Assembly (NCBI RefSeq): GCF_016599855.1
Contig: NZ_CP067041.1
Coordinates: 558,001 to 622,000 of the forward strand
DNA: 64,000 nt
Direction of reading: 5' to 3'
Source of the DNA: Bradyrhizobium diazoefficiens
Lineage (GTDB): Bacteria; Pseudomonadota; Alphaproteobacteria; Rhizobiales; Xanthobacteraceae
Of the stretch, positions 1 through 64,000 are shown in pieces; position 1 is the first letter of the stretch, and every line of letters starts with the position of its first letter. A program made the position numbers and the translations under genes. The notes beneath the pieces are model-generated. The model saw nothing but the letters and a program-made list of their open reading frames with translations. It did not search any database and was not told the DNA's origin.

Positions 1-1008
1 AGCGGTAATCGTGTCCTTGGCGCGGTTGTAGTCGGCGGCCGGCACCGTGAAGGTGAGGTCGGTGGTCTTGCCGTCCTCGGAGACATTCTGGACGATCATA
101 TCGACGTTGATATTGGCCTCCGCGAGCGGGCCAAAGATCGACGCCGCCACGCCAGGCTTGTCCTCGATCTGGCGTACCGAGATCTGGGCTTCGTCCTTCG
201 AAAACGCGATGCCGGTGACGACGTGGCTTTCCATGATCTCCTCCTCGCTGCAGATCAGCGTGCCGGGCGGCTGGTTGGCATGCGGGTCGATATCCTCGGG
301 CTTATCGAAGCTCGAACGGACGAAGATCGGCATGTTGTGGACCATGCCTAGTTCCACCGAGCGCACCTGGAGCACTTTAGCGCCCTGGGAGGCCAGTTCC
401 AGCATGTCTTCGAAAGCGATCTTGCCGAGCCTCTTGGCCTTCGGCACGATTCGCGGGTCGGTGGTGTAGACGCCGTCGACGTCGGTATAGATGTCGCAGC
501 GGTCGGCCTTGACGGCGGCCGCGATCGCCACGGCCGAGGTGTCGGAGCCGCCGCGGCCGAGCGTGGTGATGCGGTTGGTCTTGGGATCGATGCCCTGGAA
601 GCCGGCGATGACCGCGACCTCCTTGCGATCCCTGAAGCGGTTGATGATCTCGCTGCCGTCGATGTCCTCGATCCGGGCCGAGGCATGGGCGTCGCTGGTC
701 TTGATCGGGATCTGCCAGCCCTGCCAGGAGCGGGCCTGGATGCCCATGTTCTGGAGCACGATGGCCAGCAGGCCCGAGGTCACTTGTTCGCCGGAGGCGA
801 CGACAGCGTCATACTCGCGTGCGTCATGCATCGGCGAGGCCTCGGTGCACCAGGCCACCAGCTCGTTGGTCTTGCCGGACATCGCCGAGACCACCACGGC
901 CACTTCGTGACCGGCGTCGACCTCACGCTTCACATGGCGTGCGACGTTGCGGATACGTTCGATATTGGCGACGGACGTGCCGCCGAATTTCATCACGAGG
1001 CGGCTCAT
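1..1008 (-). CDS. lysC: Aspartate kinase, C-terminus cut by the window edge
   Basis: Aspartokinase phosphorylates aspartate in the first step of lysine, threonine and methionine synthesis. The 336 visible codons begin MSRLVMKFGGTSVANIERI, the family's KFGGTS nucleotide-binding start, with ATG at 1008. GRGGSDTSA lies in the middle of the catalytic domain. The visible C-terminal part enters the ACT regulatory region (QISVRQIEDKPGVAASIFGP, then NINVDMIVQN), which senses end-product amino acids in this family. Roughly the last 80 residues would lie beyond position 1. The gene is divergent from the PH-domain gene at 1159 across 150 bases. Confidence 0.95.
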   Translation of the reverse strand, partial: MSRLVMKFGGTSVANIERIRNVARHVKREVDAGHEVAVVVSAMSGKTNELVAWCTEASPMHDAREYDAVVASGEQVTSGLLAIVLQNMGIQARSWQGWQIPIKTSDAHASARIEDIDGSEIINRFRDRKEVAVIAGFQGIDPKTNRITTLGRGGSDTSAVAIAAAVKADRCDIYTDVDGVYTTDPRIVPKAKRLGKIAFEDMLELASQGAKVLQVRSVELGMVHNMPIFVRSSFDKPEDIDPHANQPPGTLICSEEEIMESHVVTGIAFSKDEAQISVRQIEDKPGVAASIFGPLAEANINVDMIVQNVSEDGKTTDLTFTVPAADYNRAKDTITA

Positions 1009-1158
1009 GACGACGCGTGCATTCCTTCATAAGGATCAGTATGGTAACCCGCGCCGGACGGACGCCTCGCGGATTCCGACCGCGCGTATACAGAGGGGCG
1101 GGGCCGGGAGCAAGCGGGTTCCTGCGGGGCCAATACGGGCAATGGGTTAATCGAGGTT

Positions 1159-1626
1159 ATGGCGCGCTATATTGACGAAATCCTGCAACCGGGCGAGCGG
1201 GTGCTGTATTCGACCAATGCGCACTGGATCTTCTATTTTCCTGCCATCCTGGCCTGGATCGTGGCGATCGCCCTGTTTGTCCTTTCCCGGCAGACGACCG
1301 CCGAAGGGCTCGTGCTACTTTGCCTGGTCGGTGCCGGCCTGGTCGCTCTAGCGGCCCTGTATTGGACCGTAAGGGCTTGGTTCCATCGTTGGACCACCGA
1401 GACCGACGTCACCAATCTCAGGGTTGTGCACAAGACTGGGTTCATCAAGCGCCGCACCTTCGAGATGGCGCTGGACAAGGTCGAGAGCGTCGACGTCGAT
1501 CAGACGATTCTAGGGCGAATTCTCAATTACGGCGACGTGACCATTCGCGGCGTCGGCGAGGGGATCGAGACGATCAAGACCATCGCCTCGCCGCTGGCGT
1601 TCCGTAGTTCGATCACCACGCGGTAG
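1159..1626 (+). CDS. PH domain-containing membrane protein
   Basis: A 155-residue protein of the bacterial PH-domain (YdbT/bPH_2-like) type. Two hydrophobic segments lie at about residues 24-43 and 53-72 and place it in the inner membrane. After them comes the usual core, with TDVTNLRVVHKTGFIKRRT and then a GDVTIRGVGEG strand pair. The function of these small proteins is not established, so none is proposed. It ends 14 bases before ubiG on the same strand and could be cotranscribed with it, but nothing in the sequence ties it to quinone synthesis. Confidence 0.8.
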   Translation: MARYIDEILQPGERVLYSTNAHWIFYFPAILAWIVAIALFVLSRQTTAEGLVLLCLVGAGLVALAALYWTVRAWFHRWTTETDVTNLRVVHKTGFIKRRTFEMALDKVESVDVDQTILGRILNYGDVTIRGVGEGIETIKTIASPLAFRSSITTR

Positions 1627-1640
1627 GACCGCGCCTAACC

Positions 1641-2408
1641 ATGAGCATGCAGCAAGATACACCCGCAACTGCCCAGCCGGGCTCGACCGTCGACGCCGCC
1701 GAGATCGCGAAATTCTCAAAGCTGTCGGCCGAGTGGTGGGACCCCAAGGGCAAGATGGCACCGCTGCACCGGATCAACCCGTTGCGGCTCGGCTATATCC
1801 GCGACGCCGCCTGCCGCAAGTTCGAGCGCAATGTGCGCAGCCTCAACTGCCTCGGCGGCCTGCGCGTGCTCGACATCGGCTGCGGCGCCGGCCTGCTGTG
1901 CGAGCCGCTGTCGCGCCTCGGCGCGCAGGTCATCGGCGTCGATCCCTCGGCCAGCAACATCGCCGCGGCGAAGCTGCATGCCGACAAGAGCCATCTGTCG
2001 ATCGACTACCGCTGCACCGCGGTGGAGGAGATCGACCCGCGCGAGCGCTTCGATATCGTGCTGGCGATGGAGGTGATCGAGCACGTCGTCGATGTTGGCG
2101 TGTTCCTGAAGCGCTGTGCCTCGATGCTGAAGCCGAACGGGCTGATGGTGGTCTCCACCCTCAACCGCAACTGGAAGAGCTTTGCGCTCGCCATCGTCGG
2201 CGCCGAATACGTCCTGCGCTGGCTGCCGCGCGGCACCCACGAGTGGAACAAGTTCGTCACCCCCGACGAGCTGACCAAACACCTCCTCGACAACCGCCTC
2301 GTCATCACCGAGCAGACCGGCGTCGTCTACAGCCCCTTCGCCGACAAATGGGCCCTCTCGTCGGATATGGACGTGAACTACATGATGGTGGCGGAACGGA
2401 TGGTGTGA
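1641..2408 (+). CDS. ubiG: UbiG: 2-polyprenyl-6-hydroxyphenol methylase / 3-demethylubiquinol 3-O-methyltransferase
   Basis: UbiG carries out both O-methylations of ubiquinone biosynthesis using S-adenosylmethionine. The 255-residue length is normal. The SAM-binding loop VLDIGCGAGLLCEPLSRLGA is near residue 75. The family-typical SAEWWDPKGKMAPLHRINP near residue 30 precedes it, and AMEVIEHV with VVSTLNRNWKSFALAI follow. ATG at 1641 is 14 bases after the preceding stop. The gene fits an aerobic organism that feeds ubiquinol to the quinol oxidase encoded at 51-55 kb. Confidence 0.95.
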   Translation: MSMQQDTPATAQPGSTVDAAEIAKFSKLSAEWWDPKGKMAPLHRINPLRLGYIRDAACRKFERNVRSLNCLGGLRVLDIGCGAGLLCEPLSRLGAQVIGVDPSASNIAAAKLHADKSHLSIDYRCTAVEEIDPRERFDIVLAMEVIEHVVDVGVFLKRCASMLKPNGLMVVSTLNRNWKSFALAIVGAEYVLRWLPRGTHEWNKFVTPDELTKHLLDNRLVITEQTGVVYSPFADKWALSSDMDVNYMMVAERMV

Positions 2409-2509
2409 GGCCGAGTGTAGGGAGACGCCGAACTGCGTCCCCAAACACGGTGTCGTCCCGGGACCCATAGCCACAGGCCTCAATCGTTAGCCAAGGCAGG
2501 CGTCCGAGC

Positions 2510-2791
2510 ATGTACTACGTCTACATTCTCGCCAGCGGTCATCACGGAACACTCTATATCGGGATCACCAACTCGCTCCAAAAGCGGTTGGAGGAGCACC
2601 GGAGCGGCAAGGGCTCGAAATTCGTCAAACGCTATGGGGTGTACCGCCTCGTCTACACCGAAGCCTACGAGCGGGTAGAAGACGCCATTGCCCGTGAAAA
2701 GCAGCTCAAGCGCTGGAAGCGCGACTGGAAGATCGAGCTGATCGAACGCGATAACCTGGAATGGCGCGATCTGAGCGATCTCTTGGGCTGA
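2510..2791 (+). CDS. GIY-YIG nuclease family protein (UPF0213 type)
   Basis: A 93-residue single-domain protein starting MYYVYILASGHHGTLYIGIT. It has the paired YVY/YIG strands, and an arginine (KRLEEH) and a glutamate (YTEAYE) in the places expected for the GIY-YIG catalytic fold. It lacks any DNA-recognition domain. Small stand-alone members are common in proteobacteria; their role is uncertain, with DNA repair often proposed. It is alone between ubiG and a transporter, and is followed by an interspersed palindromic repeat. Confidence 0.85.
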   Translation: MYYVYILASGHHGTLYIGITNSLQKRLEEHRSGKGSKFVKRYGVYRLVYTEAYERVEDAIAREKQLKRWKRDWKIELIERDNLEWRDLSDLLG

Positions 2792-2833
2792 TGCGTTCGC
2801 TCGTTGAGATGGCGAGACCGTGCCACACCCTCG

Positions 2834-2967
2834 CTGTTGTCCCTGCGAACGCAGGGACCCATACCGCGGAATCTATCGGTGGGTAGACAGTGTTAGATGC
2901 GCGGGTTGGCACCTTTCGTCAAACTGCTCCCTGGGGTTATGGGTCCCTGCGTTCGCAGGGACGACAG
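2834..2967. repeat. Interspersed palindromic repeat, family A copy 1
   Basis: A long hairpin-forming element. The left arm has CCCTGCGAACGCAGGGACC and the right arm CCCTGCGTTCGCAGGGACG, each a small palindrome, with about 90 bases between. The inner edges carry CCATACCGCGG and CCTGGGGTTATGGG. Copies with the same layout occur at 24071, 35600 and 37125. Confidence 0.8.
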
Positions 2968-3078
2968 TGTGCTTGTTGCGAGAGCATCGCTCCCATGACG
3001 CCCGTGTGGTTGACCGCGTGGGCGGTAGCTTGCAGGTTGACCGCGATCCTTTCCCTGCATTAGCAACCCCACATCCCC

Positions 3079-3978
3079 ATGCTTACCATCGCCAGCCTCT
3101 GGATTCCCTTCACCGTCATTGCTGCGCTCGGGCAGGTCGCGCGCAATGCGATGCAGCGGTTGCTGACGAAGCCGCTGGGGACCTGGGGCGCGACCAATAT
3201 CCGCTTCTTGTTCGGCTTCCCGTTCTCGCTACTGTTTCTCGGCGTGGTGCTGGTCGCCACCGGCGATCACCTCGGCATGCCGCCGACCGTGTTCTGGCCG
3301 TGGCTGCTGCTGGGCGCACTCAGTCAGATCATCGCCACCGGCCTGATGCTGCTCGCGATGAACGACCGCTCCTTCGTGGTGACGACTGCGTATCTCAAGA
3401 CCGAGGCGATCCAGACCGCGATCTTCGGCTTCGTCTTCCTCGGCGATCACCTGATCTGGCTGAAGGTGCTGGCGATCGTCATCGCGACCGTCGGCGTCGT
3501 CATCACCGCGCTGCGCCTGGGTGGCGACAAGAGCTTTGCCGAGCTGAAGCCGACGATGACCGGCCTCGTTGCGGCGGCTGCCTTCGCGCTCTCGGCGGTC
3601 GGCTTTCGTGGTGCCATCATCAATGTGACCGGCGTATCCTTCGTGACCGCAGCATCGTTCACACTGGTGCTCGGCCTGTTCGTGCAGACGCTGATCTTGA
3701 CGATTTATCTGCTCTGGCGCGCGCCAAAGGTGCTGCAGGGTATCCTCGGGATGTGGCGGCCGTCGATGCTGGCCGGCTTCACCGGAGCCTTCGCCTCGCA
3801 ATTCTGGTTCCTGGCGTTCGCGCTGACGGCCGCCGCCAATGTCCGCACGCTCGCTCTGATCGAGGTGCTGTTCGCACAAGCCGTGGCGTATTACTCGTTC
3901 AAGCAGCCAATCGCGCCGCGCGAGATTATTGGCATCGCGCTGATCGTGGCGGGCGTGGCACTGCTGGTGGGTGTGTAG
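3079..3978 (+). CDS. DMT-superfamily (EamA-like) membrane transporter
   Basis: A 299-residue integral membrane protein with about ten hydrophobic segments and two similar halves, as expected of the EamA drug/metabolite transporter fold. The halves are about residues 5-150 and 155-295. Its substrate cannot be read from the sequence; relatives export amino acids or other metabolites. The start MLTIASLWIPFTVIAALGQV runs directly into the first membrane segment. It stands alone between two palindromic repeats. Confidence 0.8.
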   Translation: MLTIASLWIPFTVIAALGQVARNAMQRLLTKPLGTWGATNIRFLFGFPFSLLFLGVVLVATGDHLGMPPTVFWPWLLLGALSQIIATGLMLLAMNDRSFVVTTAYLKTEAIQTAIFGFVFLGDHLIWLKVLAIVIATVGVVITALRLGGDKSFAELKPTMTGLVAAAAFALSAVGFRGAIINVTGVSFVTAASFTLVLGLFVQTLILTIYLLWRAPKVLQGILGMWRPSMLAGFTGAFASQFWFLAFALTAAANVRTLALIEVLFAQAVAYYSFKQPIAPREIIGIALIVAGVALLVGV

Positions 3979-3986
3979 CCAGTTTG

Positions 3987-4085
3987 CTGTCATTCCGGGC
4001 GATGCGCAGCATCGAACCGGAATCTCGAGGTTCTCAGGTGCGCAATTGCGCACCATAGTTCGCGCTTTGCGCGCCCCGGAACGAC
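3987..4085. repeat. Palindromic repeat, family B copy 1, with nested 16-bp palindrome
   Basis: The arms TGTCATTCCGGGCGATGC and GCGCCCCGGAACGAC bracket the element, and GAATCTCGAGGTTC lies between them. GTGCGCAATTGCGCAC, a perfect 16-bp palindrome, sits inside at 4038-4053. Other family B copies are at 7492, 9515, 17081 and 56972. Confidence 0.75.
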
Positions 4086-4093
4086 TGGTAAGA

Positions 4094-4576
4094 CTAATTC
4101 CGGTCTTCCGGCAGCGTCGGCAGCGGCGAGACCTCAATGCCTTCGTCGATCAGCGATTTTGCCTCGTCGGGCGAGGCCTCGCCGTAGATCGGGCGGTGCT
4201 CCTTGTCGCCGTAATGCATCGCGCGGGCTTCGTTCGCGAAGCGCTCGCCGACATTGTCGGCGTTCTTGACGATGTGGTCGCGCAGCTCTTTCAGCTTGGC
4301 GCGCAGCTCACGTTCCTGCGCCATCATTAGCGAGGTCGATCCGGGCGCAGCAGCCTCGGGCACGGCAGTCGTGGTTGTCGTGGGCTCCGGCGGCGGCGTG
4401 GCGCGGCCCTTCTTGCCGACAACGCGTGGCGCCATGATCGCCTTCTCGACCTTGGCGGAGCCGCAGATCGGACAGGTCACGAGCTTGCGCTTGACCTGTG
4501 AATCATAGGCCGACGAGCTCTGGAACCAGCTCTCGAACGCATGGTCGCGGTCGCAATGGAGCGCGTAGCGGATCAT
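4094..4576 (-). CDS. DUF1178 family protein
   Basis: A 160-residue protein starting MIRYALHCDRDHAFESWFQS. The two N-terminal cysteines, CDRDH near residue 8 and the CPICGS knuckle near residue 38, suggest a small zinc-ribbon-like domain. A low-complexity Pro/Thr linker and a charged C-terminal half follow. The function of DUF1178 is unknown. Its ATG at 4576 overlaps the stop of the upstream nitrilase-like gene by four bases, so translation is probably coupled; that pairing is common in rhizobia. Confidence 0.85.
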   Translation of the reverse strand: MIRYALHCDRDHAFESWFQSSSAYDSQVKRKLVTCPICGSAKVEKAIMAPRVVGKKGRATPPPEPTTTTTAVPEAAAPGSTSLMMAQERELRAKLKELRDHIVKNADNVGERFANEARAMHYGDKEHRPIYGEASPDEAKSLIDEGIEVSPLPTLPEDRN

Positions 4577-5451
4577 GCCGAGCCCCGCACCAAATGCAGA
4601 TGATCCGGCCCGGCCTTGGGATCGGAGACGCCGAAGCGGCGACCGTGCTGGAGCGAGGGGATCGCGCGGCGGGCGGTCTCGACCTTGGCCGGATCGATCT
4701 TCGCCATGATGATGCCGGGCTCGACATCGCCCTCGGCGAGGATCTCGCCCCAGGGATCGATGATCAGCGAGTGACCATACGTCTCGCGCTTGTTCTCGTG
4801 GGTGCCTGCCTGGGCCGCTGCGAAGATGAAGCAGCCGGTCTCGATCGCGCGCGAGCGCAGCAGGATGTGCCAGTGCGCCTCGCCGGTCTTGCGGGTGAAG
4901 GCCGACGGCACCGTAACGAAATGCGCGCCGCTTTCGGCCAGCGCGCGGTAGAGCGCCGGGAAGCGCAAATCGTAGCAGATCGTCAGCCCGATGCGGCCCC
5001 AAGGCAGGTCGGATATCACCGCTGTCTCGCCCGGCTGATAATTGGCGGATTCGCGATAGCTCTCGCCGTCCGGCAGCTCGATGTCGAACATGTGGATCTT
5101 GTCGTAACTCGCGAGCACATTGCCCTCGGGCCCGATCAGGAAGGAGCGGTTGACCGCCTTCTCCGGCGAGAAGCGCAGCGCCAGCGAGCCGACATGGATA
5201 TGGATCTTCAACTCGGCCGCGAGCGCGCGATACGCCTTTAGCGAGGTGTCGTCCTCCTCGCTCTGGAGGTGCTCGAACAGCGCCTTGCGGTTCTGCTGCA
5301 TCATGTTGCTGACTTCAGGCGTCTGCACGTAGTCGGCGCCGTTGGCCGCCGCCTGCCGAATCAGCCTGGTGGCCTGCGCCAGGCTCGGCTCGGGCATCAA
5401 GCCGGTGCGCATCTGCACCATGGCGGCGGTGAAAATTCTGTTGTCGCTCAT
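4573..5451 (-). CDS. Carbon-nitrogen hydrolase (Nit1/nitrilase-like amidase)
   Basis: A 292-residue nitrilase-superfamily enzyme. The catalytic triad is visible: Glu46 in TPEVSNM, Lys118 in SYDKIHMFD and Cys159 in LTICYDLRFPALYRA. The CYDLRFP signature resembles Nit1/NIT2-type omega-amidases, including those that hydrolyse deaminated glutathione, although the exact substrate cannot be read here. It lies in a tight minus-strand operon with glutaredoxin upstream (4-base overlap) and DUF1178 downstream (4-base overlap). Sitting next to glutaredoxin suits a role in glutathione upkeep, which is an inference. Confidence 0.9.
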   Translation of the reverse strand: MSDNRIFTAAMVQMRTGLMPEPSLAQATRLIRQAAANGADYVQTPEVSNMMQQNRKALFEHLQSEEDDTSLKAYRALAAELKIHIHVGSLALRFSPEKAVNRSFLIGPEGNVLASYDKIHMFDIELPDGESYRESANYQPGETAVISDLPWGRIGLTICYDLRFPALYRALAESGAHFVTVPSAFTRKTGEAHWHILLRSRAIETGCFIFAAAQAGTHENKRETYGHSLIIDPWGEILAEGDVEPGIIMAKIDPAKVETARRAIPSLQHGRRFGVSDPKAGPDHLHLVRGSA

Positions 5452-5723
5452 GAGACTGCCTTGACGCCTTCGAGCAGGCCGTCGAGCTTGCCCTGGCGAT
5501 CGAGCGCGTAGAGGTCGTCGCAGCCGCCGATATGGGTTCCACCGATCCAGATCTGCGGGAAGGTCGAGCCCTCGCCGGCGCGGTCATACATCTCGTCGCG
5601 CCAGGACGGGTTCCTGGCGACGTCGAATTCCATGAAGCTCGCCTTCTTGCGGGTCAGAAGCGACCTGGCAGCGGAACAATAGCCGCATCCCGGCCTGGTG
5701 TAGATCTCGACAGCAGCAGTCAT
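5448..5723 (-). CDS. grxC: Glutaredoxin 3
   Basis: A 91-residue dithiol glutaredoxin. It has the CGYC active site at residues 13-16, the cis-proline strand TFPQIWIGGTHIGGCDDL and the GGCDD glutathione-binding turn. The chosen start (ATG at 5723, MTAAVEIYTRPGCGYC) gives the usual length. An upstream in-frame ATG at 5741 would add six residues. It is the first gene of the grxC / nitrilase / DUF1178 operon. Confidence 0.93.
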   Translation of the reverse strand: MTAAVEIYTRPGCGYCSAARSLLTRKKASFMEFDVARNPSWRDEMYDRAGEGSTFPQIWIGGTHIGGCDDLYALDRQGKLDGLLEGVKAVS

Positions 5724-5770
5724 GGCGTCCAGCGCTCTCATTTCGTGAATCCATTGAATTATATGGGAGT

Positions 5771-6568
5771 TTACCGGCTCTCGACAACCCGGGCAAAGAC
5801 CAGCACGTCGACCTGGGCTGCCTTGGCGCGAAGCAGAGCGCGCGCGCAGGCATCCAGCGTCGCACCTGATGTCAGGACGTCATCGACAAGGATGATGCGC
5901 CGGCCCTGCACCTCGGCCTGACGGTCGGCGGATACCTGGAATGCGCCCTGCACATTGGTGGCGCGCTGGGCCCGCGACAGGCCGATCTGCTGCTCGGTGG
6001 CGCGGACCCGGCGCAGCACCTCAGCTTTCACCTTCACCCCGCTCTGCCCTGCGATGATGTGCGCCAGCGCACCAGACTGGTTGTAGCGCCGCCGCCAGGC
6101 CCGGCGCCAATGCAGGGGCACCGGCACCAGCATGTCGGCGCCCGCGAGCAGTTCGCCGCCCGCGCGCGCCATCCAGCGGCCCATGGCGGGCGCCAGATCG
6201 GTTCGGTCCTGGTATTTCAGCGCATGTACCAGCGTGCGCGCGACGTCGTCATAACGCACCGCCGCGCGTGCCCGCTGGTAGGCCGGGGGGCTCGCGATCG
6301 CTTCCATCGACAGCATGTCGGGGCCGGGGTCGTAGACGAAGGGAATGCCGAGCCGCGGGCAGTAGGGCCGTTCGATGAACGACAGCTTCGCCCAGCATGC
6401 CGCGCAAACACCCTGGCCATCGACCGGCTCGCGGCAGGACACGCACAGCGCCGGCAGCGCAATGTCGAGCGCGAGTTTTGCCACGCGCGTCAGCAAGTGG
6501 CGACCGGCCGTCCATACGACATGGAAGGGTGTGGCAATGGAACGGTTGCGGGCGGCGTCGGCATCCAT
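5771..6568 (-). CDS. comF: ComF family protein (phosphoribosyltransferase-like)
   Basis: A 265-residue ComF/GntX-type protein. Its N-terminus has a cysteine cluster likely to bind zinc (CVSCREP, then CAACW, then a third in RPYCPRLG). The C-terminus has the phosphoribosyl-diphosphate binding loop IILVDDVLTSGATLDACA. Family members are linked to DNA uptake or to use of external DNA, but their biochemical role is unsettled. It is divergent from the methyltransferase gene beginning near 6633. Confidence 0.88.
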   Translation of the reverse strand: MDADAARNRSIATPFHVVWTAGRHLLTRVAKLALDIALPALCVSCREPVDGQGVCAACWAKLSFIERPYCPRLGIPFVYDPGPDMLSMEAIASPPAYQRARAAVRYDDVARTLVHALKYQDRTDLAPAMGRWMARAGGELLAGADMLVPVPLHWRRAWRRRYNQSGALAHIIAGQSGVKVKAEVLRRVRATEQQIGLSRAQRATNVQGAFQVSADRQAEVQGRRIILVDDVLTSGATLDACARALLRAKAAQVDVLVFARVVESR

Positions 6569-6632
6569 GGGGAGAGGCTAGCGCCGCATGCACCGGATTG
6601 CCAGAACCGTCGTGATCGGCGTAACCAGCGGC

Positions 6633-7481
6633 ATGGCTCAAAACCCCCAAACACCGCCCGCCTTGTTTGATCGCGCCTTGCTGCATGCCCGGCAGCGGCG
6701 TGCTCAGGCACTAGGTGCGGTGAGCTTCCTGCTCGACCGGGTTGCCGAGGACATGTCCGACCGGCTGGCCGCGGTGATGCGCGAGTTTCATGCGCCGGCC
6801 GATCTGTGGACACCCGGTGAGGGGCTTGCGGCGCTGCGTGCGCGGCTGCCTTCCATCCGGCGGATCGTGCTCGATGCAGCAGGTGCGGAGAAATTGCCCT
6901 TTGCGCCGGAAAGTCTCGATCTCGTGGTCTCCGCGCTGGCGCTGCAATTCGTCAATGACCTTCCGGGCGTGCTCGCACAAATTCGCCGCGCGCTGAAGCC
7001 GGACGGGCTGTTGCTCGCGGCGATGATCGGCGGGGACAGCCTGACCGAGCTGCGGCAGGCCTTTGCGGCAGCGGAAGCCGAATGCGAGGGCGGTGTGTCG
7101 CCGCGCGTAGCACCATTCGCTGACTTGCGCGACATCGGCGCGCTGCTGCAGCGGGCGGGCTTTGCACTGCCGGTCACAGACGTCGATCGCGTCGTGGTGC
7201 GCTATTCCAGCGCATTCGCGCTGATGCAGGATATCAGGCGCATGGGCGCGGCCAATGTGCTGATCGAGCGGCGGCGTACGCCGAGCCGGCGCGCGACGCT
7301 GCTGCGCATGGCCGAAATCTATGCCGAGCGCTTTGCGGATGCCGACGGGCGCATCCGCGCCACCTTCGACATCATCTGGCTCTCCGGCTGGGCGCCGCAT
7401 GCAAGCCAGCAGCAGCCGCTGAAACCGGGTTCGGCGAAAGCGAGCCTGGCGGAGGCGGTGAAGAAGGCGGGGGAGGAGTAA
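6633..7481 (+). CDS. BioC/NDUFAF5-like SAM-dependent methyltransferase
   Basis: A 282-residue class I methyltransferase if translation begins at ATG 6633 (MAQNPQTPPALFDRALLHAR); an upstream in-frame start at 6588 would add 15 residues. The FDRALLHARQRRA start and SLDLVVSALALQFVNDLP resemble the alphaproteobacterial relatives of mitochondrial NDUFAF5 and of BioC. The loop that normally reads DxGxGxG is degenerate here (VLDAAGAEKLPF). That is also seen in NDUFAF5-type proteins, which hydroxylate a complex I arginine. The substrate is therefore left open. Confidence 0.75.
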   Translation: MAQNPQTPPALFDRALLHARQRRAQALGAVSFLLDRVAEDMSDRLAAVMREFHAPADLWTPGEGLAALRARLPSIRRIVLDAAGAEKLPFAPESLDLVVSALALQFVNDLPGVLAQIRRALKPDGLLLAAMIGGDSLTELRQAFAAAEAECEGGVSPRVAPFADLRDIGALLQRAGFALPVTDVDRVVVRYSSAFALMQDIRRMGAANVLIERRRTPSRRATLLRMAEIYAERFADADGRIRATFDIIWLSGWAPHASQQQPLKPGSAKASLAEAVKKAGEE

Positions 7482-7491
7482 GCTAGCACTG

Positions 7492-7573
7492 CTGTCGTTC
7501 CGGGGCGCGCGATAGCGCGAACCCCGAATCTCGAGATTCCGGGTTCGATGCTGCGCATCGCCCCGGAATGACG
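7492..7573. repeat. Palindromic repeat, family B copy 2
   Basis: CTGTCGTTCCGGGGCGCGCG and CGCCCCGGAATGACG form the outer arms, and CCCGAATCTCGAGATTCCGGG the inner hairpin. It lies between convergent genes (methyltransferase and mutT), where it could also act as a bidirectional terminator. Confidence 0.75.
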
Positions 7574-7587
7574 ATGCAAGAGCATCG

Positions 7588-7998
7588 TCACATCAACAAA
7601 TCGATCAAATGTGGGATCAGCGGAATGTCCGCGGGCGGCATCGGATAGTCGCGCAGTTTGTTGGCGCGGACCCAGGCGAGGGTCTGGCCCTCGCGGGGCG
7701 CCACCTGCCCTTCCCAGCGCCGGCAGATATAAAGCGGCATCAACAGGTGAAACGTCTCGTAGCCGTAGCTCGCAAAGGTTAGCGGCGCCAGGCAGGGTTC
7801 GGCAACCGTGATGCCGAGCTCCTCGTGGAGCTCGCGGATCAGGCTCTGCTCCGGCCGTTCGCCGGGTTCACATTTGCCGCCGGGAAATTCCCAGAGGCCG
7901 GCCAGCGTCTTGCCTTCGGGGCGCTGCGCGATCAGCACGCGTCTGTCCGCATCGACGAGTGCGCACGCTACCACCAGTGTCAGTTTGAGATCGGCCAT
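7588..7998 (-). CDS. mutT: Nudix hydrolase, MutT type (8-oxo-dGTP diphosphatase-like)
   Basis: A 136-residue Nudix enzyme. The full Nudix box is present at about residues 41-63, with pattern GX5EX7REXXEEXGI (GKCEPGE, then RELHEELGI). LIAQRPEGKTLAGLWEFPGG ahead of it is typical of MutT/CTP pyrophosphohydrolases, which hydrolyse oxidised nucleotides and limit mutation. The exact nucleotide preference cannot be read from the sequence. Confidence 0.9.
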   Translation of the reverse strand: MADLKLTLVVACALVDADRRVLIAQRPEGKTLAGLWEFPGGKCEPGERPEQSLIRELHEELGITVAEPCLAPLTFASYGYETFHLLMPLYICRRWEGQVAPREGQTLAWVRANKLRDYPMPPADIPLIPHLIDLLM

Positions 7999-8131
7999 AT
8001 GTGATTATCTGAAGATCATCCGTAACGGCTTGTTAACCCCGCTATGGCCGGCGGTTCTACGGTCTCCATAAGTCATATTTAATCGATGGTTCGTAGGGTG
8101 GGAACACTTAAAACCATTCCGGACCTGAGCC

Positions 8132-9502
8132 ATGCATGCCGCGTTTCGCGCCCTCATTCACACGTTCGTCCGTGACAGGCGCGGCAACATCGCGGTGATC
8201 TTCGCAATTGCCAGCGTCCCGCTGATCACGGCGGTCGGCTGTGCGGTTGACTACTCCCGTGCCACCCAGACGCGGTCCAAGCTGCAGGCTGCGGCCGATG
8301 CGGCCAGCGTCGGCTCGATCGCCAAGGCCTCGCCGGCCTTTCTGGCGGCGGGCTCGATGACGTCGGACGGCCCAATTCCTGCCGGCGTGACCGACGCCCA
8401 GAACATCTTCGATGCCAACCGCGCCAATCTGACCGGCTACACGCTCAACAGCGTGACGCCGACCGTGGTCAAGAGCGGCTCGACCATCACCTCGACGGTC
8501 GCGTTCAGCGCCAATATCAACACCATCTTTCTCGGTCTGATCGGCAAGACCGCGCTGACTGTCTCCGGCACGTCGTCCTCGACGGCCAACATGCCGCTCT
8601 ATGTCGATTTCTATCTGCTGCTGGACAATTCACCGTCGATGGGCGTGGGAGCCACGCCAGACGATGTCACCGCGTTGGTGAACGCGACATCGGGATCCTC
8701 TTGGGGCAACAAACAGAATTGCGCGTTCGCCTGCCACGACTACAACGATTCGAATAGCACTTACAATCTGGCGAAAACCATTGGAGCGACCACGCGCATC
8801 GATGTGCTGCGCACGGCGACCCAATCCCTGATGGACACAGCCGCTAAGACCGAGACCTATTCCAATCAGTTCCGGATGGCGATCTACGATTTCGGCGCCT
8901 CGTCGAAGACGATCGGCCTTCGCGCGCTGTTCTCACTGTCGGCCAGCCTATCGAGTGCCAAGACCGCAGCCGCGAGTATCGACCTTATGGGTGTCTACGG
9001 CAACAACGATGCTTATACGGCCGACAAAGACACGCAATTCAGCAAAATTTTTCCGGCGATGGCCAATCTGATTCCCGCATCGGGAAGCGGCACCTCGTCA
9101 GCACCGCTGAAATACCTCTTCTTTGTATCAGATGGCGTCGCCGACGAGAGCAATGCAGCTTGCTCCAAGACCATGTATAATAGTCGTTGGGGCAACATCT
9201 CGCCACGCTGCCAGTCGCCGCTGGATGCGACGCTTTGCGACGCGCTGAAGAAGAACAACGTCAAGATTGCCGTGCTCTACACGACCTATCTGAAACTGAA
9301 AGATAACCAGTGGTACATGGATTGGATCGATCCATTTAACCAGCCGCCTTTCGGGCCCTCGCCGAACAGCGAGATCGCGCAGAACATGCAGAAATGCGCC
9401 TCGCCCGGGCTCTATTTCGAGGTCAGTCCCACCGAGGGCATCTCGGACGCGATGAACGCGCTGTTCAAGAAGGCGGTCGCCGACGCGCGGATTGCGAGCT
9501 GA
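8132..9502 (+). CDS. TadG-like pilus assembly protein with VWA domain
   Basis: A 456-residue protein with a TadE/TadG-type N-terminus. DRRGNIAVIFAIASVPLI forms a short membrane segment near residues 18-40 just after a charged start, followed by a Flp-like alanine-rich helix (LQAAADAASVGS). The rest is extracytoplasmic and holds a von Willebrand A domain with the metal-site motif DNSPSMG near residue 165. Four or more cysteines may pair. TadG proteins usually belong to tad pilus clusters, but no other tad gene is next to this one, so its role as an orphan is unclear. Confidence 0.82.
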   Translation: MHAAFRALIHTFVRDRRGNIAVIFAIASVPLITAVGCAVDYSRATQTRSKLQAAADAASVGSIAKASPAFLAAGSMTSDGPIPAGVTDAQNIFDANRANLTGYTLNSVTPTVVKSGSTITSTVAFSANINTIFLGLIGKTALTVSGTSSSTANMPLYVDFYLLLDNSPSMGVGATPDDVTALVNATSGSSWGNKQNCAFACHDYNDSNSTYNLAKTIGATTRIDVLRTATQSLMDTAAKTETYSNQFRMAIYDFGASSKTIGLRALFSLSASLSSAKTAAASIDLMGVYGNNDAYTADKDTQFSKIFPAMANLIPASGSGTSSAPLKYLFFVSDGVADESNAACSKTMYNSRWGNISPRCQSPLDATLCDALKKNNVKIAVLYTTYLKLKDNQWYMDWIDPFNQPPFGPSPNSEIAQNMQKCASPGLYFEVSPTEGISDAMNALFKKAVADARIAS

Positions 9503-9514
9503 GGCGCGAAGCGC

Positions 9515-9554
9515 GTCGTTCCGGGGCGAGGCGGCGCATCGCCCCGGAATGACG
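9515..9554. repeat. Short palindromic repeat, family B copy 3
   Basis: A minimal copy made of CGTTCCGGGGCGAGGCG and CGCATCGCCCCGGAATGACG, lacking the inner hairpin. It lies between the convergent TadG-like gene and argJ and may serve as a terminator. Confidence 0.6.
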
Positions 9555-9562
9555 GCTTTTAG

Positions 9563-10804
9563 CTACGACCTGTAATCTCCGTTGATCGCGACATACTCCT
9601 TGGTGAGATCGCAGGTCAGCACGCGATCGCGGCCCTTGCCGAGGCCGAGCGAGACCTTGATCGCAATCTCCGGGGCCTTCATCGCCTCCGACACCTGGGC
9701 TTCGTCATAGGACGGATCGCGCGCGCCGCTCTTGGCGACGCGGATGCCGTTGAAGAAGATCGACAGCTTGTCGCGATCGGCCGGCTCGCCGGCCTTGCCG
9801 ACCGCCATCACCACGCGGCCCCAATTGGCGTCCTCGCCGGCGATCGCGGTCTTCACCAGCGGCGAGTTGGCGATCGACATCGCGATCTTGCGCGCCGAGG
9901 CCTTGGTCTTGGCGCCCTCGACCGTGATCTCGACCAGCTTGCGCGCGCCTTCGCCGTCGCGGGCGACCTGCTCGGAGAGGTTGGCGAGGATCTGGTTGAA
10001 GGCTTTCACAAAGGCCTTGAGCCTGGGATCGCTGGCGCGGCTGATCTTTGGTCCGCCGTGTTCGGCGGCGGCGCCCGTCGCGAACGCCAGCAGCGTGTCC
10101 GAGGTCGAGGTGTCGCCGTCGATCGTCACCGCGTTGAAAGTGTCTTCGACACCGGCCTTGAGCAGCGCCTGGAGCGCGGCGGGCGCGATCGGCGCGTCGG
10201 TGAAGATGAACGACAGCATCGTCGCCATGTCGGGCGCGATCATGCCGGCGCCCTTGGCCATGCCATTGATGGTGACCTTGGCCTTGCCGAGCTTCACGGT
10301 CGCGGTCGCGACCTTGGGGAAGGTGTCAGTGGTCATGATCGCCTTGGCGGCGGCGAAGTAATCGCCTGCTTCGGCGGTCTCCGCGAGACGTCCCAGCACG
10401 CCGTCGAACTTGGTCGCGTCCAGCGGCTCGCCGATCACGCCGGTCGAGGCCAGGAAGATCTCGCTCTCGCTGCACCCGACCGCCTTGGCCGCGATCTTGG
10501 CGGTCAGGGCGGTGGAGGCGCGGCCGGTCTTGCCGGTGAAGGCATTGGCATTGCCGGAATTGACGACCAGGGCACGGGCCTTGCCGCCCTTCAGTTTGGC
10601 GCGGCACCATTCCACCGGTGCGGATGGGCACTTCGATTTGGTGAAGACGCCGGCCACCGCGGTGCCCTTGTCCATGATGGCGAGCAGCACGTCGGTGCGG
10701 TTGTTGTAGCGGATGCCGGCCTCGGCCGTCGCAAGACGAACGCCCGCGATCACGGGCATGTCGGGAACGTTCTTCGGGGCGAGCGGGGAGACGGTTGAGG
10801 ACAT
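9563..10804 (-). CDS. argJ: ArgJ: glutamate N-acetyltransferase / amino-acid N-acetyltransferase
   Basis: ArgJ recycles the acetyl group from N-acetylornithine to glutamate in arginine synthesis, and bifunctional forms can also use acetyl-CoA. The 413-residue protein has the self-cleavage site in [18 protein letters not shown], with Thr195 as the nucleophile of the mature beta subunit. The oxyanion region [12 protein letters not shown] is also present. Mono- versus bifunctional activity cannot be decided by eye. The parvulin gene lies upstream on the same strand at 10906-11838, with about 100 bases between. Confidence 0.95.
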
Positions 10805-10905
10805 CGCTTGTGCCTTGATGAGGTCTGGACATGCAGATGGCCGGGCGATGCCCGGCCATTGCGATGCTTAGATACTCTTGGCGTCAGCGAAGTGACAGCA
10901 AATTC

Positions 10906-11838
10906 TTACTTCTTGGCTGGGGGCGCCATCTTGTTGTCGGACGGCTTCGCATCGGCAGGCTTGGCATCGGCCGGCTTGGCGTCCTTGGACGCGTCCGCCT
11001 GGTCCATCCGCTCGACCTTGGCATCCGCGCGCAGCTTGGCGACATAGTCGGCCTGGGCCTTGCGGGTGACGTACTGCTCGATCTGGGGTTTGACCTGCTC
11101 GAAGTCCGGCGCCTTGCGGTTGCGCTTTTCCTCGACCTTGATGACGTGCCAGCCGAACTGTGACTTCACGGGGTCGGAGATCTTGCCCGGCTCCAGCGCG
11201 AACGCGACGGCCGAGAATTCCGGCACCATCTGCTCCTTGGTGAAGAAGCCGAGGTCGCCGCCGTCGGCGGAGCCCGGATCCTTGGACTTCTTCTTGGCGA
11301 GCTCGGCGAAATCGGCGCCCTTGTCGAGCTCGGCCTTCACCGCCTTGGCCTCGTCCTCGGTCTCGACCAGGATATGGCGGGCGCGCACTTCCTGCTCGCC
11401 GGTGATCTGCTTGGAGGCCTCCTCATAGACCTTCTTCATGGCGTCAGGGGTGGTCGCCGCCTTACCTTCGTTGGCCAGCAGGCTGTCCATCAAGAGGCGA
11501 TTGCGGGCGAACGCCATCCGCTTCTTGAACTCCTCGCCGTCGGCGACCTTCTTGTCCTCGGCAGCCTTGGACACGATCTTCATGTCGATCAGGAACGAGA
11601 GGACGTTCTCGTCCTTGGTCGCCGGATCCATCTGGGCAAGGCTCGGTCCGAGCTCCTCCTCGGCCATGGCGACGTCGCTCTTCTTGATTTCGGCGCCATT
11701 GACCTTGGCCAAAACGGGATCGTCGGCCGCCCGGAGCGGGCCGGCGACCGCCAGGGACAGCACCAGGGCAAAGCAGCCAGCCAGGGCGGACGCATGGCGG
11801 AAACGCTGGCCGGTGGTTACCGGGAACGAGGTGGTCAT
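10906..11838 (-). CDS. Periplasmic peptidyl-prolyl isomerase, parvulin (PrsA/SurA-like)
   Basis: A 310-residue exported protein. The N-terminal signal peptide has a hydrophobic core at about residues 18-32 and a likely cut after a VAGPLRAA stretch. A SurA-N-like helical segment follows. A parvulin domain (HILVETEDEAKAV, then GGDLGFFTKEQMVPEF, then FGWHVIKVEEKR) occupies about residues 150-255. The tail contains repeated PADAKPADAKP. It probably helps fold outer-membrane or periplasmic proteins. It is divergent from secA, its partner in secretion, across a 353-base gap. Confidence 0.88.
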   Translation of the reverse strand: MTTSFPVTTGQRFRHASALAGCFALVLSLAVAGPLRAADDPVLAKVNGAEIKKSDVAMAEEELGPSLAQMDPATKDENVLSFLIDMKIVSKAAEDKKVADGEEFKKRMAFARNRLLMDSLLANEGKAATTPDAMKKVYEEASKQITGEQEVRARHILVETEDEAKAVKAELDKGADFAELAKKKSKDPGSADGGDLGFFTKEQMVPEFSAVAFALEPGKISDPVKSQFGWHVIKVEEKRNRKAPDFEQVKPQIEQYVTRKAQADYVAKLRADAKVERMDQADASKDAKPADAKPADAKPSDNKMAPPAKK

Positions 11839-12191
11839 GGAAAATCCTTATGTTGAAGCAGGGGCTGCTCGAGCGGGGCGGACACTCGCCCAATTCAGGG
11901 GCGCTTGGCAACGCGAAAAGTCTGTCAAAATGATGAATTAGCTGCAATGCGCCCGCCGTTGACAAGGCCCTGACCGGGCCATATCTCTGCCCGGTCGCGA
12001 CCAGGGCGATGGCGCTTATTTTGCTGCGTTTTTGGCCGTTGAACCCAGACTTGCCCAATTCCCACCCAAATGGCGGATGACCCCCCGCAGTCCGGGCTCT
12101 GGCGCCATCAGGCGTCACGGTGAGTTGATAGGCTAGCGGGTGACAACATCTTGGCTGCAACGCGGTTGAATCGCGAACACAGGAACTAGGC
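11839..12191. other. Intergenic region between divergent parvulin and secA genes
   Basis: This 353-base gap holds no convincing gene. Apart from the promoter candidate for secA listed separately, I see only A/T-rich stretches near 11920-11945 that might serve the parvulin promoter on the minus strand. Confidence 0.5.
11959..11987 (+). promoter_or_regulatory. Candidate sigma-70-type promoter for secA
   Basis: TTGACA at 11959-11964 and TATCTC at 11982-11987 are separated by 17 bases, the ideal spacing. The spacer contains GGCCCTGACCGGGCC, a short inverted repeat. It would leave a leader of about 195 bases before the secA ATG at 12192. The match is by eye only. Confidence 0.4.
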
Positions 12192-15032
12192 ATGATCGGC
12201 GCGCTCGCCCGCAAGTTTTTCGGCTCCGCCAACGACAGGCGGGTGAAGGGATATCAGTCCCGCGTCAGCGCGATCAACGCGCTCGAGCCCGAGATGGTCA
12301 AGCTCTCCGACGAGGAGCTCAAGGCCCGCACCGCCGACTTCAAGAAGCAGCTTGCCGAGGGCAAGACGCTGGATGACCTCTTGGTGCCAGCCTTCGCGAC
12401 CGTGCGCGAGGCCGCCAAGCGCACGCTCGGCCAGCGCCATTTCGATGTCCAGCTGATCGGCGGCATGGTGCTGCACGAGGGCGATATCGCCGAGATGAAG
12501 ACCGGTGAAGGCAAGACGCTGGTCGCAACGCTGGCGGTGTACCTGAACGCGCTCGCCGGCAAGGGCGTCCACGTCGTCACCGTCAACGATTATCTCGCCC
12601 GCCGCGACTCCAACTGGATGGGGCAGATCTACGGCTTTCTTGGCATGACCACCGGCGTGATCGTCCATGGCCTGGACGATTCCGAGCGCAAGGCCGCCTA
12701 TGCCTGCGACATCACCTACGGCACCAACAACGAATACGGCTTCGACTACTTACGCGACAACATGAAGTACCGGCTCGAGGACATGGTCCAGCGGCCGCAC
12801 TTCTTCGCCATCGTCGACGAGGTCGACTCCATCCTGATCGACGAGGCGCGCACGCCGCTGATCATTTCGGGCCCGCTCGACGACCGCTCGGACTTCTACA
12901 ACACCATCGACGGCTTCCTGCCCAAGCTCGACAAGACCGACTACGAGGTCGACGAGAAGCAGCGCACGGTGACGCTGACCGAAGGCGGCATGGAAAAGAT
13001 CGAGACGCTGCTGCGCGATGCCGGCCAGCTCAAGGGCGAGTCGCTCTATGACGTCGAGAACGTCTCCGTCGTGCACCACATCAACCAGGCGCTGCGCGCG
13101 CATACGCTGTTCACCCGCGACAAGGATTACATCGTCCGCGACGACGAGGTCGTCATCATCGACGAGTTCACCGGCCGCATGATGCAGGGCCGCCGCTATT
13201 CCGAAGGCCTGCACCAGGCGCTGGAAGCCAAGGAGCACGTCACGGTCCAGCCGGAAAACCAGACGCTGGCCTCGATCACGTTCCAGAACTATTTCCGGAT
13301 GTATGAAAAGCTCGCCGGCATGACCGGCACGGCGTTGACCGAAGCGGACGAGCTCTTTGACATCTACAAGCTCGAGGTGGTGGAGATCCCGACCAACCTG
13401 CCGGTCGCGCGCCTGGACGAGGACGACGAGGTTTATCGCACCCAGAACGAAAAATACGCCGCCATCCTTGCCGAGATCGAGCGCGCCAATTCGCGGTTGC
13501 AGCCGGTGCTGGTCGGCACGGCCTCTATCGAAAAATCGGAAGTGATCGCCGAATACCTCAAGAAGCACGGTTACCGGCAGATCGATTTCGGCAACGAAAA
13601 TTCGATGCAGAAGCTCTATGCCGCGGCGCGCGCCGGCAAGCCGGCCAAACTGTTCGCGGTGCTGAACGCGCGCTTCCACGAGCAGGAAGCCTATATCGTG
13701 GCGGAGGCCGGCGTCCCCGGCGCGATCACGATCGCGACCAATATGGCCGGCCGCGGCACCGACATCAAGCTCGGCGGCTCGCTCGAGATGCGCATCCCGA
13801 AGGAGACGGCGGGCATCGAGGACGAGGCCGAGAAGGCCAGGAAGATCGAGCAGATCAAGGCCGACGTCGAGCGGTTCCGCGACATCGTGCTCAAGGCCGA
13901 GGAGACCGTCGAGATCGAGCCGGCGAAAGGCTCGAAGCCCGCCAAGACGGTGACGAAGCCGGGCGGCCTCTACATCATGGGCTCCGAGCGGCATGAATCC
14001 CGCCGCATCGACAATCAGCTCCGCGGCCGCTCCGGCCGTCAGGGCGACCCCGGCCGCTCAAAATTCTTCCTGTCGCTGGAAGACGATCTGATGCGCATTT
14101 TCGGCTCGGATCGTCTCGACAGCATGCTCCAGCGTCTCGGCCTGCAAGAGGGCGAGGCTATCATCCACCCCTGGATCAACAAGGCGCTGGAGAAGGCGCA
14201 GCAGAAGGTCGAAGCGCGAAACTTCGACATCCGCAAGAACCTGCTCAAGTTCGACAACGTCCAGAACGACCAGCGCAAGGTGATCTTCGACCAGCGCGTC
14301 GACCTGATGAAGGATGACAGCGTTGCCGAGACCGTCTCCGACATGCGCCACGCCTTCATCGACGACCTCGTCGCCAAGCACGTGCCCGAGCATGCCTATG
14401 CCGAGCAGTGGGACGTCGCCGGCCTGAAGGAAGAGCTGAAGCGCGTGCTCGATCTCGACCTGCCGGTCGAGGATTGGGCCAAGGAAGAGGGCATCGCCGA
14501 CGAGGAGCTGCTCAACCGCATCGAGACCCGCGCCGACGAGCACATGGCGGCCAAGGTCGGGCAATGGGGCCCCGACGTGATGCGTTACGTCGAGAAGACC
14601 ATTCTGCTCCAGACGCTGGACCATCTCTGGCGCGAGCATCTGATCATGCTCGACCATCTGCGCCAGGTCATCGGCCTGCGCGGCTACGGCCAGCGCGATC
14701 CCTTGCAGGAATACAAGACCGAGGCCTTCAACCTCTTCCAGGAGATGAGCGCTCATTTGCGCGAGGCCGTCACCGCGCAGCTGATGCGCGTCGAGATCGT
14801 GCCGCCGGAGCAGGAGGCACCGATGCTACCCGCGATGGAAGCGCACAAGTTCGATCCGAACACCGGCGAGGACGAAATGGCCATCGCCAGCGTCTCGCTG
14901 GCTCCGCAGCATACCGACGCCGCGCTGCGCGATCCGAAGAATCCGGCCAGCTGGGGCAAGATCGGCCGCAACGAGGATTGCCCGTGCGGCAGCGGCAAGA
15001 AGTACAAGCACTGCCACGGGCGGTACGCGTAA
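12192..15032 (+). CDS. secA: SecA preprotein translocase ATPase
   Basis: SecA drives proteins through the SecYEG channel by ATP hydrolysis. The 946 residues cover all parts. These are the Walker A loop [13 protein letters not shown] near residue 100, the [18 protein letters not shown]alker B region near residue 210, the helicase-like second nucleotide domain ([20 protein letters not shown]), the [19 protein letters not shown] motif and the C-terminal zinc finger [14 protein letters not shown]. The last of these binds SecB and phospholipids. It is monocistronic in appearance, and the next gene is convergent. Confidence 0.98.
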
Positions 15033-15077
15033 GGCCTGAATTTTGTGAGGCGCGACGTCAGCGCCTCACTCCCTGTC

Positions 15078-15196
15078 GTCGCCCGGCTTGACCGGGCGAC
15101 CCAGTACGCCGCGGCCTCTCAACTCAATCACAATCCTCCCTGCAATACGCGATCGCCCGCCCCAATGTGCAATTTGCGCAAGCGGCGGGCGATGAC
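15078..15196. repeat. Palindromic repeat, family C copy 1
   Basis: The left arm is CGTCGCCCGGCTTGACCGGGCGA and the right arm contains GATCGCCCGCCCC and GGCGGGCGATGACG, with CCAGTACGCCGCGGCCT just inside. The same inner motif marks the copy at 22808. Confidence 0.65.
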
Positions 15197-15231
15197 GGCT
15201 GTGTGTGTTTCGAGTGCAAACGTCGCGGTGA

Positions 15232-16773
15232 CTACTTCACCGCGCCAAACCGGCTGTCGAACGAATTGGACGACACCACCGGTGCTGCGCCGGCGATCTG
15301 CGCGCCGTCACCCAGGCCATCGTTCATTGAGGGCTTCAGCACGGGGCGGGTTGCGGCGACGACCTTGGTCTCGGCGGGCTTCGCCGGTTCGGCGGGTTTG
15401 GCGGCAACTGCCGGCTTGTCCTTCGAACCATCGTGGTGACCCGGCACGAACCGCGTCACGGCGGCCTTCAGCTTGGAGGCCGTGCTCGGCGGTGCGGGCG
15501 CCGGCCTCACCGACGCGGTCGCTTGTGGTGCCGCTGACGCGGTCGCCGTCCTGTCGGCGGTGCCCATGCCCATCTTGCGGCCGAGATTGGAGAAGAAGCC
15601 ACCGGATTTCTCGGCTGGTGCCGCAGTCGCGACACGTGTGCTGGTCGCGGGCGCGCTGACCGCAACGACCGGCTTTTCCTGCGGCGCGGCTGCGATCGCG
15701 TCGAGGTTTGGCTTCGGCGGATTGACGGTCCCGGGAATGGTGCCGGGCGCCTTCGACATCGCGAGCATCTGCAGCGTGGTGCCTTCGGCGCTCTCCGACA
15801 GGCCGGTCGAGCCTTCCGGAATTTTCGCCGCGAAGATCTTGTTCATGCCGCCATCGATGCCGGTGTTCAGGCGCGCCACGGGCGTGCCCTTGGCGACGAG
15901 CTTGTTGTACTCGGCCTCGTCGCGCTGCTGCTTCTCGCGCACGGCGCTGGCGATATCCTCGGGGATGACATAGGCCGGGCACTTTGCCGAGGCGTCGAAC
16001 ACGGGATCGCGCTTGGCGTCGGGCGCTTTCGCCGCGTCGAAGACGTACTTCTTCTCGCAGAAATCGACCTTCGGCTCCTGCCGCGTCACCTCGAAATGAT
16101 CATAGCCTTCCTTGATCATCCGCCAGAACGGCATGTTCGGATTGTTGCGGTGCCTGGCCATGTTCACCGGCGTCATCCGGAATGGATAGGCCTGGAACTG
16201 GAAGGCCTTCTGGCCGCCGAAAAAGGACTCGCGCCCGAGCGAATAGATCTCCGCGATCTGCTCGTCCGTCATGGCGTAGCAGCCGCGCGAGGAGCAATCG
16301 CCATGCACCATCAGCTGCGAGCCGGTGCGGCCGAGCGCCTTGTCGAACGCGTTGGGGAAGCCGGTATTGAACGAGAGGTAATAGGCCGATTGCGGATTCA
16401 TCTGGCTCGGATTGATCGAGTAGAATCCTTCCGGCGCCTGTCGGTCGCCTTCGCGCACCTTGGGGCCGAGATCGCCCGACCAGCGGCAGATCGGATAGGT
16501 CTTGAGCAGCGCGAACTGGCCGGAGCGGGTCTGCTTCCAGACCTCTAGCTCGGCCTCCTGCTTGAACAGGCGGATCAGGATCGGCGATTGCAGATCCATG
16601 TCCTTCTCGCCCATCGCGGCGACGAGTTTGGGCGGGACCGGCTGGTTGGCCTTGGCGTTGGTCGCCAGCGACACCTGATCGGTATCGCAGCCGGCGAGCA
16701 CAATGCTGGCGGCAAGCGCAACCGAAGCCAAGAGCGCGCGAGCAAGCGAACGAGAATTCAAGATGGACCCCAC
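15232..16773 (-). CDS. L,D-transpeptidase lipoprotein (YafK-like)
   Basis: A 513-residue cell-wall enzyme. A lipoprotein signal peptide ends in the lipobox LAGC, with Cys29 as the lipidation site. The YkuD-type catalytic domain lies at about residues 50-250. Its active-site motif is HGDCSSRGCYAMT with Cys165 as the probable nucleophile, the arrangement seen in the YafK/DpaA group. That group includes enzymes that cut murein-lipoprotein links, so hydrolase activity is possible as well as cross-linking. The C-terminal half, from about residue 300, is Ala/Pro/Lys-rich, appears disordered and may span the periplasm. Confidence 0.87.
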   Translation of the reverse strand: MGSILNSRSLARALLASVALAASIVLAGCDTDQVSLATNAKANQPVPPKLVAAMGEKDMDLQSPILIRLFKQEAELEVWKQTRSGQFALLKTYPICRWSGDLGPKVREGDRQAPEGFYSINPSQMNPQSAYYLSFNTGFPNAFDKALGRTGSQLMVHGDCSSRGCYAMTDEQIAEIYSLGRESFFGGQKAFQFQAYPFRMTPVNMARHRNNPNMPFWRMIKEGYDHFEVTRQEPKVDFCEKKYVFDAAKAPDAKRDPVFDASAKCPAYVIPEDIASAVREKQQRDEAEYNKLVAKGTPVARLNTGIDGGMNKIFAAKIPEGSTGLSESAEGTTLQMLAMSKAPGTIPGTVNPPKPNLDAIAAAPQEKPVVAVSAPATSTRVATAAPAEKSGGFFSNLGRKMGMGTADRTATASAAPQATASVRPAPAPPSTASKLKAAVTRFVPGHHDGSKDKPAVAAKPAEPAKPAETKVVAATRPVLKPSMNDGLGDGAQIAGAAPVVSSNSFDSRFGAVK

Positions 16774-17080
16774 AACGTGCCGGGCAAGAAGCGCGAACCC
16801 CGATCCTTGGAGCCTGGCCTGACCGGAGAACCGGACTTTTTAGACCAAGCCCCAGCGCTTATGCCCTGAAGCCATTGATTAAAATTCTAACCTCCGCCCC
16901 TCTTGGTCGCAACCCGAGCGGGGATCACGAGCCCGTTGGCGAGAGGGCGTGGTCAACAGAGACTTAAACTGGGCCGTAACCTGGGACGGAAATTGGGCTT
17001 TGCAGCCAAACCGGTACTGAGATCGCCGATTTGGGCAAAAAAAGGGTTAATGCGGGGTTACCGGGGCCGGTCCGGCGGAT
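16774..17080. other. Intergenic region upstream of the L,D-transpeptidase gene
   Basis: About 300 bases with no convincing coding sequence. It presumably holds the minus-strand promoter of the transpeptidase gene; I cannot point to a clear promoter pair. A family B repeat follows at 17081. Confidence 0.4.
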
Positions 17081-17159
17081 CGTCATTCCGGGGCGGTGCG
17101 CAGCACCGAACCCGGAACCTCGAGATTCCGGGTTCGCCCTTCGGGCGCCCCGGAATGAC
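17081..17159. repeat. Palindromic repeat, family B copy 4
   Basis: CGTCATTCCGGGGCGGTGCG and GGGCGCCCCGGAATGAC are the arms, and CCCGGAACCTCGAGATTCCGGG the inner hairpin. It lies just downstream of accA and could end its transcript. Confidence 0.75.
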
Positions 17160-17173
17160 CAGAATAAATAAAA

Positions 17174-18136
17174 TCAGCCCAGTTTCCGGCCGATATCGAG
17201 GAATTTCTGCCGGCGCTGCTTGCGGATGGCGTCGCCGTCGAGGCCTCGCAGCTCGTCGAAGGCCTTGGCGATGGCATCGCCCGTGGTGGCGATCATGGCG
17301 GCGGGGTCGCGATGGGCGCCGCCGACCGGCTCCTTCAAAATGCTGTCGATCACCCCGAAGCGCAGCATGTCCTGGGCAGTGATCTTCATGTTGTTGGCGG
17401 CTTCCTGCGCCTTGCTGCCGTCGCGCCACAGGATCGAGGAGGCCGCTTCCGGCGAGATCACGCTGTAGATCGCGTGCTCCAGCATCAAGACCTTGTTGGC
17501 GGTGGTGATGGCGATCGCGCCGCCGGACATGCCCTCGCCGGTGATGATGGCGACGTTCGGCACGGTCAGCGCCATGCAGGCGTCGGTCGAGCGCGCGATC
17601 GCTTCGGCTTGGCCCCGCTCCTCGGCGCCGATGCCGGGATAGGCGCCGGCGGAATCGGCGAGCGACAGCACAGGCAGGCCGAACCGCTCGGCCATCTCCA
17701 TCAGCCGCACGCATTTGCGATAGCCTTCAGGCCGCGCCATGCCGAAATTGTGCTTGATGCGGCTCTCGGTGGAATCGCCCTTTTCCTGGCCCATCACGCA
17801 GATCGCTTCGCCACGGAACCGGCCGAAGCCGGCGACCAGCGCCTCGTCCTCGCCAAATTTGCGGTCGCCGGCGAGCGGGGTGAATTCGGTGATCAGGCCC
17901 TTGATGAAGTCGTTGAAATGCGGCCGCTGCGGATGCCGCGCCACCAGCGTCTTCTGCCACGGCGTCAGGTTTTGGTAGAGGTCGGCCAGCGCCTGCGCTG
18001 CCTTGTCCTCGATCCGGCCGATTTCCTCGGCGATGTCGGTGCCCGAGGCCGCAAGCGTGCGCAATTCATCGACCTTGGAGTCGAGCTCGGCGACGGGCTT
18101 TTCGAAATCGAGATAGCTGCGCATCTGGTCTGGCAT
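17174..18136 (-). CDS. accA: Acetyl-CoA carboxylase carboxyltransferase subunit alpha
   Basis: AccA pairs with AccD to move the carboxyl group from biotin to acetyl-CoA, making malonyl-CoA for fatty acids. The 320-residue product (ATG at 18136, MPDQMRSYLDFEKPVAELD) has the hallmark RHPQRPHFNDFIKGLITEF and the oxyanion-forming regions FGMARPEGYRK and GEGMSGGAIAI. The length is normal. A TTG one codon upstream is a possible but less likely start. Confidence 0.96.
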   Translation of the reverse strand: MPDQMRSYLDFEKPVAELDSKVDELRTLAASGTDIAEEIGRIEDKAAQALADLYQNLTPWQKTLVARHPQRPHFNDFIKGLITEFTPLAGDRKFGEDEALVAGFGRFRGEAICVMGQEKGDSTESRIKHNFGMARPEGYRKCVRLMEMAERFGLPVLSLADSAGAYPGIGAEERGQAEAIARSTDACMALTVPNVAIITGEGMSGGAIAITTANKVLMLEHAIYSVISPEAASSILWRDGSKAQEAANNMKITAQDMLRFGVIDSILKEPVGGAHRDPAAMIATTGDAIAKAFDELRGLDGDAIRKQRRQKFLDIGRKLG

Positions 18137-18324
18137 CAACTCAATATAAGGGGCGGGGCTACGAGGCGAAGCGAGGTTGGCTTCTGGATAAGAAGTGTAG
18201 CTTCTTCAAGGGCTTGACCTGTGCGCTTGGTGGAAGCGCGCCAAATCACGGATAAGGCCACGGCTCTTTCTGCGGAGATGTGGCCGAAGTCAAGGCGGTT
18301 TCGGCCGCCACTGCGCGGTGGCGG

Positions 18325-19293
18325 CTACTTCTCCGCCAGCGGGTGCAGGTCGCGCACCAGGCTTTTCAACCGCTCCTCGACCACATGGGTATAGATCTGG
18401 GTGGTCGAGATGTCGGTATGGCCGAGCAGGGTCTGCACGATGCGCAAATCTGCGCCGTTGTGCAGGAGGTGGCTGGCGAAGGCGTGCCGCAGCACGTGCG
18501 GAGAAACCAGTCGGGCCTGCAAGCCCGAGGCGACCGCGAGCTCCTTGAGATCACGGGCAAAATGCTGCCGCGTCAGGTGCCCGCTTTCGCCGAACGAGGG
18601 AAACAGCCATTTCGAGGCGGCGAGACTGTCTTTCTTTTTCTCCGTCTTGGCCGCCTCCGTCGCCGCGAGATAATCCGCCATCGCCTGCCGCGAGGCCTCG
18701 TTGAGCGGCACCAGCCGCTCCTTGTCGCCCTTGCCGCGCACCACGATCATGCGAGCATCGCGCTTTGCCGCCGAGCGCGGCAGCGACACCAGCTCGGAGA
18801 CGCGCAAGCCCGTCGCGTAGAGCACCTCGAGCAGGCAGTAGAGCCTTAAAGCGCGCAGCCGCTGCGATGGCGAGGCATCCGTTGCCTCGCTCATCTCCTT
18901 GGCACGGCGGAGCATCCGGTCGACATCTGATATCGACAGCACCTTCGGCAGGCCGCGGCCGCGCTTGGGACCGGACAGGATCGCCGCGGGATCCTCGGCT
19001 CGGATGCGCTCGTTCAGGAGAAAGCGGAACAGATGCCGCATCGCCGACAGCCGCCGCGCGACGCTGGAGGATTTGAAGCCGCGCGCGTCGAGATCTCCGA
19101 GATAATCGCGCAGCGTCTGAGTTTCGGCGTCGGCAAAGTTATGGCCGACGCGGGCCAGAAACTCGGAGAAATCGGTGAGGTCGCGACGATAGGCGTCGAG
19201 CGTATTGGGACCGGCGCCTTGTTCCGCCGCGAGCATGTCGAGGAACAGGCCGGTGAGCTTGGCGTCTGTGGGCTTGCTGGGCAATTTGCGCAT
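18325..19293 (-). CDS. xerD: Tyrosine recombinase XerD
   Basis: XerD acts with XerC at dif to resolve chromosome dimers. The 322-residue protein has an N-terminal SAM-like core-binding domain (TLDAYRRDLTDFSEFL) and a catalytic domain with the expected residues. These are Arg in TGLRVSELVSLP, HVLRHAFASHLL, the GH of LLGHTDISTTQIY and the tyrosine nucleophile in QIYTHV. No phage or integrative element is adjacent, which supports a housekeeping recombinase rather than an integrase. Confidence 0.93.
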   Translation of the reverse strand: MRKLPSKPTDAKLTGLFLDMLAAEQGAGPNTLDAYRRDLTDFSEFLARVGHNFADAETQTLRDYLGDLDARGFKSSSVARRLSAMRHLFRFLLNERIRAEDPAAILSGPKRGRGLPKVLSISDVDRMLRRAKEMSEATDASPSQRLRALRLYCLLEVLYATGLRVSELVSLPRSAAKRDARMIVVRGKGDKERLVPLNEASRQAMADYLAATEAAKTEKKKDSLAASKWLFPSFGESGHLTRQHFARDLKELAVASGLQARLVSPHVLRHAFASHLLHNGADLRIVQTLLGHTDISTTQIYTHVVEERLKSLVRDLHPLAEK

Positions 19294-19310
19294 GCCTTGG
19301 AGGCTAGCTC

Positions 19311-19457
19311 CTATTTCTTGAGAAACTTATCCGGCGGGATCGTCACGGTCATTTCTCGCGGCTTTGGATTGACGAAATTGGCCAGCGCGAAGACCACGCC
19401 ATAGACGATGCCGGCGATCACGGCGACGACCGTCAGGAAGCGGAACAGGCTGGGCAT
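19311..19457 (-). CDS. Small single-span membrane protein, 48 residues
   Basis: ATG at 19457 opens a 48-codon frame starting MPSLFRFLTVVAVIAGIVYG and ending TIPPDKFLKK. One hydrophobic segment covers about residues 7-28, followed by a short basic and proline-containing tail (NPKPREMTVTIPPDKF). It sits 17 bases upstream of xerD on the same strand and is divergent from aroK. The codon pattern and clear membrane design support a real gene. I know of similar short proteins in this place in relatives, but no function is known. Confidence 0.75.
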   Translation of the reverse strand: MPSLFRFLTVVAVIAGIVYGVVFALANFVNPKPREMTVTIPPDKFLKK

Positions 19458-19627
19458 CGGGCAAGGTCTCGACGACGTCTTGAACAGGCAAATTAACCAA
19501 TGAAATCATCCAACATGTTCGCCGTTTCGTGGCAAGAGTCCTCTGGCGAGGGCCCCGAGGGGGTCGTATAGGTGGCCTGGATGCCGTCTTTGGCGGCAGA
19601 TTGAGCGAGATCCAATCGAGCGAAATA

Positions 19628-20251
19628 ATGTCCGACGCCGCGTTGCCAGCCCAAGCGAGCCCTGAGGCCGACATCCTGTCGGCGCTGGGGGCGCGTTCGA
19701 TCGTGCTGGTCGGCATGATGGGCGTCGGCAAGTCGACCATCGGCCGCCGCATGGCGGCGCGGCTCAAGCTGCCCTTTATCGACGCTGACACCGAGATCGA
19801 GGCGGCGGCCGGCATGACCATACCGGAGATTTTCGAGCGCCATGGCGAGCAGCATTTCCGCGACGGCGAGGCGCGGGTGATCGCGCGCCTGCTCGACGGC
19901 GGGCCGCTGGTGCTGGCAACCGGCGGCGGTGCCTTCATGCGCGAGGAGACGCGAAACCGCATCGCGGCCAAGGCGATCTCGATCTGGCTCAGGGCGGACC
20001 ACGACGTCATCATGCGCCGCGTCCGCCGCCGTGCCGATCGCCCGCTGCTCCAGACCGCCGATCCCGAAGGAACCGTGACGCGCCTGCTCACCGAGCGCGA
20101 GCCGGTCTACGGCAAAGCCGACCTCACCATCGCCTCGCGCGACGTGCCGCACGACAGAATCGTCGACGAGACCATCGAGACGCTGCGCGCGCATCTTTGC
20201 GGCGAGAGCGCGTCCCAGCCTCCAGCCGACGTCGCGAGTGCCGTTCGATGA
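19628..20251 (+). CDS. aroK: Shikimate kinase
   Basis: AroK phosphorylates shikimate in aromatic amino acid synthesis. With ATG at 19628 the product has 207 residues, the P-loop GMMGVGKST at 29-37, the DADTEIE metal/shikimate site, the GGGAFM loop and a lid with RADRPLL. An upstream in-frame start at 19529 would add an unlikely 33 residues. Its TGA overlaps the aroB ATG by four bases, so aroK and aroB are translationally coupled. Confidence 0.95.
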   Translation: MSDAALPAQASPEADILSALGARSIVLVGMMGVGKSTIGRRMAARLKLPFIDADTEIEAAAGMTIPEIFERHGEQHFRDGEARVIARLLDGGPLVLATGGGAFMREETRNRIAAKAISIWLRADHDVIMRRVRRRADRPLLQTADPEGTVTRLLTEREPVYGKADLTIASRDVPHDRIVDETIETLRAHLCGESASQPPADVASAVR

Positions 20252-21396
20252 CCGCGCCCCTGAAGCATTCCGATCCCGTCAACGTCAACGTCGCGCTGGA
20301 GAATCGCGCCTACGACATCGTCATCGGCCGCGGCGTGCTGTCCTCGCTCGGCGAGCGGGTTGCGCGCTTGCGCCCCGGCGTACGCACGGCAATCGTCACT
20401 GACCGCACCGTTGCCAAATACTGGCTCGAGCCGACTGAGGCTTCGCTTGCCGCCGCCGGCATTCCGGCCTCGCGTATCGTGGTCGAGGAAGGCGAGATCT
20501 CAAAAACCTATGCGGGCCTCGAAAGGGTCAGCGAGGCCCTGATCGCCGCAAAAATCGAGCGCAACGATCTCGTCATCGCGCTCGGCGGCGGCGTGGTCGG
20601 CGATCTCGCCGGCTTTGCCGCGGCGATCCTGCGCCGCGGCGTCGATTTCGTGCAGGTGCCGACCTCGCTGCTGGCACAGGTCGATTCCTCCGTCGGCGGC
20701 AAGACCGGCATCAACTCGCCCCAGGGCAAGAATCTGCTCGGCGCGTTTCATCAGCCGGTGCTGGTGATTGCCGACACCGCGGTGCTCGACACGCTATCGC
20801 CGCGGCAGTTCCGGGCCGGCTATGCCGAGGTCGCCAAATATGGCGTGCTCGGCGACGAGGCCTTCTTCTCCTGGCTGGAGAAGAACCATTCCGACATCTC
20901 CAGGGGCGGCTCCGCTCGCGAGCACGCGATCGCGACCTCCTGCCGCGCCAAGGCGGGCGTCGTCTCGCGCGACGAGCGCGAGACCGGCGAGCGCGCGCTG
21001 CTCAATCTCGGCCACACTTTCGGTCACGCGCTGGAAGCTGCGACCGGCTTCTCTGACCGCCTGTTCCATGGTGAAGGCGTTTCGATCGGCATGACGCTGG
21101 CGGCGCAGTTCTCGGCCAATCTCGGCATGATCGGTGAGGCCGATGCGGCTCGCGTCGAGCGTCACCTCATCGAGGCCGGATTGCCGACGCGCCTGCAGGA
21201 CATCGCCGGTTTCGCGCAGGAGGGCCTCGCGGATGCCGACGCGCTGATGGCGCTGATGGCGCAGGACAAGAAGGTCAAGCGCGGCAAGCTCACGTTCATC
21301 CTGCTGGAGGCTGTGGGGCGTGCCGTCATCGCGAAAGACGTGGAGCCGGCTCCTGTGCGCGACTTCCTGAAAGAGAAGCTTGCGCAAAAAGCCTGA
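20248..21396 (+). CDS. aroB: 3-dehydroquinate synthase
   Basis: AroB closes the carbocyclic ring in the shikimate pathway using NAD and a divalent metal. The start ATG at 20248 gives 382 residues. Visible motifs are the NAD-binding GGGVVGDLAGFAAAILRRG, the metal/substrate region PTSLLAQVDSSVGGKTGIN, and the metal ligands in NLGHTFGHALE. It is coupled to aroK by ATGA overlap. Confidence 0.96.
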   Translation: MTAPLKHSDPVNVNVALENRAYDIVIGRGVLSSLGERVARLRPGVRTAIVTDRTVAKYWLEPTEASLAAAGIPASRIVVEEGEISKTYAGLERVSEALIAAKIERNDLVIALGGGVVGDLAGFAAAILRRGVDFVQVPTSLLAQVDSSVGGKTGINSPQGKNLLGAFHQPVLVIADTAVLDTLSPRQFRAGYAEVAKYGVLGDEAFFSWLEKNHSDISRGGSAREHAIATSCRAKAGVVSRDERETGERALLNLGHTFGHALEAATGFSDRLFHGEGVSIGMTLAAQFSANLGMIGEADAARVERHLIEAGLPTRLQDIAGFAQEGLADADALMALMAQDKKVKRGKLTFILLEAVGRAVIAKDVEPAPVRDFLKEKLAQKA

Positions 21397-21418
21397 AACG
21401 CGGCTGAATTTCGCTAAA

Positions 21419-21462
21419 GCGTTTTCGAGCGAAGTGGGTACCGGTTCGCGTCAAGAAAACGC
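21419..21462. repeat. Short inverted-repeat element with GCGTTTTC / GAAAACGC arms
   Basis: GCGTTTTC at 21419-21426 pairs with GAAAACGC at 21455-21462. GAAGTGGGTACCGGTTCGCG lies between, itself carrying the palindrome GGTACC. It sits between aroB and the CorC-like gene. Elements of this look are frequent in Bradyrhizobium intergenic DNA. Confidence 0.55.
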
Positions 21463-21488
21463 GTCAAGACAAGAAACCAGAGTGTGTC

Positions 21489-22793
21489 ATGGACTGGCTC
21501 GGCTTCACCATCGTCGTCATCTGCCTGCTCGTCTCGGGCTTCTTCGCCGCGAGCGAGACCGCGCTGACCGGCGCCTCACGCTCCAGCATGCTGCGGCTCT
21601 CCAAGCAGGGTAATCGCGATGCCGATGTGGTTTCGCAACTGCTCGACATGCGTGAGCGCCTGATCGGCGCGCTGCTGCTCGGCAACAACATCGCCAATAT
21701 CACCGCCTCCGCGCTCGCCACCAGCATCTTCACCGCCTGGTTCGGCGATGTCGGCGTGCTCTATGCCACCGGCCTGATGACGGCGCTGGTCGTGATCTTC
21801 GCGGAAGTGCTGCCCAAGACCATCGCTATCAACGCACCGGACCGCATGGCGCTCGCGGTCGCGCGTCCGATGCGGCTGACGATGTATGTGCTGGGGCCGC
21901 TGCTGCGGGTGGTCGAAGTCATCGTCCGCCTGTTGATGCGCGGCTTCGGTCTCGCCGGCGAGCACCAGGCGATCCTGTCGCCGACCGAGCGCCTGCGCGG
22001 CGCAGTCGATCTCCTGCACCATGAAGGCAAGTTCGAGAAGCAGGACCGCGACATGCTCGGCGGCCTGCTCGATCTGCGCGAGCTCCAGGTCTCCGACGTC
22101 ATGATCCATCGCACCGAGATGACGATGATCAACGCCGACCTGCCGGCGGAGGAGCTGGTGCGCGAGGTGCTGGCGACCGAATACACCCGCATTCCGCTGT
22201 GGCGCGAGAAGCCGGAAAACATCATCGGCGTGCTCCACGCCAAGGATCTCTTGCGCGCGATCCGCGCCTCCGACGGCGACACCTCGCGCATCGACGTCTC
22301 CACCATCGCGCTGCCGCCCTGGTTTGTGCCGGAGATGCGCCCGGTCTCCGAGCAGTTGAAGGCATTCCGCCGCCGAAAAACCCATTTCGCGCTCGTCGTC
22401 GACGAGTATGGCGAGGTTGAAGGTCTCGTGACGCTGGAAGACATTCTGGAGGAGATTGTCGGTGACATCTCCGACGAGCACGACGTCGTGGTCGCGGGCG
22501 TGCGGGCCCAGCCGGACGGCTCCGTCGTGGTCGACGGCTCGGTGCCGATCCGCGACCTCAACCGCGCCATGGACTGGCGCCTGCCCGATGAAGAGGCAAC
22601 CACGGTTGCCGGTCTCGTCATTCACGAGGCGCGCTCAATCCCCGACCGCGGCCAGAGTTTTACGTTCCACGGCTTCCGCTTCCGCGTCCTCCGCCGCGAA
22701 CGCAACCGCATCACCGCGCTCCGTATTTCACCGGTCCCGCGCGACGCGGAGCTGGAAGAGGCCAAGCCGCGGCGGGCGGGGACGTCGTTTTAG
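21489..22793 (+). CDS. Hemolysin-family CorC/HlyC-type membrane protein
   Basis: A 434-residue protein of the CNNM/CorC type. An N-terminal DUF21 membrane domain (about residues 1-180, three to four spans) is followed by two CBS domains (about 200-320). The second contains HFALVVDEYGEVEGLVTLED. A C-terminal CorC_HlyC domain follows (about 345-420, VDGSVPIRDLNRAMDW). Related proteins take part in magnesium or cobalt export; the older hemolysin label is not functional evidence. It is on the same strand as aroKB but separated by a repeat. Confidence 0.9.
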   Translation: MDWLGFTIVVICLLVSGFFAASETALTGASRSSMLRLSKQGNRDADVVSQLLDMRERLIGALLLGNNIANITASALATSIFTAWFGDVGVLYATGLMTALVVIFAEVLPKTIAINAPDRMALAVARPMRLTMYVLGPLLRVVEVIVRLLMRGFGLAGEHQAILSPTERLRGAVDLLHHEGKFEKQDRDMLGGLLDLRELQVSDVMIHRTEMTMINADLPAEELVREVLATEYTRIPLWREKPENIIGVLHAKDLLRAIRASDGDTSRIDVSTIALPPWFVPEMRPVSEQLKAFRRRKTHFALVVDEYGEVEGLVTLEDILEEIVGDISDEHDVVVAGVRAQPDGSVVVDGSVPIRDLNRAMDWRLPDEEATTVAGLVIHEARSIPDRGQSFTFHGFRFRVLRRERNRITALRISPVPRDAELEEAKPRRAGTSF

Positions 22794-22807
22794 CCTCACA
22801 CTCGGTG

Positions 22808-22942
22808 TAATCGCCCGCCTTGTGCGCACTTGCGCACTGGGGCGGGCGATCCAGTACGCCGCGGCCTATCGATTGAGTCTCGACAGCAGTATTTACTGGA
22901 TGCCCCGCCCCCGTGCGCAATTGCGCACTAGGCGGGGCATGA
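22808..22942. repeat. Palindromic repeat, family C copy 2, with nested 16-bp palindrome
   Basis: The left arm has AATCGCCCGCC and CTGGGGCGGGCGATCC, followed by CAGTACGCCGCGGCCT as in the copy at 15078. The right arm has ATGCCCCGCCC and GGCGGGGCATGACA. The perfect palindrome GTGCGCAATTGCGCAC occupies 22913-22928, and a one-mismatch form lies near 22821. It separates the convergent corC-like and bolA genes. Confidence 0.7.
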
Positions 22943-22951
22943 CAGCGGAGG

Positions 22952-23227
22952 TTACGTCCCCCCTTCCCCCGGCGCCTGCGCGTGGATCGCCAGCGCGTGC
23001 ACGCTGCCGGAGAGTTCCCCGGCCAGCGCCGCATTTATCATGCGGTGGCGGTCGACCCGGCTCTTCCCTTTGAAGGCTTGAGATACGATATAAACGCGAA
23101 AGTGCGTTTCGCCGCTCGGCCGATGTCCGGCGTGGCCCTCGTGCAAATGTGACTCGTCGACGACTTGCAGGCTCTCCGGTGTGAAAGCTTCCTGCAACTT
23201 GTTGCTGATAGTATCTTTCATGAGCAT
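22952..23227 (-). CDS. bolA: BolA family protein
   Basis: A BolA/IbaG-type protein of about 91 residues. It has the class signature VVDESHLHEGHAGHRPSGET and FRVYIVSQAFKGKSRVDRHR, then the helix MINAALAGEL. BolA proteins work with monothiol glutaredoxins in iron-sulfur handling and can also act in transcription. The start is uncertain: in-frame ATGs lie at 23221, 23227 and 23236, none with a strong ribosome binding site. A longer frame from 23299 looks artificial. It is divergent from the J-domain gene at 23384. Confidence 0.88.
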   Translation of the reverse strand: MLMKDTISNKLQEAFTPESLQVVDESHLHEGHAGHRPSGETHFRVYIVSQAFKGKSRVDRHRMINAALAGELSGSVHALAIHAQAPGEGGT

Positions 23228-23383
23228 GAGTGCCATTAAGGGACGCGATCGTACCCCGTCAATGCCATAGGCCGCCTCTGGCGGCCGTTCTAAGTACACC
23301 GAAGTGAAACTTCGGCTACGGGTTATCAGCTAATTGCAATGTCAAGACTTGAAGGTTTTCGCATTGCGTAGTCAAAGTCAGCC

Positions 23384-24019
23384 ATGCCGATCGATTCATC
23401 AAAGTTCTTCGACTCCATCCGCGTGAAGCCGCGGGGCAAGCAGCCGGAAGTGAAGCCGCGCGACACCGCGGTCGGTTGCGAATGGGCCGGATGCCAGAAC
23501 AAGGGCGCGCACCGCGCCCCGAAAGGCCGCGAGAACCAGCGCGAGTATTGGCACTTCTGCTTGAATCACGTGCGCGAGTACAACCAGAACTACAATTTCT
23601 TCTCCGGCATGAACGCCGACGCCGTCGCGCGCTACCAGAAGGATGCGCTGACCGGCCATCGTCCGACCTGGAAGATGGGCGCCAATGGCGGCGTCAAGAA
23701 GGGCGCGGAAGCCGAGATCGACGGCGCGTTCGATCCCTTCAGCATGTTTAGTGAGATCAATGGCCGCGCGGGCTGGCGAAAGGGCCCGGAGGCCCAGCCC
23801 AAGGTCGAGACGCGCAAGGTGATGAACGCCGAGCGCAAGGCACTCCAGGTCATGGGCCTCGGCCCGAGTGCCACGCTCGCCGACGTCAAGACCAAGTACA
23901 AGGCCCTGGTGAAGCAGCACCACCCCGACGCCAACGGCGGCGACCGCTCCACCGAGGATCGCCTGATCGAGATCATCAAGGCGTATAATTATCTGAAGAC
24001 GGTGGTGCGGGAGGCGTAA
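23384..24019 (+). CDS. J-domain protein (DnaJ-like, C-terminal J domain)
   Basis: A 211-residue protein whose J domain is at the C-terminus, about residues 153-211. It has ALQVMGLGPSATLADVKTKY, the essential HPD in KQHHPDANGG and a closing helix. The first 110 residues carry a conserved segment with cysteines and histidines (CEWAGCQNKGAHRAPKGREN, then FCLNHVREYNQNYNFF) that may bind metal. It should act as a specialised Hsp70 co-chaperone; its client is unknown. It is divergent from bolA. Confidence 0.88.
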   Translation: MPIDSSKFFDSIRVKPRGKQPEVKPRDTAVGCEWAGCQNKGAHRAPKGRENQREYWHFCLNHVREYNQNYNFFSGMNADAVARYQKDALTGHRPTWKMGANGGVKKGAEAEIDGAFDPFSMFSEINGRAGWRKGPEAQPKVETRKVMNAERKALQVMGLGPSATLADVKTKYKALVKQHHPDANGGDRSTEDRLIEIIKAYNYLKTVVREA

Positions 24020-24070
24020 GGCCTCGTGCTCGCTTTGGCTCGGAGGCGCGCAAGTTTTGACACACTCTCG

Positions 24071-24214
24071 GTGTCGTCCCGGCGAAGGCCGGGACCCATA
24101 ACCCCAGGGAGTAGTTTGGCGAAAATTCGCAGTGAAGAGTCCTCCCGCGGTACTACCACTTGCGCCCATCGATAAATCACGCGGTATGGGTCCCGGCCTT
24201 CGCCGGGACGACAG
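24071..24214. repeat. Interspersed palindromic repeat, family A copy 2
   Basis: The arms are CGTCCCGGCGAAGGCCGGGACC and GGTCCCGGCCTTCGCCGGGACG, a near-perfect mirror about 145 bases long. CCATAACCCCAGGG and CGCGGTATGGG lie inside, as in the copy at 2834. It separates the convergent J-domain and citrate synthase genes. Confidence 0.85.
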
Positions 24215-24252
24215 CGGAGTGATTGGCTCCGCCATCGTGCTCCTGCTGCAAG

Positions 24253-25356
24253 CTATTCTCTCAGAGCCGCCGGCATCGCTCCCACATAAGACGAACTCGG
24301 CCGGATCAGCCGTCCCGTGCGCTGCTGCTCACGCGCATGCGCGGTCCATCCTGCGCTACGCGCCACCGCGAAGATCGGTGTGAAGGCCTGCCTTGGAATC
24401 GCCAGTGCATCGAGCAGGATCGCGGTGAAGAACTCGACATTGGTCTCCAGCGGCCGCTCCGGATTTTTCTTGCGCAGCGCGCTGCGGACATAGGCCTCGA
24501 CCTCGCCGGCAAAGGGCAGGTCGGTGCCATTGGACGCCAGCGCCTCGACCGCGGTCTTGAGCACGTCCGCGCGCGGATCGCGGACGCGATAGACGCGGTG
24601 GCCAAAACCCATCATCCGCTCGCCGCGCGCCAGCGCCGCATCCACCCAGGGCTGGATCCGCTCGCGCGAGCCGATTGCATCCAGCATTTCCAGCACCGGC
24701 TCCGGCGCGCCGCCGTGCAGCGGGCCGGTCAGCGCGCAATAACCGGCGGTGACGGCGGCGAACATATCGGCCTGCGTCGAGGCCACCACCCGCGCGGTGA
24801 AGGTCGAGGCATTCATGCCGTGGTCGCTGGCGGTGACGAGATAGGCGTCTAACGCGGTGACCTCGCGCGCGGCGGGCGTGCGCCCATGCAGCATGCGCAG
24901 CGTATCGGCGGCATGGCTCACGGTGGGATCCGGCGCGATCGGCTCGAGCCCTTTTGCGCGCCGGACCAGCGCACCCGCGATTACCGGAAATGCGCCGACG
25001 ATAGTCGCTTCGTGCTCCAGCCCGTGCTCGGCGCGCAGGCCCGCGACCGCCGCACGAAATCCATCGATGATGCCCATGCCCGGGGTTGCCGGCAGCAGCT
25101 CGGAGAGCCGCGCGAAGGCGCGTTCGCGCGCCGCGCCCAGGCTCGCCCGCACATTTGCTTCGGTGAGGGTGGTTTTGCTCGCGCCGTTCCAGAGCCGGGC
25201 AGTGACGTCCTCGAAGCTCGATTTGGCGACTAGCTGGCCGACATGCTCGCCGGCGATGATCAGCTCGCCGCGCTCGCCGTCGACATGGCTCAGCACGGTT
25301 TCGGCGGCGGGAACGCCGTCCAGCCCGATCTGGCTTTTCGTGAGGTGGATGTTCAT
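24253..25356 (-). CDS. Citrate synthase family protein
   Basis: A 367-residue citrate/methylcitrate synthase homologue with ATG at 25356 and GGAGA eight bases upstream. Two of the three catalytic residues are visible: His in TGPLHGGAPEP and His in GFGHRVYRVRDP. The usual third residue, the Asp of an NVDFY-type motif, reads NVEFFTAIL here, so Asp appears replaced by Glu (read by eye, not aligned). It may therefore have altered or reduced activity. It is divergent from a second citrate-synthase-like gene with a shared promoter rich in palindromes. Pathway role is uncertain. Confidence 0.85.
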   Translation of the reverse strand: MNIHLTKSQIGLDGVPAAETVLSHVDGERGELIIAGEHVGQLVAKSSFEDVTARLWNGASKTTLTEANVRASLGAARERAFARLSELLPATPGMGIIDGFRAAVAGLRAEHGLEHEATIVGAFPVIAGALVRRAKGLEPIAPDPTVSHAADTLRMLHGRTPAAREVTALDAYLVTASDHGMNASTFTARVVASTQADMFAAVTAGYCALTGPLHGGAPEPVLEMLDAIGSRERIQPWVDAALARGERMMGFGHRVYRVRDPRADVLKTAVEALASNGTDLPFAGEVEAYVRSALRKKNPERPLETNVEFFTAILLDALAIPRQAFTPIFAVARSAGWTAHAREQQRTGRLIRPSSSYVGAMPAALRE

Positions 25357-25408
25357 GGCCCAAATCTCCGTTTGCACTGCACCAGGAGAAAATCGGACCT
25401 CTCGACAG

Positions 25409-25432
25409 ATTGATCAATCTTGATTACATCAA
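25409..25432. promoter_or_regulatory. Putative operator in the shared citrate synthase promoter
   Basis: The palindrome ATTGATCAAT at 25409-25418 is followed by TTGAT-TAC-ATCAA at 25420-25432 and a further ATCAAT just before the ATG at 25438. The close packing of related ATCAA/TTGAT half-sites between two divergent genes, one encoding a helix-turn-helix, suggests autoregulation. No binding protein is shown. Confidence 0.5.
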
Positions 25433-25437
25433 TCAAT

Positions 25438-26655
25438 ATGAAAAATTCTGATGGGCTGTATCTCTCCGCGCGGGAAGCCGCCGCCGAGCTCGCGATCTCG
25501 CCGGCCACCCTCTACGCCTATGTCAGCCGCGGCCTGATCCGCTCCGAGCCGACGCCGGACTCACGCAAGAATCGCTACCGTGCCGAGGACGTCCGCGCCC
25601 TGAAGGAGCGCCGGGTGCCGTCGCCCGAGCCGCGCGGCCTCCGCAGCTTCGATGCCGACCTGCCCGTCATGGACACGGAGATCTCGACCATTACCGAGGA
25701 GGGCGCGATCTACCGCGGTGTGAACTGCATCGATCTCGCGGAGAACGACACGCTGGAGCACACCGCAACGCTGCTCTGGGACGTCTCCGACGTCGATCCA
25801 TTCGATCAGGACAATCAGCCAAAAATCTCCGATGAGATGCGCGCGATTGCGGAAGCTGCCCGACGCGCAGCGCCGATCGACCGCGCCATCGCCGTGCTCG
25901 CGCTGGCTGCCAGCGCCGATTCCCGCGCCTTCACCCGCGCGCCCGATGGCCGTGCGTTGGTCGGCGCGCGCATCGTCCGGCTTCTTGTCGCCACTATGCT
26001 GAATTCCGAGCCATCATCCGAGCCGCTGCATCAGCAGATCGCGCGCGCCTGGGCGGGCGATAACAAGCACGCGCCCGATCTGATCAGGCGCGCGCTGGTG
26101 CTGCTGGCCGATCACGAGTTGAACGCCTCGACCTTCACCGCGCGCTGCGCGGCGTCGACCGGTCTCAATCTCTACGATGCCGTCATCGCCGGCCTTGCTG
26201 CACTGAAAGGACCGAAACACGGCGGCGCCGGCGTGCTGGCCTCGCAGCTGGTCAAGACACTGGTCGACCGCGACGTCGAGCCGATGGTGCGCGAGCGTGT
26301 TGCGCTCGGCGAGCGCTTTCCGGGCTTCGGCCACGGCGTCTACAAGCGCGGCGATCCCCGCGCACAGTCGCTGTTGAACGCCTTGGCGCGCGCCGGCGCG
26401 CCGCGCAAATTCACGAAAGAGGTTCCGGAGCGGATTGCGGAAGCGACCGGAGAGTTCGTCAACATCGACTACGTGCTCGCCGTTCTCGTGCATGCGCTGC
26501 GCCTGCCGGGAGGCAGCGAGCTCGCTTTGTTCGCCATGGCCCGCAGCGTCGGCTGGATCGCACATGCCAGCGAGCAATTGCAGTTCGGCAAGCTGATCAG
26601 GCCGCGGGCCCGGTATGTGGGGCCGGCGCCGGGGCGAAGGGCAAGGGGAGGGTAG
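25438..26655 (+). CDS. Citrate synthase fused to an N-terminal MerR-like DNA-binding domain
   Basis: A 405-residue protein. Residues about 8-60 form a MerR/excisionase-like winged helix-turn-helix (SAREAAAELAISPATLYAYV, then RKNRYRAEDVRALKERR). The rest is a citrate synthase domain with GPKHGGAG, GFGHGVYKRGDPRA and NIDYVLAVL, which keeps the catalytic Asp. ATG at 25438 is preferred over a TTG at 25420 that would overlap the operator-like repeats. No clear ribosome binding site is visible, so a very short leader is possible. The design suggests an enzyme that also senses a metabolite and regulates itself and the divergent homologue; this is inference. Confidence 0.87.
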   Translation: MKNSDGLYLSAREAAAELAISPATLYAYVSRGLIRSEPTPDSRKNRYRAEDVRALKERRVPSPEPRGLRSFDADLPVMDTEISTITEEGAIYRGVNCIDLAENDTLEHTATLLWDVSDVDPFDQDNQPKISDEMRAIAEAARRAAPIDRAIAVLALAASADSRAFTRAPDGRALVGARIVRLLVATMLNSEPSSEPLHQQIARAWAGDNKHAPDLIRRALVLLADHELNASTFTARCAASTGLNLYDAVIAGLAALKGPKHGGAGVLASQLVKTLVDRDVEPMVRERVALGERFPGFGHGVYKRGDPRAQSLLNALARAGAPRKFTKEVPERIAEATGEFVNIDYVLAVLVHALRLPGGSELALFAMARSVGWIAHASEQLQFGKLIRPRARYVGPAPGRRARGG

Positions 26656-26659
26656 GAAA

Positions 26660-27316
26660 CTACGCTGGCGGTTTGGCTGCCGCGACGGCGCCGTTCCGTC
26701 GGCGATAGATCCACACCGCTACGCCCATCACCATCGCCACAGCGACCACCGTCAAAATCCACATGTGCTTGTAGGGATGTCCGTGGTGCGGCAGCCCGGC
26801 ATATTGGTGCAGGGCCGACACCGCCAGCACGCCGGGCAGCACATGGGCCGGCGCCCAGACCAGTATCGCCGGGATGTTGATCGCGTAAAACTTCGCCGGC
26901 GGCATGCCGAGCGCGCCGGCGGTCACGGGCACGAAGGCGCGGATCGGCGGCACGAAGCGGCCGAAGAACACAGCCCAGCTGCCGAAGCGGTGGAAGAAGG
27001 TTTCGCTCTCCGCGACCACACGCGGATAATTGGTCAGCGGCCAGCTGTTGAGGATCTTGCGCTGCTGCCGGTGCCCGAGCCAATAGGCCGAGCCGTCACC
27101 CAGCACGGCGCCGACGGCTGCCACCAGCAGCACCCATTGCAGCTTCAGGTCCCCGCCCGGGACCAGGGCGCTCAGCGCCAGGATGATCGTCGAGCCCGGA
27201 ACGACTGATCCCACCACCGGGACGGCTTCGAGAAGCGCGGCCAGGAACAGAGTCAGATAGGCCAGCCACGCATGGACTGAGACGAAAGCTATCAGGGGAT
27301 CAAGGAAGGACGTCAC
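26660..27316 (-). CDS. DedA family membrane protein
   Basis: A DedA/SNARE-associated (VTT) protein of about 218 residues with GTG at 27316 (TSFLDPLIAFVSVHAWLAYL). A longer version from TTG at 27364 is possible. The family core is visible: EAVPVVGSVVPGSTIILALS and then RFGSWAVFFGRFVPPIRAFVP, with the key acidic and Arg residues. DedA proteins are polytopic and support lipid-carrier recycling and envelope homeostasis. It is convergent with the citrate synthase gene, whose stop is only four bases away. Confidence 0.85.
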   Translation of the reverse strand: MTSFLDPLIAFVSVHAWLAYLTLFLAALLEAVPVVGSVVPGSTIILALSALVPGGDLKLQWVLLVAAVGAVLGDGSAYWLGHRQQRKILNSWPLTNYPRVVAESETFFHRFGSWAVFFGRFVPPIRAFVPVTAGALGMPPAKFYAINIPAILVWAPAHVLPGVLAVSALHQYAGLPHHGHPYKHMWILTVVAVAMVMGVAVWIYRRRNGAVAAAKPPA

Positions 27317-27613
27317 GTCGTCTCTGTGGTGGACTGGAGCAATTGGGTTCAGACCCTTACACAAGTAAGGAGAGGCGGTGAAAGTGCCATTCGCCTGGGC
27401 AGGCCGCCTATTCGGCGCGAAATTCGGGCGGGATTTGCAGGGCAGCCTTCCAAAAATCGCGTTCCTTGCCTATCTAAATGAAAAGACAACGGAACTTTGA
27501 TTGGGGCGCGGGCTTCTGCCCGCACGTTGTCTCTGATAGGTTCGCAGCCGCACCCAGCCGCAGCCAACGTGCAAATAACTGGTCTCGGGATCGCCCGGGG
27601 CCTCGGAGGATTG

Positions 27614-28612
27614 ATGACGACCGCCGCCCTGTCCAAAGTTGAGGAAGTTTCCGGTATGCCCGACATGAAGGTGTCGGTGCGCCAGGTGTTCGGGATCGAC
27701 AGCGATCTCGAAGTCCCCGCTTATTCCGAAGTCGATCCTCACGTGCCCGAAGTCGATTCCGACTACCGCTTCGACCGTGCCACCACGCTCGCCATTCTCG
27801 CCGGCTTCGCCAAGAACCGCCGCGTGATGGTGACCGGCTATCACGGCACCGGCAAATCCACGCATATCGAGCAGGTCGCGGCGCGCCTGAATTGGCCCTG
27901 CGTGCGCGTCAACCTCGACAGCCACATCAGCCGTATCGACCTCGTCGGCAAGGACTCGATCGTGGTCCGCGACGGCAAGCAGGTCACCGAATTCCGCGAC
28001 GGCATCCTGCCCTGGGCACTTCAGAACAACGTCGCGCTGGTGTTCGACGAATACGACGCCGGCCGCCCGGACGTGATGTTCGTGATCCAGCGCGTGCTGG
28101 AGGTCTCCGGACGCCTGACGCTGCTCGACCAGAACAAGGTGATCAAGCCGCATCCGGCGTTCCGGTTGTTCTCGACGGCCAACACCGTTGGTCTCGGCGA
28201 CACGTCGGGCCTCTATCATGGCACGCAGCAGATCAACCAGGGTCAGATGGACCGCTGGTCAATCGTCACCACGCTGAACTATCTCAGCCACGACGAGGAA
28301 GTGGAGATCGTGCTGGCCAAGGCCAAGCACTATCGCAGCCAGGAAGGCCGCGACATCGTCAACAAGATGGTCCGCCTCGCCGATCTCACCCGCAACGCTT
28401 TCGCCAATGGCGATCTGTCGACGGTGATGAGCCCGCGTACGGTGATCACCTGGGCCGAGAACGCCGACATCTTCGGCGATATCGGTTTCGCCTTCCGCGT
28501 CACCTTCCTCAACAAGTGCGACGAGCTCGAACGTCCGCTGGTCGCCGAATTCTACCAGCGCTGCTTCAACGCCGAGCTGCCGGAATCGGCGGTGAACGTG
28601 GCGCTGAGCTGA
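27614..28612 (+). CDS. cobS: Cobaltochelatase subunit CobS
   Basis: CobS is the AAA+ subunit of the aerobic cobaltochelatase CobNST, which inserts cobalt into hydrogenobyrinic acid a,c-diamide. With ATG at 27614 the product has 332 residues, the normal size. The strong ribosome binding site CGGAGGA lies just upstream. It has Walker [21 protein letters not shown] near residue 83, Walker [17 protein letters not shown] and the sensor [19 protein letters not shown]. No cobalamin riboswitch is evident upstream. Confidence 0.95.
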
Positions 28613-28678
28613 AGTTTGAGATGTCTTCGCGGCCCCGTGCGCAATTGCGCACTAGGTCGGGACGACGGATAGGGTGAG
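28613..28678. repeat. Partial repeat with 16-bp palindrome between cobS and cobT
   Basis: A truncated repeat half, CGGCCCC then GTGCGCAATTGCGCAC (28637-28652) then TAGGTCGGGACGACGG, lies in the 66-base gap. It looks like one arm of a family A or C element and would form a hairpin in the cobST message. Confidence 0.6.
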
Positions 28679-30580
28679 ATGACCACCTCCAACTCCAAAT
28701 TCCGCAACACCAAGGAAGCGCCGACCGAGCCGTTCAAGCGCTCGGTGGCGTCCTGCCTCAAGGCGATCGCCAAGACGCCCGAGCTCGATGTCAGCTTCGC
28801 CGCCGAGCGCCCGGGCCTTGCGCCCGGCAAGGCGCGGCTGCCTGAACCCGCGCGGAAAATGACCAAGCGGGATGCGGCGATCGTGCGCGGCCACGCCGAT
28901 TCCATCGCGCTCAAGATCGCCTGTCACGACGCCAAGCTGCACCGCAAGCTGATGCCGGGCAATCCGCAGGCGCGAGGCGTGTTCGAGGCGGTGGAGCAGG
29001 CCCGCGTCGAGGCGATCGGTGCGCGCCGCATGGCGGGCGTTGCCAAGAACCTCACCGCGATGCTCGACGATCACTTCCATCGCGGCAAGTTCGACGAGAT
29101 CACCGACCGCGCCGATGCGCCGCTCGCCGATGCGCTGGCGATGCTGGTGCGCGAGCGCCTGACGGGTCTTGCGCCGCCCACGGCCGCCAAGAAGATGGTC
29201 GATCTCTGGCGCCCCATTCTCGAGGACAAGATCGGCAGGCGGCTCGATCGGCTTGATCATCTGGTCGAGGACCAGACCCGGTTCGGCGATGCCGTGCATG
29301 ATCTGCTGACCGCGCTCGAGCTCGGCGACGAGCGCAGCGCCGACAGCGAGGACGACGAAGACAACGACGAGAACCAGGACGGCGACAACGATCAGTCCGG
29401 CGCCGAAGGCTCGCCCGATTCCGATGCCGCGCAGGAGATGAGCGCCGACCAGGCGCAGGCCTCATCCGAGGAGATGAGCGAGAGCGCGATGGAAAGCGCG
29501 CAGGCCTCGACGTCAGACACGTTCGACGATGGCGAGCTCGGCGACGACGAGACGCCGGGCGAGGCGACGCGTCCGAACGCGCACGGCAAGAACGAGCCGC
29601 GCGGGCCGGAATATCACGCCTTCGCGCCGAAATTCGACGAGGTCATCGCGGCCGAAGATCTCTGCGACCATGACGAGCTGGAGCGGCTGCGCGCCTATCT
29701 CGACAAGCAGCTCGCGCACCTGCAGGGCATCGTCGCCCGCCTCGCCAACCGGCTGCAGCGCCGGCTGATGGCGCAGCAGAACCGCGCCTGGGAGTTCGAC
29801 CTCGAAGAGGGCATTCTGGATCCCGCGCGCCTGTCGCGCGTGGTCACCGATCCCTATCATCCGCTGTCCTTCATGCACGAGAAGGAGGCGACGTTCCGCG
29901 ACACCGTGGTGACGCTGCTGCTCGACAATTCCGGCTCGATGCGCGGCCGCCCGATCACGGTGGCTGCAACCTGCGCCGACATTCTCGCGCGAACGCTGGA
30001 GCGTTGCGGCGTCAAGGTCGAGATTCTGGGCTTCACGACGCGCGCCTGGAAGGGCGGGCAATCGCGCGAGGCGTGGCTTGCCGCCGGCAAGCCGGCCAAT
30101 CCCGGCCGGCTCAATGACCTCCGCCACATCATCTACAAATCCGCCGACGCCCCCTGGCGCCGTGCGCGAAAAAATCTCGGCCTGATGATGCGCGAGGGTC
30201 TCTTGAAAGAGAACATCGACGGCGAGGCGCTCGATTGGGCGCACAAGCGCCTGCTCGGCAGGTCCGAGCAGCGCAAGATCCTGATGATGATCTCGGACGG
30301 TGCGCCGGTCGATGATTCTACGCTGTCGGTCAATCCCGGCAACTATCTCGAGCGCCACCTGCGCCACATCATCGAGGAGATCGAGACCCGCTCGCCGGTC
30401 GAGCTGATCGCGATCGGCATCGGCCATGACGTCACGCGCTACTACCGCCGCGCGGTGACGATCGTGGACGCCGAGGAGCTCGGCGGCGCCATCACCGAAA
30501 AGCTCGCCGAACTCTTCAGCGAGACCAACACGGCACCCACGCAGCCGGCCAGTCGCCCGCGACGCAAACTGCATTCGTGA
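28679..30580 (+). CDS. cobT: Cobaltochelatase subunit CobT
   Basis: CobT forms the ring complex with CobS that powers cobalt insertion by CobN. The 633-residue protein has a helical N-terminal domain and a very acidic linker at about 220-300, rich in Asp, Glu, Asn and Ser. It ends in a C-terminal von Willebrand A domain with the metal site [13 protein letters not shown] near residue 420 and [15 protein letters not shown]. It is read after cobS. Its TGA overlaps the GTG of the next gene by four bases. Confidence 0.95.
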
Positions 30581-31635
30581 GCGCTCCTTTATCCCGCCGC
30601 TTCTTCCTCGGCCACGCGGCGGCGGGATTTTCCACTCTCGCTCTCTCTCGTCACGCGCAGGCGCAGACGGCACAGATCGAGCACGCCGTCACCGAGCCTG
30701 TGGCCATCGAGGTCAATGCCAGGCCGATCCCCAATTTCGAGCCGCGCGATCGCTCGCGCACGCGCTTCGGCTCGCTCGAATATCGCAGCGGGCTCGTTCT
30801 GACCTCGCCCTATCGCGGCTTCGGCGGCCTCTCCGCCATTCGCGTCGATGAGAAGGGCGAGCGCTTCCTCGCGCTCTCCGACCAGGGCGCCTGGTTCACA
30901 GGCCGCATCCGTTATTCCGGCCGCGCCATGGTCGGGCTCGACGACGTCAAGGCCGCGCCGATGCTCAACGCGGAAGGGCGGCCCATCACCGAGAAGCGCT
31001 ACTGGTACGACACCGAGTCGCTCGCGCGCGACGGCGCCAACGTCTATGTCGGGCTCGAACGCGTCAACCAGATCATGCGCTTCGACTTTTCGAAAGGCGG
31101 GACGCGCGCCCGCGGCGAGGTGATCCCGACGCCGGCGGCGGTGCGCAAGCTGCCGGTCAACAAGGGGCTCGAAGCGCTGGTGTTCGTGCCGAAAGGCAAA
31201 GACCAGAACATGCCGCTTGCGGGCACCTTGATCGCCTTCTCCGAGCGTGGGCTGGATACTGCCGGCAATCTGGTCGCCTTCCTGATCGGCGGCCCGTCGC
31301 CCGGCCAGTTCAGCGTGCGCCGCACTGAAAAGTTCGACATCAGCGATGCCGTGCTGCTGCCCTCCGGCGAGGTGCTGATTCTCGAGCGCAAATTCTCCTT
31401 GTTCTCCGGCATCAACATCCGTATCCGCGCCATCCCGCTGAAGTCGATCGCGCCGGGCGCATTGGTCGATGGTCTCGTGCTGTTCAACGCCGATCTCGGC
31501 CACGAGGTCGACAACATGGAAGGCATCGACGCCCATGTCACCCCAGAGGGCGAGACCGTGCTGACGATGGTGTCGGACGACAATTTCTCGATGCTCCAGC
31601 GCACATTGCTGTTGCAGTTCACGCTGGCGGAGTAG
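30577..31635 (+). CDS. Tat-exported esterase-like / phytase-like protein
   Basis: A 352-residue protein starting at GTG 30577, coupled to cobT by overlap. The N-terminus [19 protein letters not shown] is a twin-arginine signal, with a cut expected after SRHAQAQ. The mature part matches the esterase-like activity of phytase domain ([20 protein letters not shown], then [11 protein letters not shown], then [14 protein letters not shown] [12 protein letters not shown]), a beta-propeller. It should act in the periplasm. Its substrate is unknown. Coupling to cobalamin genes is unexpected and may be mere cotranscription. Confidence 0.82.
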
Positions 31636-31744
31636 CCGCATGCATGGCCCGGCAGGCCGCCATGCCGCCCGCGCAACTGGCAATTCGCGATCGGCCCACT
31701 AAACTTCATGCAATCGCTTTAATCCCTCCCATCCGGATCCCCGC

Positions 31745-32857
<1,113 letters not shown>

Positions 32858-32943
32858 CTTCACGCACCCGTAACTCTCCTCACCTTCCGCCCGTCGCAAA
32901 ACTGGCCTAACCTCCGCGATCCGGGGCATCACGGAGGTCCGCC

Positions 32944-33351
32944 ATGCGGTTTGGTGTTCGCAAGACCGCCCATGTGTTCGAGCGTCTGGGCCTCGCGATG
33001 GCAGGCGCCGCCTGCGGGCTGTTCGTCGGCGCCTATGTCGGCTCGGCGTTCGCCTCGCTCACCACGCAGGGCTTTCTGCTCGTGATGATGCTGCTCGGCG
33101 TCATCGGTTTCTATCTCGGCATCGACACGCCGCAGCTGCCCTTCGACGACGCGCACAGCCAGATCGACGCCGCGGAATTCCTGAGCTCCGCCGGCACCCT
33201 CTGCGCCACGCTCGCATCGCTCGCCTCCGTCGCCGTCATCGTGCTCCGGCTCGAGCCGCACGACGCGCTGACCTTGCTGGTGCTGGTGGGGTGGATCGCG
33301 GGAGTAGCGATGCAGATCGTCGCCGGGGCGAAGGCGCGGATGCGGGCGTAA
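32944..33351 (+). CDS. Hypothetical four-span membrane protein
   Basis: A 135-residue protein with four hydrophobic segments at about residues 18-38, 44-64, 80-103 and 110-130. The first two are glycine-rich (AMAGAACGLFVGAYVGSAFA). GGAGG-type ribosome binding sequence (CGGAGGTCC) lies just before ATG 32944. No known domain was recognised. It is isolated between the OYE gene and a repeat. Confidence 0.7.
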   Translation: MRFGVRKTAHVFERLGLAMAGAACGLFVGAYVGSAFASLTTQGFLLVMMLLGVIGFYLGIDTPQLPFDDAHSQIDAAEFLSSAGTLCATLASLASVAVIVLRLEPHDALTLLVLVGWIAGVAMQIVAGAKARMRA

Positions 33352-33395
33352 CGACTGGAGTAATTGAAGAAGAACGATCGTGCGTCGAGCTCGCT

Positions 33396-33552
33396 GCAAC
33401 CTCTCCCGCTTGCGGGGGAGGTCGGCGCGTCCGGGCGATGCGTAGCATCGTCCCGAGCGCCGGGTGGGGGCTCTCTCCTCTTGGGGATTGTCCCGCTGCG
33501 AAGACACCCTCTCCCCAACCCTCCCCCGCAAGCGGGGGAGGGAGCGCACCTC
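33396..33552. repeat. Palindromic repeat, family E copy 1
   Basis: CAACCTCTCCCGCTTGCGGG and AACCCTCCCCCGCAAGCGGG form the arms, with GGCGATGCGTAGCATCGTCC and a GGGTGGGGGCTCTCTCC segment inside. A second copy is at 41055 in inverted orientation. Confidence 0.75.
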
Positions 33553-33582
33553 CCGGGTGGCGATGTCGAAATCCAGAAATTC

Positions 33583-33828
33583 CTAAAACACCACGCCCAC
33601 CCGCGTGCCGCGCTTCCAGGCGATGCGGCAGCGCTTCTTGGTGTTGACGTGGAGGAGCTCGAACCGGTCGGGGATCTTCACCTGGCCGCCGAGATCAACG
33701 CAGGCTCCGCCGGGCGAATAGTCGATCAGCGTGCAGACGATCACCGGCGCGCGCGGGTCGGTGATGATCTTGGCCTGGCGGGACACCAGGCCTGCGGGTT
33801 TCACGCGGGCATGCCGGCGCGGATGCAT
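33583..33828 (-). CDS. Small PilZ-domain protein
   Basis: An 81-residue protein with ATG at 33828 and a strong ribosome binding site GGAGGAG nine bases upstream. It begins MHPRRHARVKPAGLVSRQAK and continues with CTLIDYSPGGACVDLGG, the D/NxSxxG part of the PilZ fold. An exact RxxxR plus DxSxxG pair, as needed for c-di-GMP binding, is only partly kept (RRHAR, then DYSPGG). Binding of c-di-GMP is plausible but unproven. Confidence 0.82.
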   Translation of the reverse strand: MHPRRHARVKPAGLVSRQAKIITDPRAPVIVCTLIDYSPGGACVDLGGQVKIPDRFELLHVNTKKRCRIAWKRGTRVGVVF

Positions 33829-34034
33829 TGGCACTCTCCTCCAATTTCCGCGGCGGCATGATCCGGAAAAGTTTTCCGACAGGATCATGCCCAAACAAGG
33901 CGCGGTGACAGGTTCCAATGATGGAAGAGCATTTGATGCGATCCGGCTAAGGCGGGCGGGAGAATTTTAATGAAAAGTAGCGGCGAATGCGGAAAGCGGA
34001 GGTAGTGGGGTGGGGAAGGCGCTGCCACAACCGC
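33829..34034. other. Intergenic region upstream of the PilZ gene
   Basis: No coding sequence is apparent. At 33856-33890 lies a hairpin, GCATGATCCGGAAAAG and TTTTCCGACAGGATCATGC, of a kind common in Bradyrhizobium. The rest presumably carries the minus-strand promoter of the PilZ gene. Confidence 0.5.
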
Positions 34035-34123
34035 CGTCATTGCGAGCGCAGCGAAGCAATCCAGACTGCTACCCGCGGAAAGACTCTGGATTTGCTTCGT
34101 CGCAAGGGCTCCTCGCAATGACG
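34035..34123. repeat. Palindromic repeat, family D copy 1
   Basis: CGTCATTGCGAGCGCAGCG and GGGCTCCTCGCAATGACG are the outer arms, with AAGCAATCCAGA and TCTGGATTTGCTTCG inside. A second copy is at 60717. Confidence 0.8.
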
Positions 34124-34153
34124 AACTTGGCGCGCGAGCCCCGTTTACCACCA

Positions 34154-35488
34154 TCACCCCGCCACGATCTCTCCCGCCTCCGCCCCCGTCGCCAGCTCCG
34201 CCCCCGGCGCCAGCGGCATCGGCACCGTCACATAATCCTTCGGCAAATTCACCGGCTGATAGTCCGGCTCCACCGCCATCCGCTTCACCACGCTCTCATG
34301 CACATGCGCGCCTTCGGGGATCACGCGCGGTTCGCAATCGGGGATGTAGTGGCCAAGCACCACCTTGCGGTCCGGCCATTCCTTGTACTTCACGTTCTTC
34401 GGCAGATATTCCAACACGCGCCAGGGCAGCGTCATCGAATTGTGCAGGATGCCGGTCTTGCCGGTGTAGGCCGGTTCGACATAGCTGAACGGCGAGTTCT
34501 TGCGCTGAACGCCCCAGGCGAGCTGCTTCACGGTGCTGGGGTTGAAGTGCAGCCCCGCCTTCGTCGCCTCGTCGATCATCCAGATCAGCGGATATTTCGA
34601 CTCCGCGCTCTCGGCCTCCGGATAGCCGCCGCCGACATCGCAATGCACGCCGGCGAACCACACCTGCAGAATGTCCTGCGGCACCTTCTTCTCATCCGGC
34701 ACGTAGCGGTTGCTCCAGTACTCCTGCGGCTCCTCGTACTCTTTCAGGCGGAACATGCAGCGCCGCTCGTCGATCGCGATCGCCTGGCGGAAGATGTTGA
34801 CGCTCGGATTGCGCAGCGTGAAGGCGAGCTCCTCGAGGCTGAACACGAGGAAGAAGACGTCGCGCCGCGGCACGATCACGCTTGCCACCGTGTCCCAGAC
34901 GCCGATGAAGTGGATGGTGGGCCAGCGGGTCGAGGTGATGCGCGCGAACTGCGCGGCAAGGTCGAACTCGTCCTTCGGCAGCGGCCCCTGCTCGTCGACA
35001 TCGATGTTCTTGAGGTCCTCGACGTCGTTGCCGCGCCCGGTGCCGGAATATTGCTTGTAGGCGACGAGGCCCGACCCTGCGAGGTTGGCCTGCTCCGGCG
35101 AAATCAGCCCCACCTTGTGGATCAGCCCCGCCAGCACGCGAACCGTGTAAGCACCGCGCGAAAAACCGAACAGATAGATGCGGTCGCCGGGCGCGTAATG
35201 CTCGATCAGGAAGCAATAGGCTGACAGCACATTGTCGTCGAGCCCGTAGCCGGTGGCGAGCCCCAGCACCAGCTTGACGTTGGCCTTCCACCTGTTCCAG
35301 GTCGACGGCTCCGTCACCGTGCCGACGCCGGGATCGTAAAACACCATCTGCCGCGGACGCGTCCTGTCGGTCTTGCGCAGGCAGCGATAGAGCTTCAGGA
35401 CGTTGGAGATGTTTTCCGAAATCTCGTTGCCGGTGCCGTCGCAGCAGATGACGAGGTTTTTCGGTTCGCTCGTGCCGATATGTTCCAC
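34154..35488 (-). CDS. DUF2235 alpha/beta-hydrolase domain protein
   Basis: A 444-residue protein of the DUF2235 family, which has an alpha/beta-hydrolase fold and includes Tle1-type phospholipases. Visible are LVICCDGTGNEISENISNV near the start, the nucleophile elbow GFSRGAYTVRVLAGLI with Ser110, an Asp in IGVWDTVASV and a late His in CDVGGGYPE context. No signal peptide, vgrG, paar or immunity gene is nearby, so there is no evidence for a secreted effector. The role is therefore open. Confidence 0.85.
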   Translation of the reverse strand: MEHIGTSEPKNLVICCDGTGNEISENISNVLKLYRCLRKTDRTRPRQMVFYDPGVGTVTEPSTWNRWKANVKLVLGLATGYGLDDNVLSAYCFLIEHYAPGDRIYLFGFSRGAYTVRVLAGLIHKVGLISPEQANLAGSGLVAYKQYSGTGRGNDVEDLKNIDVDEQGPLPKDEFDLAAQFARITSTRWPTIHFIGVWDTVASVIVPRRDVFFLVFSLEELAFTLRNPSVNIFRQAIAIDERRCMFRLKEYEEPQEYWSNRYVPDEKKVPQDILQVWFAGVHCDVGGGYPEAESAESKYPLIWMIDEATKAGLHFNPSTVKQLAWGVQRKNSPFSYVEPAYTGKTGILHNSMTLPWRVLEYLPKNVKYKEWPDRKVVLGHYIPDCEPRVIPEGAHVHESVVKRMAVEPDYQPVNLPKDYVTVPMPLAPGAELATGAEAGEIVAG

Positions 35489-35599
35489 GGTGGGCCCCTC
35501 CCGCTGATGCTACCGGGGCGAGTATAGCAAAAAAGCGCGATGGGGAGGAGATGACGGGCGCTGCTGCTTTTTGGCCGTTCAGCCAGACCACAACCCCGC

Positions 35600-35728
35600 C
35601 GTCGTCCTGGCGAACGCCAGGACCCATACCGCGTGATCTATCGATTGCGGACGGTACTAATCCCGAACAGCCAGTCTTCGCCAAACCCCTCCCTGGGGTA
35701 ATGGGTCCTGGCTTTCGCCAGGACGACA
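35600..35728. repeat. Interspersed palindromic repeat, family A copy 3
   Basis: The arms are CGTCGTCCTGGCGAACGCCAGG and CCTGGCTTTCGCCAGGACGAC, with CCATACCGCGTGATC and CCTGGGGTAATGGG inside. It fills most of the 299-base gap between the DUF2235 gene and the small genes at 35788; nothing else is visible there. Confidence 0.85.
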
Positions 35729-35787
35729 ATAGGAGAGACTTGCTGAAGCTTCGGCGGACAAGAGCGGGAGAGGCGAAAGAAGCAGCC

Positions 35788-35919
35788 CTACTTCTTCTTC
35801 CCCTGGCCGATCTCCGGCTGCCAGGCGTCCTTGCGGCTCGGGGCCGCGGCGATCGGCTTGGCTTTGTCCTTCTTCGGCTTCTTGACTTCGCGATTGCTGC
35901 GCTGTTGTCCCTTGGCCAT
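35788..35919 (-). CDS. Nested small lysine-rich protein, 43 residues
   Basis: An internal ATG at 35919 begins MAKGQQRSNREVKKPKKDKA and runs to the same stop as the longer frame. A very good ribosome binding site, AAGAGGAGA, lies about nine bases upstream. Proteins beginning this way are familiar to me as stand-alone small genes in rhizobia. The protein is strongly basic, with no known function. Both the long and short products may be made. Confidence 0.55.
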   Translation of the reverse strand: MAKGQQRSNREVKKPKKDKAKPIAAAPSRKDAWQPEIGQGKKK

Positions 35920-36156
35920 GGCGGCGGTCTCCTCTTGAGATTTGTCTTGAATTTTATCTTGGGGTTTGAGTTCGTCCAGCTCGCCCGATTGCAGCACGCG
36001 TCCGCGCGGCGTGCAGACGCGCACGTCCATGTAGCCGTCGCGCAGCAGCTTTCGCGCCAGCCGCAGCGCCACGGTCGCGTTGCCGCGGCCGTGATTGGTG
36101 CTGCCGTATTCGCCGGTGGCCCAGATCAGATAGGGCACGCGGACCGGCCTAGCCAT
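35788..36156 (-). CDS. Small conserved hypothetical protein with in-frame C-terminal extension
   Basis: A 122-codon frame from ATG 36156 (MARPVRVPYLIWATGEYGST). The first 60 or so residues, with TNHGRGNATVALRLARKLLR and VRVCTPRGRVL, form a compact basic domain of unknown function. A Lys/Gln-rich linker (QDKIQDKSQEET) follows, then a segment that looks like a separate small protein with its own start at 35919. No stop codon divides the two. It overlaps the end of the 32-residue membrane-protein frame by eight bases. Confidence 0.65.
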   Translation of the reverse strand: MARPVRVPYLIWATGEYGSTNHGRGNATVALRLARKLLRDGYMDVRVCTPRGRVLQSGELDELKPQDKIQDKSQEETAAMAKGQQRSNREVKKPKKDKAKPIAAAPSRKDAWQPEIGQGKKK

Positions 36157-36247
36157 GGAACAGGGCCGCCGCACAAACCAGCAGCAGAAGGAAGAGCGGC
36201 ACGACGATAGGCGGAACGATCCATTCCGAGGCGCGAAAAGGCGGCAT
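36149..36247 (-). CDS. Very small membrane protein, 32 residues
   Basis: ATG at 36247 opens a 32-codon frame, MPPFRASEWIVPPIVVPLFL continuing with a hydrophobic LLLVCAAALFHG. AGGAG lies six bases before the ATG. A single membrane span covers about residues 10-30. Its TAG overlaps the start of the next minus-strand gene at 36156, suggesting translational coupling. Function unknown. Confidence 0.6.
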   Translation of the reverse strand: MPPFRASEWIVPPIVVPLFLLLLVCAAALFHG

Positions 36248-36264
36248 CGCATGCTCCTGCGCGA

Positions 36265-36281
36265 GCACGACCGAGTCGTGC
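36265..36281. repeat. Short perfect hairpin
   Basis: GCACGAC-CGA-GTCGTGC is a perfect 7-base stem with a 3-base loop, just upstream of the 32-residue protein. No T-run follows, so an intrinsic terminator is not supported. Confidence 0.4.
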
Positions 36282-36533
36282 TTCAGTGACTGGTTTCTCG
36301 GCGGGAGCGCACGTGACCCTCAGTCACCGCTCGATGCCGTAGCGAAAGTCGCGGTGATGCAGGCGAGCCTACGCCTGCCTTGAGCCGATAGCGAGGACTA
36401 AAACGCGCGCGTTTGCCGCGGCCTCAATGCACGTAATGCGGCGCCGATAGTGCTGGCTATTGCCGTGGGACAAGTGCATGGTCGTCATCGCCGGTGTCGG
36501 TTGGGGCCGCTCTCGCAAGGAAGGCAGGCTTGC

Positions 36534-36791
36534 ATGACCATCCGTTCGCGACGCGAAACCGTCACCTTCCGCCATTCGTTCCGCATCCACGGCATCGATC
36601 GATTGCTGCCCGCGGGCGCATATTCCGTCATCGCCGACGAGGAGACGATCGGGAGCGAGACCTATTCGGCCTGGCGCCGGGTCGGCACGTCGATCATCGT
36701 GCCCGGGGTGCTCGGTTCGGTGGAGATGCACTCGATCCGCGCGCCCGACCTGGCGGACGCAATAGCGTCCGATGCGAGCCTCGCCAAATGA
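36534..36791 (+). CDS. Conserved small hypothetical protein
   Basis: An 85-residue protein starting MTIRSRRETVTFRHSFRIHG with AAGGAAGGCAGG upstream as ribosome binding sequence. It has a beta-strand-rich pattern (RLLPAGAYSVIADEETIGS, then TSIIVPG). No known domain was recognised by name. Its stop overlaps the next start by four bases, so the two are translated together. Confidence 0.7.
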   Translation: MTIRSRRETVTFRHSFRIHGIDRLLPAGAYSVIADEETIGSETYSAWRRVGTSIIVPGVLGSVEMHSIRAPDLADAIASDASLAK

Positions 36792-37084
36792 CTGACCATA
36801 CCGTCGACCTCGACAAGCACCGCGGCATGGCCGCGCAGAAGGCAACCGATTTGCGCCGCACGCTGGCCGAAGTCGAGAGCCATGTCAGGGAGCTGCGCGA
36901 ACGGGAGGCCGATCTCGAGAACCAGCTGCTCACCGTGCCCGCCGCGTCGTGGCCCGATGCGGCGGCGAAAGCGCGCTATTTGCTCAACCTCTACGCCGCG
37001 AGCCTTCCTGCCGAAGACACGCGCCACCGCGCCCTGGTGGCCGCCCTGTTCGACGATTTCGCCAGGCTCAACGCCGAGGGCTGA
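36788..37084 (+). CDS. Small coiled-coil hypothetical protein
   Basis: A 98-residue protein coupled to the preceding gene by ATGA overlap. Residues about 12-50 form a likely coiled coil rich in Glu, Arg and Leu (ATDLRRTLAEVESHVRELRE). The remainder, WPDAAAKARYLLNLYAASLP and onward, is predicted helical. No function is known; a complex with the product of the upstream gene is possible. Confidence 0.68.
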   Translation: MTDHTVDLDKHRGMAAQKATDLRRTLAEVESHVRELREREADLENQLLTVPAASWPDAAAKARYLLNLYAASLPAEDTRHRALVAALFDDFARLNAEG

Positions 37085-37124
37085 GTGGCGGTCGTGGCAG
37101 CGAACGTTTAACGTGGAAAATTGG

Positions 37125-37264
37125 CGTCGTCCTGGCGAAAGCCAGGACCCATAACCACCGAAGCGAGTTGTTGCGGATAGGTGTGCGACAGCGTGTTTCG
37201 ACAACGCTGACCGGGGTAATGGGTCTTGGCTCCCGTGCGCAATTGCGCACCAGGCAGGACGACG
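37125..37264. repeat. Interspersed palindromic repeat, family A copy 4, with nested palindrome
   Basis: The left arm is CGTCGTCCTGGCGAAAGCCAGG. In the right arm, the expected CCTGGC...GCCAGG hairpin is interrupted by GTGCGCAATTGCGCAC at 37235-37250, giving GGTCTTGGCTCCC, palindrome, CAGGCAGGACGACG. Confidence 0.8.
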
Positions 37265-37333
37265 TTGAGGCAAGTTTGCGCGCCTCAAACGCCCATCGTG
37301 GCGCGAAGCAGCCCGCATAACAGGAGTACGCAC

Positions 37334-37612
37334 ATGACCATCACCAGCGGCCGCTTCATCGGCCACGAACAGGACCGCGGCATCATCCAGTTCTCGATGC
37401 AGGACGGGTCCAGGGAGATCCCCTGCGCGATCTCGACCTCGGCAATGGACGATCTCGAACGCGGCGCACATGCCCGCCCCGAGCAGCGCGAAGCCCAATT
37501 CATCCGCCTCCGCGACCGCATCGAAGCAAGAGCGGCGAGCAAGTACCGCGCGACCGAGTTCGAGGGAACGCCGCCGGGAATCGTGCTGCGGAGCATTGAT
37601 TTTCGGGGGTAG
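37334..37612 (+). CDS. DUF1488 family protein
   Basis: A 92-residue protein with CAGGAG upstream of ATG 37334. It carries the DUF1488 pattern CAISTSAMDDLERGAHARPE, then RLRDRIEARAASKY and the closing EFEGTPPGIVLRSIDF. The family is of unknown function and frequent in rhizobia. It marks the left border of the lower-G+C cassette that follows. Confidence 0.82.
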   Translation: MTITSGRFIGHEQDRGIIQFSMQDGSREIPCAISTSAMDDLERGAHARPEQREAQFIRLRDRIEARAASKYRATEFEGTPPGIVLRSIDFRG

Positions 37613-37707
37613 GGGGCGGCCGCAGTTCTGCTCACGGTTCTAGGCATGTCGAGGCTTGGTCACGCCGAAGAACGATTATTGAGTTCGTGAGGATTACTCA
37701 GCCAGCT

Positions 37708-38766
37708 TCATGTTACGACTTTGCGTCCGCCAGCAAATACCCAAACAAGAAACGCGACGAACTCGTCGAATATCTCTCTCCAAGAGTTCGTTCTGGTTGC
37801 TTGTCTTAAGATCGACCAGCTTTGGCCATGGGCAGCCATCTGGTCAAAAACTCTGTTCCCGAATCCACTCAAAGAATGCACTTCAATATCGATATTAATG
37901 ACGGCGAGCTTTGCTCGCAACCAAGCGCGATCTGCGTCATTACCGATCTTTGCCGCGTTTGCGGGGCAGATGCCCTCTTTCAAATCGGCATAGAGCCAGA
38001 ATGATTGCCGTACGTCGTGTCCTAATTTGCCCTCCTCCTCCGCTAGGCTGAGGTAATGATCCTTTGATGGGTTGCTAATCCCGCTTTCGAGTTGAAAGAC
38101 CACATCCATTGGCAAGCAGTTCTCAGCTTCGCGACATGGTGGAGCAGATGAGAATGCACACGGCCAGTTCATTTCGGTCGCGATTCTTCCTAGTTTCTCA
38201 AGCTTAGCAACGGGCTCAGAGCTCGGAGCAAGCCTATCCGTATCTACAATAGCGCAGACAACGCGTCGTTGATTTATCTGTTCAATGAAAACGGTGGGTA
38301 GATCCGATCCTCCGCCGTGCATGGGAACATATGCTGGTGGTGGGCAAGCGTGCAGATCGTGATGGTTTCTCAAGAGTTCTCCATACAAGACACCATCGCG
38401 GGCAATGTTCTCGACGAGGAGGATAGATCGATCAGTTATCTTGGCCTCTACCAGTTTCCTAAAGCTTACCTGGATTGCGCGATCATCTGCTGCGACTGCC
38501 CCGCTTGGGGATACCAGAATGTATCTTTTGGCAACGCGAGGCAAACTGGCCCTTTGCGGATGCTCAAAGAGTATGCGTTCGAGCATTGCTTTTTCGGCCC
38601 GAGACAGGTCTGCGTTTTCAATTAGAAATCTGCAAATCTCTCGTGAAATGATGACGACGTGATCGCCATTTCGATGTGCTCGAAGCAGCAGTCTTACCGT
38701 TTCGTCTCGAACGTCAGCGTCGCATTGTCGGATGTGCGAAAGTTCGCAGTGCAAATAAAAGATCAT
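37708..38766 (-). CDS. Putative TOPRIM/DUF4435-like nuclease partner of the adjacent ATPase
   Basis: A 352-residue protein not recognised by name. Residues 115-220 show a pattern like the TOPRIM/DUF4435 core: ILLVEN with Glu119, HGGGSD at 150-155, then VCAIVDTDR with Asp175 and Asp177, then REAENCLP with Glu213, Glu215 and Asn216. In OLD-type nucleases such acidic residues bind metal for DNA cleavage. The N-terminal 100 residues form a separate domain with MIFYLHCELSHIRQCDADVR. Its ATG lies one base after the ATPase stop, so the two are coupled. G+C is lower than in the flanks. The nuclease assignment is an inference from spacing of motifs. Confidence 0.6.
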   Translation of the reverse strand: MIFYLHCELSHIRQCDADVRDETVRLLLRAHRNGDHVVIISREICRFLIENADLSRAEKAMLERILFEHPQRASLPRVAKRYILVSPSGAVAADDRAIQVSFRKLVEAKITDRSILLVENIARDGVLYGELLRNHHDLHACPPPAYVPMHGGGSDLPTVFIEQINQRRVVCAIVDTDRLAPSSEPVAKLEKLGRIATEMNWPCAFSSAPPCREAENCLPMDVVFQLESGISNPSKDHYLSLAEEEGKLGHDVRQSFWLYADLKEGICPANAAKIGNDADRAWLRAKLAVINIDIEVHSLSGFGNRVFDQMAAHGQSWSILRQATRTNSWREIFDEFVAFLVWVFAGGRKVVT

Positions 38767-38767
38767 C

Positions 38768-40375
38768 TCAATCGACTGTCGGTTGAAAAAATCCGTAAGG
38801 CCAGTCTACAAGTTCGCCAGCTTCGTTGAAGGAAGCCGTTCGTACTGTGGTGACATGCTCGCCGGATGGATGTGGTTCGAAGAGAAGAATCTGAACATCT
38901 CTGTGATTCAAGCTGCCTGAGTGAACCAGTTCTCCTAATCGGTTGATCAATGTCTCACTGTGTGTTTCGACAAGAAAATTGATCTTCGAGCCGAAGCGGC
39001 CACCGCTCTCCGGAGAAAGCCCTACTTCGCCCACCAAAGCGTCGGCCAAAAGCGCTTGGTGGGCCGGGTGCAAATGCAACTCTGGTTGTTCTATGGCTAA
39101 TAGCGAGAATGGCGCTTGTCTCGATGGAGTTGCTGACATCGGTCGGGAACGCGCCCACCAGATTTGAGCGAGGACGGGTAATATCTGGGAGACTCCATAG
39201 CCCGTATCAACGATGTTGGAGATATTGCCTTTCGCTGTGAGGTTTATGCTTATGTGCCCGCCCTCGCGGTGGAGCGAAATCCCATACTCAAAGAGTTCTT
39301 CGATCCATTCGGACAGCTTTCTGAACTGATAAGAAGAGAGCGAGTTCAAGAACATCGGGAAGTTCTTCCCGTCAGGATCAATTTCAGAGACAGATAAGTC
39401 TTGATATCGATAATAGCGTTCGCTTCGCGCTCGTGCAGGACCAATGTAGAGAACATTAGAGAGTATGTTTCTTAGTTGTAGGTCGACGCGCTTTAGAAGA
39501 TCAGAAAGTGCGATTGCCGCACATACGGCTCGAATTTTTTGGAACAGGGCTGGCTCTCGGCCAGACGCCAAATCGGCGACGAAACGTCTCCATCGCGTGC
39601 TGTTTGTATTTTGAGCCGCGCGCATCATCCTGGTGGGCGAAAATGCTCGAGCCGAGAGCAATTCGGTCACCGCATCTAATAATACTTCTTCCTTAAAATT
39701 CCTCGGAAGATGTGGACGGATCAATCGCATCAATATCGGTACAAATTCGCCCTCAGTACGTCGCCGTCGCGTAACGGCTGCTGTTTCGCTGTCGCTGCTG
39801 ACAAACAGTATCTCTGGAAGGATGGTTCCTGGTGTTATCTGCAGCCCCAGGGAGCCAAAGTCGCGAAGTGCGTCGACTCCGTCTATCCTCAGCTCTGAAA
39901 CTTTTTGTCCAGACGAAACTCGCAGCTCGAAACTGATATCAGGATCAGCAGAAGTGAGAGACAGGCTAGTGACATTAGTGCGGGCTGCTTCGCTAGGTCC
40001 AATGGTGTCCGCAGGGCCAATCACTACGTCTAAAGCAACTGTCGTGTAGTCGGCCGGTATTGTTTCCAGTGGTCCATCGTCCGTCCAAAAGTAATCGGGC
40101 TCGATTTTGATTTCGTCGAAGACGAATGAGAAGCATATCTCCTTCTGCTGGCTAGGACTTGAAACTGCTGTCGAATAGGTCCCGAAATCCACAAGGTCGC
40201 CGTACCAGAGAATGGGTGAACTGGTACGCGTCATCAGCGATTGGCGCAGAAGCGGAAACAAGCGCAAGAATGAACTTTTGCCGCTGCTGTTTCTTCCTAC
40301 CAATAGAGTTATCGGCTTTAGCTCGACGGGTGAAACGTCTCGCAGGCGACGAAGGTTTTTAATGCCGAACTGCAA
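38768..40375 (-). CDS. ABC/OLD-type AAA ATPase with DUF3696-like C-terminus
   Basis: A 535-residue SMC/RecF-like ATPase. It has Walker A GRNSSGKSS at 27-35 and the ABC signature region TGYGVSQILPVLAQI at about 391-405. Walker B LLAIEQPELHLHPAHQ is at 425-440, and the switch histidine VETHSETLINRL at about 469-480. It ends in ELVDWPYGFFQ, typical of DUF3696-containing ATPases. There is no fused TOPRIM domain; that function may be supplied by the next gene. The start is TTG at 40375, with no in-frame ATG or GTG upstream before a stop. Low G+C (about 48% in one 60-base sample) suggests recent gain. Role in phage defence or repair is inferred. Confidence 0.82.
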   Translation of the reverse strand: MQFGIKNLRRLRDVSPVELKPITLLVGRNSSGKSSFLRLFPLLRQSLMTRTSSPILWYGDLVDFGTYSTAVSSPSQQKEICFSFVFDEIKIEPDYFWTDDGPLETIPADYTTVALDVVIGPADTIGPSEAARTNVTSLSLTSADPDISFELRVSSGQKVSELRIDGVDALRDFGSLGLQITPGTILPEILFVSSDSETAAVTRRRRTEGEFVPILMRLIRPHLPRNFKEEVLLDAVTELLSARAFSPTRMMRAAQNTNSTRWRRFVADLASGREPALFQKIRAVCAAIALSDLLKRVDLQLRNILSNVLYIGPARARSERYYRYQDLSVSEIDPDGKNFPMFLNSLSSYQFRKLSEWIEELFEYGISLHREGGHISINLTAKGNISNIVDTGYGVSQILPVLAQIWWARSRPMSATPSRQAPFSLLAIEQPELHLHPAHQALLADALVGEVGLSPESGGRFGSKINFLVETHSETLINRLGELVHSGSLNHRDVQILLFEPHPSGEHVTTVRTASFNEAGELVDWPYGFFQPTVD

Positions 40376-40481
40376 ATTGGTTTGCCTATTCTTTGCTGCT
40401 GATTGAGTTTAGCCTGTTCACAACTACCGATTTATGGGCAGAATGCTCGGTGATGACAATCCTGTTTTTTGTTTGCACCCC

Positions 40482-40516
40482 AAAAACAAAAACGGCCGGA
40501 TCTTCCGATCCGGCCG
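40482..40516 (-). terminator. Rho-independent terminator of rpmB
   Basis: CGGCCGGATC-TTCC-GATCCGGCCG is a perfect 10-base stem with a 4-base loop at 40493-40516. On the minus strand it is followed by TTTTTGTTTTTGGGG. It lies downstream of rpmB and upstream of the ATPase gene on the same strand. Confidence 0.85.
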
Positions 40517-40589
40517 CAACGCAAAACTCTACTCGGCTAAGCCTACGCCACGCGACGCAACTTAGCCCCCGCCCGATTCCAAAACTCGC

Positions 40590-40895
40590 TTAGCTGGCCT
40601 TCTTGACCGGCGCGTCGCCGACCTTCTTCTGGATGGCGCGCTTCAGTTCGAGCGCGCGCGGCGATAGGGCGTCGGCCTTGGCCTTGAGCAGGAAGGCATC
40701 GAGGCCGCCATTGTGGTCGACGCTCTTGACCGCGTTGGTCGAGACGCGCAGGCGCACGTTGCGCTCCAGGGCTTCCGAGATGAACGTCACGTTGACGAGG
40801 TTCGGCAGGAAGCGGCGCTTGGTCTTGATGTTGGAGTGGCTGACCTTGTGGCCGACGAGGGGGCCCTTGGCCGTCAGTTCGCAGCGGCGAGACAT
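40590..40895 (-). CDS. rpmB: 50S ribosomal protein L28
   Basis: A 101-residue L28 beginning [20 protein letters not shown], with the family pattern [16 protein letters not shown] and [19 protein letters not shown]. The single cysteine at position 5 is not a zinc-binding set. The C-terminal 25 residues ([20 protein letters not shown]) are a common alphaproteobacterial extension. It ends with a strong terminator at 40482-40516. Confidence 0.97.
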
Positions 40896-41387
40896 GTCAC
40901 AAATCCTTTAGTTCGAGCCCCCAAACGAGTTGCGGCCGCCATCCGGGGCGCCACGGGGGCAAATTCTTTTGTCCTTGCAGGGAGCGGGCGGACGTATAGG
41001 GGGGAAGGGGCGGGTAGTCAAGGATTTGGGTGGGGATTTGGGGCCGCGCGGGTGGTGCGCTCCCTCCCCCGCTCGCGGGGGAGGGTTGGGGAGAGGGTGT
41101 CTCCGCGGTGGGGCAATTGCTAGCACAATTGGTGTCTCCCAGAGGAGAGAGCCCTCACCCGCGCTTTGCGCGACCTCTCCCGCAGGCGGGAGAGGTGTCG
41201 GAGCCCGGGGCGAGGACACTGGCCAATTACCAAAACAGCAACGTTTAAAACCCCTTACCCATCACATAAAGGGCGCATTCGGCGCCGAAAGACTCCGGTG
41301 AGTTCCCGGCTCTTTGCGCCCGGATGCATTGCTTGCCGCCGTAACAGGCTTAATTAACAACCACTCGCGTCCCGATTGGATCGTCTC
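40896..41387. other. Intergenic region between divergent rpmB and DUF3108 genes
   Basis: The 491 bases hold the rpmB promoter (not identifiable with certainty), the family E repeat at 41055-41196 and an A/T-richer leader ahead of the DUF3108 gene. No coding sequence was found on either strand. Confidence 0.5.
41055..41196. repeat. Palindromic repeat, family E copy 2
   Basis: CTCCCTCCCCCGCTCGCGGG and GACCTCTCCCGCAGGCGGG are the arms, with TTGGGGAGAGGGTGTC and AGAGAGCCCTCACCC inside. The middle holds the palindrome CAATTGCTAGCACAATTG. It matches the copy at 33396 in reverse orientation. Confidence 0.75.
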
Positions 41388-42269
41388 GTGCACACCTCAC
41401 CGCTCTTTTCGTCCCGGCTGCGCCCGGCCGGCCGGCCGGCTGTTGTCATCCGGCTGGCGCTGGCCGCTTTTGGCGCCCTGCTGCTGGCGTGGGGGACGGA
41501 GCCTGCAGCGGCGCAAGGCAAGCTCGAGGCGCAATATGAGGCGACGCTCTCAGGCATTCCGGTCGGCCGCGGCGCCTGGAACATCGATATCCAGGACGAT
41601 GTGTTCTCGGCGGCCGCCTCCGGCGGCACCACCGGCATCCTGAAATCGTTCGCGAGCGGGTTCGGCACCGGCGCCAGCCAGGGGCGCGTCGTCAACGGCG
41701 CGCTGGTCGCGACCGCCTATCAGGCCTCCACCACCACCTCGAAGAAGACCGAAGAGATCCACATCAGCCTCGACAAGGGCAATGTGAAGGAGTTCGGCAT
41801 CATTCCGGAGCCGCCTGTCGATGCCGACCGCATCGTGGTGACGGAGGCGCATCGCCGCGGCGTGTTTGATCCGATGACGGCCTCGCTGGTGCGCGTGCCC
41901 GGCACCGGCGATCCGCTGTCGGCGGAGGCCTGCCATGGCAGCGCGGCCGTGTTCGACGGCCGCATGCGCTACGAGCTCAAGCTCGATTTCAAGCGCATGG
42001 AGAGCGTGAAGGCGGAGAAGGGCTATCACGGCCCGGTCGTGGTCTGCGCGCTCTATTTCGTGCCTGTCGCCGGCTACATCCCCGACCGCCCCGTGATCAA
42101 ATACCTCGCCGCCCAGCGCAACATCGAGATCGCGTTCGCGCCGGTCGCGGGCACGCGGGTTTTGGTTCCGTTCTGGCTGAAAGTGCCGACGCCGCTCGGG
42201 CCGGCGATGCTGGAAGCGACCAGCTTCATCACCAGCGCCCAGCCGCCGCGGGTGGCGAAGACGCAGTAG
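41388..42269 (+). CDS. DUF3108 family periplasmic protein
   Basis: A protein of about 293 residues with an N-terminal signal peptide (hydrophobic core AVVIRLALAAFGALLLAWGT, likely cut after EPAAAQ). The mature part is beta-rich and matches DUF3108: KLEAQYEATLSGIPVGRGAW near its start, VVCALYFVPVAGYIPDRPVI later. The function is unknown and probably relates to the envelope. GTG at 41388 was chosen; TTG at 41376 is also in frame and neither has a strong ribosome binding site. Confidence 0.8.
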   Translation: MHTSPLFSSRLRPAGRPAVVIRLALAAFGALLLAWGTEPAAAQGKLEAQYEATLSGIPVGRGAWNIDIQDDVFSAAASGGTTGILKSFASGFGTGASQGRVVNGALVATAYQASTTTSKKTEEIHISLDKGNVKEFGIIPEPPVDADRIVVTEAHRRGVFDPMTASLVRVPGTGDPLSAEACHGSAAVFDGRMRYELKLDFKRMESVKAEKGYHGPVVVCALYFVPVAGYIPDRPVIKYLAAQRNIEIAFAPVAGTRVLVPFWLKVPTPLGPAMLEATSFITSAQPPRVAKTQ

Positions 42270-42658
42270 CCGCCGCTGCTGCGGAGCCTCAGCGATATCA
42301 ACGACTTAGCTACTGTGCATGGGGTTGTTTTCGCGAAATGAGGTGAGGGGCCTCCGATCCCCGAATCCATTTGACTCCGGCCCGATTCTGATTCGACTCC
42401 GCGCCATCCCCAACTTAACGAAATCCGTCGTCAAATCGTCGCTTGTGCGACAGGCCAAAACTCCATCTAGTGCACTGGAAACAAGAGCCCCGCGACATGT
42501 TGCGTGAACGGAACGGGACTCCGAGGCGAGTCAGCGATTCGGCCGCGATTCGTTCTAGACTCGTTCCGGAGCTTAAAGCGCGAGGGAAAAGCGTCGCAAA
42601 GTGAGACAGTTGCGCGAGGTTTTGGGAAGGTGCTCCCACACCCACGGTGTCTCAGTCC
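42270..42658. other. Intergenic region upstream of the helicase gene
   Basis: About 390 bases with no coding sequence that I trust. Short open frames exist on both strands but have neither ribosome binding sites nor protein-like composition. The promoter of the helicase gene may lie here or beyond the repeat at 42659. Confidence 0.45.
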
Positions 42659-42785
42659 CCGTCATCCTGAGGTGCCGGAGCGAAGCGGAGGCCTCGAAGG
42701 GCGACGGGCCCGCCTGGTGCCGCTTGGCTCGCACCCGGGCCGCTCATCCTTCGAGGCTCGCTTCGCGACCACCTCAGGATGACGG
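42659..42785. repeat. Palindromic repeat, family G
   Basis: CCGTCATCCTGAGGTGCC and GACCACCTCAGGATGACGG are the outer arms, with GCGAAGCGGAGGCCTCGAAGG and CCTTCGAGGCTCGCTTCGC inside, giving a long near-symmetric hairpin of about 125 bases. Only one copy is in this window. Confidence 0.8.
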
Positions 42786-42860
42786 ATCGGACGCTCCACA
42801 CTGACCCGCCCCATCAAGCACTGACATTCGCCCCATCAGCCATTACCTAATCATTCAGAC

Positions 42861-45800
42861 ATGGCCTTTTCTCCCTCCTCCTTCGCTTCCGAGCGCGCGC
42901 TGTCCGATCGAGTGCCTGGCGCTGGCGTCACTGCGGTGCTCGGGCCGACCAACACCGGCAAGACCCATCTCGCCATCGAACGGATGCTCGCGCATTCGTC
43001 GGGCGTGATCGGCCTGCCGCTGCGCCTGCTCGCGCGCGAGGTCTACAACAAGATCGTCGCTCGCGTCGGCCCCGAGGCCGTGGCGCTGATCACCGGCGAG
43101 GAGAAGATCAAGCCGAAGTCGCCGCGCTATTGGGTCTCGACGGTCGAGGCGATGCCGCGCGACCTCGACGTCTCCTTCCTCGCCGTCGACGAGGTCCAGA
43201 TCGCCTCCGATCTCGAGCGCGGCCACGTCTTCACCGACCGCATCCTCAATCGCCGCGGCCGCGACGAGACGCTGCTGCTCGGCGCCGCCACGATGCGGCC
43301 GATCATCGAGCGGCTGTTGCCCGGCGTCTCCATGATCACCCGTCCGAGGCTGTCGCAGCTCGAATTCGCCGGCGACCGCAAGATCACGCGCCAGCCGCGG
43401 CGCACCGCGATCGTCGCCTTCTCCGCCGACGAGGTCTACGCCATCGCCGAGCTGATCCGCCGCCAGCATGGCGGTGCCGCCGTGGTGCTGGGTTCGCTGT
43501 CGCCGCGCACACGGAACGCACAAGTCGAGATGTTCCAGAACGGTGACGTCGATTATCTCGTCGCCACCGATGCCGTCGGCATGGGCCTCAATCTCGACGT
43601 CGACCACGTCGCTTTCGCCTCCGATCGCAAGTTCGACGGCTACCAGTTCCGAAGGCTGACGCCGGCCGAATTCGCGCAGATCGCAGGCCGTGCCGGCCGC
43701 GCCACGCGCAACGGCACGTTTGGAACGACGGGGCGCTGCGGCCCGTTCGAGCCCGAGCTGGTGAACGCGCTCCAGAACCACATCTTCGATCCCGTGAAGA
43801 TGCTGCAATGGCGCAACTCGAAGCTCGATTTCTCCTCCCTTGGCGCGCTTCAGGTCTCGCTGAACCTCGCCCCCGGCCACGACGTGCTGACGCGGGCGCC
43901 CATCGCCGAAGACATGCGCGTGCTCGACCATGCCGCCCGCGACGTCGAGGTGCGCGATGTCGCGCACGGCAAGGCCGCCGTGGAGCGTCTCTGGGAGACC
44001 TGCCAGGTCCCGGACTACCGAAAGCTGTCGCCGGCGGCCCATGCCGAGCTCGTCACCACGCTTTACGGCTTCCTGATGCAGAAGGGATGCATCCCCGATT
44101 CCTGGTTCGCCGCCCAGGTCGACCAGGCCGACCGCATCGACGGCGACATCGACACGCTCTCGGCCCGGATCGCGCAGATTCGCACCTGGACCTTCGTCGC
44201 CAACCGCCCGGACTGGCTGAAAGACCCCGAACGCTGGCAGGGAATCGCGCGGGAGGTCGAAAATAAATTATCGGATGCGCTCCATGAACGCTTGACTGAG
44301 CGTTTCGTTGATCGCCGGACCAGTGTATTGATGCGCCGCCTGCGGGAGAACACGAGCTTGAATACGGAAATCGGCAAGACCGGCGAAGTCATCGTCGAAG
44401 GCCATGTCATCGGCCGCCTCGACGGCTTCACCTTTGCACCGGATGCGGCGGAAGCCGGCTCCGATGCGAAAGCCTTGCAGGCTGCCGCCCAAGCGGTGCT
44501 CGCCGGCGAGATCAATGCGCGTGCCGAAAAGCTGGGCAACGCGCCCGACGAGCAGTTCGTGCTGACCTCGGACGGCACCATCCGCTGGACCGGCGATGCC
44601 GTCGCGCGGCTCGTCGCCGCAGAGGAGGCGCTGCATCCGCGCATCCGCATCATCTCCGACGAGCGCCTGACCGGCGGCCCGCGCGACAAGGTGCAGGCGC
44701 GCCTCGAGCTCTGGCTCAAGACGCATATCGAAAAGCTGCTCGGGCCGATGTTCGAGCTTAGCAAGGCCGAAGACGTCACCGGCATCGCGCGCGGCATCGC
44801 CTATCAGCTGGTCGAGGCGCTCGGCGTGCTCGAGCGTCCGAAGATCGCGAACGAGCTGAAGGATCTCGACCAGCCCTCGCGCGCGACGCTGCGCAAATAC
44901 GGCGTCCGCTTCGGCGCCTATCACCTCTATTTCCCCGGCATCCTGAAGCCCGCCGCGCGTGCGCTGGCCGCGCTGCTGTGGGCGCTGAAGCAGGACAATG
45001 TCGATCTCTCGGCGCTGTCAGGCGCGCAGCATCTGGCGTCTTCGGGCCGCACCTCGTTCCCGGTCGACAAGACCCTGCCGCGCGATGCTTATCGCGTGCT
45101 CGGCTACAAGCAGGCCGGCGAGCGCGCCGTGCGCGTCGACATCCTGGAGCGTCTGGCCGACCTGATCCGCCCTGCGCTGGCCTGGCGCGAGAACGCGCCC
45201 GGTGAAAAGCCCGCCGGCGCGTTCGAGGGCCGCGGCTTCGTGGTGACGCAGGCGATGACCTCGCTTACGGGCTCCGCCGGCGAGGACTTCGCCTCGGTGC
45301 TGCGCGCGCTCGGCTATCGGATGGAGAAGCGTCCGCCGCTGCCGCCGAAGCCGATGGTTGTCGAGACAATTGCCGCCGAAGCGCCGCCGGCCGAAGGCAG
45401 CGCGGAAACACCACCCGAGACCGCAGTTGAGGCCGTCGTGGGCCTGCCCGCCGACGCACCCGAGACGCCGGCCTCAGATGCCGCGATCGAAGGCGCCGCC
45501 GAGCCGGTCACCGTCGAAGACGCGCCCGGCATGGAGCAGCAAGACGAGCCCGCCCATGCGGTCGAGGCCGTGCCGGAGACACCGGTTGCGCCCGAAGATG
45601 CGCCCCGCATCGCCCCGCCGGCGGAAGAAGCCGCAGCATCTGCGGAGACTGCCCCTGACGTGGCGCCTGCTGAGATTGCTGCGACCGAAGCGGCCGCATC
45701 TGCCGATGCTGCCGCCCCTGTCGAGGCTGCGGCCGTGCCCGCCGAGCCTGAACTCGTCGAGGTCTGGCGCCCCGGCGGCCGTCACGAGGACCGCAAGCCG

Positions 45801-46286
45801 CGTCACGAGCGCCATCGCCACCAACGTCATCACAATCAGCGTCCGCAGGCCGGTGCTGAAGCGGGTGCAACACCCGCTGAAGGCGAAGCCGCGCAGGCCG
45901 CCGACGGCGAGAAGCGCGGCGAGCGCCATCGTCATGGCGGTCATCGTCGCGACGGCGGCAGGGATTTCCGCAAGCCGCGCGAAGGTGGCGCCGAAGGCAC
46001 GCCGCGTCCCGAGGGGCGCGACGACAAGAACCGCCGCTTCGAAGGCAAGGATCGCGACAACAAGGGCCGTGATCGCGACAAGGGCAAGTTCGGGGGCGAT
46101 CGCGACAAGGGCCGCGACAACCGTGGCCGCGACCGCGACAAGGGCCGCGACCGCCAGGGCGGGCCTTCATTGCGCCCCTACGCCTCGAGCGCGAACCCGC
46201 GCGAGCGCGATCGTCCGGTCGATCCGAACTCGCCCTTCGCCAAGCTCGCTGCGCTGAAAGAGCAACTGGCCGGTCGCAAGGAGTGA
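42861..46286 (+). CDS. SUV3-like superfamily 2 RNA helicase with long disordered tail
   Basis: A 1141-residue protein. Residues 1-650 resemble the mitochondrial degradosome helicase SUV3: Walker A GPTNTGKT at 28-35, DEVQIASDLERGH (motif II DEVQ, 110-113), GAATMRP, and motif VI in QIAGRAGRATRNGTFG. The C-terminal third differs. A stretch rich in Ala, Pro and Glu at about 830-970 is followed by a basic region rich in His, Arg, Gly and Asp with repeated DRDKGR units up to residue 1110. The tail is likely disordered and binds RNA. The stop overlaps the ribosome binding site of the next gene, so the S4 protein is probably cotranscribed. Both fit RNA metabolism. Confidence 0.88.
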   Translation: MAFSPSSFASERALSDRVPGAGVTAVLGPTNTGKTHLAIERMLAHSSGVIGLPLRLLAREVYNKIVARVGPEAVALITGEEKIKPKSPRYWVSTVEAMPRDLDVSFLAVDEVQIASDLERGHVFTDRILNRRGRDETLLLGAATMRPIIERLLPGVSMITRPRLSQLEFAGDRKITRQPRRTAIVAFSADEVYAIAELIRRQHGGAAVVLGSLSPRTRNAQVEMFQNGDVDYLVATDAVGMGLNLDVDHVAFASDRKFDGYQFRRLTPAEFAQIAGRAGRATRNGTFGTTGRCGPFEPELVNALQNHIFDPVKMLQWRNSKLDFSSLGALQVSLNLAPGHDVLTRAPIAEDMRVLDHAARDVEVRDVAHGKAAVERLWETCQVPDYRKLSPAAHAELVTTLYGFLMQKGCIPDSWFAAQVDQADRIDGDIDTLSARIAQIRTWTFVANRPDWLKDPERWQGIAREVENKLSDALHERLTERFVDRRTSVLMRRLRENTSLNTEIGKTGEVIVEGHVIGRLDGFTFAPDAAEAGSDAKALQAAAQAVLAGEINARAEKLGNAPDEQFVLTSDGTIRWTGDAVARLVAAEEALHPRIRIISDERLTGGPRDKVQARLELWLKTHIEKLLGPMFELSKAEDVTGIARGIAYQLVEALGVLERPKIANELKDLDQPSRATLRKYGVRFGAYHLYFPGILKPAARALAALLWALKQDNVDLSALSGAQHLASSGRTSFPVDKTLPRDAYRVLGYKQAGERAVRVDILERLADLIRPALAWRENAPGEKPAGAFEGRGFVVTQAMTSLTGSAGEDFASVLRALGYRMEKRPPLPPKPMVVETIAAEAPPAEGSAETPPETAVEAVVGLPADAPETPASDAAIEGAAEPVTVEDAPGMEQQDEPAHAVEAVPETPVAPEDAPRIAPPAEEAAASAETAPDVAPAEIAATEAAASADAAAPVEAAAVPAEPELVEVWRPGGRHEDRKPRHERHRHQRHHNQRPQAGAEAGATPAEGEAAQAADGEKRGERHRHGGHRRDGGRDFRKPREGGAEGTPRPEGRDDKNRRFEGKDRDNKGRDRDKGKFGGDRDKGRDNRGRDRDKGRDRQGGPSLRPYASSANPRERDRPVDPNSPFAKLAALKEQLAGRKE

Positions 46287-46290
46287 TCCC

Positions 46291-46566
46291 ACGACCGAGC
46301 GGCAGCGCCTCGACAAATGGCTGTGGCACGCGCGGGTCGTGAAGGCGCGCACCTCTGCGGCTGAGCTCGTCGAGTCCGGTCACGTCCGCATCAACGGCGT
46401 TCGCGAAAAATCGCCGGGTCATGCGATCAAGATCGGCGACGTGCTCACCATCGCGCTCGACCGCACCGTGCGCGTCTTGAAAGTGATCGCCTTCAACGAG
46501 CGCCGCGGCGATGCAGCTTCGGCACGCGTGCTCTACGAAGAGGTGAGTGAGGCCAAGCGCAATTAA
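46291..46566 (+). CDS. RNA-binding S4 domain protein (Hsp15-like) with probable ACG start
   Basis: The S4 domain RLDKWLWHARVVKARTSAAE begins only if translation starts near 46291. Between the in-frame stop TGA at 46255-46257 and GTG 46339 there is no ATG, GTG or TTG. ACG at 46291-46293 is preceded by AAGGAG with 7 bases between. From there the product has 91 residues, the size of relatives; from GTG 46339 it has only 75 and loses the first S4 helix. Hsp15 binds stalled 50S subunits carrying peptidyl-tRNA. Either a rare ACG start is used or the base is a mutation or error from ATG. Confidence 0.75.
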   Translation, partial: TTERQRLDKWLWHARVVKARTSAAELVESGHVRINGVREKSPGHAIKIGDVLTIALDRTVRVLKVIAFNERRGDAASARVLYEEVSEAKRN

Positions 46567-46698
46567 TTGCGTTTCCTGTTCACTTCTTGGTCGATCAAAC
46601 ACATAAAGCCGTCATGATCAGGGCTTCCCGACCTTGCGGCGCCGGGCCATCCGCGCTACGCAAGCCGCGACTTTTAAAAGAGCTTTTCGGAGCGTTGG

Positions 46699-47037
46699 AT
46701 GACTTACGTCGTCACTGAAGCCTGCATCAAGTGCAAGTACACCGACTGCGTCGAGGTCTGCCCGGTCGACTGTTTCTACGAGGGCGAGAACATGCTCGTC
46801 ATCCACCCGGACGAGTGCATCGATTGCGGTGTGTGCGAGCCGGAATGCCCCGCCGACGCGATCAAGCCGGATACGGAACCCGGCCTCGAAAAGTGGCTCC
46901 AGGTCAACGCCGACTACGCCAAGAGCTGGCCGAACATCACCCAGAAGAAAGAATCACCCGAAGACGCGAAGGAATTCGACGGGATGGAGGGGAAGTTCGA
47001 GAAATATTTTTCTCCGAACCCCGGCTCCGGAGACTAA
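46699..47037 (+). CDS. fdxA: Seven-iron ferredoxin FdxA
   Basis: A 112-residue ferredoxin. [17 protein letters not shown] near residue 9 and [16 protein letters not shown] near residue 40 give the ligands for one 3Fe-4S and one 4Fe-4S cluster. The C-terminal extension ([20 protein letters not shown]) is usual in the alphaproteobacterial FdxA group. It serves as an electron carrier; the partner is unknown. It lies between the S4 gene and carD and appears to be its own unit. Confidence 0.95.
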
Positions 47038-47121
47038 TCCGGGCTCAAACTTAACCCTAATACCTTCGTTGCGGCCGAAAACCAGCCCTCAAGACCCCTA
47101 AATCATTGATTTTTGCGGGAA

Positions 47122-47141
47122 ATGTGCTATATTGAGCACAT
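47122..47141. promoter_or_regulatory. Palindrome in the carD promoter region
   Basis: ATGTGCT-ATATTG-AGCACAT has perfect 7-base arms around an A/T-rich 6-base centre. It overlaps what may be the -10 region (GCTATATTG) of a promoter with TTGCGG about 17 bases upstream, so it may be an operator for carD. Confidence 0.45.
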
Positions 47142-47183
47142 TAAGCCGAACCCCGTCAGCCCCGTTGGCCCCTCAGGGTTCCC

Positions 47184-48221
47184 GTGAAACCGAATGTCGA
47201 ACAGGGGCGTGGCAGTTTCCGCGCGCAGGCTGTGTCACAGAAAACGCGTAAAAAGAGTACTTCAGCGAGGGCCTCCCATAAGGTGGCCAAGAAAGTCGCC
47301 GCGGCCAGCCGTAGCGCATCCAAGGGTCGGACCGCGACGAAGGCGCCGGCTGCAAAGTCCTCGAAGAACAAAAGAAGCGCAATGCCTCATAAGACTGCCA
47401 AAACTGCCGCGAAAGCGACCGTTTCCAAGCCTGCTGCCAAGCCTGCTGCCGCCAGGCCCACTGTCGCCAAGCCCGCTGTCGCCAAGGCTCCCGCTGCCAA
47501 GCCTGTTGCTCCGAAGGCATCCGTTGCTGCTGCCCCTGTCAAGGCCCCCGTTGCTGCTGCCAAGCCGGCCGTGAAGCCCGCGGCAGCTGCGCCGAAGGTC
47601 GAGGAAAAGAAGGTCGTGACCCAGCGCCAGGGCTTCAAGGCCAATGAATTCGTCGTTTATCCCGCTCACGGCGTCGGCCAGATCCTGGCTATCGAGGAGC
47701 AGGAGATCGCCGGTGCCAAGCTCGAGCTGTTCGTCATCAACTTCATCAAGGACAAGATGACGTTGCGCGTTCCGACCGCCAAGGTTGCCAATGTCGGCAT
47801 GCGCAAGCTGTCCGAGCCCGCATTGGTGAAGAAGGCGCTGGAGACGCTCAAGGGCCGTGCCCGCGTCAAGCGCACCATGTGGTCGCGCCGCGCGCAGGAG
47901 TACGAAGCGAAGATCAATTCGGGCGACATCGTCGCGATCGCGGAAGTTGTGCGCGATCTCTATCGCTCCGAATCGCAGCCGGAGCAGTCGTATTCTGAAC
48001 GCCAGCTTTATGAAGCGGCGCTCGATCGCCTCTCCCGTGAGATCGCGGTGGTGCAGCACTCGACCGAGACCGAAGCGGTCAAGGAAATCGAGGCCCAGCT
48101 CGCCAAGAGCCCGCGCCGTACCAATGCCAAGGCGGAAGCCGCCGACGGCGAGGCGGATGCCGAGGGCGATACCGACGATACCGATGGCGACGACACCACC
48201 GTCGCTGACGAGGCCGCGTAA
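47184..48221 (+). CDS. carD: CarD family transcriptional regulator with lysine-alanine-proline-rich N-terminus
   Basis: CarD binds RNA polymerase beta and stabilises the open complex. The CarD/TRCF-like domain starts with FKANEFVVYPAHGVGQI near residue 150, and the helical DNA-binding part follows (LVKKALETLKGRARVKRTMW). The C-terminus is acidic (DGDDTTVADEAA). The first 140 residues are rich in Lys, Ala and Pro with tandem AAKP-like units, resembling histone H1 tails. From GTG 47184 the protein has 345 residues; a start at ATG 47382 (MPHKTAKTAAKAT) would give about 279. The upstream part has the same composition, so I keep the longer frame with doubt. Confidence 0.85.
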   Translation: MKPNVEQGRGSFRAQAVSQKTRKKSTSARASHKVAKKVAAASRSASKGRTATKAPAAKSSKNKRSAMPHKTAKTAAKATVSKPAAKPAAARPTVAKPAVAKAPAAKPVAPKASVAAAPVKAPVAAAKPAVKPAAAAPKVEEKKVVTQRQGFKANEFVVYPAHGVGQILAIEEQEIAGAKLELFVINFIKDKMTLRVPTAKVANVGMRKLSEPALVKKALETLKGRARVKRTMWSRRAQEYEAKINSGDIVAIAEVVRDLYRSESQPEQSYSERQLYEAALDRLSREIAVVQHSTETEAVKEIEAQLAKSPRRTNAKAEAADGEADAEGDTDDTDGDDTTVADEAA

Positions 48222-48250
48222 GCGCCTCGTCGCCTCGGTCGCAACAGATC

Positions 48251-48280
48251 AAAAGCCCGGCCGTGCGGCCGGGCTTTTTG
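48251..48280 (+). terminator. Rho-independent terminator of carD
   Basis: GCCCGGCC-GTGC-GGCCGGGC is a perfect 8-base stem with a 4-base loop, followed by TTTTTGTTTGG. It lies 30 bases after the carD stop. Confidence 0.88.
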
Positions 48281-48291
48281 TTTGGTGAGTC

Positions 48292-48380
48292 GTAGAGTGG
48301 GCAAAGCGTACCGTGCCCACCATCTTCCACCACCGAGACAGCGGTGGGCACGGCGCAAGTGCGCCTTTGCCCACCATACG
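48292..48380. repeat. Palindromic repeat, family F copy 1
   Basis: GTAGAGTGGGCAAAG and CTTTGCCCACCATACG are the outer arms, and CCGTGCCCACCATC and GGTGGGCACGG the inner ones. A copy lies at 56859. It separates the convergent carD and regR genes. Confidence 0.8.
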
Positions 48381-48393
48381 AATTCTTTTGCGA

Positions 48394-48927
48394 CTACTTC
48401 ACCGGCCGCTTCTCGAGCTTTCGCGCCAGCGTCCGCCGATGCATCCCCAGCCGCCGCGCCGCTTCCGAGATGTTGAAATCCGTCTCGATCAGCGTCTGAT
48501 GGATGCGTTCCCATTCCAGCGTCTTGATCGAGGTCGGCCGCACGTCCAGCGCGACGTCGGCGTTGCCTCCGGCCTTGTTGAAGGCGGCTTCGATGTCATC
48601 AGTGTTGGAAGGCTTGGCGAGATAGTGGCAAGCGCCGAGCTTGATAGCTTCGACGGCGGTCGAGATGCTGGCAAAGCCCGTCAGCACCACAATCAGCATC
48701 TCCTCATCGTGGGTGTGCAGCAGTTCGACACAGGCGAGGCCCGAGGCGCCGCCGAGCTTGAGGTCGACCACGGCGTAGCCGAAGGATCTGTCCTGCAGGA
48801 TCTTCCGGACCTCCTCGATCGAGCCGGCGAGCACGACCTCGTAGCCGCGGCGCTCGAATGAGCGTTTCAGCGTGCGCGCAAAACCTTCGTCGTCCTCGAC
48901 GACGATGAGCGAACGGTCAGGCGTCAA
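48394..48927 (-). CDS. regR: Redox response regulator RegR (ActR/PrrA/RegA family)
   Basis: A 177-residue response regulator. The receiver domain has the acidic pocket EDD at 11-13, the phosphorylation Asp55 in VVDLKLGGASG and Lys in LAKPSNTDD. The short C-terminal domain has a Fis-type helix-turn-helix NISEAARRLGMHRRTLARKL. In Bradyrhizobium RegR activates nitrogen fixation and respiratory genes under low oxygen. The start is TTG at 48927 with a strong GGAGG five to six bases upstream. It overlaps the regS stop by 11 bases. Confidence 0.93.
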   Translation of the reverse strand: MTPDRSLIVVEDDEGFARTLKRSFERRGYEVVLAGSIEEVRKILQDRSFGYAVVDLKLGGASGLACVELLHTHDEEMLIVVLTGFASISTAVEAIKLGACHYLAKPSNTDDIEAAFNKAGGNADVALDVRPTSIKTLEWERIHQTLIETDFNISEAARRLGMHRRTLARKLEKRPVK

Positions 48928-50302
48928 AGCTGCCTCCGATCGCGAGTGTGGCGAGCGGCAGGGTCAGGCGGACGGTGGCGCCGCGTTTCCTGTGATTCTC
49001 GGCGGTCACGCTGCCCCCCAGCTTGCGCACCACGTTCACTACCAGGAACAGGCCGAGGCCGCCGCCGGCGCGGCCCTTGCTCGAATGATAGGGTTTTCCG
49101 AGCTGTGCTAGCATTTCCGGCGCAAAGCCCGGGCCGCGGTCGCTGATCGAGAGCACCAGATTGTCGCCCTCGCGCTCGGCCAGCAGCTCCACCCACTCGC
49201 GTGAGACTTCATAGGCATTGTCGAGGATGTTGAAGATCACCTGCTTGAGCGCGACGTCGGAAACGATCGCGACGTCCTCGCCAAAGGTGTTGACGAAATA
49301 GAGCGTGCGCGCCGAGCGCGCGTTGCGCCATTCATCGACCAGCGCGGTGACGAAGGCGGTCACCGTGGTCGGCGATGATCCTTCGCCGCGCGCCTCGCCG
49401 GCCGAGACCAAAATGCCCGTCACGATGGTCTTGCAGCGTTGCAGCGAGGTTTCCATCTCCGTGAGGTCCTCGGCAAGCTCCTGATCGGCGACGAGGTCCG
49501 GCATGCGGCGCCAGTCGCTGAGGATGACCGAGAGCGAGGCGAGCGGCGTGCCGAGCTCATGCGCCGCGCCGGAAGCGAGCAGGCCCATGCGGACGATATG
49601 GTCCTGTTCGGCAGCGTGCTGGCGCAGCGCGGCCAGATGCGCGTCGCGCCGACGCAGATTTCGATTGACGCGTGTCACAAACACGACCAGCAGCACGGCA
49701 TTGAGAACGAAACCCAACAGCATGCCGGTGACGGTGAGGGTATAGGTCTGGCTCAGCAGACTCGGCGGCAGATCCAGCGGCCTGTAAGTCAGCGTCAGGC
49801 ACACGAAGCTCGCGCAGGTCAGTGCCACCAGCGACCAGGTCGAGCGCGCATCGAGCAGCACTGCGCCGAGCGTGACCTGGAGCAGGAACAGCGAGGTGAA
49901 GGGATTGGTAGCGCCGCCGCTGAGATAGAGCTGCGCGGTCAGCGCCGCGACATCCAGCATCAGCGCGACCAGCAGCTCGTTGTTGGTGATCGCGGCGCGA
50001 TGGCGCACCCAGACCAGGCTCGAGATGTTGAGCAGCACCAGCGCGCCGATCACCGCGCCCATGCGGGTGAGGGGCAGGGGAATGTCGAGCCCAAAATGCA
50101 CACCGGCGATGGTCACGATCTGGCCGACCACCGCGGTCCAGCGCAGCTGGATCAGCAGCGCCATGTTCTTGCGGTTGGTCTCGTCATCGGTCGGTGCCGC
50201 GCCGATCAGCTCGCTGCGCGCGTCCGCCTGCGATTGCAGCGTGACGGCCAGCGCGCCGTAGTCATTCCCGTCGTCAGGTCGGTTCGACGATCGTTCCAGC
50301 AT
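48917..50302 (-). CDS. regS: Redox-sensing histidine kinase RegS (RegB/PrrB/ActS family)
   Basis: A 461-residue kinase with six membrane segments. The quinone-sensing motif GGATNPF of RegB proteins lies at 129-135. The phospho-acceptor His248 is in GAAHELGTPLASLSVIL, and Cys290 in LQRCKTIV matches the redox-active cysteine of RegB. N-box ILDNAYEVS and a G-box with GGGLGLFLV complete the ATPase domain. ATG at 50302 is preferred; a longer frame from 50440 overlaps SURF1 heavily. It is downstream of cyoABCD-surf1 and so may be cotranscribed with the quinol oxidase it could help regulate. Confidence 0.92.
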   Translation of the reverse strand: MLERSSNRPDDGNDYGALAVTLQSQADARSELIGAAPTDDETNRKNMALLIQLRWTAVVGQIVTIAGVHFGLDIPLPLTRMGAVIGALVLLNISSLVWVRHRAAITNNELLVALMLDVAALTAQLYLSGGATNPFTSLFLLQVTLGAVLLDARSTWSLVALTCASFVCLTLTYRPLDLPPSLLSQTYTLTVTGMLLGFVLNAVLLVVFVTRVNRNLRRRDAHLAALRQHAAEQDHIVRMGLLASGAAHELGTPLASLSVILSDWRRMPDLVADQELAEDLTEMETSLQRCKTIVTGILVSAGEARGEGSSPTTVTAFVTALVDEWRNARSARTLYFVNTFGEDVAIVSDVALKQVIFNILDNAYEVSREWVELLAEREGDNLVLSISDRGPGFAPEMLAQLGKPYHSSKGRAGGGLGLFLVVNVVRKLGGSVTAENHRKRGATVRLTLPLATLAIGGSFDA

Positions 50303-51134
50303 CTGATCCCGTCCTGCGGGCGGAGGCGTCCGAGCCGCCGGCCGGTTCATGGACGAGGCGGTTCCAGGGGTTCTTGCGACGGAACAGTCCGCCGCAGAAT
50401 GTGACGAAAAGTCTGCCGGCCAGCATGAAAGCCAGGGCAAACCAGGTCAACGCGTAGATCAGGTGGTTATTGGGAAAGCGGATCACGGTCAATCCGGCGA
50501 TCGGACCGCCAGCAGATTGTGATCCGGCGTCGGCATCGACGAAGAAGGGCGCGACGTTCTGGAGGCCGCGCGCGGCTGCGATCGCAGCGACATCCCGCGA
50601 ATACCAGCGGTTGTGCTGGGGCACGTTGTCCCTGAGGAATCCGCCCTTCGGCTCGGTAATGCGCAAAAGGCCGATGATCTCGACCTGGCCGTCCGGATTG
50701 CCATCCCGGCGCGTCGATGCCTCGCGCCGCTCCGACGGCACGAAGCCGCGGTTGATCAGGATAGAAGTGCCGTCGTCGCGCCTGAGCGGCGTCAGCACCC
50801 AATAGCCGGGGCCTTCTTCGGTGACGGCCTGAACCAGCGTCTCGCGGTCGTGCAGAAAGCGGCCCGAGACGCTGACATGCCGGTATTCGTCGTTTGCTGC
50901 GGTGATCGCCGGCCACGAATCCCGCGACGGGATCGGCTGCGCCGGCGCATGAACGCGCTGCTCGACGCGGTCGATCAGCGCCAGTTTCCAGGCGCGACGC
51001 TCGACCTGCCAGACCCCGAGGGCCATCAGAATGACGAAGACGATGAGCGAGAGAACCGTGAGCCAAAGGTGCGGACGCGCAGCCCTTGTGGGGCTGCGCG
51101 TTTCGTTTCCGTCTGGTCTCACGAGATCGCTCAC
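50274..51134 (-). CDS. surf1: SURF1 family oxidase assembly protein
   Basis: A 286-residue SURF1-type protein with membrane segments near residues 24-44 and 238-258. It has the family features LMALGVWQVERRAWKLALID near the first segment, GYWVLTPLRRDDGTSILINR in the middle and RFPNNHLIYALTWFALAFML at the second. SURF1 helps insert heme into heme-copper oxidases. GTG at 51134 overlaps the cyoD stop by four bases. Its 3-prime end overlaps the regS start by 29 bases. Confidence 0.92.
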   Translation of the reverse strand: MSDLVRPDGNETRSPTRAARPHLWLTVLSLIVFVILMALGVWQVERRAWKLALIDRVEQRVHAPAQPIPSRDSWPAITAANDEYRHVSVSGRFLHDRETLVQAVTEEGPGYWVLTPLRRDDGTSILINRGFVPSERREASTRRDGNPDGQVEIIGLLRITEPKGGFLRDNVPQHNRWYSRDVAAIAAARGLQNVAPFFVDADAGSQSAGGPIAGLTVIRFPNNHLIYALTWFALAFMLAGRLFVTFCGGLFRRKNPWNRLVHEPAGGSDASARRTGSDAGTIVEPT

Positions 51135-51511
51135 TTCATTCCCGTCATCTCGTGGATCGGCATCATATTGCTATTGAGGTGGTTCATCACCCACAGCGAA
51201 CCGGACAGCGCGATCATTACCATGACTATGGTGAAGATCAGCGCCATCATGCTCCAGCCGTTCTCGGACTTGGGGCTCATGTGCAGGAAGTAGATCATGT
51301 GCACGACGATCTGCACGACCGCGAAGGCCATGATGATCAGCGCAGTGATCTGCTTGCTCGGCAGCGTGCCGCTCATCACCAGCCAGAACGGGATTGCGGT
51401 GAGCGCGACTGAGAGCACGAAGCCGAGCATATAGCTCGAAAATGTGCCGTGAGCATGGCCATCGCCGTGGTGATGTTCGTGCGCGCCAGCTGCGTGGATA
51501 TCGGTGTTCAT
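51131..51511 (-). CDS. cyoD: Cytochrome o ubiquinol oxidase subunit IV
   Basis: A 126-residue CyoD with three membrane segments at about 30-50, 57-77 and 95-115. It has a His-rich N-terminus (GAHEHHHGDGHAHG) that is not needed for the fold. Its conserved part is MLGFVLSVALTAIPFWLVMS and HMIYFLHMSPKSENGWSMMA. ATG at 51511 overlaps the cyoC stop by four bases. An upstream in-frame extension to 51592 would lie inside cyoC and is unlikely. Confidence 0.93.
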   Translation of the reverse strand: MNTDIHAAGAHEHHHGDGHAHGTFSSYMLGFVLSVALTAIPFWLVMSGTLPSKQITALIIMAFAVVQIVVHMIYFLHMSPKSENGWSMMALIFTIVMVMIALSGSLWVMNHLNSNMMPIHEMTGMK

Positions 51512-52137
51512 CGCAGAACTCCCAGGAGATAGACGAAGGTGAAGACGCCGATCCAGATCACGTCGAGGAAGTGCCAGAACATCGACAGGCACATCAGGCG
51601 GCGGCGGTTTGCCTCGATCAGGCCAAAACGCCAGACCTGCACCATCAACGTCACCAGCCAGATCAAGCCACAGCTGACGTGCAGGCCGTGGGTGCCGACC
51701 AGGGTGAAGAAGGCGGACAGGAAGGCGCTGCGCTGCGGCGTCGCGCCCTCATGGATCATATGGGCGAACTCAGTGAGCTCGATGCCGATGAAGGCGACGC
51801 CGAACAGGCCGGTGATCAGGAGCCACATCTGCGTCTGGGCGATCTTGTTCTGCTGCATCGTCAGCATCGCAAAACCATAGGTGATCGACGACAGCAGCAG
51901 CATCGAGGTGTTCACCGCGACCAGGTCGAGGTCGAACAGATCCTTCGGCGCGGGCCCGGCGGCGTAGTTGCCGCCGAGCACGCCGAAGGCGGCGAACAGC
52001 ATCGCGAAGATGAGACAGTCGCTCATCAGGTAGATCCAGAAGCCGAGCGAGGTGCTGTAGCCTTCCGGATGCGGATGTTCGTCGGCGAGGTAGAAGACCG
52101 GCTCGCCGGTTTGTGAGGGATTGACAGCGACAGTCAT
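51508..52137 (-). CDS. cyoC: Cytochrome o ubiquinol oxidase subunit III
   Basis: A 209-residue CyoC with five membrane segments. It has FWIYLMSDCLIFAMLFAAFG early and FFTLVGTHGLHVSCGLIWL late, the usual positions of conserved Glu/His in this family. Its ATG at 52137 follows the cyoB stop with no gap, and its end overlaps cyoD by four bases, so the operon is tightly packed. Confidence 0.95.
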   Translation of the reverse strand: MTVAVNPSQTGEPVFYLADEHPHPEGYSTSLGFWIYLMSDCLIFAMLFAAFGVLGGNYAAGPAPKDLFDLDLVAVNTSMLLLSSITYGFAMLTMQQNKIAQTQMWLLITGLFGVAFIGIELTEFAHMIHEGATPQRSAFLSAFFTLVGTHGLHVSCGLIWLVTLMVQVWRFGLIEANRRRLMCLSMFWHFLDVIWIGVFTFVYLLGVLR

Positions 52138-54135
52138 TTACTTGGCTCCGGCGAGCAGTTTGGTACGCGCGTCCTCGGTCCGGATGACGTTGTCGGCCGG
52201 AATGTCGAAGTCGCGGTGATAGTTGAAGGTGTGACCGATCCCGACGACCAGCATCGCGATGAAGCTCGCGGCCGCCAGCCACCAGATATACCAGATCAGG
52301 CCGAATCCCATCGCGGTGGCGAAGCCGGCCAGGATGATGCCGGTGCCGGTACTGCTCGGCATATGGATCGACCTGAATCCGACGAGCGGACGCTGGTAAC
52401 CGCGCTTCTTCATGTCCCACCACGCGTCATTGTCGTGAACAACGGGGGTGAAAGCGAAGTTGTAGTCCGGCGGGGGCGAGGAGGTTGCCCATTCCAGCGT
52501 GCGGGCGTCCCAGGGATCGCCGGTGACGTCCTTGAGCTGCTCACGCTTGAGGAAGCTGACCGCGAACTGCATCAGCATGCTCATGATGCCGAGGAAGACG
52601 AGGCCGGCGCCGATCGCAGCGATGACGAACCAGATTTGCAGCGAAGGATCGTCGAACACCCGCAGCCGGCGGGTCACGCCCATCAGGCCGAGCACGTAGA
52701 GCGGCATGAAGGCGAGATAGAAGCCGGTGACCCAGAACCAGAACGACAGCTTGCCCCAGAACGGATCGAGCCTGAAGCCGAACGCCTTCGGGAACCAGTA
52801 ATTGATGCCGGCGAACGCGCCGAACACCACGCCGCCGATGATGACGTTGTGGAAGTGCGCGATCAGGAACAGGCTGTTGTGCAGGACGAAGTCGGCCGGC
52901 GGCACCGCGAGCAGCACGCCGGTCATGCCGCCGAGCACGAAAGTCAGCATGAAGGCGATGGTCCACAGCATCGGTAGCTCGTAGCGGATGCGGCCCCGAT
53001 ACATCGTGAATAGCCAGTTGAACATCTTCGCACCGGTTGGGATCGAGATGATCATCGTGGTGATGCCGAAGAACGAGTTGACGCTGGCGCCCGATCCCAT
53101 CGTGAAGAAGTGGTGCAGCCAGACCAGGTAGGACAGGATGGTGATGACGACGGTGGCGTAGACCATCGAGGTGTAGCCGAACAGCCGCTTGCCGGAGAAG
53201 GTCGAGGTCACTTCCGAGAAGATGCCGAAGGCGGGGAGAACCAGGATGTAGACCTCAGGGTGGCCCCAGATCCAGATCAGGTTCACGTACATCATCGGGC
53301 TGCCGCCGAAATCGTTCGTGAAGAAATTGGTGCCGACATAGCGGTCGAGCGTGAGTAACGCGAGCACGACGGTCAGAACCGGGAAGGAGGCGACGATCAG
53401 GACGTTGGTGCAGAGCGAGGTCCAGGTGAACACCGGCATCCGCATCATGGTCATGCCGGGGCACCGCAGCTTGACGATGGTGCAGATCAGGTTGATGCCG
53501 GACAACGTCGTTCCGACGCCGGCGACCTGCAATCCCCATATGTAATAGTCGACGCCGACATCTGGACTATAGCCGATGTTCGACAGCGGCGGATAAGCCA
53601 GCCAGCCGGTGCGGGCGAATTCGCCAATGAACAGCGAGGCCATCACAAGCACCGCGCCGCCGACCGTCATCCAGAAGCTGAAATTGTTCAGGAACGGGAA
53701 CGACACATCCCGCGCGCCGATCTGGAGCGGCACCACGAAGTTCATCAGGCCGGTCACCAGCGGCATCGCCACGAAGAAGATCATGATCACGCCGTGGGCG
53801 GTGAAGACCTGGTCGTAGTGATGGGCGGGGAGGAAGCCTTCGGAGCCGTTGAATGCGAGCGCCTGTTGCGCGCGCATCATGAGGGCATCGGCGAAGCCGC
53901 GCAGCAGCATCACGATGCCGAGGATCATATACATGACGCCGATGCGCTTGTGGTCCACGCTGGTGAACCATTCGCGCCAGAGATAGCCCCAGAGGCGGAA
54001 ATAGGTGACGCCGCCGAAAAGCGTGATGCCGCCGAGCGCGACCACCGCGAAGGTGCCGACCAGAATCGGCTCGTGCAGCGGCAGCGAATCGATGCTGAGA
54101 CGGCCGAAGATGAGCTTGAGAAGATCAGGAGACAT
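52138..54135 (-). CDS. cyoB: Cytochrome o ubiquinol oxidase subunit I
   Basis: A 665-residue CyoB, the catalytic heme-copper subunit with heme b, heme o3 and copper B. It has the usual 15 or so membrane spans. The proton-channel and copper-ligand region [20 protein letters not shown] has the His-Tyr pair, [13 protein letters not shown] has the His-His copper ligands, and [20 protein letters not shown] holds the heme ligands. Its start is 39 bases downstream of the cyoA stop, across three direct repeats. Confidence 0.97.
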
Positions 54136-54148
54136 GCGAGCTCTCTTT

Positions 54149-54187
54149 AGGAGTCTGACTTCAGGAGTCTGACCTCAGGAGTTTGAC
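54149..54187. repeat. Three tandem direct repeats at the cyoA/cyoB junction
   Basis: AGGAGTCTGAC occurs at 54149-54159 and 54163-54173, and AGGAGTTTGAC at 54177-54187, with a period of 14 bases. The last unit covers the final codons and stop of cyoA. It looks like slippage-generated duplication. Confidence 0.8.
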
Positions 54188-55335
54188 TTGGGACGTTGTC
54201 CGACGAAGAAGGACGAGGACTTCAGCAGCGTGAAACTCGGCCGCTTCAGGCCGGCGCCGAGGAGCGGCGCGGTGTCGACCGGGGCCTTGATGGAAGCGGT
54301 GGTCCGGCCTTGCGGCGCATCCGGCGTGCAGGTGCCGGCGACGAAGGTCGGCTCGGGACCGAACGCGGTGCCGCGGCGGGCGTATTTGTCGTAGGCCAGC
54401 GGCAGCGTGTTGTTCAGGCCCTCATGGCCGAGACCGCCCTTGGCGTCGATCGCCATCATCTCGCTCTGGCACATCTTGCCGGTCTCGACGCACATGTTGA
54501 GGATCAGGCGGTAGAGATCGGAATCGACCGTGCCGTAGCGCCGCACCGGCTCGTTCTCGCTGGGCTTCTCGAGCTCAAGATATTCGGCGCGGCCAAGCGA
54601 GCCGCCCGCCGATTTGGCCTGCGCGATCCAGCCGTCAAAGCCCTTGTCGTCGAGGCCCTGGAAGTTGAAATGCATGCCGGAGAAGCCGGCGCCGCTGTAG
54701 TTCGCCGAAAAGCCCTTATAGGTGCCGGCGTGGTTCACAACGGCGTGCAGCTTCGTCTCCATGCCCGGCATCGCGTAGATCTGGCCGGCCAGCGCGGGGA
54801 TGTAGAACGAGTTCATCACTGAAGAGGCGGTGATGCGGAAGTTGATCGGACGATCGACGGGAGCCGCCAGTTCGTTGACAGTGGCGATGCCATAGTCCGG
54901 ATAGATAAACAGCCATTTCCAGTCGAGCGCGACGACATCGACCTCGAGCGGCGCCTTGGACTGGTCGATCGCGCGGTCGGCGTGGATGCGACCGAGCGTG
55001 CGATAGGGGTCGAGCAGATGCGTGCCCATCCAGGTCAGCGCGCCCAGGCAGACGATGATCAAGAGCGGCGCCGACCAGATCACCAACTCGAGCTTGGTCG
55101 AGTGGTCCCAGTCCGGCTCGTAACGGGCCGAATTGTTGGACTGGCGGTAACGCCAGGCAAACAGCACCGTCAGCGCCATCACGGGAACGACGATCAGGAG
55201 CATCAGGACGGTGGAGATGATGACAAGGTCGCGCTGCTGGGCGGCGATATCGCCGGCCGGCGCCAGCACGACGTAGTTGCAGCCGCTGAGCACAACTGCC
55301 AAGGGTAGCAGCGCCAGGATCTTGAGACGGGACAC
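54175..55335 (-). CDS. cyoA: Cytochrome o ubiquinol oxidase subunit II
   Basis: A 386-residue CyoA. The lipoprotein signal ends in LSGC (Cys19 lipidated), with membrane spans near 40-62 and 85-105. The cupredoxin-like domain (LDWKWLFIYPDYGIATVNEL, then MNSFYIPALAGQIYAMPGME) lacks the cysteines of a CuA site, as expected for a quinol rather than cytochrome c oxidase. The C-terminus is longer than usual after about residue 320. First gene of cyoABCD-surf1-regS-regR. Confidence 0.95.
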   Translation of the reverse strand: MSRLKILALLPLAVVLSGCNYVVLAPAGDIAAQQRDLVIISTVLMLLIVVPVMALTVLFAWRYRQSNNSARYEPDWDHSTKLELVIWSAPLLIIVCLGALTWMGTHLLDPYRTLGRIHADRAIDQSKAPLEVDVVALDWKWLFIYPDYGIATVNELAAPVDRPINFRITASSVMNSFYIPALAGQIYAMPGMETKLHAVVNHAGTYKGFSANYSGAGFSGMHFNFQGLDDKGFDGWIAQAKSAGGSLGRAEYLELEKPSENEPVRRYGTVDSDLYRLILNMCVETGKMCQSEMMAIDAKGGLGHEGLNNTLPLAYDKYARRGTAFGPEPTFVAGTCTPDAPQGRTTASIKAPVDTAPLLGAGLKRPSFTLLKSSSFFVGQRPKSNS

Positions 55336-55401
55336 GGGCCGAGCCTTTGAGAATGAGTTTCCTTTGCGGGGCCAAGGGGTAGCTGCGGCGCAGCAATCCG
55401 G

Positions 55402-55424
55402 ACATTGGACAATTTGTCCAATGT
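55402..55424. promoter_or_regulatory. Long perfect palindrome between cyoA and the MFS gene
   Basis: ACATTGGACAA and TTGTCCAATGT are perfect 11-base arms around a single T. It lies 67 bases before the cyoA start and 93 before the MFS start. Such symmetry suggests a dimeric repressor or activator site for one or both genes. It does not fit the TTGAT-N4-ATCAA site of FixK/FNR. Confidence 0.7.
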
Positions 55425-55516
55425 TGCAGTGCGGGATGTTGGGTCAAACAGGTCCAGATTGCCTGGTGTCCCGCCGGGCGGTCGGCTTTGGTTTTCAGGA
55501 CGTTAAGGGCGCACGC

Positions 55517-56848
55517 ATGGCGACGGCACAGACCCCCGCAATGGCAGATCTCCACTCGGGCGAGCACGGCCACGATTTGGCCAGTCCCGGCGAAATCGCC
55601 ATCGGCGTCATCATCGGCCGTACCTCGGAATTCTTCGACTTCTTCGTCTACGCGATCGCCTCGGTGATCGTTTTCCCGCGTCTGGTGTTTCCGTTCACGA
55701 GCGAGCTGACCGGCACGCTTTATTCCTTCATGATCTTCGCGCTGGCCTTCATCGCCCGGCCGATCGGGACCGTCATTTTCATGACGGTTGACGGCGAGTA
55801 CGGCAAGACGGCCAAGCTGGTCTCGGCGCTGTTCCTGCTCGGCACCGCCACCGTCGCGCTCGCCTTCCTGCCCGGCTACCACGAGATCGGCGTTGCCGCG
55901 ATTTGGCTGCTGGCGCTGGCACGCCTCGCGCAGGGTCTGGCCTGGGGCGGTGCCTGGGATGGCATGGCTTCGCTGCTGGCGCTGAATGCGCCGGCCTCCA
56001 AGCGGGGCTGGTACGCGATGGTGCCCCAGCTCGGCGCGCCGCTCGGGTTGATCGTGGCGAGCGCGTTGTTCGCCTATTTCGCGGGAAATCTCTCGGCCGA
56101 TGATTTCTTCGACTGGGGCTGGCGCTATCCGTTCTTCGTCGCCTTCGCCATCAACGTCGTAGCGCTGTTCGCGCGTCTGCGCATGGTGACGACCGAGGAA
56201 TATTCCTCGCTGTTCGAAACCCGCGAACTGCAGCCCTCGCGCATCTCCGACACGGTTGCGCGCGAAGGCCACAACATCATGCTCGGCGCGTTCGCGCCGC
56301 TGGCGAGCTTTGCGCTGTTCCACATGGTTACCGTGTTTCCGTTGTCCTGGGTGTTCCTGTTCACCCGCGAAAGCCCGGTGCGCTTTTTGATCATCGAGAT
56401 CGTCGCCGCCGTGTTCGGCGTCGCAGCGATCGTGGCCTCCGGCATCATCGCCGACCGTGTCGGCCGCAAGTCGCTGCTGATGGGATCGGCGATCGCGATC
56501 GCGATCTACAGCGGCTTTGCCCCGCAACTGCTGGACGCCGGCGCGTTCGGTGAGACCATCTACATGGTGATCGGCTTCATCCTGCTCGGCCTCTCCTTCG
56601 GCCAGTCCTCTGGCGCGATCGCCTCGAATTTCAGGCAGATGTACCGTTACACGGCCTCGGCGCTGACCTCGGACATGGCATGGCTGTTCGGCGCCGGCTT
56701 CGCGCCGCTGGTTGCGCTGCTGCTCGCCACCAATCTCGGCGTCATCGCCTCGGGCGCGTATCTGCTCTCGGGCGCGTTCTGGACCCTGCTCGCGCTCTGG
56801 CTCAGCGGCCAGCGCGAAGCGGGCGACATGGACGCGGGCGCTGATTAG
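55517..56848 (+). CDS. MFS transporter (metabolite:H+ symporter-like)
   Basis: A 443-residue major facilitator protein with about 12 membrane spans in two halves. It has EFFDFFVYAIASVIVFPRLV in span 1, the loop 2/3 region DGEYGKTAKLV and GIIADRVGRKSLL between spans 8 and 9. The metabolite:H+ symporter look suggests uptake of organic acids, but the substrate cannot be read. ATG at 55517 was chosen; a frame from 55277 would overlap cyoA. It shares a promoter region with cyoABCD. Confidence 0.87.
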   Translation: MATAQTPAMADLHSGEHGHDLASPGEIAIGVIIGRTSEFFDFFVYAIASVIVFPRLVFPFTSELTGTLYSFMIFALAFIARPIGTVIFMTVDGEYGKTAKLVSALFLLGTATVALAFLPGYHEIGVAAIWLLALARLAQGLAWGGAWDGMASLLALNAPASKRGWYAMVPQLGAPLGLIVASALFAYFAGNLSADDFFDWGWRYPFFVAFAINVVALFARLRMVTTEEYSSLFETRELQPSRISDTVAREGHNIMLGAFAPLASFALFHMVTVFPLSWVFLFTRESPVRFLIIEIVAAVFGVAAIVASGIIADRVGRKSLLMGSAIAIAIYSGFAPQLLDAGAFGETIYMVIGFILLGLSFGQSSGAIASNFRQMYRYTASALTSDMAWLFGAGFAPLVALLLATNLGVIASGAYLLSGAFWTLLALWLSGQREAGDMDAGAD

Positions 56849-56858
56849 CGCAGAGCTT

Positions 56859-56950
56859 GTAGGGTGGGCAAAGGCGCGTAGCGCCGTGCCCACCATCCAT
56901 CAGCGACTGAGATAGGGAATGGTAGGCACGCTTCGCTTTGCCACCCTACG
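56859..56950. repeat. Palindromic repeat, family F copy 2
   Basis: GTAGGGTGGGCAAAGGCGCG and CGCTTTGCCACCCTACG are the arms, with GCCGTGCCCACCATCC and GGTAGGCACG inside. Confidence 0.8.
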
Positions 56951-56971
56951 GCAGCGGGATTTGTCGCTCCA

Positions 56972-57007
56972 GATCCCGGGTTCGCGCTAAGCGCGCCCCG
57001 GGATGAC
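56972..57007. repeat. Short palindromic repeat, family B copy 5
   Basis: ATCCCGGGTTCGCGCTAAGC and GCGCCCCGGGATGACGCG form a partial element directly after the family F copy and just before the end of the M48 gene. Confidence 0.55.
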
Positions 57008-57023
57008 GCGCGCTTAGCGCGCG

Positions 57024-58523
57024 TCAGTCCGTCACGATCTTCACGCGGTCGCGCACCTTCACTTGCGCGGTGCGATCCAGCCCATTCAGCACGCGAAAAC
57101 GTTCGGCCGGGTGATCGACGCCGTCCATGCGGTGGGAGAGCGATTCCACGGTGTCGCCGGGCTGCACGGTGATCACCTTGATGCGCAGCGGACGCGCGGC
57201 CTGGATCTCGTCGAGCGTCAGGCGGCGGAATGAATTGACGGTCTCGCGCGCGTTGCGCTCGCTCTCGGTCGACTTCTGCCGTGTCGCGAAGATGAAGCGA
57301 TAGACGTCGCTGCCGAAGCGCAGTGCATAGACCTTGAATTGCCACTGGTCTCCCTTGGCGGTGGCAGATGCGGCCGGGAAGCCGTTGATGGTGATGTCCT
57401 CGGTCGACGCCTTCTCGACACCTTCCATCCACCCCGAATTGAGGTAGTCGCCGAGCGACTGCTCGGCCGGCACCCGCACGACGTCGAAGCGCATCGCCTG
57501 CGCGCCGCCTTCGCGCACGCCGATCACCGCCTGCGCGGTGTTGTCGAGCGTGAAATTGTCCGGCGCCTGGAAGGTGAAACCAAGCTTGGGGTGCAGGAAG
57601 CGGCGGCCGCGGACAAAGCCTTCGCTGGGGTCCTCGCCATAGACGATATTGTCGATCGCGGCGAGATAGCTCTCGCGGTCGCGCTCGGCGCCCTCGGGCG
57701 CTGCATATTGCCGGGCGATGGCCTGCGCGTTCTGCACGCGTTCGGGCGTTGCCGGATGCGACGAGGTAAAATCCTGCGCGCGCGGATCGAGCGAGTTCTT
57801 GCCGGCCTTCAGCTCCGCATTGCGCTCCATCGCCGAGAGGAAACGCGCAGCACCGTACGGGTCGAAATGCGCCTTGGCGGAGATGCCGACACCCATGGCG
57901 TCGGCCTCGAACTCCTGGTTGCGCGAAAAGCTCGCCATCGTCAGCTTGGTCTTGGCGAGCGCGAGCGCGGTGAGATCGGGGTCGGTGCTCATGTCGGTGA
58001 CGACGCGGGTGACGATCGCGGCCTGGCGCGCCTGGTCCTCGCGCATCGCGGCATGCTTGGACAGCACATGCGCCATCTCGTGGCTGAGCACCGAGGACAA
58101 TTCCGAGGTGTCGCTGGCGAGCGCGAGCAGGCCGCGGGTGACATAGAGCTGGCCATTCGGCAGCGCGAAGGCGTTCACCGCGCCGGAATTGAGGATGGTG
58201 ACCTTGTAGCCCTGGTCGGGGCGCTCCGAGGCGGCAACCAGCCGGTCGACGGTCTTGCTGACCAGTGACTCGAGCCGGGGATCGTCATAGGCGCCGCCAT
58301 AGCTCGCCAGGATGCGCTCGTGCTCTTTCTCGGTGGCGGGGGTTTGCGCGACAGCCGGCTTCGGCTTGGGCGTCGCCACCATCCGTGGGGCCGCCGCAGT
58401 CTGGAACCGGCCCATATCGCCGCAACCGGCGAGGGCTGCGCCCAGCACGAGGCAAAGCGCGGCCGGCGCAGCCCGACGGCGGCGTCCTTCGCCTTTTTTG
58501 TGCTGTTCTAGCACCCCATTCAC
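57024..58523 (-). CDS. M48 family zinc metalloprotease lipoprotein with C-terminal LysM-like domain
   Basis: A 499-residue envelope protease. The lipoprotein signal has LAGC with Cys34. The M48 domain has HEMAH at 148-152, the zinc-binding HExxH, and a third ligand in NQEFEADAMGVGI. A middle domain follows, and the last 60 residues resemble LysM (ITVQPGDTVESLSHRMDGVD and the closing KVRDRVKIV). It is like BepA-type quality-control proteases of the outer membrane, anchored to peptidoglycan by LysM. The substrate is unknown. Confidence 0.9.
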   Translation of the reverse strand: MNGVLEQHKKGEGRRRRAAPAALCLVLGAALAGCGDMGRFQTAAAPRMVATPKPKPAVAQTPATEKEHERILASYGGAYDDPRLESLVSKTVDRLVAASERPDQGYKVTILNSGAVNAFALPNGQLYVTRGLLALASDTSELSSVLSHEMAHVLSKHAAMREDQARQAAIVTRVVTDMSTDPDLTALALAKTKLTMASFSRNQEFEADAMGVGISAKAHFDPYGAARFLSAMERNAELKAGKNSLDPRAQDFTSSHPATPERVQNAQAIARQYAAPEGAERDRESYLAAIDNIVYGEDPSEGFVRGRRFLHPKLGFTFQAPDNFTLDNTAQAVIGVREGGAQAMRFDVVRVPAEQSLGDYLNSGWMEGVEKASTEDITINGFPAASATAKGDQWQFKVYALRFGSDVYRFIFATRQKSTESERNARETVNSFRRLTLDEIQAARPLRIKVITVQPGDTVESLSHRMDGVDHPAERFRVLNGLDRTAQVKVRDRVKIVTD

Positions 58524-58549
58524 GTCGCTTAACCCGTGCCTGGCCTTGC

Positions 58550-59320
58550 TTAAGGCCTTACCCCTGTCGGCTCATTTGCGCCCAGCAATTCGACCTGTCC
58601 CACGAGGCGTACATCGATACGCGGCCCCGTCGTCCCCTCAATCCAGCCCCGGACACGAATACGTCGATTTTCCAAGGACTTAACGGCTATTCCGGCGCTT
58701 TCGAACGCCGGCAGATTGCGCTTTGAAATAGTCGCGGCAAAGCCGCGTGTCCAGCTCCGTCCGAAGTTGAGGTAGGTCGTTGCCCCAGCTTGCCGGACCG
58801 ACAGGACTTTGCCCTCGACCACCATAAAGCGCCCCATCCCGGCCAAAATATCGTCCGGACTTTCCGCGTTTTTTATGACCGATGGGTCAGCCCAACTGCC
58901 CTTTTTTTGGCGCCGCGCCTCGGCCTCCGCCGCCATCAGGGCAGCTGCGCAGTCCTTGTCGGTGATCTCGGCGGAAACCACGGCGTCGCCCTGGACAAGC
59001 AGCGTAGCCTGCACGGACGTATCGCTCTCGCCGATGAACACCAGCGCGCTCTGGCGACCATAGCGGTCGGGCGTGTCATCAGTGCTGCGCAAGATGACGT
59101 CGCGGCCGGCGAGCTGCGAGATCAGTGCCTGCCTTGTCGTTGCTGTCGCCTCGATCCCGATGAGGCGGACTTCGCGGCCGTCGTCGAGTCGCAGGCTGCG
59201 CGCATCGACGATCGCGGCGACGCGGCCCTCGCCCTGGACTTCGAATTGGCACGGTGTCGCGAACGCTGTGCGACCCGCGACGAGAAGAAATGCGATGATG
59301 AGGTGAAGCCGTTGCGTCAC
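58550..59320 (-). CDS. Exported thermonuclease-like (SNase-domain) protein
   Basis: A protein of about 256 residues with GTG at 59320 and a signal peptide (LHLIIAFLLVAGRTAFAT). ATG at 59362 is also possible. The staphylococcal-nuclease fold is indicated by RLDDGREVRLIGIEATATTR, DDTPDRYGRQSALVF and VVSAEITDKDCAAALMAAEA. The catalytic Arg-Asp-Glu set is only partly recognisable, so activity is uncertain. It is exported and may also bind RNA or protein. It is divergent from the ABC binding-protein gene. Confidence 0.75.
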   Translation of the reverse strand: MTQRLHLIIAFLLVAGRTAFATPCQFEVQGEGRVAAIVDARSLRLDDGREVRLIGIEATATTRQALISQLAGRDVILRSTDDTPDRYGRQSALVFIGESDTSVQATLLVQGDAVVSAEITDKDCAAALMAAEAEARRQKKGSWADPSVIKNAESPDDILAGMGRFMVVEGKVLSVRQAGATTYLNFGRSWTRGFAATISKRNLPAFESAGIAVKSLENRRIRVRGWIEGTTGPRIDVRLVGQVELLGANEPTGVRP

Positions 59321-59508
59321 GTGATCCGGAGAGCTTGCGTTACGCGCCAACTCTAACACCATTCCGCTTTGCGGAAAACGCGTGTGCCGTTCGCGAAAAG
59401 CTGCAACGCCTCCCGCGCTTGCTGCGCTCTTGCGCATACGGCATGATGACGGCAACAGCAATAATCAAGCCGCCATTCAGAGTCAGGCGATCAAGGGAGG
59501 TTGTTTCG

Positions 59509-60714
59509 ATGAAGCATATTTTGTTGGGCATTTTTGCTGCCGCGTTTGCCCTGAGCGCGAGCGCCGCGCAGGCCCAGGACAAGCCTCCCCTGAAGATCGG
59601 CGGCATCCTCGACATGTCGAGCCTTTACGCCGACATCACCGGCCCCGGCAGCGAGACCGCGGCCAAGATGGCCGTTGAGGATTTTGGCGGCGAAGTGCTC
59701 GGACGCAAGATCCAGGTGCTGGCGGCCGACCATCTCAACAAGGCCGACCTGTCCGCCAACATCGCCCGTGACATGCTCGACAACCAGGGCGTCGAGATGA
59801 TCTACGACGTTGCAGCGTCGGCGACGGCGCTTGCCGCCGGCGAGATCGCGAAAGCGCGGGGCAAGATCATCATCTTCAACGGCCCGGGCTCGATCCGGCT
59901 CAGTAACGAAGCCTGCGGTCCCTACACCATCCACTATGTGTTCGACACCTACGGCCAAGCCAATGTGACCGGCCTTGCCGCCGTGAAATCGGGCCTCGAT
60001 ACCTGGTTCTTCCTCACCGCCGACTACGCCTTCGGTCAGGATCTGGAGAAGGACACCAGCGCGGTCGTCACCAAGACCGGCGGCAAGGTGCTCGGCAGCG
60101 TGCGGCATCCGCTCAATACCTCGGATTTCTCGTCGTTCCTGCTGCAGGCCCAGGCCTCGAAGGCCAAGGTGATCGGGCTGGCGAATGCCGGCGGCGACAC
60201 CGTCAACGCGATCAAGCAGGCGGCCGAGTTCGGCATCACCAAGGGCGGCCAGAAGGTCTCGCCGCTACTTGCGTTCGTCACCGACATCGACTCGATCGGC
60301 CTCGAGACCGCGCAGGGATTGTTGTTGGCGGAAGCCTTCTACTGGGACATGAACGATGAGACGCGCGCATTCTCGAAGCGCTTCATGGAGCGAATGAAGC
60401 GGCCACCGACCTCGGCGCAGGCCGGCGTCTATTCCTCCGTCATGCACTATCTGAAGGCCGTAAGGGCCGCCGGCACGACCGACTCTGCCGCCGTCATGAA
60501 GGTGATGAAGGAGACGCCGATCAACGACTTCTTCGCGCATAACGGCAAGATCCGGGAGGACGGCCGCATGGTGCACGACATGTACCTGTTCGAGGTGAAG
60601 AAGCCGTCGGAATCCAAGGGCCGCTGGGACGACTACAAGCTGCTCGCCACCATTCCCGGCAACGAGGCGTTCCAGTCACTCGAGCAGTCGCGCTGCCCGC
60701 TGGTGAAGAAATAG
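59509..60714 (+). CDS. ABC transporter substrate-binding protein (branched-chain amino acid type)
   Basis: A 401-residue periplasmic binding protein. ATG at 59509 follows AGGGAGG by about eight bases. The signal peptide MKHILLGIFAAAFALSASAA is followed by cleavage near AQAQ. The mature part has the LivJ-like fold (KIGGILDMSSLYADITGPGS, then DTWFFLTADYAFGQDLEKDT). Ligand is unknown; many homologues bind aromatic acids or branched-chain amino acids. No permease or ATPase genes lie next to it in the window. Confidence 0.88.
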   Translation: MKHILLGIFAAAFALSASAAQAQDKPPLKIGGILDMSSLYADITGPGSETAAKMAVEDFGGEVLGRKIQVLAADHLNKADLSANIARDMLDNQGVEMIYDVAASATALAAGEIAKARGKIIIFNGPGSIRLSNEACGPYTIHYVFDTYGQANVTGLAAVKSGLDTWFFLTADYAFGQDLEKDTSAVVTKTGGKVLGSVRHPLNTSDFSSFLLQAQASKAKVIGLANAGGDTVNAIKQAAEFGITKGGQKVSPLLAFVTDIDSIGLETAQGLLLAEAFYWDMNDETRAFSKRFMERMKRPPTSAQAGVYSSVMHYLKAVRAAGTTDSAAVMKVMKETPINDFFAHNGKIREDGRMVHDMYLFEVKKPSESKGRWDDYKLLATIPGNEAFQSLEQSRCPLVKK

Positions 60715-60716
60715 TC

Positions 60717-60804
60717 TCGTCATTGCGAGCGAAGCGAAGCAATCCAGAGATGTTTCCGTAGAGGCAGTCTGGATTGCTTCGTCGCTTCGCTCCTCGCAAT
60801 GACG
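60717..60804. repeat. Palindromic repeat, family D copy 2
   Basis: TCGTCATTGCGAGCGAAGCG and CGCTCCTCGCAATGACG are the arms, and AAGCAATCCAGA with CTGGATTGCTTCG the inner pair. It lies in the 134-base gap after the binding-protein gene. Confidence 0.85.
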
Positions 60805-60848
60805 GCGTGGCGACAGCTAGGTCAAAATAACAGCAAGGGAGACGTCCC

Positions 60849-61637
60849 ATGAACGACATGGTCCTGCAAAAACTCGAAGGCGGGCTGCTCACCATTACCA
60901 TGAACCGGCCCGAGCGCAAGAATGCGCTCAATCCCGAGATGGTCGCAGGATTAGTCGAGGCAGCGCGGCGCGCAGCCGACGACCCGGAGGTACGTGCGGT
61001 GCTGTTCAAGGGGGCGGGCGGTTCGTTCTGCGTCGGTGGCGACGTCAAATCGATGGCGGCCGGTCGCGCGCCGCTGCCGTTCGAGCAAAAACTTTCGAAT
61101 TTGCGCCGCGGCATGGAGGTCTCGCGCATCCTGCACCAGATGCCAAAACCCGTGGTGGCGCAGCTCGACGGTGCCGCGGCCGGCGCCGGCCTGTCGATGG
61201 CGCTGTCATGTGACCTCCGCATCGCCTCCGAATCCTGCAAGATCACGACCGCCTTCGCCAAGGTCGGCTTCTCCGGCGATTACGGCGGCACCTATTTTCT
61301 GACTCAACTGCTCGGCAGCGCGCGGGCGCGCGAGCTCTATCTGACGTCGCCGGTGCTGACCGCCAAAGAAGCGCATGCGATCGGCATGGTGACCAGGGTC
61401 GTGCCCGATGCCGAGATCGACGCTGCCGCGCATGAGCTCGCACTGTCGCTGGCGCAGGGGCCGTCGATCGCGCTCGGCTTCATCAAGCGCAACATCAACA
61501 ATGCCGAACATCTCGCGCTCGAGGACTGCTTCGACGGCGAGGCGATCCACCATACGCGCTGCGGCGATACCGAAGACCACAAGGAAGCCGCAAAGGCCTT
61601 TGTCGAGAAGCGCAAGCCGACCTTTAAGGGGGCATGA
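60849..61637 (+). CDS. Enoyl-CoA hydratase/isomerase family protein
   Basis: A 262-residue crotonase-fold protein. The oxyanion-hole segments are visible: GGSFCVGGDVKSMA near residue 58 and LDGAAAGAGLSMALSCDLRI near residue 106. The catalytic position in FAKVGFSGDYGGTYFLTQL has Asp and Gly rather than the paired Glu of true hydratases, so isomerase-like or other CoA chemistry is possible. It is coupled to the VOC gene by overlap of four bases. Confidence 0.88.
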   Translation: MNDMVLQKLEGGLLTITMNRPERKNALNPEMVAGLVEAARRAADDPEVRAVLFKGAGGSFCVGGDVKSMAAGRAPLPFEQKLSNLRRGMEVSRILHQMPKPVVAQLDGAAAGAGLSMALSCDLRIASESCKITTAFAKVGFSGDYGGTYFLTQLLGSARARELYLTSPVLTAKEAHAIGMVTRVVPDAEIDAAAHELALSLAQGPSIALGFIKRNINNAEHLALEDCFDGEAIHHTRCGDTEDHKEAAKAFVEKRKPTFKGA

Positions 61638-62386
61638 CTGTGGCGGCCTATATGCGGCTGCGCCAGATCTGCCTCGTCGCGCCGCAGCTTGCGCCCGTCA
61701 TCTCCGACATCGCCGAGATCATGGGCCTCGCCGTCTGCTACCACGACGGCAATGTCGCGAAATACGGCCTGGAGAATGCGCTACTTCCGGTCGACACGAT
61801 CTTGCTGGAGGTCGTCGCGCCGTTGAAGGACGGCACCACGGCCGGCCGCTTCATCGAGAAGACGAACGGCCGCGGCGGGTACATGGCGATCTTCTGCTGC
61901 AACGATCCCGACGAGCGCGGCCGCAACGCCAATGCGCTTGGCGTGCGCACCGCCAATGTCATTGACCACGCGCCCTATCACGGTGTCCAGCTCCACCCGC
62001 GTGATTGCCGCGCCGCTTTCATCGAGTTCAACCACACCGAAGGCAGTGACGACATTCTGGGTGCGTATCCGCCGGCGGGGCCGGACTGGCAAAAGTATAT
62101 CCGCAAGGATGTGACGCAGGCGCTGACGGGCGTGGAGATGCAAAGCCCGGACCCGCAGGGGCTGGCGGCGCATTGGGGCGGCATTATTGGCGTTGCCGCT
62201 GGCGGCGCCGAATTGAGATTGCCCAATGCGGTGTTCCGGTTTGTGAAAGGCCCTAGCGAGATCATGAGCGCATTGGAGTTTCGGGTGGTTGATGCGGCGC
62301 ACGTGCTGCATGTGGCGCGGTCAAAGGGGCTGGCGGTGGCGGGGAACGAATTCTTGCTGGGCGGAGTGACGTTCCGCGTCAGTTGA
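61634..62386 (+). CDS. VOC (glyoxalase-like) superfamily protein
   Basis: A 250-residue protein in the vicinal oxygen chelate fold group. Its first half includes RQICLVAPQLAPVISDIAEI and its second QGLAAHWGGIIGVAAGGAEL. The exact set of metal ligands is not clear by eye. It is coupled to the enoyl-CoA hydratase gene by an ATGA overlap and is followed by a CoA ligase, so it may handle an acyl-CoA or its precursor. Function is otherwise unknown. Confidence 0.72.
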   Translation: MTVAAYMRLRQICLVAPQLAPVISDIAEIMGLAVCYHDGNVAKYGLENALLPVDTILLEVVAPLKDGTTAGRFIEKTNGRGGYMAIFCCNDPDERGRNANALGVRTANVIDHAPYHGVQLHPRDCRAAFIEFNHTEGSDDILGAYPPAGPDWQKYIRKDVTQALTGVEMQSPDPQGLAAHWGGIIGVAAGGAELRLPNAVFRFVKGPSEIMSALEFRVVDAAHVLHVARSKGLAVAGNEFLLGGVTFRVS

Positions 62387-62482
62387 TTCCCTCATGGTGA
62401 TCCGTCACTCTGAGGTGCTCGGCGAGCCTTGCACGGCCACGGTCACCGCTGCGCGTACAAAGAATAAGACGGGATCACGCAA

Positions 62483-64000
62483 TGCCGCATCCGCTCGACA
62501 GCTTCTTCGCACCGGCAAGCATCGCGCTGGTCGGCGCCTCGCGCGATCACGAGAAGATCCCAGGCCGTCTGCTCGCGATGCTGCGCAAGAACGAGTATCC
62601 CGGCAAGATCTATCCAGTGAACCCGAACTACCCGGAGATCGACGGGCTCACCTGCTACAAATCGATCGCGGAGATCGGCGCGCCGATCGATCTCGCCGTG
62701 ATCATCATTCCAGCCCGAGCCGTGCTGCCCGCGCTCGAGCAATGCGCGGCTGCCGGCGTCAGGAACGCCGTCATCATTTCCTCTGGTTTTGCCGAGGAGG
62801 GCGGCGACAGTGCGGCGCTGCAGGACGCGATCGCCGCGTTGGCGAAGCGCACCGGCATGCGGATCTCTGGCCCGAATGCCGAAGGCTTTTTCAGTCAGGT
62901 GCAGCGCGTCGCGGCGACGTTCAGTCCTGCTGTGGACGTTAAGCAAGGGGTGGTGCCGCTCGTCGCCACGACAAGGCGGATCGGCATCGTCGCGCAGAGC
63001 GGCGGCATCGGCTTTGCCTATTATCACCGCGCCAAAGCCCTCGGCGTTGGCGTGAGCTATGTTGTCAGCGCCGGCAATGAATCGGATCTCGGCGCAGGCG
63101 AGTTCCTGGACTACATGGTGCAGGACGCCGCGACCGATGTGATCCTGCTCTTCATCGAAGGCATCCGCGACGTCGACAAGTTCCTGGTCGCTGCGCAGCG
63201 GGCTGCCGAGCTGAAGAAACCCGTCATCGTGACGAAAGTCGGCCGCTCCGGCGCGGGCGAGCGCGCGGCGGCGTCTCACACCGCCAGCATGGCCGGCTGG
63301 TCGGCGGCATATGATGCGGTGTTTGCGAAATACGGCTTTGTCGTCTCCAACGATCTCGACGAGGCGCTGACGATCGCGGCGGTGCTCGTGAGCAATCCGC
63401 TGCCGAACGGCGATCGCGTCGCTGTCGTTACGACGTCCGGCGGTGCGGGCATCTGGGGTGCGGATGCGGTTGCGCTGCAGGGTCTGCAAGTGCCGGAATT
63501 GTCCGAGCCGATCCAGGCGGAGATCGGAAAGCTGATGCCGTCATACGGCACCGCGCGCAACCCGATCGATGTCACCGCACAGGGGGTGACCTCGGGCGGC
63601 TTACAGAAAAGTGTCGATCTGCTCACTGTCTCGGACGAGGTCGATGCGATCCTGATCGTGCTGTCACTGTCGAGTGACGTGCGCAAGCCTTTCAAGGAAG
63701 ATGAGTTGAAGCCGGTGCTATCAGCGCAGCACAAGCCGGTGGTGTTCTATTCCTATACGGTGCCTTCGGACTTCGCCCGACATGAGCTCGCGAAATCGGG
63801 TGTCGTCGTTCTGTCGGGACTCACTCATGTCGGCGTCGCGATGCGGCGGATCGTCGACTACGCAAAGTTCAGCCTGGCAACGCCCGCCGAGGCGCGGCTG
63901 CCGGCGCGCGATCTTTCCGTGCATCTGACCTCACCTGTTCTGTCCGAGGCCGACAGTAAGATACTCCTCCGTGCCGCCGGTATTGCGCTGCCGGATGAGG
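62483..64000 (+). CDS. Acetate--CoA ligase (ADP-forming) family protein, C-terminus cut by the window edge
   Basis: The visible 506 codons start MPHPLDSFFAPASIALVGAS. They cover the CoA-binding Rossmann domain (residues 1-130), the Succ_CoA_lig region with GIVAQSGGIGFAYYHRAKAL, a phospho-His-type loop RAAASHTASMAGW near residue 270 and the second ligase domain (VAVVTTSGGAGIWGADAVAL). An ATP-grasp domain should follow beyond 64000; the last visible part, SEADSKILLRAAGIALP, is its usual beginning. Such enzymes convert acyl-CoA to acid plus ATP, or the reverse. It probably works with the preceding hydratase and VOC genes in catabolism of an unknown acid. Confidence 0.88.

Follow-up and report, generated by a model that had tools for sequence, protein, structure and literature searches.

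The 64-kb stretch of DNA analysed here (the window), part of the 7.1-Mb single-contig genome of a soil bacterium, carries two intact and closely coupled ORFs whose low G+C content sets them apart from their surroundings. One ORF (38768-40375, minus strand, TTG start) encodes a 535-aa protein identified through the ORF list, Pfam and PADLOC as an OLD/SMC-type ABC ATPase. The other (37708-38766, minus strand, ATG start) encodes a 352-aa putative TOPRIM-type nuclease, hereafter the effector, assigned on the basis of a structural model, profiles and conservation. A single base (38767) lies between the TGA stop of the ATPase gene and the ATG of the effector gene. The pair is probably a two-component anti-phage system in which an ATPase gates a two-metal nuclease, presumably of the abortive-infection type. 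This reading builds on the computed partnership of the two genes, a conserved catalytic set, the fold assignment, a low-G+C insertion in a variable slot where relatives hold known defence genes, and carriage among phage structural genes; gating, trigger, substrate, cell death and metal roles are inferred parts of the best explanation.

Comparison with relatives delimits a variable, low-G+C interval of 2,854 bp (37626-40479) of which the pair is the sole content. Of four relatives, three lose homology on the left at 37615-37625, the fourth covering the right side alone, and all four regain it on the right at 40480-40485, with different DNA in between. The right-hand anchor of this slot is an rpmB-like gene (40590-40895, minus strand), read by eye, without a family search, as encoding ribosomal protein L28. 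G+C amounts to 50.6% in the pair and 50.3% in the interval against 63.6% in the whole window, where 2 of 614 same-length stretches are as low as the pair; similarly, GC3 is 0.52 and 0.50 in the pair genes against 0.92 in the neighbouring rpmB-like ORF. The edges (37560-37720 and 40376-40560) have no word of 9-20 bases in common, no tRNA genes were found within the 64-kb window, and the single Rfam row near the pair, far under the gathering threshold, is read as chance. A first-pass annotation of this DNA had described two coupled ORFs one base apart, the second encoding 352 aa, and had sampled G+C at 29, 29 and 40 of 60 bases; the coordinates and lengths agree with ours, and the samples proved exact on recount.

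The ATPase scored above the Pfam cut-offs for AAA_15 (69 bits; cut-off 32.1) and AAA_21 (49.6 bits; cut-off 27), bearing out the ABC/OLD-type ATPase of that annotation, whose mention of a DUF3696-like tail was also fairly worded, DUF3696 matching the C-terminus at 17.8 bits, under its cut-off of 22. Walker A lies around G32-K33-S34 and the Walker B glutamate is E432; K33 and E432 are kept in 81 of 81 aligned pairs. When the AlphaFold model was compared by VIA, an OLD/GajA-type fold was retrieved (13.1-13.5), as were Rad50-like structures, and the general fold, as modelled, is Rad50/SMC/OLD-like. The top PADLOC model is PDC-M55A (1.9e-40, 137 bits), the NsnB model also matches (8e-38), and both score higher than AriA. 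Pfam describes AAA_21 as 'putative AbiEii toxin, Type IV TA system', and this description, the coupled two-gene cassette and one AbiEi match (0.0015, PADLOC) among 57 family effectors would suit a toxin-antitoxin-like stabilisation module with the ATPase as antitoxin and without an immunity role. Such a module is improbable, given that the sensor-then-nuclease gene order is that of PARIS, that the same slot in relatives holds known defence genes and that phages carry the pair.

Scanning species genomes with an ATPase profile returned at least 568 relatives, and 85 loci were examined, comprising the best 80 of these and five from viral contigs. In a first pass, the gene adjacent to the ATPase matched the effector profile in 81 of the 85 loci (weakest E 1.5e-4). 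Searching with a second profile from which the four leftovers had been kept out brought in L052, L065 and, as two fragments, a broken copy in L020, while at the last locus (L089) the sequence stops at a contig edge 248 bp past the ATPase gene. The two genes belong together, because the effector gene adjoins the ATPase in 84 of the 85 loci, one of them broken; the co-occurrence that the first-pass annotation had proposed surveying was thus found. Distances between ATPases track those between effectors (r 0.77, reached in 0 of 1,000 permutations), as shared descent would also produce. Hosts with a named phylum span 11 phyla across the loci examined. In a quick tree (SH-aLRT), the window copy pairs with one from a genome of the same genus (G231; support 100), and both nest in a 12-row clade (support 99) that includes the five viral-contig copies, a prophage copy (L009), a Ruegeria megaplasmid copy and copies from alphaproteobacterial genomes.

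The nature of the effector is less readily read from sequence matches. Alone, it has no match up to E 1 in Pfam, PADLOC, NCBIfam or PDB sequences, and a PDB search with a 57-member effector profile gave two chance-level rows only. No relative was confirmed in an effector scan of viral contigs, in a phage scan with the L009 effector or in a genome-contig scan with an effector profile, whereas the ATPase profile found loci. The AlphaFold model (pLDDT 90.4) comprises an extra N-terminal domain (residues 1-108) followed by a putative TOPRIM and helical part (about 109-350). VIA placed OLD TOPRIM regions in the top rows, OLD DNases being the best, at Z values that the tool's own note puts near chance and with a designed Rossmann protein tied at 7.4 (99 aligned); Foldseek returned no PDB rows at E<=0.001. 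Alignment of the effector profile by hhalign to DUF4435 and OLD sets gave low probabilities (26% and 7%) with clean reversed controls, the DUF4435 set consisting of four rows, of which one (L105) lies under the Pfam cut-off and two are near-identical. These small-profile alignments were clearer, at probabilities still low, than single-sequence comparisons with two DUF4435 proteins, which were weak (P 0.022 and 0.36). In both sets, E119, D175 and D177 of the effector align to TOPRIM motifs. The assignment of residues ~109-350 as a predicted TOPRIM nuclease is supported because three lines, each modest singly, agree: the AlphaFold model with VIA, hhalign with its controls, and the catalytic residues.

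Conservation was assessed over 81 pairs, namely the window and 80 of the 85 loci, leaving out L020, L089 and also L079, L080 and L091, in which the ATPase ORF is incomplete. E119, G153, D175 and D177 of the effector are invariant, and position 124 is D or E throughout; E215 is kept in 80 of 81, N216 in 75, K263 in 74 and E213 in 61. Six catalytic positions (E119, D124, D175, D177, E215 and K263) are all kept in 74 of the 81 pairs, and the Glu + DxD hallmark of TOPRIM domains is present. In Bp OLD, metal A is described as bound by E400, D455 and D457, and metal B by E404, T506 and E508, with K562 critical; single substitutions are reported to be without discernible effect there, and triple ones to abolish cleavage (PMC6755086). 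The effector repeats this residue order as E119, D124, D175-x-D177, E213-x-E215 and K263, a correspondence of motif order and alignment rather than of residue-level superposition. The spacing from E119 to position 124 is 4 in 69 of 81 pairs, equal to that of E400-E404 in Bp OLD, and 5 in the other 12, including the window. The N-terminal extension measures 108 residues in the window, and the median length through E119 is 126 across the set. The spaced acidic residues first noted by eye (Glu119, Asp175, Asp177 and Glu215-Asn216) are therefore strongly conserved over the 81 pairs, the reading of the second protein as TOPRIM-like agrees with structure prediction, profile search and catalytic residues, and its extra N-terminal domain of about 100 residues corresponds to the 108 of the AlphaFold-based layout. 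The further likeness to DUF4435 held for the motif pattern and for a match of 2 of 57 effectors to the PADLOC AriB model, but not for sequence, no effector of the 57 matching DUF4435.

Under the proposed mechanism, the ABC ATPase would act as both sensor and gate, holding the TOPRIM protein inactive until infection is sensed, when it would free or activate its partner. The latter would be a two-metal-ion nuclease, with metal A coordinated through E119, D175 and D177, metal B through D124 and E215, and K263 as the counterpart of the catalytic lysine, following the Bp OLD correspondence; it would cut a nucleic acid needed by phage and cell alike. By analogy, host RNA (tRNA, as with AriB) is a slightly more likely substrate than DNA (as with GajA and OLD). 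In a Gabija/OLD-like alternative, the effector would nick or degrade phage or plasmid DNA once nucleotide inhibition of the ATPase is lifted. That OLD DNases are the best structural rows, that the catalytic order is that of Bp OLD and that the ATPase fold resembles GajA and Rad50 all favour it, but the same residues serve RNases (AriB and RNase M5), no helicase partner accompanies the pair and the effector stands as a protein of its own, so that DNA cutting of this kind is rather unlikely. The pair shares with OLD and GajA an ATPase fold type and, in the predicted TOPRIM, the order of catalytic residues; OLD classes 1 and 2 and GajA, however, combine ATPase and TOPRIM on one polypeptide, in contrast to the two ORFs found here, and the UvrD-like helicase gene of Gabija (GajB) is absent from the insert, which holds the pair alone.

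The closest worked-out analogue of the proposed sensor and gated nuclease is PARIS, and on our best reading the pair would work alike, as a sister system. In PARIS, an AriA hexamer is described as keeping AriB inactive until phage triggers free an AriB dimer, a two-metal TOPRIM that cuts host tRNAs (PMC12409363), and carriage by mobile elements is reported (PMC9122126; PMC12409363). A review places its ATPase and TOPRIM on separate genes, unlike in other OLD classes (PMC10568477), and OLD-ABC ATPases with TOPRIM or other nucleases as partners are reported from the vicinity of BREX genes in a 2026 survey (PMC12839542). Two-gene detection of PARIS has used AAA_15/AAA_21 at 32/27 bits together with DUF4435 at >=27 bits (PMC9122126). 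The window ATPase exceeds both ATPase thresholds, and the pair shares with PARIS an ABC ATPase gene followed directly by a (here predicted) TOPRIM nuclease gene, Glu + DxD and mobile carriage. Nevertheless, it was not filed as PARIS because none of the 57 effectors shows the required DUF4435 up to E 1 (HMMER filters on). This result also bears on whether the pair is simply a divergent PARIS in function, in which the ATPase would sense DNA-mimic anti-restriction proteins and release the effector as a dimeric tRNase. This is doubtful, as the ATPase is closer to PDC-M55A and NsnB than to AriA and the effector has an extra N-terminal domain of ~108 residues, whereas the AriB match in 8ux9_A starts at residue 15.

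Much of the family overlaps, by profile matches, with PDC-M55, a PADLOC candidate represented by the models PDC-M55A and PDC-M55B, which carry no description. PDC-M55A is matched by the window ATPase and PDC-M55B by 39 of the 57 family effectors (best 1.3e-13); the window effector has no PADLOC match to PDC-M55B up to E 1 and thus appears as a divergent member. The separation of ATPase and TOPRIM suspected in the first-pass annotation was confirmed, but the layout did not remain without a nameable match: the split is precedented by PARIS and the family overlaps PDC-M55. A literature search gave no function for PDC-M55, which is named in no paper found, and no published function for the family was found in a search outside which lie papers on Menshen polymorphism, PARIS architecture and ABC ATPase classification. 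The Nsn names (NsnA, NsnB and NsnC) we take to denote Menshen; a literature search on them returned other meanings only. Window ATPase and NsnB match, but Menshen has three genes, including one for a DUF262 protein, whereas the insert has two ORFs and no DUF262 gene, and no NsnC-named model appears among the PADLOC matches of the 57 effectors. A predicted OLD nuclease component has been reported for Menshen (PMC10952713). As for Septu, its HNH partner (PtuB) finds no counterpart in the 352-aa protein, which matches nothing in Pfam up to E 1.

The distribution of the pair is patchy. With the own genome counted, effector-positive genomes number 3 among 265 of the genus and 3 among 397 of the order; for the ATPase the figures are 2 among 257 (genus, E<=1e-25) and 2 among 337 (class, E<=1e-40). 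One of the three effector-positive genus genomes (G060) holds a remnant in which the ATPase gene was not detected. There, a 303-aa ORF (L008:10114-11025) carries, behind a short stretch that by eye resembles the Walker B region of the ATPase, a match to the last two thirds of the effector, as in a decayed copy of the pair. Across loci, the pair has a lower G+C than its flanks in 74 of 78, by at least 5 points in 66, and is never higher by that much, in a comparison for which 7 of the 85 loci were unusable, the pair span was approximated and the wrong ORF was taken for L052. A role in repair or recombination of chromosomal DNA, to which the Rad50/SMC/OLD-like ATPase fold and the housekeeping neighbour might point, is very improbable in view of this rarity, the low G+C of the pair and the unrelated cassettes that occupy the same site in relatives.

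Mobility is also apparent from the neighbouring genes. In the prophage (L009:8206-15002), the pair lies between a head-tail adaptor gene, with one unassigned ORF in between, and a major head protein gene. On a viral contig (L097:4632-12465), it lies between a tail assembly chaperone gene and a tape measure gene, two small reverse ORFs standing before the latter. Phage structural operons thus house the pair in two distinct places, among head and among tail genes. Integrase and primase genes lie upstream of another copy (L098), and two annotated integrase genes accompany the megaplasmid copy of Ruegeria sp. TM1040. The cargo of such mobile elements is often defensive (cf. PMC9122126). Of the two roles initially suggested, anti-phage or repair, the former is favoured by the variable slot and the two phage-structural insertions, and the latter by the ATPase fold alone.

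For loci outside the genus, PADLOC at 1e-10 gives 161 families for flank ORFs (150 of 153) and 7 for control ORFs lying on the same contigs (140 of 152). The defence enrichment of these flanks was graded as mild because a single restriction gene triggers many models at once and just 3 families are matched by more than one flank ORF; the Pfam families of flanks and controls (25 listed each) are mostly ordinary in both. A defence-island context, which the first-pass annotation had proposed looking for, is seen in the rpmB-side slot within the genus, but only as this mild enrichment elsewhere.

Within the genus, the right-flank DNA is present in 140 of 146 genomes, and 44 slot neighbours (the 4 relatives above and 40 well-matching ones; L175-L218) were fetched. 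A rare low-G+C cassette occupies the slot in 42 of them, cassette ORFs being those of at least 120 aa, with G+C of 0.58 or less, confined to no more than 4 of 45 loci and preceding the first common gene. These amount to 104 ORFs in 84 clusters. At 1e-20, they match 181 PADLOC families and 140 ORFs from other taxa match 3, a comparison that speaks to the kind of content and not its rate, since the control is unmatched in genus and one gene rings many models. Among the 25 families listed, LmuB leads (5 members), followed by LmuA, NsnA, AriA and GajA (3 each), with GajB, IetA, PDC-S21 and a type II methyltransferase at 2 each. One cassette contains a retron Ec67-type RT-Toprim gene (L175:4527-7090; PADLOC 3e-217; PDB retron Ec67 4.7e-104). 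Two Pfam OLD-type TOPRIM matches fall in the slot by coordinates, on G123 contig 29 (L201), which matches GajA in PDB (8.7e-10), and on G130 contig 73 (L206), whose PDB matches are other OLD-like and Rad50-like ATPases only. The slot beside the rpmB-like gene may be a genus-wide defence hotspot; a literature search on Bradyrhizobium and rpmB found no 'defense hotspot' report.

A bolder reading, which we advance tentatively and hold a little less probable than its converse, is that the family forms a distinct split-OLD immunity class in at least 11 phyla, in which an SMC-like ATPase gates a TOPRIM nuclease bearing an N-terminal regulatory domain, with a trigger and a target unlike those of PARIS and Gabija, and that the genus swaps such systems at the rpmB slot as a main immune plug-in site. 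If so, a broad family would become an immune system open to testing, its catalytic residues already named, and the ATPase/TOPRIM separation described for PARIS would recur in a second widespread family, helping to separate shared features (gate and two-metal cutter) from system-specific ones (trigger, target and extra domain). The slot would also offer a one-site-per-genome source of candidate defence systems in a genus that holds plant symbionts.

Further cassettes were noted by inspection. The retron-type gene of L175 adjoins a second low-G+C ORF that is DUF3800-like by eye. Three low-G+C genes at L178:3323-7010 (409, 176 and 647 aa; hydrolase-like, small and SMC-like) look Lamassu-like by eye, the slot set including PADLOC LmuA/LmuB members at unspecified loci. 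The largest cluster (5 of 104 ORFs) is a recurring cassette (L179:4721-7014, L195:4060-6351 and L216:1611-3916) whose proteins begin like 'TFTVDTxLFRELGELLVG' and resemble an HSP90-type ATPase by eye. Finally, fragments at L175:4029-4439, L177:5561-5830 and L212:5856-6110 resemble the start of a conserved gene located at 34154-35488 in the window (NLVICCDGTGNEISENISNVLKLYR); these gene-start fragments sit beside inserted cassettes, apart from the gene itself, and might be scars of cassette exchange.
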